From positions 1-34,616 of the IMG/VR virus record IMGVR_UViG_3300046460_000100: a DNA stretch of 34,616 nucleotides; one strand, 5' to 3'. This document shows, piece by piece, positions 1 through 34,616 of this stretch (its first letter is position 1; every line of letters begins with the position of its first letter). The stretch comes from a virus. The translations under genes and the position numbers were made by a program. The notes under the pieces were generated by a model. The model was not told the DNA's origin. It was given only the letters and a program-made list of their open reading frames with translations, and ran no database searches.

Positions 1-226
1 CCACGGATTTGTCACCGGGAGCGCCTAGCCAGAGATCGACATCCACGGGTCCAGGTGCCCAGCACATGAGCACGGCGATGTTGCCGGGAGGTGGCAGTGT
101 GTCGGGGTTCTTCTTTGCTGGCGGGTTCATGCTCAAGAGAGCAAAGAACAGGATGGCAAGCACCAGGCCAACATACGAAAAGAGGAGGTCGATCTGTCCG
201 AAAGGCCATTTCGACTGGTCGTCCAT
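1..226 (-). CDS. ExbD/TolR-like membrane protein, partial (C-terminus outside window)
   Basis: The 75 visible codons read as a short polar N-terminus, one membrane segment (about residues 14-33) and a proline-rich extracytoplasmic start. The N-terminus WPFGQIDLLF matches the ExbD/TolR pattern in which P-F-x-x-D comes just before the single membrane helix; Asp13 would be the proton-carrying residue. ExbD-type proteins pair with ExbB/MotA-type channels to turn proton flow into work on the envelope. The start ATG abuts the TAG stop of the ExbB-like gene upstream, so the two are probably translated together. The periplasmic part (about residues 45-75, with GPVDVDLWLGAPGDKSV) is not a part of ExbD I can recognise. 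The gene runs off the left edge. The family call is an inference from a short motif and the neighbour. Confidence 0.6.
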   Translation of the reverse strand, partial: MDDQSKWPFGQIDLLFSYVGLVLAILFFALLSMNPPAKKNPDTLPPPGNIAVLMCWAPGPVDVDLWLGAPGDKSV

Positions 227-745
227 CTACATGGCTTCCAATTCGAGCAAACTCATTTCGGTATAGAGCATCATGGCGTTCAAAATCGTCCAGATGTGGA
301 ACGATGCGCCGACGATCGTTGCGCCGAACGTCATGCTTGCACCGCCCATGACCTGAAGGCCAAGTTTCGGGCCCGCCTCCGGGGACGCCAAGGCGCTCAC
401 GTCGATGCCGTAGAACATCGCTTTGATGCCAATTGCATTCCCGATGATGCCCAGGATGAAAAGGACGCTGGAGAATACGATGAGATGCTTCGACTTGATC
501 ATGAGCGCCCGGATGCTCTTGAGCCTCCCGTTCGCCGTGAAGTCAGACCTGTCGCGGATCGCCTCGACCTTGAAGGCAATGCGGAATGTCGAGACGAGCC
601 CGAGCAGGAACATCCCCGCCATGATCTCGGCCATGTGGGCAATGTCGCCTTCCGTGACGCGGGCGATATACCCAAGCCAGTAGGCCCAGATGAGCAGGCA
701 GGCGCCGGCTGTGTTGGCAACAAAGAGTTTGTACGGCAGGGTCAT
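227..745 (-). CDS. ExbB/TolQ/MotA-like proton channel protein
   Basis: 172 aa with four hydrophobic segments (about residues 8-28, 38-58, 87-112 and 131-160). The last two resemble the paired channel helices of ExbB/TolQ: GIIGNAIGI (99-107) corresponds to the GLFGTVWGI helix, and FGATIVGASFHIWT (140-153) to the A-T-x-x-G helix, with Thr143 in the position of the conserved channel threonine. The 50-85 loop is basic and presumably cytoplasmic. The ATG at 745 was chosen over an upstream start at 892 because it forms an ATGA overlap with the stop of the secreted ClpP-like gene; the extra upstream residues are arginine-rich shadow sequence. It probably forms an inner-membrane stator with the ExbD-like product that follows. 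The family assignment rests on pattern, not on a search. Confidence 0.6.
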   Translation of the reverse strand: MTLPYKLFVANTAGACLLIWAYWLGYIARVTEGDIAHMAEIMAGMFLLGLVSTFRIAFKVEAIRDRSDFTANGRLKSIRALMIKSKHLIVFSSVLFILGIIGNAIGIKAMFYGIDVSALASPEAGPKLGLQVMGGASMTFGATIVGASFHIWTILNAMMLYTEMSLLELEAM

Positions 746-1245
746 TTCGACACCTCGCAGCGCGGCACAAAGAAAATCACTGGCACCACAAACACATCGT
801 TTTCGCTGTCGCCTTCGGATGCCGAGGGAATGCGCGCGTCCTTCAGGAGATTCCAAACGTCGTAGGGGAAATTCGCCAGCATCGAGGCCCACATCTGCCG
901 GGCTGTGCGGATTGACGCTTTGGTCTTGACGATGTTGTGGCGCTTGTCGAACGCATAGGGCTTATGGAAGGCGAAGATGGCATCAGGATCAGCCGCACAA
1001 GCCTTGATGCCGGTGAATTCCCGCAGCAGGATCAGTGTGCAAGCACTCGCGCAATAGCCGTGCAGGCGGATGACCGCGCCTTCCTTGGAGAGCTTCTGAT
1101 AGTTCTCATAAAATTCGCGAACATTGCCGCCGGGGCTGTCCTGGATGTCGATGATCTGGGGCGATGATCCTTCATTCGGATCGACGGCGGCATAGACTGG
1201 CGCGCTATAGATCAGCGCGGCGAGCAGTGCGACGAGGCGGATCAT
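742..1245 (-). CDS. Secreted ClpP-fold (COG3904-like) serine protease homologue
   Basis: 167 aa beginning with a signal peptide (residues 1-19, likely cleaved after VYA). The mature part has the ClpP/S49 layout: a DSPGG strand-loop (36-40, compare NSPGG in ClpP), then CASAC (65-69) with Ser67 as nucleophile, then FAFHKPY with His94 in the place of the catalytic histidine. A later Asp (DVWNLL or KDARIP region) could complete the triad. The predicted location is the periplasm. The two Cys around Ser67 could form a disulfide. Such secreted ClpP-like proteins are known in alphaproteobacteria as predicted periplasmic proteins of unknown role. Start and stop overlap the neighbours on both sides (TGA/ATG), so it belongs to the same operon as the ExbB/ExbD-like pair. 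Confidence 0.68.
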   Translation of the reverse strand: MIRLVALLAALIYSAPVYAAVDPNEGSSPQIIDIQDSPGGNVREFYENYQKLSKEGAVIRLHGYCASACTLILLREFTGIKACAADPDAIFAFHKPYAFDKRHNIVKTKASIRTARQMWASMLANFPYDVWNLLKDARIPSASEGDSENDVFVVPVIFFVPRCEVSK

Positions 1246-1367
1246 GAGAGAAAACCCATCGCATCAGGATGAAGTGCGATCGTTCGGCAGACGAGGCCAA
1301 TGGCAATTAGCGATGACGCGAGAACAAGAACGCCAAGACAGAAGACAACAGGCCAATCTACTTTCAT
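1242..1367 (-). CDS. Small single-span membrane protein (41 aa)
   Basis: A 41 aa product with one hydrophobic helix at about residues 6-26 (VVFCLGVLVLASSLIAIGLV) and a short polar tail. The start at 1367 has a good ribosome binding site (AAAGGTGG, 7 bases upstream); a longer version from 1472 would add a polar, cysteine-containing leader without such a site. Its stop overlaps the start of the ClpP-like gene. No family recognised; context suggests a helper of the envelope or lysis module. Confidence 0.5.
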   Translation of the reverse strand: MKVDWPVVFCLGVLVLASSLIAIGLVCRTIALHPDAMGFLS

Positions 1368-1486
1368 CTCAGTCCACCTTTTGTTGAAAAGATGCCAAGC
1401 GCGCCTTACATTTGCTGAGAAAGTGTCGTACTGTTCCCTGCAAAATGCAAACGAACACGCTGTTATCCCCAAGGAATATTAGGGAT

Positions 1487-1807
1487 TTATTTGCTTTGGA
1501 AGAAAGCTTGCGAACCGATGACCATCAACCAGACAAGACCGGAGACGACAGCGAGGATCACGGCGCCGCCAATCTTCGATGACGTTCCCTCATACCAAAG
1601 CCGGAATTTGCGGACGAAAGAGAAGTCTGCGGCGGCGGCAGTCTGGTTTACATCGCCGTCGAGGCGCAGGCCCGCGTCCTTCAACTCAGCGCGGATTGCG
1701 GGAGCCATGGCGCGCTTTACGGCAGCGTCGATGATCTCTGCCAGTTCTTCCTTCTGCGCGTCGGAGAAGCCTTCTGTGTGGCGCCCTATGCGCTTTGGTG
1801 GCGTCAT
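1487..1807 (-). CDS. Membrane-anchored phage protein next to the o-spanin gene
   Basis: 106 aa. The N-terminal 60 residues are polar and helical (SDAQKEELAEIIDAAVKRAM), the middle holds ADFSFVRKFRLWYEG, and a single membrane helix lies near the C-terminus (about residues 80-100). This order, a cytoplasmic helix then FxFxR then a C-terminal membrane helix, is common in small proteins of alphaproteobacterial phage lysis modules, whose role is unproven. The ATG at 1807 overlaps the stop of the lipoprotein gene (ATGA), which sets the start. It could be an accessory holin or antiholin; no direct evidence. The 119 bases after its stop hold no gene I can support. Confidence 0.6.
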   Translation of the reverse strand: MTPPKRIGRHTEGFSDAQKEELAEIIDAAVKRAMAPAIRAELKDAGLRLDGDVNQTAAAADFSFVRKFRLWYEGTSSKIGGAVILAVVSGLVWLMVIGSQAFFQSK

Positions 1808-2067
1808 CGTCCCGCCTCCTGCACGGTGACAGCCTTCGCCAGCGCACCTTGTCGGCGCATGCATGTTCCCAGCGCCTTGCGGTCCTTGGCCCAGAGGCGG
1901 CTCACTTCGGCAACGGTGAGATCACGCTCCGGAATGTTCACTACGCCCGCGCAAGCCTGCCTGAGCGTTTGCGGGATCTTGGCAATGGAAGTTGGTGGGA
2001 CGAACTCCAGCGTCGTGGTGCAGCCTCCCAAGGCCAGCAGGGAGATGACGAGCAGAGTGCGGGTCAT
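1804..2067 (-). CDS. Rz1/LysC-like o-spanin lipoprotein
   Basis: 87 aa with a lipoprotein signal: a hydrophobic stretch and lipobox LGGC with lipidation at Cys16. The mature part begins TTTLEFVPP and has the proline-containing start, a conserved LRQAC segment and a C-terminal DRKALGTC, as in LysC/Rz1-like outer-membrane spanins. O-spanins join an inner-membrane partner to fuse the two membranes in the last step of lysis. Its likely partner is the Rz-like protein at 2808-3179, but a methyltransferase gene separates the two, unlike the usual nested or adjacent Rz/Rz1 pair. The ATG overlaps the methyltransferase stop (ATGA). Confidence 0.65.
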   Translation of the reverse strand: MTRTLLVISLLALGGCTTTLEFVPPTSIAKIPQTLRQACAGVVNIPERDLTVAEVSRLWAKDRKALGTCMRRQGALAKAVTVQEAGR

Positions 2068-2807
2068 TGTGCAGCCTCCAAGAAAAAGGCCCCTTGAGGG
2101 GCCGCTGTCTCAATGCGCTTTTGCGCTATGTCGAAGTAGGTTGGATCTCGCTCTATGCCGATGAAGCGGCGGCCAGTGTTCCGACATGCCACGCCAGTCG
2201 TGCCTGACCCCATCGTATTGTCGAGAACCGTGTCGCCTTCGTTGGTGTAGGTGCGGATAAGGTATTCGAACAGCGGAACGGGCTTGGCAGTCGGATGCGG
2301 ATTGGATGTGTCCGTGGCGAACTCAACTACAGAGCGAGGAAACCCGCCCTCTCGTTGAATATAGTCGGACGAGGCTACATCACCGTAAACACCTCGTGCT
2401 GCCTTGTTTTTCCGCCCGCTGAGAATGTTGACAGGAAAGAGCCCCTGCGGATTGTAGCGCGCGGCGACCGAGCAAAATACCAGAATGCTTTCGTGGTCCT
2501 TCAGCGGCTTCCGGCGAGCATCGAGAAACCCAGTCGGCTTCTGTTTCCTCCATATCCACTCATACCGAAACATCTTCGGATTGCTCATCACCAGCGCGCT
2601 CGTAAACGGTTGGCTCGCGGTCAAAACAACCGCCGCATTCGGCTTGCAAATGCGCCTATATTCACGCCACAGTGGCTCGAACGGTATAACCGAATCCCAC
2701 TTGCAGGCGGTCGTCCCATACGGCAAATCGCACAGCACCATATCGACGCTGCCCGCTGGAATTGTCGGCATGATGTCGAGGCAATCGCCAAGCCGAAGAT
2801 CAATCAT
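2064..2807 (-). CDS. DNA methyltransferase (amino-methyltransferase, DLPY type)
   Basis: 247 aa. Catalytic motif IV is DLPYGTT (about residues 27-33), and the AdoMet-binding motif comes late (NTMGSGTTGVAC, about 198-209). That circular order is the beta class of N6-adenine/N4-cytosine methyltransferases. The C-terminal HPTAKPVPLFEYLI is the usual motif X region. No restriction nuclease is next to it, so it is an orphan enzyme, probably protecting phage DNA from host restriction or changing gene expression. The start at 2807 abuts the stop of the Rz-like gene, and its stop overlaps the lipoprotein start. Its place between the two spanin genes is odd. Target site not readable from sequence. Confidence 0.88.
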   Translation of the reverse strand: MIDLRLGDCLDIMPTIPAGSVDMVLCDLPYGTTACKWDSVIPFEPLWREYRRICKPNAAVVLTASQPFTSALVMSNPKMFRYEWIWRKQKPTGFLDARRKPLKDHESILVFCSVAARYNPQGLFPVNILSGRKNKAARGVYGDVASSDYIQREGGFPRSVVEFATDTSNPHPTAKPVPLFEYLIRTYTNEGDTVLDNTMGSGTTGVACRNTGRRFIGIERDPTYFDIAQKRIETAAPQGAFFLEAAQ

Positions 2808-3179
2808 CTAGCGGACACCGTTCAATGCATGAGCAATCGACTTCGGAAACACAGGCTTGTTGTCCTGTGCGTCCTTGCGAATGGCTTCCTCCAGGAATGC
2901 TTCGGCGCGCTCCGCGTCGAGCTGCTGCTGAAGCAGTTCATATTCGGCCTGGATCTGGTCGATGCGCGCTTGGTCGGCGGCTTTCTGTGCAGCCTGCTTG
3001 GCGAGCGCTTCCTTCTGGACCTTTTCCCATGCGATGCGCTCGTGAAGTTCGCCAGCCGAATAGCCCTGCGAATATTTGTGCGCGCTCCATGCCCAAATCC
3101 CGCCGCCAGCGAGCGCGGCAATGATGATGTAGACAACAAGCGTGTCGAGCCCGAGAAGCCGTGCTATGGTCCCGATCAT
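2808..3179 (-). CDS. Rz-like i-spanin
   Basis: 123 aa with an N-terminal membrane helix (about 14-34, LVVYIIIAALAGGGIWAW) followed by a long charged coiled-coil stretch (about 45-100, rich in Ala, Gln, Glu and Lys). This is the signature of Rz-type inner-membrane spanins, which cross the periplasm and act with an outer-membrane lipoprotein. It comes directly after the endolysin gene, separated by no bases, in the normal lysis order holin-endolysin-Rz. No Rz1 reading frame is nested in it; the likely partner is the lipoprotein two genes further on. Confidence 0.78.
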   Translation of the reverse strand: MIGTIARLLGLDTLVVYIIIAALAGGGIWAWSAHKYSQGYSAGELHERIAWEKVQKEALAKQAAQKAADQARIDQIQAEYELLQQQLDAERAEAFLEEAIRKDAQDNKPVFPKSIAHALNGVR

Positions 3180-3641
3180 TTAGAGACCCCGAAGGCACAG
3201 TTCGCGCTCTTTGGCGCGGCGCTTGGTCAGGCCCGGGAAGACAATCCCGGCAGCCCTATTGTATCTGAGAAGCGCGTCACACCCCTGCCGGGTCTTGCCT
3301 TCGTTGATGAGCCTCACAACACTCGATTTGCAGGCTGCTCCCACTCCAAGATTGTAGGCAAACGAGGTCAGCGCGACGAACCGGTCATCCGGCATCGAGA
3401 CCGTGGTGCAGGCAGAAATGCCGTTGGCGTACTTCTGGAGGCTTTCAACCAGCATGGCCCTGCATTCGGCAATCGAATGATAATCGCCCTTGTGCACGTC
3501 AGCCGTTTCGCCGAAACACACAGTCCACGGCTTCCCACCCGTTGCCGGATCGGGATAGGCGTTCTGGCGCAGCCCTTCGAATCCACCAATCAGAGCAACG
3601 GCCATTGCGGCAGCAGCGCCACCTCTCTTAAGACGGCTCAT
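3180..3641 (-). CDS. SAR endolysin, lysozyme (GH24, T4/P21-like)
   Basis: 153 aa. Residues 8-20 (GAAAAMAVALIGG) form a weakly hydrophobic Gly/Ala-rich signal-anchor-release segment, directly followed by the catalytic Glu22 (GFEGLRQNAYPD). Asp31 and Thr40 (WTVCFGET) complete the Glu-8-Asp-Thr triad of the GH24 muramidases. Several cysteines (42, near 60 and later) could allow the disulfide exchange used to activate SAR enzymes. It degrades peptidoglycan at the end of infection. The start ATG overlaps the holin stop (ATGA). Length and motif order are normal for the family. Confidence 0.92.
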   Translation of the reverse strand: MSRLKRGGAAAAMAVALIGGFEGLRQNAYPDPATGGKPWTVCFGETADVHKGDYHSIAECRAMLVESLQKYANGISACTTVSMPDDRFVALTSFAYNLGVGAACKSSVVRLINEGKTRQGCDALLRYNRAAGIVFPGLTKRRAKERELCLRGL

Positions 3642-3862
3642 TGGTCATCTCCTGAGATGCTTGGCTGTTGCTTGATACGAAGCAGCGGGAGGGCCACGCC
3701 GAACGCGCCATTGAGAACGATCAGCCAGATGGGTGCGACCGGCAGCGAACTGGTGTAGAGGTAGACAGCGATGGAAATGCCATTGAGGGATGCCAAGACG
3801 TAGCCAGCCCAAGCGGTCCAACTGCGCAAAAGCACGGTCTTCCAATTGTCAATGAGACGCAT
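3638..3862 (-). CDS. Holin-like small membrane protein
   Basis: 74 aa beginning MRLIDNWKTVLLRSW, a start often seen in small phage holin-like proteins, followed by two hydrophobic segments (about residues 17-36 and 42-62) and a short polar tail. It precedes the SAR endolysin with an ATGA overlap. With a SAR endolysin, a pinholin that depolarises the membrane would be enough, which fits the small size. The family is probably a two-helix phage holin; this is inferred from size, topology and position. Confidence 0.72.
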   Translation of the reverse strand: MRLIDNWKTVLLRSWTAWAGYVLASLNGISIAVYLYTSSLPVAPIWLIVLNGAFGVALPLLRIKQQPSISGDDQ

Positions 3863-3884
3863 GGGTTTCCCTTTCGGACGATGA

Positions 3885-3914
3885 TTGAATTCAGATGGCG
3901 GGGTGTGGTATCAA
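3885..3914 (+). promoter_or_regulatory. Predicted sigma70-type promoter for the plus-strand gene at 3922
   Basis: TTGAAT (3885-3890), an 18-base spacer, then TATCAA (3909-3914). The ATG at 3922 lies 7 bases after the -10 box, so the start of transcription would be at or next to the start codon. No Shine-Dalgarno sequence is seen before that ATG, which fits a leaderless message. The match is by eye. Confidence 0.4.
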
Positions 3915-3921
3915 CGCCGCT

Positions 3922-4107
3922 ATGAACGTTGACGAACAGACCGACCTGGTGAAGATCGATATCGCAGCCGGAGCATTCCACGCCGCAGCGAGCCGATTGC
4001 GTAAACTTGCCGACGAGATCGAGGCTCAGGCCGGCTTTGTGCCGCCAAGCGACTATGCGATTGACGAGCCCTACCAGTATTCCAGTGCTGTGGATCAGAC
4101 CCAGTAA
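3922..4107 (+). CDS. Small plus-strand protein (61 aa), moron-like
   Basis: 61 aa product, MNVDEQTDLVKIDIAAGAF then a helix (AASRLRKLADEIEAQAG) and an acidic, tyrosine-containing tail. Codon choice is clearly gene-like (GC at third positions, balanced composition), and it fills a 230-base space between holin and tailspike genes on the other strand. It runs against the minus-strand late genes and overlaps the tailspike stop by 13 bases. It carries its own predicted promoter and no ribosome binding site; an in-frame ATG at 3895 is possible but lies between the promoter boxes. Function unknown; a prophage-expressed accessory gene is a reasonable guess. Confidence 0.6.
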   Translation: MNVDEQTDLVKIDIAAGAFHAAASRLRKLADEIEAQAGFVPPSDYAIDEPYQYSSAVDQTQ

Positions 4108-6191
4108 ACGCCCGAAAGAACCAGCACCGCGCCGGCTGCTATCGGGTTTGAATTGTCATAGTTGAGGACCGAGACGGTACCCGATCCGCCAACGATTATG
4201 CCTTGAAGCATTTTCCCGCCTAGCGCAGTTTCACGGCCTGCAAGCACCCAATCACCGGTCGCATTCGCGGTGAAAGGAAGCGTTGCAATCGGGAAGCCGC
4301 CCGCCGTTCCAACCGTCGTGATGGTGATCTTGATCTTTACCAGAACGGCGCGGCCAATCTTGGTATAGCCGCCCGTCGCGGAAACCGTGGTGAACGTGCC
4401 TGTGGAGGCCGTAATCGTCGGGGTGTACGTGTTGGTCAGCTCAAGGGCCAGAAGGCCAGTTCCGTCTTCGTCGGTCACGAGAGCAGCGAGATTGGCCGAT
4501 GATGGCGTTGCCGCGAAGGTGTCGAAGCCGGCTGCCCGAGTGACGCCGGCCCATGACGTGAGCGCTGCGGCCAACGGCTGGTAGAGTAGGTCGTTGGCCG
4601 TCTTGAGAAACGCCTTGACCTGTGTCCATGTCGCATAGACTGGAGAAAACAGGGTTGTGCTGTCACCATACCATACCCTGTCGGCATTGACGGGCGTGCC
4701 TTTAGCTGTCGAGTTCAGCGTGTCAATGGTTATATCGTTTGTCGTGCCGGTGTTGAAATCGACAACGATGCCGTTCGACCCTGCACCGTATGTGCTCAGG
4801 TCAACATTCGCAGCGCCGCCATAGGTGATGCGCGCGCCGTAAAGGCCGAGTTTTGCAGTCGTAGGACCACAGAGCGGAATGCTGGCGTTGAGCGGGTTGA
4901 CGCACTCGATAATCGGATTGTACAGCCCGACGTTCCCGGCATCGGTCAGGGAAATCAGCGATGTATAGGCGGCTGATTGATAGGTTTTAAGCGAGAAACC
5001 CAGGATCGAACCGGCAAAGGCACCCGGCGACAGAAGCACATGGGAGGCGTTGCCCGCTCCCTCGAAAAGGATGTCGCAGGCGATTTGGCCGTAGCTTAGA
5101 AAGCCGGCATCCGGCCAAGCGATTTCAAGGCCCGGCCTTCCGTAGGACACGATGTAGCTGCAATCGAACTGGAACCCTCTTGTGCGAGAGATCAGGACAG
5201 GGGATTTCGTTGCCCTGCGGATGGCAACGCCACCCGAGGTAAAGGCTCCCAATGCGGTCGAGTTGATATTGACGGTAAAACTGTTCGCCGCTGCTCCGGA
5301 CACGGTTCCGACCGCCTTGGACATGCCAGGCATGCCGCCGATCGAGGCAAACACCACCTCATCGCCATTGGCAAAGGGATGGGCTGTTGCGGTGATCACG
5401 GCACTTGCGGCATTGGTGACGCCGGTTACCGCAACGATGTTTCCAGCACCGGGAAGGTAGCGGAAATCGCCGGCAATGACCTTGTTATCGATCTTGCTCG
5501 TGGCACCCGTCATCACCGTTGTATAGTCTGACGTGAAGGGGTTAGAGTCATACCCCTCGAAAATGGCTACGCGAGCGTTGTGCTGGCTGTTGTAGTAGGT
5601 CGGATGGACGTGAAGCGTGGTTTCCTGTCCATAATCATGGAAGGCAGCGCGGGTGAAATATCCGGTGGTCGAGCAGTCATAAAACGACGCATTGTCGCAA
5701 AACCCGGAAGCGGTCGGACGTGCCGCCTGGAACGCTGCGGATGGCTTAGCCGCAGGATCTCCATAGACACCCACGCCGATGAACTGATAGCCGCGCGATC
5801 CGACGAGATCGAAGACAGCCTTTCCGGTGCAAGAGCCGATGACAGTGCCACCGCGAACTGTGAGGTTCCACGCAACAATGCCGGTGGCGTTGATGCTGCT
5901 CGTAGTGCGCCAGCGCCCGCCGCTGAGTTCAATGGTGGTGGCGACCTGACTGGATGCTAGACCCTTGGCCGAGACCGATTCCGCGCGAACAACCGCAAAC
6001 ATCTTATTGAGCGCGGGACCGTCATTCGCTACACCGTCGCCAACGGCGCCAAACATGAATGGGGTTAGGACGCGGGCACTAACCACGGACAGGGGAGCGT
6101 GCACGAGTTTGCCGCTCGCGTAGAGCACGACCCGAGTCTGGGCGAAGTCGGTGATGCCCGAAATGGCAACCGGCAGTTCGGCATAGGCCAT
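4095..6191 (-). CDS. Tailspike with beta-helix (pectate lyase-like) domain
   Basis: 698 aa. After a short head-binding-like N-terminus (1-45), FMFGAVGDGVANDGPAL (about 46-62) is the classic opening of the pectate-lyase/GH28-like beta-helix in phage tailspikes. Repetitive Gly/Thr/Ala/Asn-rich strands follow for several hundred residues. The last 150 residues (TNTYTPTITASTGTFTTVSATGGYTKIG and on, given here only as its theme) look like a trimeric receptor-binding or folding tip and resemble the end of the neighbouring tail fibre. It most likely binds and may cleave a capsule, LPS or exopolysaccharide of the host. Active-site residues cannot be named from sequence alone. Ribosome binding site AGGGA, 7 bases before the ATG. 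Confidence 0.82.
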   Translation of the reverse strand: MAYAELPVAISGITDFAQTRVVLYASGKLVHAPLSVVSARVLTPFMFGAVGDGVANDGPALNKMFAVVRAESVSAKGLASSQVATTIELSGGRWRTTSSINATGIVAWNLTVRGGTVIGSCTGKAVFDLVGSRGYQFIGVGVYGDPAAKPSAAFQAARPTASGFCDNASFYDCSTTGYFTRAAFHDYGQETTLHVHPTYYNSQHNARVAIFEGYDSNPFTSDYTTVMTGATSKIDNKVIAGDFRYLPGAGNIVAVTGVTNAASAVITATAHPFANGDEVVFASIGGMPGMSKAVGTVSGAAANSFTVNINSTALGAFTSGGVAIRRATKSPVLISRTRGFQFDCSYIVSYGRPGLEIAWPDAGFLSYGQIACDILFEGAGNASHVLLSPGAFAGSILGFSLKTYQSAAYTSLISLTDAGNVGLYNPIIECVNPLNASIPLCGPTTAKLGLYGARITYGGAANVDLSTYGAGSNGIVVDFNTGTTNDITIDTLNSTAKGTPVNADRVWYGDSTTLFSPVYATWTQVKAFLKTANDLLYQPLAAALTSWAGVTRAAGFDTFAATPSSANLAALVTDEDGTGLLALELTNTYTPTITASTGTFTTVSATGGYTKIGRAVLVKIKITITTVGTAGGFPIATLPFTANATGDWVLAGRETALGGKMLQGIIVGGSGTVSVLNYDNSNPIAAGAVLVLSGVYWV

Positions 6192-6200
6192 CCGAATTCC

Positions 6201-7046
6201 CTAGATGTAGTACGAGAAGACGACGGAAACGCTGGTTCCGGCCGTTGGGCTCAACATGCCATTCGCCGGCAATCCGGCCGGCCCTACGACTGCTGCTGAG
6301 AAGCCCTCAAACACCAGTGCTGAGCCTGAGATGACGCGACCTGTTATGCTGACATAGGCTGTCGTGGAGCCGACGACGCGAACAGGGAAAATCCCAGAAC
6401 CAATGCTGGCAGACGGTGTGAACGGCAGGCTAGTGATTGAAAGGTTGTTCGCGTTCAACGTATTGCCGGACCCGTTGAGGACAATATCCGCCGAGCAGAA
6501 CACTTGACGCCCGATTTTGGTGCACGCTCCCGTCCGTGACGCATAACTGAAGGTGCAGCCCGTCGCGGTAAAGGAAGGCGAGAATGGCACTTCCCGATAA
6601 TCGAGGGTCGGGTTGAGCAGCAGCCAGCCGCCAGCAGCGGCATTGACGGCAGCGGAATACTCAAGCCAATAGATGCCGCCCGCCAGGAGTTCGCCCCCGA
6701 TAAGCGCTACATCCCCGGAACTGTCCATCTTGCGAATGGACTTCGCGCCAAGGCCGTTGACATTCAAAGTCGCGGCAGATGTGTTGCTCGTGGCGATCCG
6801 CAGCGCCATCATGAGGCCATTGGCATATGCGGCAAAGGCTGAATTGGCCGTGACGGTCTGCGCATTTGCCGTTCCGCCAGCAGTCAGTGCACCGCCGATA
6901 TCGCCAAGAAACTCAACCACGCGCGCTTCAAGTTGCCGAGCCGAGTTGTTCACTGAGCTAGGCGGCTGACCTTCCGCCCAATTGATCAGCGCATCGGAGG
7001 TAGCGTTATTCGCCGCCACCTTGCTCCAGTCGTAGATACTGCTCAT
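6201..7046 (-). CDS. Tail fibre-like protein
   Basis: 281 aa. The N-terminal part (SSIYDWSKVAANNATSD, then INWAEGQPPSSVNNSARQLE) is the conserved start of many phage tail fibre or tail-collar proteins; the segment with ALNVNGLGAKSIRK and SSGDVALIGGELLAGGIY is also typical of them. The C-terminal third (about 150-281) ends in a domain that, like the tailspike end, has the pattern YTKIG / ACTKIGRQVF followed by beta strands. It may serve as an adaptor or receptor-binding fibre. It lies between the cell wall hydrolase and the tailspike genes with gaps under 10 bases. Confidence 0.75.
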   Translation of the reverse strand: MSSIYDWSKVAANNATSDALINWAEGQPPSSVNNSARQLEARVVEFLGDIGGALTAGGTANAQTVTANSAFAAYANGLMMALRIATSNTSAATLNVNGLGAKSIRKMDSSGDVALIGGELLAGGIYWLEYSAAVNAAAGGWLLLNPTLDYREVPFSPSFTATGCTFSYASRTGACTKIGRQVFCSADIVLNGSGNTLNANNLSITSLPFTPSASIGSGIFPVRVVGSTTAYVSITGRVISGSALVFEGFSAAVVGPAGLPANGMLSPTAGTSVSVVFSYYI

Positions 7047-7051
7047 CTGGG

Positions 7052-7771
7052 CTATCCCATGCGCTTTTGAAGGAGGAGATCGGAAATCTTCGGCGCGTAG
7101 ACCGCCTTGAGCAGCCCGTCAGCGCCCTGCCGGACATCGCCCAACGGCTTGAACCGAACGGGTGGGGCGTCTGGTGTGTCGGCAAGCGCCTTGAACGCGC
7201 CATGGAGGCGTTCACCGAATGACTTGGGTTCTGGCGTGGATGCGTAGTCGGCTACGTCCTGCGGGATACCGGCGAGGATGCCGCCCTGTTGGCCTGTGGC
7301 AGGGGCGAGGCCCGGATAGCTTTCCTGTCCCTTGGGGCCGTCTGGAAGGCCGGCGTAGGGGCTTGCCGCGAACGGTGCGCCCTTGGCATTGTCAGTGAAA
7401 TAGTGGTTGCCGATTTTCAGGGCGTTTTGATCGTTGAGATTTCTCGCCCAAGAGGCAGTTGATGCGCCAGGATTGGCGTAGTAGGTGGCGCCATTGGTAA
7501 CACTAGGAAGATTGCCGGCCTTGAGCTGTTCGGCTACCGACCGGGCTTCCGGCCCGGCTTTCGAGGATTGCCCTTGAAACTGGTTGCGGGCCAAAGCTTG
7601 GTCCAGCGGGTTGCTTCCATAGCCGGAGAAATTCTGGTTTGCGCGGTTTCGGATGACATCGGCAACGGCCTGCATGCCAAGGAGACCTTCGCCGCCTGCT
7701 TCGCCCTGGATGATCGAGGCGAGCGTTTCGATGTCGTTTCCGAGGAGACGCGGTGTCCCTACGTAGGCCAT
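7052..7771 (-). CDS. Cell wall hydrolase, SleB/CwlJ-like (Hydrolase_2)
   Basis: 239 aa from the ATG at 7771, chosen because GAGG lies 8 bases upstream; a longer start at 7825 has no such site. Residues 14-70 (IETLASIIQGEAGGEGL, GMQAVADVIRNRA, ALARNQFQG) match the SleB/CwlJ peptidoglycan hydrolase family, with Glu24 as the probable catalytic residue. The C-terminal 110 residues are proline/glycine-rich and unfamiliar. As it sits among ejection and tail genes rather than with holin, it is probably a virion-associated enzyme that opens the wall during DNA entry. Confidence 0.82.
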   Translation of the reverse strand: MAYVGTPRLLGNDIETLASIIQGEAGGEGLLGMQAVADVIRNRANQNFSGYGSNPLDQALARNQFQGQSSKAGPEARSVAEQLKAGNLPSVTNGATYYANPGASTASWARNLNDQNALKIGNHYFTDNAKGAPFAASPYAGLPDGPKGQESYPGLAPATGQQGGILAGIPQDVADYASTPEPKSFGERLHGAFKALADTPDAPPVRFKPLGDVRQGADGLLKAVYAPKISDLLLQKRMG

Positions 7772-7775
7772 GGGC

Positions 7776-7804
7776 TTGCCTCGATGCTCGTTCGTCGCTA
7801 TTTT
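7776..7804 (+). promoter_or_regulatory. Predicted sigma70-type promoter for the plus-strand gene at 7811
   Basis: TTGCCT (7776-7781), a 17-base spacer, then TATTTT (7799-7804). The ATG at 7811 starts 6 bases after the -10 box, so a transcript would begin about at the start codon. The promoter overlaps the start region of the hydrolase gene on the other strand. Found by eye; spacing is ideal but both hexamers are imperfect. Confidence 0.42.
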
Positions 7805-7810
7805 GTGGGG

Positions 7811-8032
7811 ATGCAGATCGATCACGACCGCGAAGAGCCGCCGCGCGATACGGGCGGAAACTTTGTCTATTGGGGCGTGAGCGCAGTGGTGGCGTTTATC
7901 TGGGTCGTGTCACTGATGACTATGAACCTGGATTGGCATTCTGTTCGCCTTGGCGCCTTCACCGGAGGCGTTTTCGTCATAGTCATGTCGAAGATTACGG
8001 GGAACAAAGTCCCGAAATGGATGCGCCGCTAA
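7811..8032 (+). CDS. Small plus-strand membrane protein (73 aa), moron-like
   Basis: 73 aa from ATG 7811: an acidic/basic start (MQIDHDREEPPRDTGG), two hydrophobic helices (about residues 19-37 and 47-63) joined by a short loop, and a basic end (GNKVPKWMRR) that should stay in the cytoplasm. It is oriented against all neighbouring late genes and fills the 257-base space between the hydrolase and the ejection protein, overlapping the end of the latter by 4 bases. A predicted promoter lies directly upstream and no good ribosome binding site is seen, suggesting a leaderless message. Function unknown; small two-helix proteins expressed from prophages sometimes block superinfection, but that is speculation. 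Confidence 0.58.
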   Translation: MQIDHDREEPPRDTGGNFVYWGVSAVVAFIWVVSLMTMNLDWHSVRLGAFTGGVFVIVMSKITGNKVPKWMRR

Positions 8033-10071
8033 TCCCTGGTAAGCGCCGGAACAGCCCCAGTCGTACCCAGCCGAGCCAAAACCGAGCTATAGAGCGCCTT
8101 CCGGCTTGCCGTGCTTAGATTGCGGCTCGTGCCAGCCTGAAGCATCAGCCGCGCCGCCGAAGGATCTGTTTCCATCAGCGATTGCGAAAGCCTCGTCAGA
8201 ACGGTTGGCGGCAAGCCACGAGATTCGTTAAGAGCCTTCGTTACCGCCGAGATGACGGCAGCGACCGGCCTTCCCTGCATCAGATGGGTCATGATCGACG
8301 GATCGAACTTGTTCAGATCCGCAGCATCGGCAAGGTTGTCAGCCGTCTTTGAACCACCAAGAGCCGAATTCGCGGTTTCGAACATGCGCTGTTCCCGCGC
8401 AATCCTGCGGCCCATCTGGTCGGCGCGCTGCGGCACGGCAAAGGCGGGGAATTCCTGTCCGGTCTTTTCCGTGATCAGAGCGCGGGCCTTGTTGGTGGTC
8501 GGCGACAGAGAAGACGACTCCACCTTGGCAATCATCGGATCTGCATAGCCCGCTCGGAAAGCGTTCTGCTCCCCTGCCGGCATGGCGTTGAAAGTCGCGA
8601 TATTGTCAGCGGCCCGAGCCCTGCCCGAGGTGGCGGCTTGGCCGGTCTCCACCGCGTCAATGGTACGGCTTTGGGCGCGGAAGGCGTCATTGGCCTGCCT
8701 ATAGCCGGGGGATGCCGTCTCCAGCGCAGCATCGAGGCGGCTGTTGATCTGCGAGAGCAGCCGAACCTGATTGTTCTTGCCGGCTCGCTGCGCCGTCGCA
8801 ATCTGGTCGGCAATGTCCTGCTTGGCCCGCATGACGGAAGTGAAGTCCGACAGTTGCGAATTGCCATCGGTGAGCAGCGATCGAGCGCGCCTAATTGCAC
8901 CTTCCAGGCTGTCATCGGCAATATTGGAGCCGGGGTTGGCAACCCTGTTGACGCCTGGCGTCAGAACATCGTCTGCGGCGGCAATGGCGCCCGAGACATC
9001 GACAGGGCCAGCGCCCTGTCGGGCATTGGCGTAATTCACATCGGCAAGGGATGACCGACCCGCTGTCAACGATGCGGCCCGCTGTGCTGCCGTATCCGGC
9101 GCGTTGAAGCCTTCGGCGATGGTGTTGCTCAAACGTTCGCCCTGCCCCATCTGGCGGGCCTGCAATGCCTCTACAAGCGCCTGCCGGCCTTCATGGGGGT
9201 TGCGAGACGCCGTTGACAGCATACGCTGCCCGGAATTGCCCAATGCGTCAGCAATGGTGAACATGCCCTGATTATCCCGCTGCGCGGAAGCCAGGATCTG
9301 TGCAATCTCGTCGGGGGTTCTGCCCGAGCGGCTCAAGGCTTCCGCCAGGGCTGCATCTGCGTATTGCTGGGGTTGCAGGCGGGCCATGATTGGGGCGAGT
9401 AGAGGCTTTGCAGCGGCAGAGATACCAGCGACGGCATAAGGCAACGCGCCGCCTGCAAGACCGCCAGCGCCCGCACCGATGGCGCCGCCCTGAAGCCGGT
9501 CCATCATGTCCCCATCAGCCGCGCCAGCCCCATAGGCACCACCATACAGTGAGCCATCAAGAGCGCTCCCAAGTGCCACCCTGCCGAGTGTCCCGCCAGT
9601 GCGCGCGGCATTCAGGCCAAATCCGGCGCCACCCGTGGCGAGAGCCTGCGCGACACCGCCACCAACTTGACCAGCGGTATATGACCCAGGATTGTCCGAC
9701 CGTGCCTTGCCTGCATCGGCGCGCATTTCCTTAAGCACTTGCTTGCGGGGAACGCCCGACAAAGCACTGCCAAGGACGGAGGCCAGTTCATCGCCCCATC
9801 CGAAGGTGGTGGAATCCGCCGCGCCCATCGCCGCCGACCCTGCCTGACCGTAGTTGCCGGGAGAGAATTCCGGCACATTGGCAACAGCATCGGATTTCGG
9901 ACCATCTGACGCCATGATTGCTTTGGCGCGTTCGATGCCCGATTTCGCCCGAACACCCGCATCAGCCGCGCTTGATTGGCTCATGCTTTGCAACGCCTTG
10001 AACGCCGTCGCCTGGTCCGGGGCGTCCACTTCATAGTTGCCATTTGGCGTTTGGAACTGAAAAGTCGCCAT
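8029..10071 (-). CDS. Large ejection/internal virion protein (P22 gp16 position)
   Basis: 680 aa from the ATG at 10071, which overlaps the upstream stop as TAATG; a start 15 codons earlier would overlap more and adds only basic residues. The N-terminus (ATFQFQTPNGNYEVDAPDQ) is a short beta domain typical of large phage internal proteins. Residues about 130-250 are very rich in Gly and Ala with amphipathic stretches (GGGVAQALATGGAGFGLNAA, GAIGAGAGGLAGGALPYAV), as in proteins that enter membranes. The rest is helical and polar. By position, third after two other ejection-type genes, it matches P22 gp16, which goes into the cell with DNA. No enzymatic motif seen. Confidence 0.6.
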   Translation of the reverse strand: MATFQFQTPNGNYEVDAPDQATAFKALQSMSQSSAADAGVRAKSGIERAKAIMASDGPKSDAVANVPEFSPGNYGQAGSAAMGAADSTTFGWGDELASVLGSALSGVPRKQVLKEMRADAGKARSDNPGSYTAGQVGGGVAQALATGGAGFGLNAARTGGTLGRVALGSALDGSLYGGAYGAGAADGDMMDRLQGGAIGAGAGGLAGGALPYAVAGISAAAKPLLAPIMARLQPQQYADAALAEALSRSGRTPDEIAQILASAQRDNQGMFTIADALGNSGQRMLSTASRNPHEGRQALVEALQARQMGQGERLSNTIAEGFNAPDTAAQRAASLTAGRSSLADVNYANARQGAGPVDVSGAIAAADDVLTPGVNRVANPGSNIADDSLEGAIRRARSLLTDGNSQLSDFTSVMRAKQDIADQIATAQRAGKNNQVRLLSQINSRLDAALETASPGYRQANDAFRAQSRTIDAVETGQAATSGRARAADNIATFNAMPAGEQNAFRAGYADPMIAKVESSSLSPTTNKARALITEKTGQEFPAFAVPQRADQMGRRIAREQRMFETANSALGGSKTADNLADAADLNKFDPSIMTHLMQGRPVAAVISAVTKALNESRGLPPTVLTRLSQSLMETDPSAARLMLQAGTSRNLSTASRKALYSSVLARLGTTGAVPALTRD

Positions 10072-11381
10072 TAGTTGACCTTTCGCACGCGCACGCCGTT
10101 GCCGAGATTTTGCCACCCATCGCCCATCGGCTGCGGATTGGTCATCTGCTGGATCACGCGCTGCCCGCCTGGCGTGGTCGCCGCTGGAGCGCCGGGCGTG
10201 TAGCCCTGCTGCCCGCCGGCCTGTTGCTGCGCGCGCGTCAGACCCGTCTTGATGACCGTTTCGAGGTCATTGATAGCGCCCAGATAGTCCTGATCGCTCA
10301 AGCGCTGGTTGCCCAGCCGCGAGATGGCGTCTGTTGCCTTCGCGCCTTCGATATCGGTGATGGCACCGGCACCCTTGAGCATCTGGAACGCCTGAAGGAA
10401 CGATTGGCCTTTGGTCTGGTCAACCAGCGACTGGAAATCGAGTTGATCAGACGTGCGAGCAGGCAGCATGCCCTGAATGAAGCCCGTCGATCCTTCACGA
10501 CCGGGATGGGTCTTCATCCGCTCCAGCACGGACAGCGTGGTATTGGCGTTCTGCTCGACGCGCGGGAGGTCGAACGCCGCCGCACCCTGAGCCGCACCCT
10601 GAGCCGTCTGGGACGCAGCGCCGGCCAAGTCCTTCGGGATCTGTCCGACAGGCTGGCGAGTGATCGGATCGAGCAAGATCCACTGTGTTCCCGCATCGAG
10701 CTTGATTGGGGTTTTGGAGAGCGTCACGCCAGCCGGCATTTCCGACTTGACGACTTTGCCATCCTTGCCGAGCTGGAGCAGTGCCGGATTGCCCTGATCA
10801 TCGACGCCATATTGCGGGTTAAGACCAAGTTCGGCGTTGCCGCCGCGCGCCTGCGGGAGATTGCCGGTCAGGATGAAATCACGACCATCTGGCGAAGTCG
10901 GATCGAGGCCATATTGCTGGGCTGCTTGCGCGCGCTCGTCAAATGCCGTCATCCCGCCGCCCTTCGACTTTTGCAGGATGTACGACCGCAAAGCCGTCTT
11001 GTCCGAGGCAAGCACCGTCGCAGTGCCCGGGTCGAGCCCCTGAGAGGTCAGCCATCCCACGGTTTTGTTCTTCTGCGCGCTCTGCGGGGCAATGATGCTC
11101 TGGAGAATGCCGCCAAGACCACCCAAGCCGCCCGTAGGAGCCTGCTGGGGCGCCTGTGTGGCGTCCTGAGCCATTGGCTGGCCTTGCGGGGCCTGCTGCG
11201 GCATAGGCTGCTGTGGTGCGCCCTGTGGAGGCTGCTGCTGCATCTGCGGGGGCTGCTGAAAGGGCAGCGCGGCGCTGGAGTGATCGCCGATCTGCTGCCC
11301 GCCCATCTGTGGCGGCATAGGCTGGGCCTGCTGACTGCCACCGGGGTTGAGCAGCGAAGCCAGGATTTCCTGTAGGGTCAT
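10071..11381 (-). CDS. Ejection-type virion protein, Gln/Pro-rich (P22 gp20 position)
   Basis: 436 aa from ATG 11381 (MTLQEILASLLNPGGS). Residues 15-95 are low-complexity Gln/Pro/Ala/Met; the middle contains proteins-of-virion style segments (DPTSPDGRDFILTGNLPQARG) and the C-terminal half holds QSFLQAFQMLKGAGAITDIEG with ISRLGNQRLSDQDYLGAI, a segment found in many short-tailed phage structural proteins. The C-terminus is again Gln/Gly/Pro-rich. It lies between the gp7- and gp16-like genes, so an ejected internal protein is the best guess. An upstream extension to 11582 is arginine-rich shadow sequence and was rejected. Confidence 0.6.
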   Translation of the reverse strand: MTLQEILASLLNPGGSQQAQPMPPQMGGQQIGDHSSAALPFQQPPQMQQQPPQGAPQQPMPQQAPQGQPMAQDATQAPQQAPTGGLGGLGGILQSIIAPQSAQKNKTVGWLTSQGLDPGTATVLASDKTALRSYILQKSKGGGMTAFDERAQAAQQYGLDPTSPDGRDFILTGNLPQARGGNAELGLNPQYGVDDQGNPALLQLGKDGKVVKSEMPAGVTLSKTPIKLDAGTQWILLDPITRQPVGQIPKDLAGAASQTAQGAAQGAAAFDLPRVEQNANTTLSVLERMKTHPGREGSTGFIQGMLPARTSDQLDFQSLVDQTKGQSFLQAFQMLKGAGAITDIEGAKATDAISRLGNQRLSDQDYLGAINDLETVIKTGLTRAQQQAGGQQGYTPGAPAATTPGGQRVIQQMTNPQPMGDGWQNLGNGVRVRKVN

Positions 11382-11391
11382 GGCTATCCCT

Positions 11392-11703
11392 TTATCGGTT
11401 GCCGCCGTTGCCGCCGCGCTGTGGATTGACTTCCCAATATGGCTTCTTGGGCGCGGCTGTCGGCGCAGCCATGGGAGGCGGTGGCGGATTGCGTGCCAGG
11501 ATACTGCCCGCCGTGGTTGCCGCTGCCTGTGCCGGGGTCGGCATGAGAGGACGCGGCGAGACGGGCGGCATGATCGGGGCAACCGCCTTGGGCTGCTGAT
11601 AGCCTGGGGTCATATTGGGCTGCCCATAGCCTTGGCTGTTGGCGAACATGTGGGAAAGGTCAGAGCCGTTTCCCTGTGTCGTTGATGGCATAGAACCGCC
11701 CAT
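11392..11703 (-). CDS. Proline-rich small virion-region protein
   Basis: 103 aa from the second ATG (11703), which has a perfect GGAGGT 8 bases upstream; the first ATG at 11709 is only 2 bases from that site but overlaps the previous stop as ATGA. Sequence is low complexity: Pro, Ala, Met, Gln and Asn with PNMTPGYQQPKAV and ARNPPPPPMAAPTA, ending in a Gly/Asn/Arg tail. No domain recognised. Located inside the group of ejection-protein genes, so a minor structural or assembly role is likely. Confidence 0.6.
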   Translation of the reverse strand: MGGSMPSTTQGNGSDLSHMFANSQGYGQPNMTPGYQQPKAVAPIMPPVSPRPLMPTPAQAAATTAGSILARNPPPPPMAAPTAAPKKPYWEVNPQRGGNGGNR

Positions 11704-11705
11704 GA

Positions 11706-12554
11706 TCATTTACCTCCAAAGAGCGAGCCGACTGCGCCAAGCGCAGCCCCGGGATTGGATGAGCTGCTGTGGCCCTTCTGCGTTCCATAATCCCCCGCAG
11801 AACCGGCTGCCGCCTGCTCCAGCAGGCCGAGGCGGGTCCACGGAGCATTGTCCTGTGCATACCACTGTGAGACAGCGTCGTTCTGGAGGTTCTGAGCCTG
11901 CTTATCGAGCAAGCCGCCTGCCTGAAGCGTGGCTCCTGCACCGGTCAAGGCGTTCTGGAACTGCTGCTGATCCTGTGCGCCCATGGCGTTCGTAGCTTGC
12001 AACGATCGATCGAGGCCAGCATTGCGCGATGCATCCATCTGGCCGTTTGCAGCCAGCATGTTGGAGGAATCGGCATTGAACTGATCGCGAAGAGCTCCAG
12101 AGCGGATATTGCCGAGCTGGTTGGTGAGGACGCCGGTATTCGCACCCGAACCATACCGCCCTGCCCCGGAAAACTGGCTCTGGACCTGTGAGGCTGTCTG
12201 ATCGAGTTGGCCTTTCAGCGCATCGTTGAAATACGGGTTGCCGCTCTTCAGGTACGAGCCATTCGCCATGTTGCCGAGGTTCTTCTCGGCATAGGATTGA
12301 CCTGTTGAAGCCGCACCAATCCCAGCCAGAAGCGGGCGCGTTCCAGCGGTGTTGGTGTTGGCTCCAGTCTGGGCAAGGCTGTTGATGCCTGACATGGTGG
12401 TTCCGGACAAAGGCGCGACCGTCGAGCCTGAGTACGTATTCCCACCGACGCCCGAGTTGTAGAGGTTAATACCCTCGCTGCCCGCCAGCTTGAATGCCGG
12501 TTCGGCCCACGCAGGCGGGGAACTCGTTTGGGTCGATGATGTAGAAGTGCCCAT
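11706..12554 (-). CDS. Ejection-type virion protein (P22 gp7 position)
   Basis: 282 aa, Gly/Ala/Asn/Gln/Ser-rich. The N-terminus (SSPPAWAEPAFKLAGSEG) and the pattern NPYFNDALKGQLDQTASQVQ, SGAGRYGSGANTGVLTNQLG recur in internal or tail-associated proteins of short-tailed phages. The C-terminus ends in a glycine-rich hydrophobic helix (NPGAALGAVGSLFGGK), which could insert into membranes. Position after the gp10-like and GNAT genes and before two more such proteins corresponds to P22 gp7. No enzymatic motif. Confidence 0.6.
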   Translation of the reverse strand: MGTSTSSTQTSSPPAWAEPAFKLAGSEGINLYNSGVGGNTYSGSTVAPLSGTTMSGINSLAQTGANTNTAGTRPLLAGIGAASTGQSYAEKNLGNMANGSYLKSGNPYFNDALKGQLDQTASQVQSQFSGAGRYGSGANTGVLTNQLGNIRSGALRDQFNADSSNMLAANGQMDASRNAGLDRSLQATNAMGAQDQQQFQNALTGAGATLQAGGLLDKQAQNLQNDAVSQWYAQDNAPWTRLGLLEQAAAGSAGDYGTQKGHSSSSNPGAALGAVGSLFGGK

Positions 12555-12557
12555 GGC

Positions 12558-12980
12558 TTACCCTTTTCGGTAAAGAACGGCGTGCGGCTTGTAGCCGTAT
12601 TGGGCTAGGAGTGGTTTCCAGCCTTCGCGGCCTTCGATGGCCTTCACGGAGCAGTTGTTTTCGTCGGCCCACTGTTCCAGTGCAGCGCACAATTCCGCCG
12701 CGTATTTGTGAACGTCTCGCCCTGCCAGGTCGCACAGCGTGGCAATCCGCGTCCCGGTCGCATCAACCGTGCGAATGGTCGAAAGAGCCATGGAAACGAA
12801 GGTGTCGCCGTCCAGCACCAGCCACAGCGTCCGTTTGCCGGAAAGCACCTCACTGAACAGTGCCGCCGTGGTCACGTCCTTCGGGAACCGCTTGGCGAGC
12901 CTGCCCATCTCACGAAGAATGTCGGACATATACGGCGCGAGTTGATCGATTGACCATTCAGAGCCGTTGACGATGTTCAT
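12558..12980 (-). CDS. GNAT-like acyltransferase in the tail module
   Basis: 140 aa from ATG 12980 (MNIVNGSEW), which overlaps the gp10-like stop as ATGA. The layout is that of a small GNAT fold: strands TLWLVLDGDTFVSMAL and TGTRIATLCDLAGRD, then a long helix (AAELCAALEQWADENNC) and the final strand with WKPLLAQYGYKPHAVLY, which matches the usual end of GNAT domains (G-Y-x-x at the acceptor side). The acetyl-CoA loop Q/R-x-x-G-x-G/A is not clear, so activity is unsure. Similar small genes next to tail genes exist in short-tailed phages; substrate unknown. Confidence 0.58.
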   Translation of the reverse strand: MNIVNGSEWSIDQLAPYMSDILREMGRLAKRFPKDVTTAALFSEVLSGKRTLWLVLDGDTFVSMALSTIRTVDATGTRIATLCDLAGRDVHKYAAELCAALEQWADENNCSVKAIEGREGWKPLLAQYGYKPHAVLYRKG

Positions 12981-14437
12981 CGTTGGCCGACACGCTTCGC
13001 GGCCACATCGACACCTTGCGCGTATTGCCATGTCTCGCCGGCCGGGACAGTCACCCGCACCCGTTGGTAACGGGCTGCATTGAGGACATCGATGCGGCCT
13101 GTACCTGGGGTTGGCGACAGTTCCGCGCTCCAGACGGTCGTGTCTCCGAGATTGAACCGGGAGCCGATCGCCATGGTGCAGTTGTCGCTATCAATCACCG
13201 GATACATCGAGGAAACCAGCGTAATCCCGCCCGAAAGGTCTCCCTTTTCCGTCGTGGTCAAGGTTGCCTGCTTGTTCGTCCCGGTGAAAAAGCCGAGCTT
13301 GAAATCAGTGCCGAAAGCCGCAAGGACAGGAGCCCCGCCCTGCCAGACCTTGCTGTCCAGCGAATAAGGCAGCGCGTCGAGGTCGGCCGACACCGCATCC
13401 AGCCCTTCCAGCGTGTAGCCAGCCGTTGCCGCCGGGAAGATGCCGACATTGGCCTGATTGGCGAGGGTCCAGCGCGTTTGCAGCCAGTCATAGGTGAGAA
13501 TGGCGCCATAAACGCCAGCGCCGGTCAGATCCATCGTCCAATAGACGCGCGGATTGCGAGGATCGACCGTGCCGACAATCGCGGTAGCGCCGGACGATGA
13601 CAGTTGCTCGAAAATCGTGCGGCTGACTTTCTCAAAGCCGATATCGGCAATAGACCCATCCGGCCCGAGCTGGAAGAATGACCCTTCATCAGCGAAAAAG
13701 GTGTTTTCGCCCCGCGAAGCGATGGAGTAGGGCGATTTGGCCCCCCGACTGTCGTGGATCTTGACGAATGAGAAAATGATCGAAGAGCCTGGAACGAATG
13801 TCGCGAGGTAGATGGCGCTCTTGAGGATGACAATCGGGTTCGTTGCTCTGGATGAGCCCTGAACAACACCGCCCTCCGGGAAATCCTGAAAGTCGGAATT
13901 GTCCGTGCCCGGTGTCCAGCCGGTGATATCGTTCAGCGCCGACCAATGGACACGATTAGCGTTCGTCCCGAGTTGCAGCAGGCAGAGGAAATCGCCCCAT
14001 GCCCTGACAAAAGCAGCCTTCGGAGGCGAGCCGGGGAGATCGGTGAACGTGGCCGAGACGCCAAGCTGGAAATACTGCGGATTGTCGTTGATATCGACCG
14101 CGACGACGTAATCGCCAAACTGCTCGAAACACCACCGCGCATCGATGTTGGCCGCGTAGGTCGTGGCGGGCTTGGACACATCTGTCCATGTCAATGTTGT
14201 GTTATCCAGCTTCCACAGCTTGGTTGCTGTGCCTGCGAAAATGGTCACCTGACCGGCCAGGCTCTTTGCCGTGAAATAGCCGAATGGCTGCGATGCAAGC
14301 GCGGAGGTGAAGGGCACCAGATCGGGGAAAGGCAGATAGGAGCCGACAGAGGGCAGCACGTTCAGGAGATCGGCTGTGCCTTCGGTGTTCAGGTCGGCGC
14401 GGTCTGGGGTCCACTCTGCGAAACTAAGAGTGGTCAT
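12977..14437 (-). CDS. Tail hub / DNA stabilisation protein (P22 gp10-like)
   Basis: 486 aa, close to the 472 aa of P22 gp10. It begins with a line like those of this family (TADLLNVLPSVGSYLPFPDL) and then has beta-propeller-like repeats: GTATKLWKLDNTTLTWTDVS, WCFEQFGDYVVAVDINDNPQ, VRAWGDFLCLL, ENTFFADEGSFFQLGPDGS, NPRVYWTMDLTG. P22 gp10 sits below the portal and adaptor and closes the channel together with the needle. The gene order portal-scaffold-coat-adaptor-this gene supports the call. The identity rests on layout and position; sequence similarity to gp10 itself is faint. Confidence 0.65.
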   Translation of the reverse strand: MTTLSFAEWTPDRADLNTEGTADLLNVLPSVGSYLPFPDLVPFTSALASQPFGYFTAKSLAGQVTIFAGTATKLWKLDNTTLTWTDVSKPATTYAANIDARWCFEQFGDYVVAVDINDNPQYFQLGVSATFTDLPGSPPKAAFVRAWGDFLCLLQLGTNANRVHWSALNDITGWTPGTDNSDFQDFPEGGVVQGSSRATNPIVILKSAIYLATFVPGSSIIFSFVKIHDSRGAKSPYSIASRGENTFFADEGSFFQLGPDGSIADIGFEKVSRTIFEQLSSSGATAIVGTVDPRNPRVYWTMDLTGAGVYGAILTYDWLQTRWTLANQANVGIFPAATAGYTLEGLDAVSADLDALPYSLDSKVWQGGAPVLAAFGTDFKLGFFTGTNKQATLTTTEKGDLSGGITLVSSMYPVIDSDNCTMAIGSRFNLGDTTVWSAELSPTPGTGRIDVLNAARYQRVRVTVPAGETWQYAQGVDVAAKRVGQR

Positions 14438-15075
14438 CGAAACAGATCACTGGCAAATCGGTAGCGGCGCTGCACCAAAGCCGGATCAACAAGCAGCGTT
14501 GCGCGCTTGTTCTGGGTGATGACACTGCGGACAGAGGGAAGAGCGCTGTTGAGGATCGAGGCCCAGCGCGCCATTGTCGGATCATCCTGAATGAACACGC
14601 CACCCCAGACAATCGAGGCCGCGAGATACAAATCGGGGTGATTGGTCAACAGCCAGTTGGTTGGTGCAGCATCCGAGAGGGCAAACCGCTGGCGAAGGCG
14701 GAAGCGGAACGGATAGGCTTGATCCAAGGGGCAGTCGAAGTTGATGTTGCTGCCATCGATCGCCCAGGCGCGGGGATAGCCTGACGAAACACGATAGGGG
14801 AACGTGCCGTCCACCAGCGGTGTGAGTTCAACCTCATCAAGGGCGGTTTCGGCAACGAACAGCGCAATCGGTTCGACGCAGCTTTGGGCTGAAATGTCGA
14901 TGACGCGGGAGTTCAGCGTACCGGTCAGCGTCACATCGGTTTCAACAGCCGGGAGCTCGCGGTTCAACGCTGCCTCGGCCAGTGAAATGCAGTCCGCCGC
15001 CTGTGTGGCGATATCACCACGCGACAGCCAAGTGGTGACGGCTGCTTTTAGCTCAGTGTAATTCGAAATGCTCAT
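14434..15075 (-). CDS. Head-tail adaptor protein (SU10/P22 gp4-like)
   Basis: 213 aa from ATG 15075 (MSISNYTELK). The opening YTELKAAVTTWLSRGD, then CISLAEAALNREL, is the typical start of the adaptor family found in SU10-like and related short-tailed phages. A beta-rich middle follows, then a helical C-terminus (DLYLAASIVWGGVF, PSVRSVITQNKRATL). The adaptor forms a ring under the portal and extends the neck. Start and stop overlap the neighbouring genes (ATGA both sides). The start at 15108 would add residues inside the glycosyltransferase gene and lacks support. Confidence 0.75.
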   Translation of the reverse strand: MSISNYTELKAAVTTWLSRGDIATQAADCISLAEAALNRELPAVETDVTLTGTLNSRVIDISAQSCVEPIALFVAETALDEVELTPLVDGTFPYRVSSGYPRAWAIDGSNINFDCPLDQAYPFRFRLRQRFALSDAAPTNWLLTNHPDLYLAASIVWGGVFIQDDPTMARWASILNSALPSVRSVITQNKRATLLVDPALVQRRYRFASDLFR

Positions 15076-15770
15076 GCTTTTGAGCCCCCAGGACAGCGCA
15101 TCAGCCACTCATGCAAGTTGCCGGCGAAGGCTTTGTCCGTCGTGTGATGCGTGATGTTCAGGTCCGGGATCAGCCAGATGTTGCCGCCCTTGTCCGTCCA
15201 GCGCTTGGAAAAGGCGTAATCCTCGCCATACCAGACACGATCAATCGCACCGTGGTTGAAGAGGTCGATTGCCGGGGCATAGCGGGGCCCGTAGACGAGT
15301 TCGGGGTAATCCCCCATGAACTTCTCAACCGCCTGCTTGGTGACCTTCAGGAAGCCCGCAGGCACCTGTTTGGCGTCCAAACAGCCATCATCTCGAACTG
15401 TCGGGCGTCCATCGGCATCGGTGTACCATGCGCCCATGTATTCGGTCTTCTCGTCGGTCTTGAACCGGTAGGTTCCGGCGCAGACATCGCCTTCCGTCTC
15501 CAGAAGGGTCACGAGGTCTTGCGCATCCCATGACAGGTCATAATCGAGGAACACGACCACGTCGGCCTTGGCGTCCATGGCATGCCGGAGCATCGTTGCC
15601 CGGGCCGCCGAGATGTAGACGTTGCCGACTTCCTGGGAGAGCTTGTGCTCCCATCCCGCCTTTTCAATGAGCGGGACGGAAGCCTCAAGAGCCGCGATGA
15701 ACTGCGGCATGGGACCGGCCAAGGATGGCACGCAGAAGACTACGAGCTTCTTCTTGGCCGGCTCCGTCAT
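15072..15770 (-). CDS. Glycosyltransferase (GT-A fold, GT2-like)
   Basis: 232 aa from ATG 15770, which overlaps the previous stop as TAATG. The N-terminus KKLVVFCVPSLAGPMPQF is a Rossmann-like start; VVVFLDYDLSWD (72-83) carries a DxD-type motif (Asp76, Asp78) for metal and sugar nucleotide; GEDYAFSKRWTDKGG near 190-205 matches the acceptor-side ED motif of GT-A enzymes, and HHTTDKAF follows. No membrane segment or signal peptide. It sits between head genes, so it may modify a virion protein or a cell-surface target; the substrate is unknown. Confidence 0.72.
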   Translation of the reverse strand: MTEPAKKKLVVFCVPSLAGPMPQFIAALEASVPLIEKAGWEHKLSQEVGNVYISAARATMLRHAMDAKADVVVFLDYDLSWDAQDLVTLLETEGDVCAGTYRFKTDEKTEYMGAWYTDADGRPTVRDDGCLDAKQVPAGFLKVTKQAVEKFMGDYPELVYGPRYAPAIDLFNHGAIDRVWYGEDYAFSKRWTDKGGNIWLIPDLNITHHTTDKAFAGNLHEWLMRCPGGSKA

Positions 15771-16006
15771 TACGCGGCGCCTTTCCACATCCCAAGGCCA
15801 ATGAGCGTGTTGGCGATCTCCAGCACGATGGCTGTGAGGTTGGCCGGCACGGTGACATTGGTCGAGAGCGAGAGGAAGGACGTTGCCTGGTTGGACGATG
15901 CACGCTGTACAACCGGCGTGACACCGTACAGCGCCACCTTGTCGGTCACGCTGCGGCCCAGGTTGGTTCCATCGAGGGAACCGCTACCGAGGAATTCTAC
16001 TGCCAT
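15770..16006 (-). CDS. Small head-fibre-like virion protein
   Basis: 78 aa. The segment SVTDKVALYGVTPVVQRASSNQ followed by a threonine/valine-rich linker and a C-terminal helix IVLEIANTLIGLGMWKGA is the pattern of the short proteins found directly after the coat gene in many phages, often called head fibre or capsid decoration proteins. It lies 15 bases after the coat gene. A surface role on the capsid is inferred from this position. Confidence 0.55.
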   Translation of the reverse strand: MAVEFLGSGSLDGTNLGRSVTDKVALYGVTPVVQRASSNQATSFLSLSTNVTVPANLTAIVLEIANTLIGLGMWKGAA

Positions 16007-16021
16007 TTTCGTGGTTCCTTC

Positions 16022-17212
16022 TTAGTTGAAGTGCAAGCGCGTCGCCCACTCGGGACGAAGCTCTTTGTAGCCGTAGAGAACATCGATCCTGCACGGCAGG
16101 TTGTCGTTGTTGATGTCGTAGGCACGGACGATACGCAGCGAGATGCCGTCCTGAACTTCGCGGCGTGCAAAATCGACGCCGTTGGGCATGACGAGATCGG
16201 CAGTTGCGAAGGTGAACGCGTCCGTGTGGTAGAGCAGCGACGTGGTGTCCTGCCCGGAAGCAGTACCAGCGATCACAACCGCCTTGCCGGAGCCAGCCGA
16301 GTTGATGACCACGTTCTGCCGAGCGCCCGAGGTGGTCGGGGTCGGCGAAACCGTGATGTTGCCGGCGCCGCCCGCATAGTCCGCCGCGATGACGAACTGC
16401 TGGAGGACGCCGCTGTCCACCTTGGTTTCAGGATGCACGCTGTTGACGCCAACAATGGTGATGATGTCGCCAGTGAGCAGCGTACCGGTGCCCGCAGTGA
16501 CCGCGACAGTTGCGGAAGCCGAGGTGATGCCGGTCGAGGTGTTGACGAGGTAGTTGGCATCGCCAGCACCGCGCGTGTAGGTCGGCCACAGCGTGTTTTC
16601 CACGAAGTCGTAGCCGGCCGCGCGGCCCATGAAGCCTTCCTTGTACTGCTTGGAAAGCTGCGCCTGGTCGTTGAACAGGGTCTTGGTGTCCTTCACCAAG
16701 GTGGACATGTCCAGCGAGTTCAGGTTGGCGGTGCGCTCGCTGGTCGGGGCGAGATAGCGCTGCATCAACACACGGCCCGAAAGCACGTCGTTGTAGGCAA
16801 GCGTCGAAGCCGGCGTCCAGATGGCGTTGTAGACCTTCTTGAACATCGTCATGGCATCGTATTCGATGTTGGCAGCGAGCACGGCCATGGCGGGGTCGAG
16901 AATGCGCTTGGAGAAGTCGTCCAGCGAAAGGGTCAGTTCCGCCGTCGAGAAGTTCACGTCAACACCCTTCTGGGTGGCAACCTGAAGGCTCTGGCTGACT
17001 TCGGCGGTGTCCTGCGTGGCGATCGTCTTGCCTGTGCGAACCGTATACTGGTTGGGCATGCGGATTTTCAGGGTATCGCCGATCTTGGCGCCGGACTTGG
17101 CGAAGCTGTCGTCATACTGGCGGTTGATGGAGCCGATGAAGTTCAGCTTCTGGTGGAGAATGCGGAGCGCTTCGCGCGTGACCGCCGTTGGCGTGAGGAT
17201 TGAATTCGACAC
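16022..17212 (-). CDS. Major capsid protein, P22 coat (gp5) family
   Basis: 396 aa (P22 gp5 is about 430). The N-terminus ALRILHQKLNFIGSINRQYDD matches the conserved opening of the P22 coat family, followed by KIGDTLKIRMPNQYTVRTGK. An inserted beta domain (about 230-300, Thr/Val/Gly-rich) corresponds to the I-domain region of HK97-fold coats. The start is GTG at 17212, with AAGGAA about 9 bases upstream. No protease gene is present nearby, as expected since P22-type coats are not cleaved. A small hairpin lies just before the gene. Confidence 0.9.
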   Translation of the reverse strand: MSNSILTPTAVTREALRILHQKLNFIGSINRQYDDSFAKSGAKIGDTLKIRMPNQYTVRTGKTIATQDTAEVSQSLQVATQKGVDVNFSTAELTLSLDDFSKRILDPAMAVLAANIEYDAMTMFKKVYNAIWTPASTLAYNDVLSGRVLMQRYLAPTSERTANLNSLDMSTLVKDTKTLFNDQAQLSKQYKEGFMGRAAGYDFVENTLWPTYTRGAGDANYLVNTSTGITSASATVAVTAGTGTLLTGDIITIVGVNSVHPETKVDSGVLQQFVIAADYAGGAGNITVSPTPTTSGARQNVVINSAGSGKAVVIAGTASGQDTTSLLYHTDAFTFATADLVMPNGVDFARREVQDGISLRIVRAYDINNDNLPCRIDVLYGYKELRPEWATRLHFN

Positions 17213-17230
17213 GGTGGGGGTTTCCTTCTG

Positions 17231-17244
17231 GCGGCCTTAGCCGC
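17231..17244 (-). other. Short mRNA hairpin before the coat gene
   Basis: GCGGC-TAAG-GCCGC, a perfect 5-bp stem with a 4-base loop, lies in the 47-base space between scaffold and coat genes, 19 bases before the coat start. No T-run follows, so it is not an ordinary terminator. It could be an RNA processing or stability element setting the coat-to-scaffold ratio. Confidence 0.4.
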
Positions 17245-17259
17245 AAACGGTTGCTGTGA

Positions 17260-18129
17260 TCAGCCCCGCTTCGCGATCTGCGCATTCCGACGCTTGGTCC
17301 ACTCTTCCGCTGACAGGCGATCGTCGAGGCCCGTTATTGGCGGGTTTGCTCGTGCCGTGATCTTGGTGAGGGGCTGCGGTGCCGGTGCTGCTGGCGATTT
17401 GGGGGCTACGGATTGATTCTGGAGAGCTGCGTGGCCGATGTGGGCAAGATACAGTGCCCGGTACACGGCTGGGGTGTACGCGCCTTTGAGCGTATTCCAG
17501 TCGAAGCCGAGTTCCTTCGTGGCGAAGTCGGTAATCTTGCTGTCCAGTTCGGGCGACCAGCCCTTGATCTGTGTTTCGGCGAATTGCCGCGTTTCCTGAA
17601 GACGCTTGGCAGTCTCCTGCTGCGTTTGCTCAGTGCGTGCCTTCTGCCGTTCGCCCAGGTAGCCCGCGACCTGTCCGCGTGCTTCCTTCAACTGCTGAAA
17701 CTTGCGAAAACCTGCCTGGGCGGCGAACAGGTCTTGCGCTTCCCATGCGTCCCAATCGATATTTTCATACGATTTGAGGTCGCTATCGATGGAGATCATC
17801 GCCGCGCGGGCGTTCATCTCCTCTTCGCCGGCCTTGGATTGCTGGTCGATGTGCTTTGCACGGTCTTCCAGTTCGCGGGCTTTGGCGGCGACTTCCTGGG
17901 TCTTGCGGGTGTAATCGGCCTGCATCAGCACGCCGTCCTTGAGACCTTTCGGCCCCATGATTTTCTTCCCGTTCCAGTCGAATTCCTCTAGGTCTTCGTC
18001 TGGGGTAGGCTCTTTCTCGGTGCCGTCCTCGTTGAGTTCGGGGGCTACGAGATCATCATCCGGCTCGTTCGGCTCCACTTGCTCGATTGGCGCTTCCGCT
18101 TCGGCAATAGGTTCGTTTTCACCGGCCAT
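17260..18129 (-). CDS. Scaffolding protein
   Basis: 289 aa, close to P22 gp8 (303 aa). Strongly acidic N-terminus (residues 1-55, many Glu/Asp/Pro), then EEFDWNGKKIMGPKGLKDGV, a long charged helical region (about 70-190, rich in Gln, Lys and Glu), and a basic C-terminus (EWTKRRNAQIAKRG) as in scaffolds that bind the coat through a basic helix-turn-helix tail. The WNGKK/GLKDGVLMQADYTRKTQE segment is a common start of the helical part in alphaproteobacterial phage scaffolds. Position between portal and coat agrees. Confidence 0.8.
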   Translation of the reverse strand: MAGENEPIAEAEAPIEQVEPNEPDDDLVAPELNEDGTEKEPTPDEDLEEFDWNGKKIMGPKGLKDGVLMQADYTRKTQEVAAKARELEDRAKHIDQQSKAGEEEMNARAAMISIDSDLKSYENIDWDAWEAQDLFAAQAGFRKFQQLKEARGQVAGYLGERQKARTEQTQQETAKRLQETRQFAETQIKGWSPELDSKITDFATKELGFDWNTLKGAYTPAVYRALYLAHIGHAALQNQSVAPKSPAAPAPQPLTKITARANPPITGLDDRLSAEEWTKRRNAQIAKRG

Positions 18130-18159
18130 AGGTGCACTCCTCTTGGGGTTGGTGCGGGT

Positions 18160-20199
18160 TTAAGCTTGTGGAGAAGGCTTAGTTGGCTGCGGCTTTGCAG
18201 CTGCGGCAGCGATGTGCGCCTGCCCTTTGATGAACTCGATCTGCTTCTGAGATTCGATCTTCACGCCAGCTATGCGCTCTTCGCTCTGGATCTTCGCAAG
18301 CTGGACCTGCTCGTCCGACTGGATTTGCGCGATCACGTCGCTCTTGTCCTGCTTCAACTGCTGGTTTTCCTGCTGAAGCTGCTGGAGTTGAGCCCCCATT
18401 TGCTGCATCTGCTTCTGGCCTTGGTCGATCGCCTGCTGAGCCTGTGGCGGTATCTGGCCCGAGGCCATTTCCTCCATCTTGTCGGCGATCTCGTCGGCCT
18501 GCGGGAAATCAAGCTGCTTGGCGAGGATCGGAATGATGACAGGGGCAGCCGCCGGGAATGCCTGCACCATCTTGCTCATGGATTCCACGGCTTCTTCTCG
18601 ACGTGAGGTAAAGCTTGGGCCTGTCGTGACGGTCAGGTCGTACTTGCCCGCTGTGAGGTCGTGCATGGCCATGATGGCCTGCCCCGTCTCGTCAACCATC
18701 GGCTGGCCGGTCTTGGGGTCCGTCTGCTGATACTGCTGATTGATCGGCTTGGCTTCCTGCTCGCCATCCTCGCCAATGATGCGGATAATTCTCTCTCCCG
18801 AATAGACCTTGGGAATGAGGTCGATCAGGATGCGTCCTGTGTGTCGGATGGCCCGGGCAAGGTTGTCGATGAAATGGAAGGTGGACACATCCCCTTCCCT
18901 CTGGCGTGCCATGATGGCGCGGCCACTGGTTTCATTCGAACGCGCACCCAACGAGGCATCGAACACGCCCATGACGGCCTTCATATCGTCGGCGGCGTTC
19001 AAAGCCTCCTGAAGGGCTCCTGCGGCCGGCCCAACGTCCAATGGCTGGCGCTGCGGCGGCTCCTTGTCAAATTCCAGATAGGCATGGCTGGTGCTGTTCG
19101 ACGTTGCCCAGCGTGCGGCATCGCTGTCAAACGTGCCCTTGCGGCCAATCCACGGCACGCGAGGCGCCAATGCAACCAGTTCGGTGGCGTTCGTGCGCCA
19201 GAAGTTCACCATCCGCTGCGGGTCTTTGGCGTCATGGATCAGGCTGCGGAAATAGCGCTTGCCCTCCAGCACGATCTCATCGCCATAAACCGGGATGATC
19301 GGAATGTATTTCCCCGGCCAGTCGTTGACTGCCAGTATGTCCGCGCCGCTCATGATGGTCTGGGTGACCTTGTGCGACTTGGTGGTGCGGGAGGCAACGA
19401 CTGTGATTGCCCCAGCCTGCAAAAGCGCCTGGATGTCTGGATTGCTCTCGACATCGGCCTTGTCATAGACATAGCCGTTGGACAGCTTGACGATTTCCCG
19501 GTCTACTTCCTCACGCTTCCACCATTCGGCGAGCATGACCATATCATCCTGAAACCAGGTTCCGACGTTGGTCCATGCTTCATTTGCGAAATCGGTGCAG
19601 CACTCTTCGCCGTCCGAGTTCTTCTTGCCCTTGTATTTGGCGATGTACTCCGACTTGCGGATTGGCTCGACAATGAACGAAAGGTTCCAGTCCGACGAGT
19701 CCGCCCCCATGCTGTCAGGATCGCCAAAGACCGAGAACTGGTTTGCAACGCGATCGATGGTCAGATCCATGTCGAACGCATCGTCAAAGGCGTAATCCAT
19801 GCCGACGCGCCAGTAGCCCCAACCTCCCGAGACACTGGCTTCGATGGCCGTGTCATAGGCAACATCGGCGTTCGAGGTGTATTCGATGTTGCGAATGAGA
19901 CCGTTCATCAGGTCGGCTGTCTTTGGGTCTGCCCCGCTGTCAGCCGCATGCACCTTGATCGAAGGCTTGTTCTGCCTGCTATCGTTCACCACCTGGCGAA
20001 TGAACGCCGGCATCTTGTTGATGGTCAGACAGGGCCGCATATCCTGATCGCGCTGCTTTCTGATGTCAGCCGGCCATTGATCGGAGAGACGCGAAAAGCG
20101 AATATCATCCTTTGCAGTCGTGCGATTGTCGGACTCTGCGTCCTGGCAGCGCTCGAATGCCGTCCTGCCCTCTGCGAGCAGATCCTTTTTGTCAGCCAT
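18160..20199 (-). CDS. Portal protein (P22 gp1 family)
   Basis: 679 aa, near the 725 aa of P22 gp1. Typical segments: DDIRFSRLSDQWPADIRKQR near residues 30-50, CLTINKMPAFIRQVVND, then PSIKVHAAD, AYDTAIEASVSGGWGYWRVG and NQFSVFGDPDSMG, which form the clip/wing core of P22-type portals. The C-terminal 120 residues are a Gln-rich coiled coil (IPPQAQQAIDQGQKQMQQMG onward), comparable to the barrel helix of P22. It makes the dodecameric DNA channel and binds the terminase. Spacing to the terminase gene is 7 bases. Confidence 0.92.
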   Translation of the reverse strand: MADKKDLLAEGRTAFERCQDAESDNRTTAKDDIRFSRLSDQWPADIRKQRDQDMRPCLTINKMPAFIRQVVNDSRQNKPSIKVHAADSGADPKTADLMNGLIRNIEYTSNADVAYDTAIEASVSGGWGYWRVGMDYAFDDAFDMDLTIDRVANQFSVFGDPDSMGADSSDWNLSFIVEPIRKSEYIAKYKGKKNSDGEECCTDFANEAWTNVGTWFQDDMVMLAEWWKREEVDREIVKLSNGYVYDKADVESNPDIQALLQAGAITVVASRTTKSHKVTQTIMSGADILAVNDWPGKYIPIIPVYGDEIVLEGKRYFRSLIHDAKDPQRMVNFWRTNATELVALAPRVPWIGRKGTFDSDAARWATSNSTSHAYLEFDKEPPQRQPLDVGPAAGALQEALNAADDMKAVMGVFDASLGARSNETSGRAIMARQREGDVSTFHFIDNLARAIRHTGRILIDLIPKVYSGERIIRIIGEDGEQEAKPINQQYQQTDPKTGQPMVDETGQAIMAMHDLTAGKYDLTVTTGPSFTSRREEAVESMSKMVQAFPAAAPVIIPILAKQLDFPQADEIADKMEEMASGQIPPQAQQAIDQGQKQMQQMGAQLQQLQQENQQLKQDKSDVIAQIQSDEQVQLAKIQSEERIAGVKIESQKQIEFIKGQAHIAAAAAKPQPTKPSPQA

Positions 20200-20206
20200 T
20201 CAGGAG

Positions 20207-21499
20207 CTACCCCATCCACGCACCAGACCCTGCATTGCGCGGGTCCGATTTCTTCTTTGCCAAGGGTTCTTCGTAGGCCACACACATCAGCCCGAAGGCA
20301 TCAGCGCCGTGCGAGGCCCAATCGTGTTCAGGGCCAAGGCCAATGCTGCGTGCCTCGTCCTTGCGCTCGTGATAGGCGCCAAGGGCAGCCAAGCCGGTCT
20401 CTTCACATGTGGTCTTGTTCATCCAGATGCTTGGGAATAGCCGGTGCGCGGATTCGATACGCATCTTCGCGGCGCCCTTGCCCTGGTTGGGGATGACCAC
20501 AACCTCAAAGCCGGCGTCAGTCAGCGCGCTTTCGTAGCTGACATCGTAAACCTTCTCGTTGTTCGCCCCATCATGAGGCAGAACGCAGAGAGCCTTGCTG
20601 TAGCCATTGTCGCGCAACCACGTAACATGCGCTGAAAGCGGCTGGCCTTGAGCCTCGTAGTAGTTGAGAACCCGTATTTCCTTGCCAATGAACTGAGCAA
20701 TCCAGATGGCACATGCGTCGGCCTTTGCTCCAGTGCCGCCAATGTCCCAGAATGCGCGATAGGTCATCAGCGGGTCAGGAGCGACATTCCCAAGGCGATG
20801 CTGCAACTTCAGCAAGGCGATATCAGCCGCGAAATAGGCGCCTTCTGTCACCTTCTTGTAGTCTCCGTCCCAGATATGCGGGCATTGGTCGGGACGCTTC
20901 TGGTTGTCCTCTACGAGCTCTTCCTTGAGCTCTTGGGGAAACCATGGGTTGTCTGACCAGTTGGCTCGGGCAACCACCGACCGGACAGGAGCGCCCGCTT
21001 TGCCTCGGAAGAAATCATCCACAGCATCGTTCTTGCGACGCGGGTTCCATGAGAACCACAGTTCCGAGCCCGTCTTGCGCAGCGTGGGCCGCAGCATGGT
21101 CAGGCTGCTTACGCTGAGTGTCTGCGCTTCCTCGACCCATGCCACGTCGAAGCCTTCAAGCGATTTGATGCTTTCGGCGTTGTGATCCTGCATGCCTTCG
21201 AAGATGATGACACCGCCGCCGGGCGTTACAATCTGCGCTCGCTGACAGTCGAAATGTGCGCTGAGGTCGCAAGCCTTGATCTTGTCTTCGATCAGGCGCT
21301 TTGCGGATTCGCCTAGATCCTTCTGGACTTCGCGGATACAGACAGCCCGAAAGCCTGGCTCTGCAAAGGCTCGCTCAACGATCAGGCCCGCGAAGAAATG
21401 GGACTTGCCGGAACCGCGCCCGCCATATGCTGCCTTGTAGCGTTGAGGCGCAAGAAGCGGGACGAAGACCCTAGCTGTTGGGATTTGCAGGATCGACAA
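20207..21499 (-). CDS. terL: Terminase large subunit
   Basis: 430 aa. Walker A GGRGSGKS at residues 26-33; Walker B DVAWVEEA at 118-125 with Glu123/124 as catalytic carboxylate; coupling region SWNPRRKNDAVDDFF near 150-165. The nuclease half starts at FWDIGGTGAKADACAIW (first metal Asp about residue 240) and includes LPHDGANN and DWASHGADAFGLM near 400. This is the PBSX/Terminase_3-like family. It cuts and pumps DNA into proheads. Its ATG lies inside the small-subunit gene, an overlap of 29 bases, so translation is probably coupled. Confidence 0.94.
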   Translation of the reverse strand: MSILQIPTARVFVPLLAPQRYKAAYGGRGSGKSHFFAGLIVERAFAEPGFRAVCIREVQKDLGESAKRLIEDKIKACDLSAHFDCQRAQIVTPGGGVIIFEGMQDHNAESIKSLEGFDVAWVEEAQTLSVSSLTMLRPTLRKTGSELWFSWNPRRKNDAVDDFFRGKAGAPVRSVVARANWSDNPWFPQELKEELVEDNQKRPDQCPHIWDGDYKKVTEGAYFAADIALLKLQHRLGNVAPDPLMTYRAFWDIGGTGAKADACAIWIAQFIGKEIRVLNYYEAQGQPLSAHVTWLRDNGYSKALCVLPHDGANNEKVYDVSYESALTDAGFEVVVIPNQGKGAAKMRIESAHRLFPSIWMNKTTCEETGLAALGAYHERKDEARSIGLGPEHDWASHGADAFGLMCVAYEEPLAKKKSDPRNAGSGAWMG

Positions 21500-21740
21500 T
21501 GGTACGCTCGATCCGATGGATTAGCGGCGCATCAGGATCACCGGCAATCTGGAGAGGCAGCACCTTACCTAGGAGCGCCATAAACGGGCCGGGGTTCTCT
21601 GTTGCCTGCTTGGCCAGATAAGCCGCCATATCGCCATCACCGGCGTCTGTAGCAGCCTTCAGGATCGCGTCCTTGAGCAGAGCGGTGGCCTTGTTCGGCG
21701 TCCCCTTCTGTCTCCCGCCAGTCTTAGCACCGAGGGCCAT
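21471..21740 (-). CDS. Probable terminase small subunit
   Basis: 89 aa from ATG 21740 (ribosome binding site GAGGT, 5 bases upstream). It starts ALGAKTGGRQKGTPNKATA, the short basic GRxKGTPNK motif common in small DNA-packaging proteins, then a helical part (LLKDAILKAATDAGDGDMAA) and a C-terminal segment (PFMALLGKVLPLQIAGD). The large subunit start overlaps its end. The position just before terL supports the small-subunit role; no classical HTH is evident, so the DNA-recognition mode is unclear. Confidence 0.7.
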   Translation of the reverse strand: MALGAKTGGRQKGTPNKATALLKDAILKAATDAGDGDMAAYLAKQATENPGPFMALLGKVLPLQIAGDPDAPLIHRIERTIVDPANPNS

Positions 21741-21909
21741 TTGCGACCTCACCCAGTCTAAGAAGCCCTACTTTAGAGACCCCAAGCACCTCGCAGGCAA
21801 GCTCCGACTCCAATTGCCCTGCCGACATGCAGCTCATGTTGCGGGGGTTGTCGCAGGATGGCTGCGTAGTGCAGGCGCTGAGCATGGCCGCGAGAAGCAG
21901 AATCTTCAT
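21724..21909 (-). CDS. Small lipoprotein upstream of the terminase genes
   Basis: 61 aa with a short lipoprotein signal (MKILLLAAMLSAC; lipobox LSAC, Cys13) and a cysteine-rich mature part (SCDNPRNMSCMSAGQLESEL, ACE). GAGG is 6 bases before the ATG. It overlaps the small terminase gene by 17 bases. Cell-surface lipoproteins of phages can block receptors or superinfection, but here it would be made late, from the candidate late promoter at about 22.06 kb. No family recognised. A longer reading from 22089 is not supported. Confidence 0.55.
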   Translation of the reverse strand: MKILLLAAMLSACTTQPSCDNPRNMSCMSAGQLESELACEVLGVSKVGLLRLGEVANGPRC

Positions 21910-22060
21910 GGCTGGCCTCATGGGCTTTGCAGGTGGCCGGCATTCAGCCAGGCTCTTAACCGACCCAATGCGTATCGACGCGATGGGCGAGACCTGCAAA
22001 CTGTGGATTTCTGATTGGCTGGGCCGGCGAACCGTGGTCGCAACTCGACCCATAGCCAAA

Positions 22061-22110
22061 TCAATAGACCTTTCTGCCATGAACGTCAATACGAAACGTT
22101 CCGTAACGTT
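22061..22110 (-). promoter_or_regulatory. Candidate late promoter with paired upstream AACGTT boxes
   Basis: On the minus strand TTGACG (22089-22084), a 17-base spacer, then TATTGA (22066-22061). Directly upstream are two AACGTT palindromes at 22095-22100 and 22105-22110, 10 bases apart (one helical turn), as for an activator or repressor dimer pair. The next genes are the lipoprotein, terminase and virion genes, with a leader of about 145 bases. The upstream site overlaps the stop codon of the HTH-like gene at 22109-22585, which could encode its regulator. Read by eye. Confidence 0.42.
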
Positions 22111-22585
22111 AGAGATAATTGAAATGCATGGCGCAGGCCCGCAAATCCTGATGCAGCACTGCTGCCATGTCCCTGATCTGGGCCCCGTAGCGAATGGCGA
22201 TCTCGGATATCGGCAGACCTTGGACGCAGTATGCCGTCAATCGCGCAGTCGGCATCTTGCCCAAACCCATGAACGCGTGGCGTAGCTCATCCATTGCCAC
22301 AGCGCGGCCCTGTGGAAGCCCTTTCCAGTCGCCGTGGCCCTCTGACATCCAGTCGGGCGATGACGCTGCTGCGGTGCCTGCCTTCTCCCATAGTCCGGCA
22401 TAGTGGCAACCCGCGTGGTATAGCGACCCATCGGCGTTTGTTCTGCCGTACCTCCATTCGAACGTGCCAGGACGGCAACGAAGCGACCGGGCTTCCGAGC
22501 GTGTCGCCGTTATCCGAACGCTAGTCTCGATCTCGACCGCCCCGTCGTAGCCGGGCTCGAATGTCTTTAGCTTGGGCTTGGCCAT
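22109..22585 (-). CDS. HTH-like protein, candidate late-gene regulator
   Basis: 158 aa. N-terminal part is polar with two arginine-rich strands (SVRITATRSEARSLRCRPGTF); the C-terminal half (AVAMDELRHAFMGLGKMPTA, RLTAYCVQGLPISEIAIRYG, AQIRDMAAVLHQDLRAC) has the length and hydrophobic spacing of a sigma-region-4-like helix-turn-helix (GLPISEIAIRYG as the turn). I recognise the style from alphaproteobacterial phages but no named family. It is the last gene before the candidate late promoter, a usual place for a Q-like or activator gene. That role is inferred. Confidence 0.55.
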   Translation of the reverse strand: MAKPKLKTFEPGYDGAVEIETSVRITATRSEARSLRCRPGTFEWRYGRTNADGSLYHAGCHYAGLWEKAGTAAASSPDWMSEGHGDWKGLPQGRAVAMDELRHAFMGLGKMPTARLTAYCVQGLPISEIAIRYGAQIRDMAAVLHQDLRACAMHFNYL

Positions 22586-22648
22586 TCTGTGTCCCTGCGT
22601 TGAAGAAAGGCTATGGAGTGCGGATGTCGGCTGGTATCTTCTCTGTGG

Positions 22649-22858
22649 TCATAGAGATGCTCCGGAATCGTCATATGCCCAGCCCATGCGCCCCATATGC
22701 TGGCCGCAAGCCGCGCATTTCATCAGCGGGAAGTCGCCGGGGCGATCCTCGGTAAGCGTGTAGGTCTTGTTGCGGCAAACTACACAGGCAAAGAATGCCA
22801 TTGTGTCATCCACGACATGAGGGCTTTTGAAAGCGAGATGGATGATGTTGTCGCTCAT
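22649..22858 (-). CDS. Small zinc-ribbon-like protein
   Basis: 69 aa from ATG 22858. It has two CxxC knuckles (FFACVVCRNKTYTL and MKCAACGQHMG) that should bind one zinc. Two starts are possible: this ATG, with GGAA 8 bases upstream, or a GTG at 22876 that overlaps the stop of the DnaA-like gene (GTGA) and adds 6 residues. Zinc ribbons of this size are common in phage early operons; the target (DNA, RNA or protein) is unknown. Confidence 0.6.
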   Translation of the reverse strand: MSDNIIHLAFKSPHVVDDTMAFFACVVCRNKTYTLTEDRPGDFPLMKCAACGQHMGRMGWAYDDSGASL

Positions 22859-22872
22859 GGCTTTGTTCCAAA

Positions 22873-23427
22873 TCACTTGCAGATTAGCAGATTTTGCTTT
22901 ATTCTCAAAGCGTTAACTCGGCTTTGCGCGGAGGCCTTTCGGTTGCGATCGCGCTCTAGTTGCAGGGAATAGCCGACAAGCTTCGGAGCGTTGTAGGCTT
23001 CCTGGTAGGAGGCTATGAGGTGTGCAATTGACGTGTGGTCCTTGCCGAACCATTTGCCGAGCAGGATAGTGGACAAATCCGGTTGCTTGGCCTTGACCCG
23101 ATACGCCGCTTCCCTGCGGGCCTCGATGATTGGCCGGTGCCGCTTCCTGCTGCCGATGTCGATCGGGCAAATCGCGTGCCGGTCTGCAACCTCGGTGATG
23201 ATCGAAAGCGCCCAGTCCGGCGTTCCTCGCCTGCGAAACTGCTGAATGCCGTCGAACCGCTGGTTTTCGATTTCCGCCACTCGGCGCAACTCTCGCTGAT
23301 TAGCGATATCGTAAATCATCACGGCGATGGGTCGTGGCGGGGGAACCTCGGGAGGCTGCTCAAAGAAGCGCTGCACATTGCGTTCCCTGATACCGCGCTC
23401 TGTTGCTCTATAGGCAAATACTTGCAT
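22873..23427 (-). CDS. DnaA domain IV-like DNA-binding protein
   Basis: 184 aa. Residues about 78-145 resemble the DNA-binding domain IV of DnaA: DIGSRKRHRPIIEARREAAY corresponds to the helix before the HTH, and KWFGKDHTSIAHLI (125-138) to the signature (R/K)DHTTVLHA. The AAA+ and oligomerisation domains are absent. The first 75 residues are basic and proline-rich without a known domain. Such proteins could bind DnaA-box-like sites in the phage origin or in host oriC, or act as transcription regulators. It lies in the early leftward operon. Confidence 0.7.
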   Translation of the reverse strand: MQVFAYRATERGIRERNVQRFFEQPPEVPPPRPIAVMIYDIANQRELRRVAEIENQRFDGIQQFRRRGTPDWALSIITEVADRHAICPIDIGSRKRHRPIIEARREAAYRVKAKQPDLSTILLGKWFGKDHTSIAHLIASYQEAYNAPKLVGYSLQLERDRNRKASAQSRVNALRIKQNLLICK

Positions 23428-23483
23428 GACAACTCAACTTTCTTGCTGCTTCGGTACATACGTGCGGGAGAAATCTGGATGGA

Positions 23484-24146
23484 TCATAAGAGCGCTTCCT
23501 GCTTGGGCTCAGGAGCGCGATGCTCGACAAAGAAATCAGGTTGCGCGTATGCCTTCGTGATCCTGGCAACGGCGATGTCGAAGTAGCCTTCGTCTATCTC
23601 GATGCCGACGCCGGTCTTGCCCAGCTTGGCGCACGCCACAAGGGTGGTTCCTGACCCGCAGAAGGGGTCTATGATGGTTTGCGCATCTGGCGCGAAGCCA
23701 AGGCACCATTGCATCAACTGGATAGGCTTCTGGGTCGGATGTTCTTTACCGCCATCCATGTTCATGGGGCGGAACACAAAGCGGCGCGCTACCATGTCGA
23801 GATTGGTCCACGCCATCTCAAAATCTGCGAAGTCCCTGCCCGCGTTGTTCTTGTCCCAAACCAACGGCGCACGAGTGGGCGGAAGATCAAAATAGTTACC
23901 GCCCCAGATGATCAATTTCTGGGCTTTGCTGCGCAAAAGTGCTATTGTTTCCGCGTCAATTGGTCTGTCGTCCCAAGTCTTGCCGCCCATGCCGCGACTG
24001 ACCGCCAGTCGATTGGATTTGGTGATGTTAATCCCATAGGGCGGGTCCGTCAGGCAAAGGTCGAACTGCCCAAGCGATGGCAAGACATCGCCCATATCGC
24101 CCAGTATGAGCCGGCAATCGCCAATCTGGACCTCGCGGCGGATCAT
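23484..24146 (-). CDS. DNA methyltransferase (DPPY type)
   Basis: 220 aa. Motif IV LTDPPYGI (about 32-39) is the catalytic site for N6-adenine or N4-cytosine methylation; the AdoMet motif DPFCGSGTTLVAC is near residue 160, after HPTQKPIQLMQW. This is the beta-class order with a small recognition region. Its ATG shares one base with the stop of the gene upstream (TGATG). No restriction enzyme is nearby. It is a second, unlike copy besides the enzyme at 2064-2807: one is in the early operon and one in the lysis region, so they could act at different times. Confidence 0.9.
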   Translation of the reverse strand: MIRREVQIGDCRLILGDMGDVLPSLGQFDLCLTDPPYGINITKSNRLAVSRGMGGKTWDDRPIDAETIALLRSKAQKLIIWGGNYFDLPPTRAPLVWDKNNAGRDFADFEMAWTNLDMVARRFVFRPMNMDGGKEHPTQKPIQLMQWCLGFAPDAQTIIDPFCGSGTTLVACAKLGKTGVGIEIDEGYFDIAVARITKAYAQPDFFVEHRAPEPKQEALL

Positions 24147-24532
24147 CAGCCTTCCCTCATCTTTTCGTATCTGCGGGAGAAATGATTTGCCGGGAGTGGG
24201 GCTGCTACAGGCTTTATCGAGACGACATTGGTTCGATCTGCCTGTCTCGCTTTGAACTTGCGTTCCTGTTCGGCGCCGTCTTCATAAGCGCAGCGATTGA
24301 GCCACGTCTGGGCATGGCATTTGAACTCACGTTGCCCACCATCGCGGATGAACCAGGCGGCGCCGTCTACGATGTCCTGCGGGTCTGCACCGCGCTCCTC
24401 GACATGGCGCAAGAACTCATCGCGAGCTGCACCGCGACCGTCGTGCTTATTCATGTGTGGTTGCCAAATTGACCAGAATGCCCTGAACTCGTCTGTCTCA
24501 TCGGCCTTTGATGTCGGACGTGCGCGCTTCAT
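24146..24532 (-). CDS. Replication-protein C-terminal-like small protein
   Basis: 128 aa from ATG 24532 (MKRARPTSKADETDEF), which overlaps the VRR-NUC stop as ATGA. Residues 15-80 (EFRAFWSIWQPHMNKHDGRG, AARDEFLRHVEERGADPQDI, FKCHAQTWLNRCAYEDGAEQ) match the C-terminal module seen in many phage replication initiators and DnaT-like proteins (FWxxYPxKxGKxxA...PATWLN). No N-terminal winged helix is present, so this is a stand-alone module that might bind a helicase or DnaA-like partner. Function is inferred. Confidence 0.55.
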   Translation of the reverse strand: MKRARPTSKADETDEFRAFWSIWQPHMNKHDGRGAARDEFLRHVEERGADPQDIVDGAAWFIRDGGQREFKCHAQTWLNRCAYEDGAEQERKFKARQADRTNVVSIKPVAAPLPANHFSRRYEKMREG

Positions 24533-24891
24533 GCCGCTTCCCTCAAATTGACACCCCATGACGATAGCGTTTCCCGCACATCGTCTATCGAACGCACAAC
24601 TGCGATTGGCACTTGTTGAGCGGCGAGGAAGTCGCGCCACTCCTTTTGCTCTGGACGGAGGTAACTGCCCTCCTGCTTGACCTCCAGGAGGCCGTGGAAC
24701 GCTCCGGTTAGGAGAATGTCCGGGAAGCCCTTACGCATCCCTCGCGCCTTCTCCAGAGCCCCTGTGACGGCAGAGCGCGGGTTGTTCGAGATACCAACCG
24801 CTCGGATGTTGCGCGGAAGCGTTCGATCCAGATAGGCAATGATCGAAACCTGGATCTTGTGTTCGCCGTTCTTCAAGCGAGCAGCCCCCAT
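24529..24891 (-). CDS. VRR-NUC domain nuclease
   Basis: 120 aa from ATG 24891 (MGAARLKNGEHKIQ). The PD-(D/E)xK core is readable: E11 in the first helix (GEHKIQVSIIAYL), GFPDILLT with the metal-binding Asp, GLLEVKQEG with the ExK pair, then RPEQKEWRDFLAAQQVPIAV. This is the stand-alone VRR-NUC family of phages, which cut branched DNA such as Holliday junctions or flaps. It overlaps the small membrane protein gene upstream by 19 bases. A longer start at 24942 would run further into that gene. Confidence 0.8.
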   Translation of the reverse strand: MGAARLKNGEHKIQVSIIAYLDRTLPRNIRAVGISNNPRSAVTGALEKARGMRKGFPDILLTGAFHGLLEVKQEGSYLRPEQKEWRDFLAAQQVPIAVVRSIDDVRETLSSWGVNLREAA

Positions 24892-25043
24892 CCGATCGCC
24901 GCAATCCCCAGCATGCAAATCCCAGCAAGTGCCCATAGCCATAGACCGGATACCTTGGGCTCTGGTTCTTCAAAGGGGATGTAGAAGCCGGTGTCATCAA
25001 GCGTGAAGATGCCGTGATCCGTGGCTATGGTGCGGGGTTTCAT
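24873..25043 (-). CDS. Small single-span membrane protein (56 aa)
   Basis: 56 aa: a polar N-terminal part (MKPRTIATDHGIFTLDD, FEEPEPKVSG) and one C-terminal membrane helix (about 34-55, LWLWALAGICMLGIAAIGW). The ATG overlaps the stop of the SPFH-like gene (ATGA), so the two are probably made together and might interact in the membrane. No family recognised. Confidence 0.6.
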   Translation of the reverse strand: MKPRTIATDHGIFTLDDTGFYIPFEEPEPKVSGLWLWALAGICMLGIAAIGWGLLA

Positions 25044-25456
25044 GGCGTTGGCTCTGGGCGCTTGCCGGCTTCGAGGATGGGCAAGCCCGCCTCTGTGGGC
25101 ACATAGATGACATCGCGGCCCGTGTGGCCGGTGTTCTCCAGCATTTCGATGTAGCGCCAGCGCAAATAGCCTTCCGGACCGCCAAGACCTTGGGCAATGA
25201 TCCGGTTGGCCTCTGCAACGCCCTTGGCGCGCTCGATTTCGGCCTTCGCAGTCAGGGAAGACGCGTCGAGTGCGGCTTGAGCCTCCAGCACCTTGACGCG
25301 GCGCGTGCTTTCGGCGCTGGCAAGCTGCGCCTCGCCTTCCATGCGCTGGGAATAGACGTTGTACTGCGGATAGACGTAGCTGCACCCACCGATGCCGCTC
25401 ACCACTATAACGCCGACGCCAACAATGGCGCCAAAGATTGCTGTACCTTCGCTCAT
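25040..25456 (-). CDS. Mini SPFH/prohibitin-like membrane protein
   Basis: 138 aa with an N-terminal membrane helix (about 5-26, containing GAIVGVGVIVVSGIGGC) followed by a long Ala/Glu/Lys/Arg helix (40-88; AKAEIERAKGVAEANRIIAQ) and WRYIEMLENTG, DVIYVPTEAGLP. This is the C-terminal half of SPFH/band 7 proteins such as HflK/HflC or prohibitin: the assembly coiled coil plus the end strand, without the SPFH domain itself. Such miniatures are found in phages; host homologues control the FtsH protease, and lambda lysogeny depends on them. A decoy or modulator of host HflKC is a tempting inference. Confidence 0.68.
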   Translation of the reverse strand: MSEGTAIFGAIVGVGVIVVSGIGGCSYVYPQYNVYSQRMEGEAQLASAESTRRVKVLEAQAALDASSLTAKAEIERAKGVAEANRIIAQGLGGPEGYLRWRYIEMLENTGHTGRDVIYVPTEAGLPILEAGKRPEPTP

Positions 25457-25461
25457 CTCAT

Positions 25462-25845
25462 TTACCTCTCAGCTTTCTTGCCAGCCACAAGATCAGCCAG
25501 CCTAACAAGCGCCGAATTATCGACACCATGGCGCGTCCTTTCCTCTTCGTAAGCTGCATCTGCTTTCGCAAACCCGGCCTCAACCCAAGCTTGAAACAAC
25601 GGGAGCCAACGATGAGTAAGCATCCCCCTTGCAGGACGATTCCATCCCTGCATGATGATATTTGCATCAACCCCATACTTTTCTTGGACGCGGTATGCCG
25701 CAGTCTCGATATTGTCACCAGGACCGTTGAAATGCTTTCCGAGCAGGTCTGCGGCCATTTTCTTGGCACTTCTGCCTGCAAACATCGGATCGTTGATGTC
25801 GATCACAGACATTTTGCTACCCTTTACGTGTGACTTGTCGCTCAT
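25462..25845 (-). CDS. Early protein of unknown function (127 aa)
   Basis: 127 aa from ATG 25845 (AGGGGA 8 bases upstream); an internal ATG at 25812 with AAGGG upstream is an alternative giving 116 aa. Segments: DINDPMFAGRSAKKMAADLL, GPGDNIETAAYRVQEKYGVD, then ANIIMQGWNRPARGMLTHRW and a charged C-terminus. The middle (ETAAYRVQEKYGVDANII) has helical spacing that could be an HTH, but I cannot assign a family. It starts the run of overlapping early genes to its left; its leader contains a 7-bp inverted repeat (25864-25870/25884-25890). Confidence 0.62.
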   Translation of the reverse strand: MSDKSHVKGSKMSVIDINDPMFAGRSAKKMAADLLGKHFNGPGDNIETAAYRVQEKYGVDANIIMQGWNRPARGMLTHRWLPLFQAWVEAGFAKADAAYEEERTRHGVDNSALVRLADLVAGKKAER

Positions 25846-25873
25846 GACATAAATCCCCTGATACGTTGCTTTC

Positions 25874-26302
25874 ATGAGCAGCGAGCAACGAAAGGAGTTT
25901 TCGGTAATCTGGACGGAGCAGGATCTTCGTGACGCTCACCGACTTTTGCGGGTCTTGGACGAGCGATCGAAGAAACGAAAAAAGCTTGCCGGCGGCGAAC
26001 TGTTGGGACCGGCAGAAATCAGAGATCCAGTGTGTCCCTCGCTGGATAAAAGGGCGGACGGCGAGAGCGACCAGGGAGTTAGTACGCTCGATCGCCGTCC
26101 GCAGCTTACCGCTACCCGTCGTGGGGAGGTAGGCAGCGGATGGGGTGACTGGCGGGGTTCTGGTCCTGTTGAGACCTGTGCTGATGCTTCCATGCGCCCG
26201 CCAGCGCAACCGGGCGCAGGTTCGTATGGAAGCGGGTTCACGGTCGAGGCGGAGGGAGGATTCGCCTGGGACGTGCGCTCGGACAGTAAGGAATTTGATT
26301 GA
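25874..26302 (+). CDS. Doubtful plus-strand open frame over a structured region
   Basis: An open frame of 142 codons. Its first 45 residues (SSEQRKEFSVIWTEQDLRDA, then a Lys/Arg-rich stretch) look protein-like, while the rest is Gly/Ser/Arg-rich and unfamiliar. No ribosome binding site precedes the ATG. Most of the frame is occupied by large perfect inverted repeats (see 26054-26233), which is unusual for coding DNA. It may be chance openness in GC-rich sequence, a real accessory gene on the strand opposite its neighbours, or both a gene and a structured element. Listed so the stretch is not left unexplained. Confidence 0.28.
   Translation: MSSEQRKEFSVIWTEQDLRDAHRLLRVLDERSKKRKKLAGGELLGPAEIRDPVCPSLDKRADGESDQGVSTLDRRPQLTATRRGEVGSGWGDWRGSGPVETCADASMRPPAQPGAGSYGSGFTVEAEGGFAWDVRSDSKEFD
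25978..26014 (-). terminator. Possible minus-strand terminator after the structured element
   Basis: On the minus strand TGCCGG (26014-26009) can pair with CCGGCA (25992-25987) and is followed after AGC by six T. The loop is 16 bases, longer than usual, so the strength is uncertain. It lies leftward of the hairpins at 26054-26233 and would end a leftward RNA from that element. Confidence 0.33.
26054..26233 (-). ncRNA. Structured non-coding element (RNA or DNA), four hairpins
   Basis: Four inverted repeats in 180 bases. A: 26054-26064 with 26092-26102 (11 bp, GCGGACGGCGA), nested 26065-26069 with 26085-26089 (GAGCG). B: CCGCT 26109-26113 with 26135-26139, nested ACC/GGT. C: GGTC 26162-26165 with GACC 26173-26176. 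D: 26186-26193 with 26226-26233 (GCTTCCAT) nested with 26194-26200 and 26211-26217 (GCGCCCG), 15 bp in all. It lies in a 435-base space of the leftward early operon. Strand is not fixed by pairing; minus is chosen because of direction of the operon and the T-run at 25978. An origin of replication or a repeat element are alternatives. Confidence 0.45.
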
Positions 26303-26310
26303 TGCGACAG

Positions 26311-26655
26311 TCATTGGAATGGCACCGCGACAATCTCGTAGTCGCAGAGTTCGATTTCGATGATGTCGTCTTCGCTCGGGGTAAGCAGAGCGGTGAAAAT
26401 CGATATGTCTGTCTTGCGGGTTTGGACCGGGCGGAAATGCTTTGCCCAGAACTGGCATTCCTCACAGTCTTCGTAGTCTCCAGGGTTCACCACCTCTTCG
26501 AGGCGAATGTAAACTTCATCTTTGTGGGGCTCTATATTCCTGATGGTGTAAATCCCACCGTAGACCGGAAAGGACTCGTCGGGTTGCAGACCAGACCATT
26601 TGCCATTTTTCAGGCACACAACCTTGTCGCCCACTTTCCAATTCAAGTAGCTCAT
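26311..26655 (-). CDS. Early protein of unknown function (114 aa)
   Basis: 114 aa, opening SYLNWKVGDKVVCLKNGKW and then a small beta-barrel-like stretch (ESFPVYGGIYTIRNIEPHKD, VYIRLEEVVNPGDYEDCEEC). This opening (WKVGDKVVC...G..Y.I..I) is common in small phage early proteins with an SH3- or KOW-like fold; CEECQFW includes a CxxC. The C-terminus is acidic. Its ATG overlaps the stop of the 38 aa membrane protein gene (ATGA). Function unknown. Confidence 0.7.
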   Translation of the reverse strand: MSYLNWKVGDKVVCLKNGKWSGLQPDESFPVYGGIYTIRNIEPHKDEVYIRLEEVVNPGDYEDCEECQFWAKHFRPVQTRKTDISIFTALLTPSEDDIIEIELCDYEIVAVPFQ

Positions 26656-26768
26656 GACGTCCGCAGCCTGATCCGGATGGCGTCACGCTCTCTGCGGAGA
26701 TTGAGAGCCAGCCCGGTGGCAGCCCACCAGAGCGTAAACAGAACGAATGCAGCGAGGACGTAGATCAT
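26652..26768 (-). CDS. Tiny membrane protein (38 aa)
   Basis: 38 aa: MIYVLAAFVLFTLWWAATGL as one membrane helix, then LNLRRERDAIRIRLRTS as a basic cytoplasmic tail. Both ends overlap neighbours (ATGA at 26765-26768; its TGA overlaps the start at 26655), which is good support for a real gene despite the size. Role unknown. Confidence 0.62.
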   Translation of the reverse strand: MIYVLAAFVLFTLWWAATGLALNLRRERDAIRIRLRTS

Positions 26769-27136
26769 TCGAGACCTCCATCGGTTGGGAAATGGGGGCC
26801 GGCAGACGGGGGTACATCTGCCGGCTTCGCTGTCTTGGCTTGGGAGGGGTTTGACAGCGAATGGGTTATCTTGGCTTCAAGCTCTTGAGCGCGTGCCCAT
26901 GCGTCCTCGCGCAGCTTCACAAGGCGCTTGACGTAATCCTCTGTGGCCTCGATGTGGTTGGCGGGACCGTACAGCTTGCGACAGGCGTTCCAGCACTCGA
27001 CCAGCCGGTCAAGGACCGCCCTGTCACCTTCCATGACCAGCAGAACATCTTCGCCCTTGGTGTTGCAGATGCGGGCAACGCCGTCTTCGCGAACGTCAAC
27101 GAAGAGTTCCGGGAACGGCTTGAAGGGAATGCTCAT
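26765..27136 (-). CDS. Early protein of unknown function (123 aa)
   Basis: 123 aa. The N-terminus is beta-rich (FPELFVDVREDGVARICNTK, GEDVLLVMEGDRAVLDRLVE), then CWNACRKLYGPANHIEATED and a charged helix (YVKRLVKLREDAWARAQELE), ending in a proline-rich tail. The phrase LVECWNACRKL is frequent in phage early proteins of this type. It follows cro with an ATGA overlap, so it belongs to the leftward early operon under the Cro/CI switch. No biochemical role known to me. Confidence 0.66.
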   Translation of the reverse strand: MSIPFKPFPELFVDVREDGVARICNTKGEDVLLVMEGDRAVLDRLVECWNACRKLYGPANHIEATEDYVKRLVKLREDAWARAQELEAKITHSLSNPSQAKTAKPADVPPSAGPHFPTDGGLE

Positions 27137-27387
27137 GCCGCCGACTCCTCGCCCTCGACCGAGTGGTCGTTGAGGAAGTCCGCCAGCGCCAGTGTGTCGC
27201 CTTCAGCCTTCGCCGCATCGATAGCTGGCGCCCAATGTGACTGCGGGATACGGCCTCGGATTTGCCAGCCCTGGACCGTGCTGACAGCTAGGCCGAGCTT
27301 GTTGGCGGTCTTGGTGAGACCTCCAAGTTTTCGGATCACATAGGCAGCGGGAGAGAGGAGCATTTCGACGTTCCGTTCATCAGTCAT
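27133..27387 (-). CDS. Cro-like HTH regulator (YdaS/Cro type)
   Basis: 84 aa from ATG 27387. The HTH is AAYVIRKLGGLTKTANKLGL, AVSTVQGWQIRGRIPQSHW (about residues 14-52), the Cro/YdaS pattern with the recognition helix starting at STVQGW. It is the first gene of the leftward operon, divergent from the repressor. The predicted -10 box ends 6 bases before this ATG and no ribosome binding site is seen, so translation may be leaderless. An internal ATG at 27363, with GGA 8 bases upstream, is an alternative start that leaves the HTH intact. It likely represses the lysogeny promoter. Confidence 0.78.
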   Translation of the reverse strand: MTDERNVEMLLSPAAYVIRKLGGLTKTANKLGLAVSTVQGWQIRGRIPQSHWAPAIDAAKAEGDTLALADFLNDHSVEGEESAA

Positions 27388-27399
27388 GTTTTCTATATA
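27371..27399 (+). promoter_or_regulatory. Candidate repressor promoter (PRM-like)
   Basis: TTCCGT (27371-27376), 17 bases, then TATATA (27394-27399) on the plus strand. Since TATATA is its own complement, it may serve as the -10 box of both this promoter and the cro promoter. Transcription would start near 27406, inside the operator at 27398-27412, giving a leader of about 32 bases before the repressor ATG. Confidence 0.35.
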
Positions 27400-27423
27400 C
27401 GCATTTTGCGTACACGCTGTCAA
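27394..27423 (-). promoter_or_regulatory. Leftward early promoter (PL-like) for cro
   Basis: Perfect -35 TTGACA (27423-27418), an 18-base spacer and -10 TATATA (27399-27394) on the minus strand. The operator palindrome occupies most of the spacer, so bound CI or Cro would exclude RNA polymerase. The expected start is at about 27387, the A of the cro ATG. Confidence 0.6.
27398..27412. promoter_or_regulatory. Operator palindrome, perfect copy
   Basis: TACGCA-TTT-TGCGTA, 6-bp arms and a 3-base spacer, between the divergent cro and repressor genes. Related sites at 28569-28583 and 28600-28614 guard the rightward promoter. It is the likely binding site for CI and Cro. Confidence 0.65.
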
Positions 27424-27437
27424 CGTGGAAAACGTAC

Positions 27438-28175
27438 ATGACTAATGGTCTGGTGCGTTCGATGGATAACAGCCCGGAATCAATAGCCAATCGTATGCGC
27501 AAACTGCGTGAGCGCACCGACTTGTCGATTGACCAGATGGCGAGGGGGATGGGCTACGCCAGCGCCTCTAGCATCCAACGCTACTTCGACGCCGGCAAAC
27601 TGAAAACAGGCTACCTTAAGAGGGATTTTGTGGCCAAGGTTGAGAAAGTGTTACTAGGCAAGGGCAACCCGCCAATCACAAGGCCCGAGATATGGGAACT
27701 CGCGGGGCCGGAATTCAACTTTGGAGCATTAGAGACTTCTAATGCTGTTGTTATCTCACAGAACGTTACTTCCGTACACAAAATCCCCGTGTATGGTAGC
27801 GCGGTTGGTGGAGTGGATGGCGAATTCGCCATGAATGGAGGTATCTTGTACGAGGTGGCGGCCCCACCGGTACTGACTAACGTATCCGGGGCATATGCAG
27901 TGCAAATCTCTGGCGAATCAATGGAACCGCGTTACTTCGATGGCGAAGTGGTTTTTGTGAACCCACACCGCAGGGTTGTAAAAGGCGATTTCGTCATTGT
28001 CCAGATACTTGGCGAGACAGACGATGATCCGCCCCTGGCCTTCGTGAAGCGGTTCGTTCGGCACAACGCCGCCGAGCTGGTGCTTGAGCAATATAATCCA
28101 GTGAAGGAATTGCGGTTTCCGCACGATCGGGTGAAATCAGTGCATTTCATCACGATGGGAGGCTCTAGCTCTTAG
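27438..28175 (+). CDS. Phage repressor, HTH plus S24 (LexA-like) peptidase
   Basis: 245 aa. N-terminal HTH (about 16-55; RMRKLRERTDLSIDQMARGM, ASASSIQRYF). The C-terminal S24 domain begins near 113 (HKIPVYGSAVGG); catalytic Ser161 lies in SGESMEPRY and Lys204 in FVKRFV. The cleavage region reads AVGG instead of the common Ala-Gly bond, so RecA-stimulated self-cleavage is not certain. It keeps the lysogenic state by binding the TACGCA..TGCGTA operators. Start 27438 chosen for its position just after the operator; an internal ATG at 27462 is possible. The gene is more AT-rich than its neighbours. Confidence 0.9.
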   Translation: MTNGLVRSMDNSPESIANRMRKLRERTDLSIDQMARGMGYASASSIQRYFDAGKLKTGYLKRDFVAKVEKVLLGKGNPPITRPEIWELAGPEFNFGALETSNAVVISQNVTSVHKIPVYGSAVGGVDGEFAMNGGILYEVAAPPVLTNVSGAYAVQISGESMEPRYFDGEVVFVNPHRRVVKGDFVIVQILGETDDDPPLAFVKRFVRHNAAELVLEQYNPVKELRFPHDRVKSVHFITMGGSSS

Positions 28176-28183
28176 TACTGTTA

Positions 28184-28500
28184 GGCTCTTCTATTGGTCC
28201 TGACCGTTAGAGAGCCCTGAACTCCGGACATAGGAGGACTAAGCCCCGCGAATTTCAGCGAGGTTAGCCCCTATGCCGGAAGTGATCTTGACCGCCTGAG
28301 CCGCCCGTCACCCCATCCGCCGTGGACGTACAACAGCGCCACGACTTGACCGCACTATATCGGCTCTCTGGTAAGAGACCGGCGACACCCCTTCGGTCGT
28401 TCGGAGTGGGGTTGCACTATGTCGCGCCCGGTGGTAATGCATAAGTCGTCAGTTATACGACCTGGGTCCGCCACCGTCTTCAACCGTTCGGCACCCATCA
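28184..28500 (+). ncRNA. Structured non-coding RNA candidate in the immunity region
   Basis: Between the repressor stop and an intrinsic terminator there is no supported gene but a chain of hairpins: 28184-28216 (GGCTCT/AGAGCC with inner CTA/TAG and GGT/ACC); 28223-28280 (TCCGG/CCGGA, CATAGG/CCTATG, CTAA/TTAG, CCCC.GC/GCGAGG); 28361-28381 (CGG.TCTCT/AGAGACCG); 28382-28425 (GCGACA/TGTCGC, CCCC/GGGG); 28429-28476 (CGGTGG/CCACCG enclosing GTCGT/ACGAC). It may be the 3' part of the repressor message or an independent RNA; no clear promoter of its own was found. Antisense immunity RNAs exist in other phages (for example P4 and P1), which is the precedent. A replication origin is another option. 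Confidence 0.5.
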
Positions 28501-28501
28501 G

Positions 28502-28536
28502 AAACCTCGGCCTAACCGCCGGGGTTTTTCTGTTTT
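28502..28536 (+). terminator. Intrinsic terminator after repressor / structured RNA
   Basis: AACCTCGGC (28503-28511), 6-base loop, GCCGGGGTT (28518-28526), then TTTCTGTTTT. Nine base pairs with one G-T wobble and a good T-run. It ends plus-strand transcription before the rightward early promoter. Confidence 0.8.
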
Positions 28537-28568
28537 AGCCGATCCATACGCAAAAAGTCAACACGGCA

Positions 28569-28618
28569 TACTTTTTTTGCGTAAATAATGCTTGCGTCTT
28601 ACGTTTTATGCGTATACG
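28569..28618 (+). promoter_or_regulatory. Rightward early promoter (PR-like) with two operators
   Basis: Two operator-type sites, TACTTTTTTTGCGTA (28569-28583) and TACGTTTTATGCGTA (28600-28614), centres 31 bases apart (three helical turns), plus a half site TACGCA at 28547-28552. The second overlaps a likely -10 TATACG (28613-28618) exactly as the left operator overlaps TATATA (both read ATGCGTATA); the -35 (TGCTTG or CTTGCG near 28590) is weak. Leader about 26 bases to the first gene. Confidence 0.5.
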
Positions 28619-28650
28619 GTCATTTCCAGAGACAAGCACTGGAGACGGAC

Positions 28651-28884
28651 ATGAACCACTACGCACTTATCTCCAAGCCGACCGGAACGCGGACCCGCTG
28701 CGGCGAGACTGTCCTCCGGTGCGATGCCAACCCGTCGCAGCCTGTTACATGCACGAAATGCCGCGCTTTGCTGGCTGACAAGGTTCAGCACGAAGCGGCG
28801 CAGGCCGACATCACTCCTGCCGGCCAAATTCAACGCATGCATGCGGCGACGGCGAAACATTTCGCATCCGTGCTGGCGGCATGA
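28651..28884 (+). CDS. Small zinc-finger-like early protein
   Basis: 77 aa from ATG 28651, with GGAG 6 bases upstream. RCGETVLRC and CTKCRALL supply four cysteines that could hold a zinc ion; the C-terminal half is an Ala/Gln/His-rich helix (QAEAAQ-like, ending TAKHFASVLAA). First gene of the rightward operon. An ATG at 28588 lies between the operators and is rejected. Function unknown. Confidence 0.65.
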   Translation: MNHYALISKPTGTRTRCGETVLRCDANPSQPVTCTKCRALLADKVQHEAAQADITPAGQIQRMHAATAKHFASVLAA

Positions 28885-29174
28885 TCATGGACCACGGCAT
28901 TCTGAACATCCCCCTTAGCAAGCGCGGCGACATCGACGCGCAGATCGATCGCTACAAGGCGGAACAGGCTGCAATCGCCAAGGCCAAGGCTCAGGCGGAT
29001 TTCGCACAAGCCAAGATAGACCGCGCCTCCGCTCATGAGCTTCTGGACGCAGCCGAAAAGCCACGCATCCAGCATCTCGCAGAACGGAGCGGGCGCACTT
29101 TCACAGACGAACGCCGGCACCTCCGCTCGGAATGCCACTGGCAGCCGAAGCTGGTGATCGCGCTGCTTTCGTAA
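28881..29174 (+). CDS. Helical early protein (97 aa)
   Basis: 97 aa starting in an ATGA overlap with the previous stop. A long charged helix (DIDAQIDRYKAEQAAIAKAK, ADFAQAKIDRASAHELLDAA) is followed by a basic C-terminus with TFTDERRHLRSECHW. Likely a coiled-coil dimer. No family recognised. The 49 bases to the next gene carry a run of C residues and no feature I can support. Confidence 0.55.
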   Translation: MIMDHGILNIPLSKRGDIDAQIDRYKAEQAAIAKAKAQADFAQAKIDRASAHELLDAAEKPRIQHLAERSGRTFTDERRHLRSECHWQPKLVIALLS

Positions 29175-29223
29175 CACCCCCCCAATCGCGAAGGCGACGG
29201 GAACTGACACAGGAGAACGACAG

Positions 29224-29544
29224 ATGGCACTCACGGTCAAAATCAGCAAATCGGGGGCGATCACCATCCGCCTCGGCAAGACCGATCTGAAGCGGGCGGC
29301 AGTCTGGCTTTCTGACTTCGAACATTACGACGAGAAATCTGGCGACGTTCTTGTGCCGAAAGTCATCAACCCCAGCGCCTTCGCTGAAGCTGTCTATCAC
29401 CAGCTCAACGACGAGGAAGAGGACGGGACCACCATCGTCCATCGCATGTTTGACGATGCGATCAAGGAAGCCGTTGAGCAGGGCGCGGAAGGCATCGTTT
29501 TCCCCGGCGACAAGGAATACGGGCGCAAAGCACTCGCCGGCTGA
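29224..29544 (+). CDS. Early protein of unknown function (106 aa)
   Basis: 106 aa with AGGAGA 7 bases before the ATG. Opening ALTVKISKSGAITIRLGKTD is a pair of beta strands, then DLKRAAVWLSDFEHYD, an acidic helix (NPSAFAEAVYHQLNDEEEDG) and VFPGDKEYGRKALAG. Acidic overall. No family recognised; position suggests an early role in host takeover or DNA metabolism. Confidence 0.62.
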   Translation: MALTVKISKSGAITIRLGKTDLKRAAVWLSDFEHYDEKSGDVLVPKVINPSAFAEAVYHQLNDEEEDGTTIVHRMFDDAIKEAVEQGAEGIVFPGDKEYGRKALAG

Positions 29545-29591
29545 TCGCTCCCTAACCCCTCCCCACTCCTTCCTACAGATGGAAAGAAGAC

Positions 29592-29870
29592 ATGAACGCC
29601 AGCATCCCATTCACGCAATACATGCTGCCGAACGGTCGCAAGGTTGATGTGTCAATCGAGCGCCCTTCCGATATCGCGGCGGCAGCAGCCGACATCATCA
29701 ATCGCGGCTACCGCTTCGAATGCGAGATGCTGACGACTGGCGATGTCAGCCTGACCATTGCCGACGATGACGGCGATCTGGACATCGAAGTCGTTCCCAA
29801 CGGGAAGGACGTGCCCGCCGCTGTTGACCGCCTGATCCTTCGCAACAACACTGCTCCGGTGTCGGCATGA
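29592..29870 (+). CDS. Conserved phage early protein (92 aa)
   Basis: 92 aa; ATG preceded by GGAAAGAAG. The sequence YMLPNGRKVDVSIERPSDIA, IINRGYRFECEMLTTGDVSL, DIEVVPNGKDVPAAVDRLI is a pattern I recognise from many alpha- and betaproteobacterial phage and prophage early regions as a conserved small protein without known function. It is probably an alpha/beta fold. It is translationally coupled to the next gene (ATGA). Confidence 0.68.
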   Translation: MNASIPFTQYMLPNGRKVDVSIERPSDIAAAAADIINRGYRFECEMLTTGDVSLTIADDDGDLDIEVVPNGKDVPAAVDRLILRNNTAPVSA

Positions 29871-30115
29871 CCGCACCTTTTCGCCCCTACACAGCCCCGG
29901 TAACTGACCTACACGCCCGTTTGAGCGGCAGGGACACCGATACGCTGAAGGTGAACGTCATCGGCTGTTTCACCTCGCCAATAGGCATCCAGTATCGCGT
30001 GCTGGAGAACGGCAAATTCTACCACCTGAACCGGTTCCTGCTCAATCATTTGCGGGAGAGCGGCGAGAGCTGCGAAAGCCTCGAAATAATCCCGGTCGAA
30101 GAGGATGACGAGTGA
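29867..30115 (+). CDS. Early protein of unknown function (82 aa)
   Basis: 82 aa beginning in ATGA overlap with the previous stop. Polar N-terminus (TAPFRPYTAPVTDLHARL), then beta strands (LKVNVIGCFTSPIGIQYRVL, ENGKFYHLNRFLL) and an acidic tail (EEDDE). The acidic character and small size are in line with phage inhibitors of host proteins, but no homologue is recognised. Confidence 0.58.
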   Translation: MTAPFRPYTAPVTDLHARLSGRDTDTLKVNVIGCFTSPIGIQYRVLENGKFYHLNRFLLNHLRESGESCESLEIIPVEEDDE

Positions 30116-30330
30116 TGACCACCTCCCGCGAGCGCCAGATGAAGTTCATCGAGGATTTCGGGCGCGATTCCCTGAAGATCGGCGTCACCGAAATGCTGGC
30201 TTGCTTCGGCCCCGATTGGCTGACCGACGAACAAGTCAAGGACATCGTCGCGTACAAGATCGACGTTTGGCGCCGCGCAGTTCGGAACACCATCCGCAAC
30301 CGGGCAATCCAGAAGGCGAGGATATCATGA
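30115..30330 (+). CDS. Early protein of unknown function (71 aa)
   Basis: 71 aa from ATG 30115 (TGATG with the previous stop); a GTG three bases earlier would add one residue. Helical: RERQMKFIEDFGRDSLKIGV, TEMLACFGPDWLTDEQVKDI, YKIDVWRRAVRNTIRNRAIQ. The basic C-terminal helix may contact nucleic acid. No family recognised. Confidence 0.58.
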   Translation: MTTSRERQMKFIEDFGRDSLKIGVTEMLACFGPDWLTDEQVKDIVAYKIDVWRRAVRNTIRNRAIQKARIS

Positions 30331-30542
30331 TGGGCCGCGACCAAATCGAAGAGCAGGCGCTCCTGCAACTCTCCCAGACCATTCACCAAGCCGAAAACCC
30401 AAGGGACGGCTACGGCGTCGGCTTCCTTGTCTACAGCCTCGCCGCTGATTTCCACGCTCTGTGCTGCATGGCTGGACCGGAAGCTGCGCGCCAGGAAATG
30501 GCCGAGATCATCAATTCCGAGTTCGAAAGGAAACGCTCGTGA
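30327..30542 (+). CDS. Early protein of unknown function (71 aa)
   Basis: 71 aa in ATGA overlap with the gene before. Mainly helical (GRDQIEEQALLQLSQTIHQA, YGVGFLVYSLAADFHALCCM, ARQEMAEIINSEFERK). The middle helix is quite hydrophobic but broken by polar residues, so it is more likely part of a small helical bundle than a membrane span. Role unknown. Confidence 0.58.
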   Translation: MMGRDQIEEQALLQLSQTIHQAENPRDGYGVGFLVYSLAADFHALCCMAGPEAARQEMAEIINSEFERKRS

Positions 30543-31138
30543 CCAGCCTGACCTTCGACTTCGCCGAATTCTGCGAGCGCTCCGATTGCGACACCACCGA
30601 ACTGATGCGCGTTCTTGGCGCTGTTCGGAATGGCGCTTGGTGTGCTGGCGGCGCGATCCGCAGAACCCTCATCAAGCAGCCGCTCGACAGTGACTTCGAC
30701 TTTTTCTTCCGCAGCGCCGAGGAAATGGCTGAGTGGGAGAAAAAGCTACCTTCGACCTTGGCCTTGGTGCGAGAGACGGAGCATCACAAGCACTGGAAAG
30801 GACCAGTCGAAGGTAGCGCAATTCCGGTTGAAATTCAAGCAATTCGCTTCCGCTACTATGCGAGTGCGGCAGAGGTAATCGACAGCTTCGATTACACGAT
30901 CACGCAGTTCGCGCTGGACGGCGACGCCCTGGTTACAACGCCGCTTGCCTTGTGGGACTTGGGCCGCAAGCGCCTCGCCATCCACAAGGTAACCTACCCG
31001 GTCGCGACCATGCGCCGGATGATCAAATACACCCGACAGGGCTTCAACGCCTGTGCCGGCTGCATGGCAACCCTTCTCAAAGAAACCGCGACTTCGCCCG
31101 AGGCAATGGCTTCGCTCGATATCGCCTATGTGGACTGA
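30539..31138 (+). CDS. Nucleotidyltransferase-like protein
   Basis: 199 aa from GTG 30539, which overlaps the stop before it (GTGA). The N-terminal part carries the polymerase-beta-type nucleotidyltransferase signature: WCAGGAIRRTLI (hGG near residues 36-40), then DSDFDFFF with two aspartates spaced D-x-D, and a third acidic strand later (PVEIQAIRFRYY or SFDYTITQF). The second half resembles the helical part that follows this core in tRNA-nucleotidyltransferase/poly(A) polymerase head-like proteins. Substrate unknown: RNA, protein or a small-molecule target are all possible. A stand-alone phage NTase beside recombination genes is noteworthy. Confidence 0.62.
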   Translation: MTSLTFDFAEFCERSDCDTTELMRVLGAVRNGAWCAGGAIRRTLIKQPLDSDFDFFFRSAEEMAEWEKKLPSTLALVRETEHHKHWKGPVEGSAIPVEIQAIRFRYYASAAEVIDSFDYTITQFALDGDALVTTPLALWDLGRKRLAIHKVTYPVATMRRMIKYTRQGFNACAGCMATLLKETATSPEAMASLDIAYVD

Positions 31139-31143
31139 CGAAA

Positions 31144-31911
31144 ATGGCAAAAGCTGCTGACCAGAAGTTGCTCGAAATCCTGAACGAATATGGCGAGACG
31201 CCCAAGGACGCCATGTGGGATTGCCACGGAACCTGGGTGATCTATCACCGGGCAATCGAGCGCATCGCGGCGAAGGCCAAGATCAGCTTCGACATGCCGG
31301 AAATCGTGGAAGCGAAATCCGCCGACAGGATCGTTGCAATCGTTGCCCGCGGTTTCATGGGCGACCGCTCGGAGTGGTCCTTTGGTGAAGCTGCCCCCGG
31401 CAACAACAAGAATTCGTACCCTTATGCGATGGCCGAAAAGCGCGCGAAAGACCGCGTTGTCCTGAAGCTCATCGGCCTTCATGGCCTAGCATATTCCGAG
31501 GAGGAAGGCGACGATTTTCGCGCCCAAGACTATTTCGAAGAGCGTGGCGAACCTGTGCAGCAAAGCCACCTCAAGGCCAACGGCAAGCCCGCGAAGGGGT
31601 GGCGCGCCAATGGTGACCGCACGTCCTACTGGCTCAAGACGAACGGCTCTTGGGACGCCCTGAAGACTATGCTGGACGAGGATCTGCTCGACTGCAAGTC
31701 GCTCGTATCGCTGGACAGCGTGAAGGCCATCTATCGCGGAATGGCGAAAGAGCAGCACTGGAACAAGGACTTCCTTGAAGCCCTGACAAATGCGTTCGGT
31801 GCCCATGAGAGCGCCCTTCTGTCGAACATGGAGGCAGAGCAGCTTGCGGAAATCCCGCTTGGTGACGCGCTCCGTAAATCCCTCGCTCAACACCCACTCA
31901 ACGGAGGCTGA
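31144..31911 (+). CDS. Candidate Rad52-like single-strand annealing protein
   Basis: 255 aa from ATG 31144. The core [40 protein letters not shown] (about 80-118) resembles the Rad52/Red-beta-like element in which a helix A-x-x-K-A-x-x-D-x-x-x-R-x-L..G follows the substrate strands. The C-terminal half ([40 protein letters not shown]) is unlike Rad52 and may bind SSB or an exonuclease. SSB follows directly, as with many phage annealing proteins. No exonuclease partner was seen in this window except the VRR-NUC protein in the other operon. The assignment is inferred and moderate. Confidence 0.5.
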
Positions 31912-31912
31912 A

Positions 31913-32320
31913 TTGGCTGGCTCAGTGAATAAGGTAATTCTCGTCGGCAATCTTGGTGCAGACCCGGAAATCCGCCGCCTCCAGTCTGGTGATGCCGTGG
32001 TCAATCTGCGCATCGCAACGTCCGAATCCTGGCGCGACAAGAATTCCGGCGAGCGCAAGGAAAAGACCGAGTGGCATCAGGTGGTCGTGTTCAATGACCA
32101 GATTGCCAAGGTCGCGGAACAATATCTCCGCAAGGGCATGAAGGTCTACATCGAAGGCTCGCTTCAGACGCGCAAGTGGGCCGACAAATCCGGCGCCGAA
32201 AAGTACACCACGGAAATCGTACTCCAGAAATTCCGTGGCGAGCTTCAGATGCTCGACGCCACCGGCAAGGGTGAAGCGCCAGCCGCCAGCAACGACGACG
32301 ATTCCGAGATCCCGTTCTGA
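31913..32320 (+). CDS. ssb: Single-stranded DNA-binding protein
   Basis: 135 aa with OB fold: [78 protein letters not shown], and a short linker ending in DDDSEIPF, the acidic tip that binds repair proteins. The start is TTG at 31913: GGAGG lies 5 bases upstream and overlaps the end of the previous gene, while no ATG or GTG fits before NKVILVGN. It coats single strands during replication and recombination. The linker is short for a bacterial SSB, usual for phage versions. Confidence 0.93.
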
Positions 32321-32334
32321 TCTTAACCAGAGAA

Positions 32335-32360
32335 GCCCGACCTCGCAAATGGGGTCGGGC
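32335..32360 (+). other. Perfect 8-bp hairpin after ssb
   Basis: GCCCGACC (32335-32342) and GGTCGGGC (32353-32360) with a 10-base loop, in the 56-base space after ssb. No T-run follows, so it is not an ordinary terminator; it may stabilise the upstream message or bind a protein. Confidence 0.45.
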
Positions 32361-32376
32361 GGGAAGGCCAAGGGAC

Positions 32377-32793
32377 ATGGCAAAGAAACCAGATAAGCCG
32401 ATCTACGCATTCGTGCGCCGTGGCGACGGCCTGTTTCCTGAGATGGAATACGACGCTGGCGCCCTCGCCGGCATTGCCCAGGGTCAGCGCGTCAAGCTGG
32501 AGTTGAAGCAGTGGCGCAACCTAGACCGTCTCCGCGCCTATTGGGCCACGCTACAGGACTGCGTGAACGCCACAGGGTGCGCGCCTAGCAAGGAAGCGCT
32601 TGATGCCTACGTACGGCCCGCTGTGGGCTACGTGGATGCCATCCGACTGGCTTCCGGGCATTTCGTCGGCGTCGGTCGCCCCATCAATACCAGCGAGTGC
32701 GAAGAGCCCGAGATGATCGCGTTCTTCCAGAGCGTCGAAGAGTTGCTTGCGCGTGAGTTTGGATACGTCAGCGAACGAAAGGCCGCAGCATGA
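32377..32793 (+). CDS. Conserved phage protein of unknown function (138 aa)
   Basis: 138 aa. Opening KPIYAFVRRGDGLFPEMEYD, then AGIAQGQRVKLELKQWRNLD, RLRAYWATLQDCVNATGC and a C-terminal helical part with EEPEMIAFFQSVEELLAREF. The combination of basic strand and helix LKQWRNLDRLRAYWATLQ recalls small recombination-mediator-like proteins found next to ssb in phage operons, but I cannot name a family. AGGGA precedes the ATG by 5 bases region. Coupled to the next gene by ATGA. Confidence 0.62.
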   Translation: MAKKPDKPIYAFVRRGDGLFPEMEYDAGALAGIAQGQRVKLELKQWRNLDRLRAYWATLQDCVNATGCAPSKEALDAYVRPAVGYVDAIRLASGHFVGVGRPINTSECEEPEMIAFFQSVEELLAREFGYVSERKAAA

Positions 32794-32969
32794 ACCCGCC
32801 CCGCATCTACTGGCGCCGCGCCCATCCCGTAAGGCTTCCAAACCGCATCGACACCCTTCCGCATGCCCAGATGATGCCAGCCTTCGAGCAGGACATCCGC
32901 CGCTATCCAAGGCTTCTAGAGGACAAGCTTGCCAAGGAGATCGACCGGGAATTGGAGATGCTTCCGTGA
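32790..32969 (+). CDS. Small protein (59 aa) before the HNH gene
   Basis: 59 aa, NPPRIYWRRAHPVRLPNRID then TLPHAQMMPAFEQDIRRYPR and a charged helix (LLEDKLAKEIDRELEML). Start overlaps the previous stop (ATGA) and the stop overlaps the HNH start (GTGA), which supports it despite the size. Basic N-terminus, acidic C-terminus. Function unknown. Confidence 0.58.
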   Translation: MNPPRIYWRRAHPVRLPNRIDTLPHAQMMPAFEQDIRRYPRLLEDKLAKEIDRELEMLP

Positions 32970-33331
32970 GACGCGAATTCAGCCGCAAGATCAAAGCCGC
33001 CGCCATTGCGCGCGCTGCTGGCCACTGTGAGCGTTGTCGCGCTGTCCTTAAGGCTGGCGGTGCCGAGGTCGATCATATCCTTGAAGACGCTCTAGGCGGC
33101 GAGCCTGTGCTGGCGAATGCCCAGGTTTTATGCGCGCCTTGTCATAAGGAAAAAACAGCCGAGCGAATTGTGAAGATCCGCAAGGCCGACCGGCAGCGCG
33201 ACAAATCCACAGGTGCCATCCGTCCCGCCGGCAAGTTGCGCGGCCCAGCATTTCAAAAGCCCGAGAAGCCCGCTCGCGAAGGCAAAATGCCGCTCGCTCC
33301 CAGGATCATTTACGCAGTGAGGACAGCATGA
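32966..33331 (+). CDS. HNH endonuclease
   Basis: 121 aa from GTG 32966 (VRREFSRKIKAAAIARA). Two zinc-type knuckles CERC (about residues 23-26) and CAPC (about 54-57) flank the HNH core: EVDHILEDALGGEPVLANAQ gives the first H (DH), N in LANAQVLC and H in CHKEKTA. The C-terminal 50 residues are basic and proline-containing. Stand-alone HNH proteins of this size in phages act in packaging, recombination or as homing-type nucleases; here it lies in the early operon with ssb. It overlaps the next gene (ATGA). Confidence 0.85.
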   Translation: MRREFSRKIKAAAIARAAGHCERCRAVLKAGGAEVDHILEDALGGEPVLANAQVLCAPCHKEKTAERIVKIRKADRQRDKSTGAIRPAGKLRGPAFQKPEKPAREGKMPLAPRIIYAVRTA

Positions 33332-33855
33332 CCGACCCACATAGCCAGATAGATGCGAAGGGCGTCGAAGCCGCGCACGTCGCCGTTCAAAAATGGATGG
33401 ATTGGTGCATAGACCATGATCAGGAGCCATCTGCGCGATCTGGTGCATCGGAGGCCATCCGCGCCTATCTCGGCGCCCTCATCCCTGCCGCAAAGCCAGT
33501 GGGAGTAGAGGGGCTGACGGAGCGAATCCAGCAGCGCATTAGCGTGTTTCGCGAGATGACGCCGGAAGACGACGAGCCATGGCATAGCTGGTATCTCGCC
33601 GCGTTCGATATGCTGTCCGCTGAGGTCGCCGCTCTCTCCGCAGGAACAGCAACACCCGGAGGGGAGACAGCCAGGTATCAGGTCACGGCCATTATGAAGG
33701 GCAGCCGCACTAGGCTGGTAGTTTCGGATGGCGACAATGCCTACTCGACCGAAGACCGCGCCGCCGCAGAACGTGTGCTGGCAGAGGTCCAGAGATTTCC
33801 GGCTGCCTACCGTGACGCTCGCATCGAACCAGCAACACCCGGAGGGGAGAAGTGA
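33328..33855 (+). CDS. Modular early protein with internal ATPGGE repeat
   Basis: 175 aa that reads as two modules. Module 1 (1-107): DPHSQIDAKGVEAAHVAVQK, WMDWCIDHDQ, then an acidic helical part ending ALSAGTATPGGE. Module 2 (108-175): TARYQVTAIMKGSRTRLVVS, DNAYSTEDRAAAERVLAEVQ and the end EPATPGGEK. Both modules end in the same repeat-coded ATPGGE, as if a former stop and start were fused in frame. No family recognised. Directly after its stop come a few codons (GTG ATG TGC...) and a stop, probably the remains of a deleted next gene. Confidence 0.6.
   Translation: MTDPHSQIDAKGVEAAHVAVQKWMDWCIDHDQEPSARSGASEAIRAYLGALIPAAKPVGVEGLTERIQQRISVFREMTPEDDEPWHSWYLAAFDMLSAEVAALSAGTATPGGETARYQVTAIMKGSRTRLVVSDGDNAYSTEDRAAAERVLAEVQRFPAAYRDARIEPATPGGEK
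33641..33667 (+). repeat. Repeat copy 1 (ATPGGE / ribosome-site cassette), internal
   Basis: 27 bases identical to copy 3 at 34414-34440, including the shared 20-mer AGCAACACCCGGAGGGGAGA. Here it is inside the open frame and codes for GTATPGGE, joining two modules. In the other copies the same bases end a gene and carry the ribosome site for the next. Confidence 0.8.
33831..33850 (+). repeat. Repeat copy 2, at a gene end
   Basis: The 20-mer AGCAACACCCGGAGGGGAGA followed by AGTGA: codes for ATPGGEK-stop, with GGAGGGGAG placed as ribosome site before an overlapping GTG. The frame that follows stops after five codons, so the downstream gene seems lost. Confidence 0.8.
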
Positions 33856-33881
33856 TGTGCAGATCGTAGCGAAACCGTGAC

Positions 33882-33917
33882 CAATTCGTTGTTCTGAATT
33901 GCCACTTATGCTACTGT
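33882..33917 (+). promoter_or_regulatory. Internal promoter with overlapping palindrome
   Basis: TTGTTC (33889-33894), 17 bases, TACTGT (33912-33917). The inverted repeat CAATTC-N8-GAATTG (33882-33887/33896-33901) covers the -35 box and could be an operator. The next gene begins at 33936 with AAAGGA at 33923-33928. Hexamers are only partial matches. Confidence 0.4.
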
Positions 33918-33935
33918 TTCTCAAAGGAAAAAGCA

Positions 33936-34445
33936 ATGGATGACGTTGGTAAAATGACTGCCTGCCCGAAGTGCGGGTTAGACGCTAAGTCGCTGCTGCA
34001 CCCCCTCTGCACACACAAGAAATGTCCGGTGCGCGATGCTTTTAGAATGCGGGCGTTGGCTGACGAGGGAATGCGCCAAGGCCGAGCAATAAGCGCCTCG
34101 GTGCGCATATGGGAATACGAGGACATAGAAGGAAATTGGAGAGAAGCCCGTAATGCAGATGACGCCTGCATGTGGGCTGAAGATGGGCGGCGCATCCGGG
34201 AGAAGTTGGCGGAGGACGTTGGCCGTCCTGTTCCCAAGCATGGGAGCAGGCCCATGATCGCCGTGGAGGAAGCCGCAAACCGGCTTCGCGAAAACCTAGC
34301 ATCCTTCGATGCAGAAGCGGCGTTCGAACTCGCCAACGAAGGCGAGCGTTCCGACCTGTGGACCGAGATTGATGTAAATGTCGAAGACCTCCGCACTGTC
34401 CTATCCACCCTCACAGGAACAGCAACACCCGGAGGGGAGAAGTGA
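33936..34445 (+). CDS. Zinc-ribbon early protein with ATPGGE C-terminus
   Basis: 169 aa with AAAGGA 7 bases before the ATG. The N-terminus TACPKCGLDAKSLL, CTHKKCPVRDAF holds four cysteines for one zinc; the middle (SASVRIWEYEDIEGNWREAR, NADDACMWAEDGRRIREKLA) and the acidic C-terminal helix (AVEEAANRLRENLASFDAEA) have no known family. It ends STLTGTATPGGEK, coded by repeat copy 3, like the gene before. It seems to have its own promoter, unlike the other operon members. Confidence 0.62.
   Translation: MDDVGKMTACPKCGLDAKSLLHPLCTHKKCPVRDAFRMRALADEGMRQGRAISASVRIWEYEDIEGNWREARNADDACMWAEDGRRIREKLAEDVGRPVPKHGSRPMIAVEEAANRLRENLASFDAEAAFELANEGERSDLWTEIDVNVEDLRTVLSTLTGTATPGGEK
34414..34440 (+). repeat. 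Repeat copy 3, at a gene end
   Basis: 27 bases identical to copy 1. Codes for GTATPGGE, followed by AAG and the GTGA overlap with the next gene, for which GGAGGGGAG acts as ribosome site. Confidence 0.8.
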
Positions 34446-34616
34446 GCGCGCTTTCAGACCATCGCGTAATCTACATCAGCGGACCGATCACCGGTATCCC
34501 GGACAAGAACCATCCTTTGTTTATGTCGGTCGCTGGCGAGCTTAGGCGAATGGGCCACCGCGTCTATAACCCGCGCGAATTTACGTGGGATTGCCCGACC
34601 TTCCCGAAGCGCAAGG
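34442..34616 (+). CDS. DUF4406 / nucleoside deoxyribosyltransferase-like protein, partial
   Basis: 58 codons visible from GTG 34442 (overlap with the previous stop; strong ribosome site in repeat copy 3). HRVIYISGPITGIPDKNHPL, FMSVAGELRRMGHRVYNPRE is the start of the DUF4406 family, which has the fold of nucleoside 2-deoxyribosyltransferases (YxSGPITG loop binds the base or ribose). Members are common in phages and may salvage or modify nucleotides. The catalytic Glu region lies beyond the right edge. Confidence 0.75.
   Translation, partial: MSALSDHRVIYISGPITGIPDKNHPLFMSVAGELRRMGHRVYNPREFTWDCPTFPKRK

Follow-up and report, generated by a model that had tools for sequence, protein, structure and literature searches.

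The 34,616-base virus record analysed here (hereafter the window, which is the whole record and lacks end repeats) opens with the truncated part of a three-gene unit, B-D-Z, in which B is a channel subunit of the MotA/TolQ/ExbB/ZorA type, D is its single-span partner with a membrane Asp, and Z is a third gene that usually follows D. It is a new branch of an established superfamily of proton-driven motors, relatives of which power flagella and work at the outer membrane, rather than a machine of a new type. We consider it possible, with a probability of roughly 0.4, that the module is an envelope energizer that is driven by the proton motive force and acts before lysis, with superinfection exclusion being the likeliest benefit for the phage. 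The sequence-only reading had described a reduced, phage-owned stator pair: B and D are real and adjacent, but the "pair" is a truncated view of the larger unit, and the module proves to be a cellular one with a third gene.

The window reads as a phage, as portal, major head protein, and terminase genes are present, and its closest terminases are those of EBPR podovirus 2, Sulfitobacter phage phiGT1, and a Bradyrhizobium prophage. A repressor gene suggests that the phage is temperate. The late genes lie on the minus strand and reach holin-like, lysozyme, Rz-like, and Rz1-like genes (assigned by Pfam and PHROG searches), past which come a gap, a gene for a secreted protein, B, and the start of D:

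2-226, minus strand: D, cut by the record end: the N-terminal 75 aa, which include the single span and the start of a predicted Ig-like ectodomain
227-745, minus strand: B, a four-helix membrane protein of 172 aa, MotA/TolQ/ExbB/ZorA-type channel subunit (profiles, AlphaFold2)
742-1245, minus strand: secreted ClpP/SppA-like protein, a putative serine protease (motifs, PHROG)
1804-2067, minus strand: Rz1-like gene
2808-3179, minus strand: Rz-like gene
3180-3641, minus strand: lysozyme gene
3638-3862, minus strand: holin-like gene
27438-28175: repressor gene

Two DNA methyltransferase genes are also found in the window (2064-2807 and 23484-24146), one of which sits between the Rz-like and Rz1-like genes. 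A second endolysin-like domain (7052-7825, phrog_938) lies amid the virion genes and is possibly a virion-borne wall hydrolase. Promoter and terminator scans did no better than shuffles.

The homology of B to the MotA/TolQ/ExbB/ZorA proton channel superfamily is well supported. The original proposal of a four-helix protein whose last two helices resemble ExbB/TolQ is borne out by the AlphaFold2 model (mean pLDDT 93; long helices H3-23, H38-65, H86-111, and H124-171, the last two forming the MotA/TolQ/ExbB core), Pfam, PDB profiles, and hhalign, and the motifs GIIGNAIGI and FGATIVG are both present as quoted. In Pfam, 19 of 31 members of the B family match MotA_ExbB (PF01618) at E<=0.01 and several phage and bacterial members exceed the curated cut-off; the window's own B (P0001), which had no Pfam match when searched singly, joins PF01618 via its family. 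More generally, searches of the window's own B and D against Pfam and PHROG gave nothing useful. PDB profile searches from close relatives only found no matches, and B matched once distant members were included, the diverse profile retrieving nine sequences at E<=1e-3, every one of which is ZorA, MotA, or TolQ, with ZorA as the best matches. The two channel helices align with those of E. coli ExbB/TolQ in hhalign, and the first 47 places of a Foldseek search against the PDB were taken only by TolQ, ExbB, ZorA, MotA, and PomA, a result that is supportive but not proof, since no E value was better than 0.07 and TM-scores were low. The first channel helix has as its polar residue N103 in the window and Thr in most relatives; of 47 phage B proteins, 31 (that of the window among them) have Asn here, and of 78 from bacteria, 76 have Thr. 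T143, in the second channel helix, is kept in nearly all homologs.

The D reading frame follows the stop codon of B without a gap, reads MDDQSKWPFGQIDLLF..., and is still open where the contig ends, with its conserved membrane Asp at residue 13, as anticipated for a single-span protein adjoining B. Of 130 distinct homologs, 129 have this Asp, and its conservation in the bacterial set is not a product of the search because the genome scan for bacterial D used the DVDLW motif alone. The full-length D of the closest relative (L002:6780-7331, 184 aa, 87% identical over the shared part) is modelled by AlphaFold2 (pLDDT 89) with one membrane helix, the Asp near the helix start, and then an eight-stranded sandwich, so the extracytoplasmic domain on which the stator proposal depended is there. 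In the model this ectodomain is an Ig-like beta sandwich, for which the best Foldseek matches were domains of the DUF4425 type, including one whose structure was solved with calcium (E about 2.5e-3). Across 130 sequences no variation was seen at residues W56, D62, D64, D90, D91, and G93, some of which the search motif favours, and D may carry a metal site. The view of D as ExbD proper had to be given up, as had a TolR assignment: Pfam ExbD is not matched, the ectodomain takes the DUF4425-like form instead, and hhalign against the ExbD/TolR type aligned only 18 columns round the transmembrane Asp. An OmpA-like domain in D was ruled out by profile searches, the AlphaFold2 model, and Foldseek. 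When the window is compared with this relative, whose B is 90% identical, dN/dS (NG86) is about 0.10 for B and about 0.10 for D, which indicates that both genes are under purifying selection. Elsewhere in the family, the D of L004 (6521-7072) is mosaic-like, its start resembling L005 and its ectodomain L002, which suggests that D modules are perhaps swapped between phages, and two D genes lie near one another in chromosomal loci L111, L148, L161, and L162.

Related loci were gathered from viral contigs, phage records, and bacterial genomes. A survey of this kind had been proposed for related phages. Of 49 distinct viral loci, 48 have B upstream of D, as do 79 of the 80 bacterial loci, the single bacterial locus without B starting at a contig end. 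Z follows D in all 49 viral loci and in 77 of the 80 chromosomal loci; the complete unit is thus found in 48 of 49 viral loci and in most of the chromosomal ones. Small or homing-endonuclease genes have been inserted between B and D in some phages, and such insertions precede Z in some as well. In the exceptional viral locus, a B-like membrane ORF without the channel motif (L034:370-843), which may be a degenerate or altered B, stands before an intact D and Z; the B of L070 is recognised by Pfam and not by the family HMM. Because gene order and the membrane Asp are kept across viral and bacterial loci, a chance resemblance of the B/D pair was rejected. Z carries two hydrophobic segments near its N terminus as well as a further domain, and it found no meaningful match in Pfam, PHROG, or the PDB, including none that would make it a TolA or TonB. 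Clustering of chromosomal neighbourhoods left B, D, and Z as the only generally conserved genes. The Z of the window phage would lie past the record end.

The module is not phage-specific, as it resides on alphaproteobacterial chromosomes and in several unrelated phage lineages. D was detected in 58 of 385 sampled Alphaproteobacteria, 15 of 299 genomes of a phylum sample, 27 of 82 genomes of the Azospirillum family, 6 of 99 genomes of the Mesorhizobium genus, and 5 of 298 genomes of the Shinella family, where at least four of the five are prophage-like. All 27 phage records with the module are Rhizobium or Sinorhizobium phages. A tree separates a rhizobial phage clade, a large-phage and marine clade, single viral lineages, and a cellular group, although its deep order is unsure owing to long branches. 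In one family of Alphaproteobacteria, whose genomes measure about 1.3 Mb, B-D-Z is a single-copy core unit (29 of 32 genomes), and in the two members that were read it sits amid housekeeping genes such as apt:

L157:4906-6753: chromosomal copy of B-D-Z
L160:5241-7097: chromosomal copy of B-D-Z

These chromosomal copies raise the alternative that the module serves, like Tol, to keep the envelope of the infected or lysogenic cell in working order, a task that its chromosomal relatives may perform in the absence of a phage. The near-universal single copy and its synteny amid housekeeping genes in the small-genome family speak for such maintenance, as does the purifying selection on B and D. However, the rarity of the module in the Shinella family implies that the phage copy does not stand in for a gene that its hosts commonly have, and a maintenance role leaves the secreted protein encoded before B in phages unexplained; we therefore regard it as somewhat unlikely. 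Since the Shinella family is almost without the module, phages of such hosts would bring the cell something new.

The slot in front of B is occupied in the window by the ClpP/SppA-like gene, which overlaps the B start by 4 bases. Its product matches phrog_19619 (E 1e-15) and phrog_26024, annotated 'protease' (E 0.011), and its SPGG, CASAC, and FHKP motifs recur in most relatives; a PDB profile search brought no confirmation of the ClpP-like assignment, which is putative and draws on the motifs together with the weak PHROG matches. The product would be expected to have protease activity. The window's clade comprises 38 distinct loci besides the window, and among these the slot holds a secreted trypsin-like protease in 29, a ClpP/SppA-like protein of the window's type in five (L003, L004, L005, L050, and L058, sharing phrog_19619), and a small periplasmic protein in two, the last of which also precedes some chromosomal Mesorhizobium copies. 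Chromosomal loci are without the trypsin-like and ClpP-like proteins, the one exception being Shinella L077; its D and the D of viral L019 are identical. As the window's nearest relative has the trypsin-like type and the window the ClpP-like one, the slot protein has apparently undergone a non-homologous swap, and that an unrelated type has taken over the position suggests that the slot protein and the motor are functionally linked. It is conceivable, though unlikely, that a secreted protease dedicated to the B-D-Z motor, and driven or positioned by it, remodels the host envelope during infection. If true, this would be a phage envelope-takeover device of an undescribed kind, and the slot offers a concrete handle on module function.

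The genomic setting bears directly on a role in lysis, which the sequence-only reading had raised among other functions. As a late accessory, the motor and the protease-like protein would weaken a tethered outer membrane and thereby free the progeny. The window's module lies on the same strand as, and downstream of, the holin-like, lysozyme, Rz-like, and Rz1-like genes, and in 18 of 38 clade loci, as in the window, about 5 kb at most separates the module from an endolysin gene, which in those clade loci lies upstream; late expression would fit this arrangement too. However, a proton-driven device is left unpowered once the holin fires, spanin-like genes are already present in the window, and relatives sit amid DNA-metabolism genes or on chromosomes, all of which make a lysis role decidedly improbable. 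An obligatory role was rejected, as constant linkage to holin, endolysin, and spanin genes holds in the window's clade and fails in the large myoviruses examined and on chromosomes. The module of those myoviruses lies among gyrase, nuclease, helicase, and clamp-loader genes, a setting that fits action before lysis.

The closest solved structures to B are those of ZorA, and PADLOC ZorA models match 24 of the 31 B family members, which brings in prophage-borne anti-phage defence like that of ZorAB, in which the module would sense envelope disturbance by an incoming phage and then signal or kill. The core helices of B are homologous to ZorA (Zorya structures PDB 8qyh, 8qyd, and 8vvn). However, B is without the long cytoplasmic tail of ZorA and ends with its last helix, D is without the OmpA-like peptidoglycan-binding domain of ZorB, and no ZorC, ZorD, or ZorE-type effector gene was found in the chromosomal neighbourhoods or phage neighbours examined, the third gene Z being kept instead. 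Membership in Zorya was rejected on these grounds. Core status in 29 of 32 genomes of the small-genome family is likewise unlike a defence system and better fits an envelope machine, so a defensive function appears no less improbable than one in lysis.

Other members of the superfamily are similar in part. With TolQ/TolR/TolA and ExbB/ExbD/TonB the module shares the channel helix pair with its G-(T/N) and Thr motifs (by hhalign), a partner with a membrane Asp, and a three-gene logic, whereas B has four helices in place of the three of TolQ and ExbB, the D ectodomain is unrelated to that of ExbD/TolR, and Z is not recognisably TolA or TonB. The MotA/MotB stator has in common a four-helix channel subunit and a single-span partner with an Asp, but the cytoplasmic loop of B is tiny, D carries no OmpA-like domain, and a flagellar context is absent. 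Few ion-driven motors are known (MotAB, ExbBD, TolQR, ZorAB, and some others); the module adds to them a branch whose axle ectodomain and third gene are both new, and it is found from podoviruses to large myoviruses.

Returning to the envelope energizer that we prefer, B would most likely form a pentameric channel with a dimeric D as the axle inside it, the 5:2 stoichiometry following by homology. Protons may move by way of D's membrane Asp past the Thr that is conserved in the last B helix, and the Ig-like ectodomain of D, together with Z, may pass the movement to something in the periplasm or outer membrane. The module would most likely alter the envelope during infection or lysogeny, at a time when the membrane has not yet lost its energy. 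We infer the assembly, the proton flow, the force output, what Z and the protease-like protein do, and the phage benefit. Superinfection exclusion through the altered envelope is our leading guess for that benefit, on grounds of plausibility, and envelope maintenance is the next.

A search for viral structures gave one good match, to an unnamed protein of 147 aa, and otherwise noise. The literature on phage ExbB/ExbD, Zorya, stator evolution, and phage 16-3, with subscription journals mostly outside its scope, yielded no description of the module. The temperate Rhizobium phage 16-3 (NC_011103) does carry a homologous unit, which makes the question of why phages carry envelope motors directly testable. 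Its genes, annotated only as protease and p0xx, comprise the protease p036, B (p038), D (p040), and Z (p042); compared with the window, the slot protein of 16-3 is trypsin-like and not ClpP-like, and its B has GT and not GN.

What the first reader, a model, noticed from the sequence alone, without database searches (positions are those of the whole stretch)
28176..28536. Structured RNA candidate between repressor and rightward promoter
No frame is supported in 28176-28587, but five hairpins, two of them with nested stems, run into a textbook terminator just before the operators. A plain repressor 3' end would need only the terminator. The immunity regions of P4 and P1 use antisense RNAs, and this could be a comparable or a new immunity RNA; it may also control repressor message stability.
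Basis: partly seen in the sequence, partly recalled or inferred. Interest (0 to 1): 0.7.

Follow-up and report, generated by a model that had tools for sequence, protein, structure and literature searches.

The report
Phage RNA with twin matching boxes
Between the repressor gene and the early promoter of this temperate phage lies a roughly 300-letter RNA with an elaborate conserved fold, belonging to a widespread but essentially undescribed family found in phages and mobile islands of Alpha- and probably Betaproteobacteria, whose oddest trait is a short sequence that differs from phage to phage yet is repeated, matching, at two places in each RNA.

Summary
Positions 28201-28529 encode a conserved ~300-nt structured RNA ending in an intrinsic terminator. 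The window fold has z = -3.8. In 18 homologues, 29 of 62 nested pairs show compensatory double changes (0/500 shuffles reach this), and three pseudoknot helices plus one loop-loop helix also covary. Homologues occur in about 20 temperate-phage contigs with different repressors, and in prophages or islands of Alphaproteobacteria; none was found in isolated phages or plasmids. A phage with an 87%-identical repressor lacks the RNA, so it is an accessory module.

Most striking are two 'boxes', A (28201-28210) and B (28289-28298). Their sequence varies between phages but matches within each RNA: 94/105 identities against 54±5 when shuffled. Where they differ it is mostly U in A against C in B, as if both read the same G-containing partner. 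No internal partner, phage target or dedicated protein was found.

Rfam's orphan Betaproteobacteria-1 (RF02932) appears to be an opposite-strand fragment of the same superfamily: its loci carry the same paired boxes, although the branches do not find each other by sequence.

Best guess: a trans-acting phage RNA presenting two copies of one recognition sequence. The family is near certain; the mechanism is inferred.

The parts
28201..28496 (+). conserved structured RNA core
   Evidence: CM R1 matches the window at 28201-28496 with 264.9 bits; the window is one of 18 training members, but full-length members found afterwards score 147-303 bits
28201..28210 (+). box A, TGACCGTTAG: variable recognition sequence, first copy
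   Evidence: matches box B within each RNA: 94/105 identities at variable positions in 21 distinct pairs versus 53.9+-4.6 shuffled, 0 of 10000
28229..28275 (+). P1 hairpin CATAGGAGGACTAAGCCC..GGTTAGCCCCTATG
   Evidence: 20 pairs, 96% of cells paired
28282..28311 (+). P2 hairpin GTGA/TCAC whose loop holds box B
   Evidence: seen by eye in the members; poorly aligned by MAFFT, only 47% of cells paired as aligned
28289..28298 (+). box B, TGACCGCCTG: variable recognition sequence, second copy
28321..28343 (+). P3 hairpin; its loop ACAG (28333-28336) pairs with the P4 loop (28368-28371)
   Evidence: 4 of 5 P3 pairs have double changes, 90% paired; loop-loop helix 97% paired with 2 double-changed pairs
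28348..28351 (+). GACC, pairs with P6 loop GGTC (28395-28398): pseudoknot
   Evidence: 98.6% paired; AU to UA in 4 and CG to UA in 2 sequences
28361..28380 (+). P4 hairpin
   Evidence: 3 of 4 pairs double-changed, 93% paired
28381..28428 (+). P5 helix (GGCGAC/GTCGCGCC) enclosing P6 (CCCCTTCGG..GGAGTGGGG)
   Evidence: P5: 4 of 6 pairs double-changed, 97% paired; P6 98% paired
28413..28441 (+). P7 pseudoknot (TGCA 28413-28416 with TGCA 28438-28441)
   Evidence: 3 of 4 pairs double-changed, 89% paired
28429..28476 (+). P8 pseudoknot (CGGTGG 28429-28434 with CCACCG 28471-28476)
   Evidence: 3 of 6 pairs double-changed, 89% paired
28464..28496 (+). P9 hairpin (GGGT/ACCC in the window)
   Evidence: 7 of 8 pairs double-changed across the family, 79% paired
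28500..28529 (+). intrinsic terminator
   Evidence: also present in phage L002, which lacks the RNA
27438..28175 (+). S24/HTH CI-type repressor upstream of the RNA; probable source of the transcript (inferred)
   Evidence: Pfam Peptidase_S24 1.4e-12, PHROG transcriptional repressor 4.2e-21
28547..28620 (+). repeated TACGCAAAA/TTTTGCGTA sequences, probable operators and early promoter, downstream of the RNA
   Evidence: read directly from sequence; the promoter scan gave no consensus match

Best explanation
It is a noncoding RNA gene (about 300 nt plus terminator), most likely made in the lysogen as the 3' part of, or processed from, the repressor-operon transcript and ended by the terminator at 28500-28529. 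It folds into a compact pseudoknotted scaffold that presents two copies of one 8-10 nt recognition sequence: box A in the 5' single strand and box B in the loop of hairpin P2. Both boxes base-pair with the same complementary sequence in a separate nucleic acid. The systematic U in A against C in B is explained by a G in the partner, pairing as U-G with A and C-G with B. The partner differs between elements, probably a host or competing-element RNA, since none was found in the phage. The module is accessory cargo of temperate phages and islands, acting in trans rather than as part of the repressor circuit. Shown: conserved fold, strand, module gain or loss, paired boxes, independence from the repressor. 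Inferred: transcription source, base-pairing partner, trans action, role.
For: Covariation: 29 double-changed pairs, score 0.260 vs 0.107+-0.008 shuffled and at most 0.069 for slid controls; pseudoknots 0.393 vs 0.135+-0.019. Box matching 94/105 vs 53.9+-4.6 in the alpha group and 252/310 vs 164+-10.5 in the RF02932 group. A scan of 3.69 Mb for the box signature gave 28 distinct hits, all inside family members, and 1 in the reversed control. The T/C differences in the box tables are almost all T in A and C in B next to the constant GG. Accessory nature: absent from L002 and L004-L012. No protein family is shared by more than 10 of 31 elements.
Against: No complementary partner was found: own-guide ranks are at chance in alpha phages (0.49 and 0.43) and in RF02932-group phages (0.50), and none inside the RNA. 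Partners in hosts were not searched. No expression data exist. Matching boxes could also be read by a protein.
Confidence: 0.4

Rival explanations
1. Boxes A and B are binding sites for a sequence-specific protein (RNA- or DNA-binding) whose specificity differs between elements; the rest of the RNA is a scaffold.
For: Two equal copies of a short variable motif with constant flanks (GG-TGA, GG-AGCC) also fit a dimeric protein.
Against: No protein family co-occurs with the RNA (at most 10 of 31 elements); by eye the box type does not follow the repressor or operator type; the one-way U-to-C pattern favours base pairing.
Confidence: 0.2
2. A P4/P1-like immunity RNA: both boxes are targets of one short antisense RNA, and pairing triggers termination or blocks lytic functions.
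For: P4 CI RNA pairs with two sites, seqA and seqC, on either side of it (PMC4825925). The RNA sits in the immunity region in most alpha phages, and next to a CI-like or Cro-like gene in several RF02932-group phages.
Against: No complement of the boxes in the RNA or in the phages; L002 keeps similar operator-like sequences without the RNA.
Confidence: 0.15
3. Cis-acting 3' UTR element that stabilises the repressor mRNA or insulates the early promoter.
For: Lies between the repressor stop codon and the terminator in the window and in L003.
Against: Absent downstream of an 87%-identical repressor (L002); found behind other genes and divergently in L107, L108 and L049; pseudoknots and paired boxes are not needed for this.
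Confidence: 0.08
4. Guide or template RNA of a recombinase, nuclease or reverse transcriptase (bridge-RNA-like, or a template with direct repeats for strand jumping).
For: Two equal guide-like segments in a pseudoknotted scaffold; L049 lies in an integrase/AlpA island.
Against: No shared enzyme gene near the RNA.
Confidence: 0.1
5. Chance structure or decayed coding sequence.
For: None after comparison.
Against: Covariation, pseudoknots, and independent full-length homologues found by the model.
Confidence: 0.01

Closest known systems
Rfam RF02932 Betaproteobacteria-1 RNA (orphan candidate)
   Same: RF02932 matches the reverse strand of the 3' domain of two distant members (L107 25.7 bits, E 0.005; L049 24.6 bits). 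Nine of ten tested viral loci hit RF02932 at 84-106 bits and, read on the other strand, loci of this set carry the same A/B boxes with the same GG-TGA and GG-AGCC flanks, a hairpin between them and similar 3' helices.
   Different: Rfam models 120 nt on the opposite strand and lacks boxes A and B. The window itself does not match RF02932, and models of the two groups do not find each other.
Phage P4 CI RNA immunity (seqA/seqC; PMC4825925) and P1 c4 RNA (recalled)
   Same: phage immunity-region RNA; two equivalent sites recognised by one partner is the P4 logic
   Different: much larger pseudoknotted RNA; no complementary partner found; accessory to the repressor
Large orphan phage RNAs such as GOLLD and ROOL (cryo-EM paper PMC12286853)
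   Same: large, ornate, covariation-supported RNAs of unknown function
   Different: different size and sequence; not matched in Rfam; to my knowledge these are not known for matched variable boxes
Bridge RNAs of IS110 elements (recalled)
   Same: structured RNA with more than one guide segment
   Different: no transposase found; the two boxes are copies of each other rather than guides for two different DNAs

Membership tests
RF02932 Betaproteobacteria-1 | score at or above the Rfam gathering score of 49.4 bits | tested here: not met
   window: no match even at E<=5; distant members 24.6-25.7 bits
RF02932 Betaproteobacteria-1 | strand modelled by Rfam | tested here: not met
   matches fall on the strand opposite to the RNA supported here
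superfamily proposed here (alpha group plus RF02932 loci) | boxes A and B: same 8 nt, T-to-C allowed, followed by GG-TGA and GG-AGCC, 35-150 nt apart | tested here: met
   28 distinct hits in 3.69 Mb, all in members of the two groups; the RF02932 loci were collected without using the boxes
superfamily proposed here (alpha group plus RF02932 loci) | mutual detection by sequence or covariance models | tested here: not met
   R2 to RF02932 loci none, R3 to alpha loci none, nhmmer no better than shuffled
superfamily proposed here (alpha group plus RF02932 loci) | common pseudoknot topology | tested here: inconclusive
   helices matching P7, P8 and the CCAG/CTGG contact can be read by eye in A5; not counted statistically
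P4-type immunity RNA | an RNA complementary to both repeat sites encoded by the element | tested here: not met
P4-type immunity RNA | needed for lysogenic immunity | not testable with these tools
   needs mutants; phage L002 lacks the RNA but keeps the repressor
known Rfam families in general | gathering-score match in the window | tested here: not met
   0 matches in the whole window

The most novel reading that the evidence does not exclude
A new class of mobile-element RNA that works as a two-site guide: one pseudoknotted scaffold presents two copies of a variable 8-10 nt address that evolve together to match one changing partner, giving phages and islands a protein-free, re-programmable way to recognise hosts or competitors.
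Probability: 0.3. Interest if true: 0.93.

Novelty: categorically new. Interest (0 to 1): 0.8.

Why it matters
A large, well-conserved phage RNA with several pseudoknots and co-evolving matched boxes has gone almost unnoticed: absent from isolated phage records, with one branch catalogued only as an opposite-strand fragment. If the boxes are guides, it would be a small RNA-only recognition device in a very common group of temperate phages, with the guide readable straight from sequence. The U/C rule and the 8-nt boxes make the partner directly searchable and testable.

Tried and rejected
Rfam gathering scan of the window: nothing. blastn against INPHARED phages and PLSDB with several members: nothing. 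Box complement inside the RNA: none. Box complement in own phage versus swapped boxes: at chance. Some RF02932-group boxes matched Shine-Dalgarno plus ATG of nearby genes (L112, L144, L159, L162), but pyrimidine-rich boxes match such sites anyway and the overall rank was 0.50, so I dropped the idea. Shared partner gene: none. L042 and L022 were chance matches. RF02932 in 249 Pseudomonadota genomes and 14 controls: no hits, uninformative. No paper found on RF02932. DNA-level readings of the boxes (attachment cores, operator sites) were considered; by eye box type does not follow operator type, and attachment sites were not tested.

Full report
What was claimed.

Is it there? Yes. No ORF of 60 aa lies in the stretch. 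The + strand folds at -139.1 kcal/mol, z = -3.79 against shuffles; the - strand is also stable (z = -3.14). A terminator lies at 28500-28529. The window is a 34.6-kb virus record with P22-like portal and coat genes and an S24 repressor at 27438-28175.

Homologues. The nearest repressor relatives were fetched. L003 (72% identical repressor) carries a diverged copy of the region at the same place. L002 (87%) and L004 (70%) go straight from stop codon to terminator. A pattern from the most conserved hairpin found eleven true members among 12 viral contigs (one of them the L003 phage again, L022 a chance match). A second pattern added more, and a third gave L097, L101, L103 and L105. A genome scan gave Nitratireductor indicus and Aquamicrobium defluvii. 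A covariance model (R1) then found L043, L044, L046 and L047 (156-303 bits) in 5 of 394 genomes of one family (L043 is a near copy of a training member), and distant ones further out: L048 and L049 (class search) and, with model R2, L107 and L108 (phylum search). It is absent from L002 and L004-L012. None was found in 50,697 isolated phages or 72,556 plasmids by blastn, so the family is mainly known from uncultured or integrated phages.

Fold. On an 18-sequence alignment, 62 nested pairs give 85% paired cells, 29 pairs with double changes and a covariation score of 0.260 (shuffled 0.107+-0.008; slid controls at most 0.069). Three pseudoknot helices (GACC with the P6 loop GGTC; TTGT/ACAA; CGGTGG/CCACCG) score 0.393 (shuffled 0.135+-0.019). 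A CCAG/CTGG loop-loop contact is 97% paired. The invariant U-G pair in P6 and the terminator fix the strand. Caution: the helices were partly chosen on this alignment, and shuffles ignore relatedness; the slid controls and the members found later guard against that.

The boxes. Box A (28201-28210) and box B (28289-28298, in the P2 loop) have sequences that change between elements but agree within each RNA. Over 21 distinct pairs, 94 of 105 variable positions agree, against 53.9+-4.6 shuffled, maximum 72 in 10,000. Fifteen different core sequences occur. Where the boxes differ, the alpha table shows mostly T in A and C in B. This is what two strands pairing with one G-containing partner would show.

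Link to Rfam. RF02932 (Betaproteobacteria-1), a 120-nt orphan family, gives weak matches to the reverse strand of the same 3' domain in two distant members (L107 and L049). A pattern from its consensus retrieved 63 viral contigs; nine of ten tested score 84-106 bits with RF02932 (L117 does not reach the cut-off). Read on our strand, most of them carry upstream the same two boxes with the same flanks (GG-TGA after A, GG-AGCC after B), a hairpin between them and box B in a hairpin loop, although the boxes were not used to collect them; a few of the 63 are chance matches or too short. Box agreement there is 252/310 against 164+-10.5. A blind scan of all 3.69 Mb held (both strands) for the box signature gave 28 distinct places, every one in a member of the two groups, and one in the reversed control. 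Sequence and covariance models do not cross between the groups, so the union is well supported by the signature and architecture but not by mutual detection. If right, RF02932 is a fragment modelled on the wrong strand.

Context. In the alpha phages with enough flanking sequence the RNA usually follows a repressor or other HTH gene on the same strand and precedes a promoter region with different operator-like repeats each time; in some, other genes lie between. L107 lies divergently from a phage structural-type gene, L108 beside an AlpA-like gene, L049 in an integrase/AlpA island with Vsr, and L048 about 1.4 kb from a BrxA operon. In RF02932-group phages it lies between gene blocks, often close to a CI- or Cro-like gene. 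No protein family is common to the elements (maximum 10 of 31). So the RNA is accessory, mobile and probably acts alone or with a host factor.

Mechanism. Best reading: a lysogen-expressed trans RNA presenting two copies of a variable address to one partner. The partner was not found in the RNA or in the phages; hosts were not tested. P4 immunity shows that pairing one RNA with two repeat sites is a workable phage strategy (PMC4825925), but membership in that system is not supported.

Novelty. No Rfam family recognises the window, and no paper describing the family was found in the open library. I call it categorically new in architecture and in the paired variable boxes, with the caveat that one branch is catalogued in part as RF02932.

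Noticed in passing
L111-L173 (viral contigs): Rfam RF02932 seems to be modelled on the strand opposite to the real RNA and to miss its 5' half, including both boxes.
   Followed up: partly
L085:6665-7986: BrxA (BREX defence) operon about 1.4 kb from the distant RNA copy L048.
   Followed up: partly
L086:6793-16363: Integrative island with tyrosine integrase, AlpA-like gene, the RNA, a Vsr endonuclease and a 993-aa GHKL ATPase with a weak match to a type II restriction protein: a possible defence island.
   Followed up: partly
L112:2694-2766 and L167:5253-5325: tRNA genes near the RNA in RF02932-group phages.
   Followed up: no
window 27133-27387 (-): Small HTH protein divergent from the repressor, possibly the Cro-like partner.
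   Followed up: no
L117:1980-2279: RF02932-group variant with a much longer first hairpin, about 300 nt in all and 14-nt matched boxes (TAATAGCTTTTTGG / TAATAGCTTTTCGG): a good subject for finding the partner.
   Followed up: no
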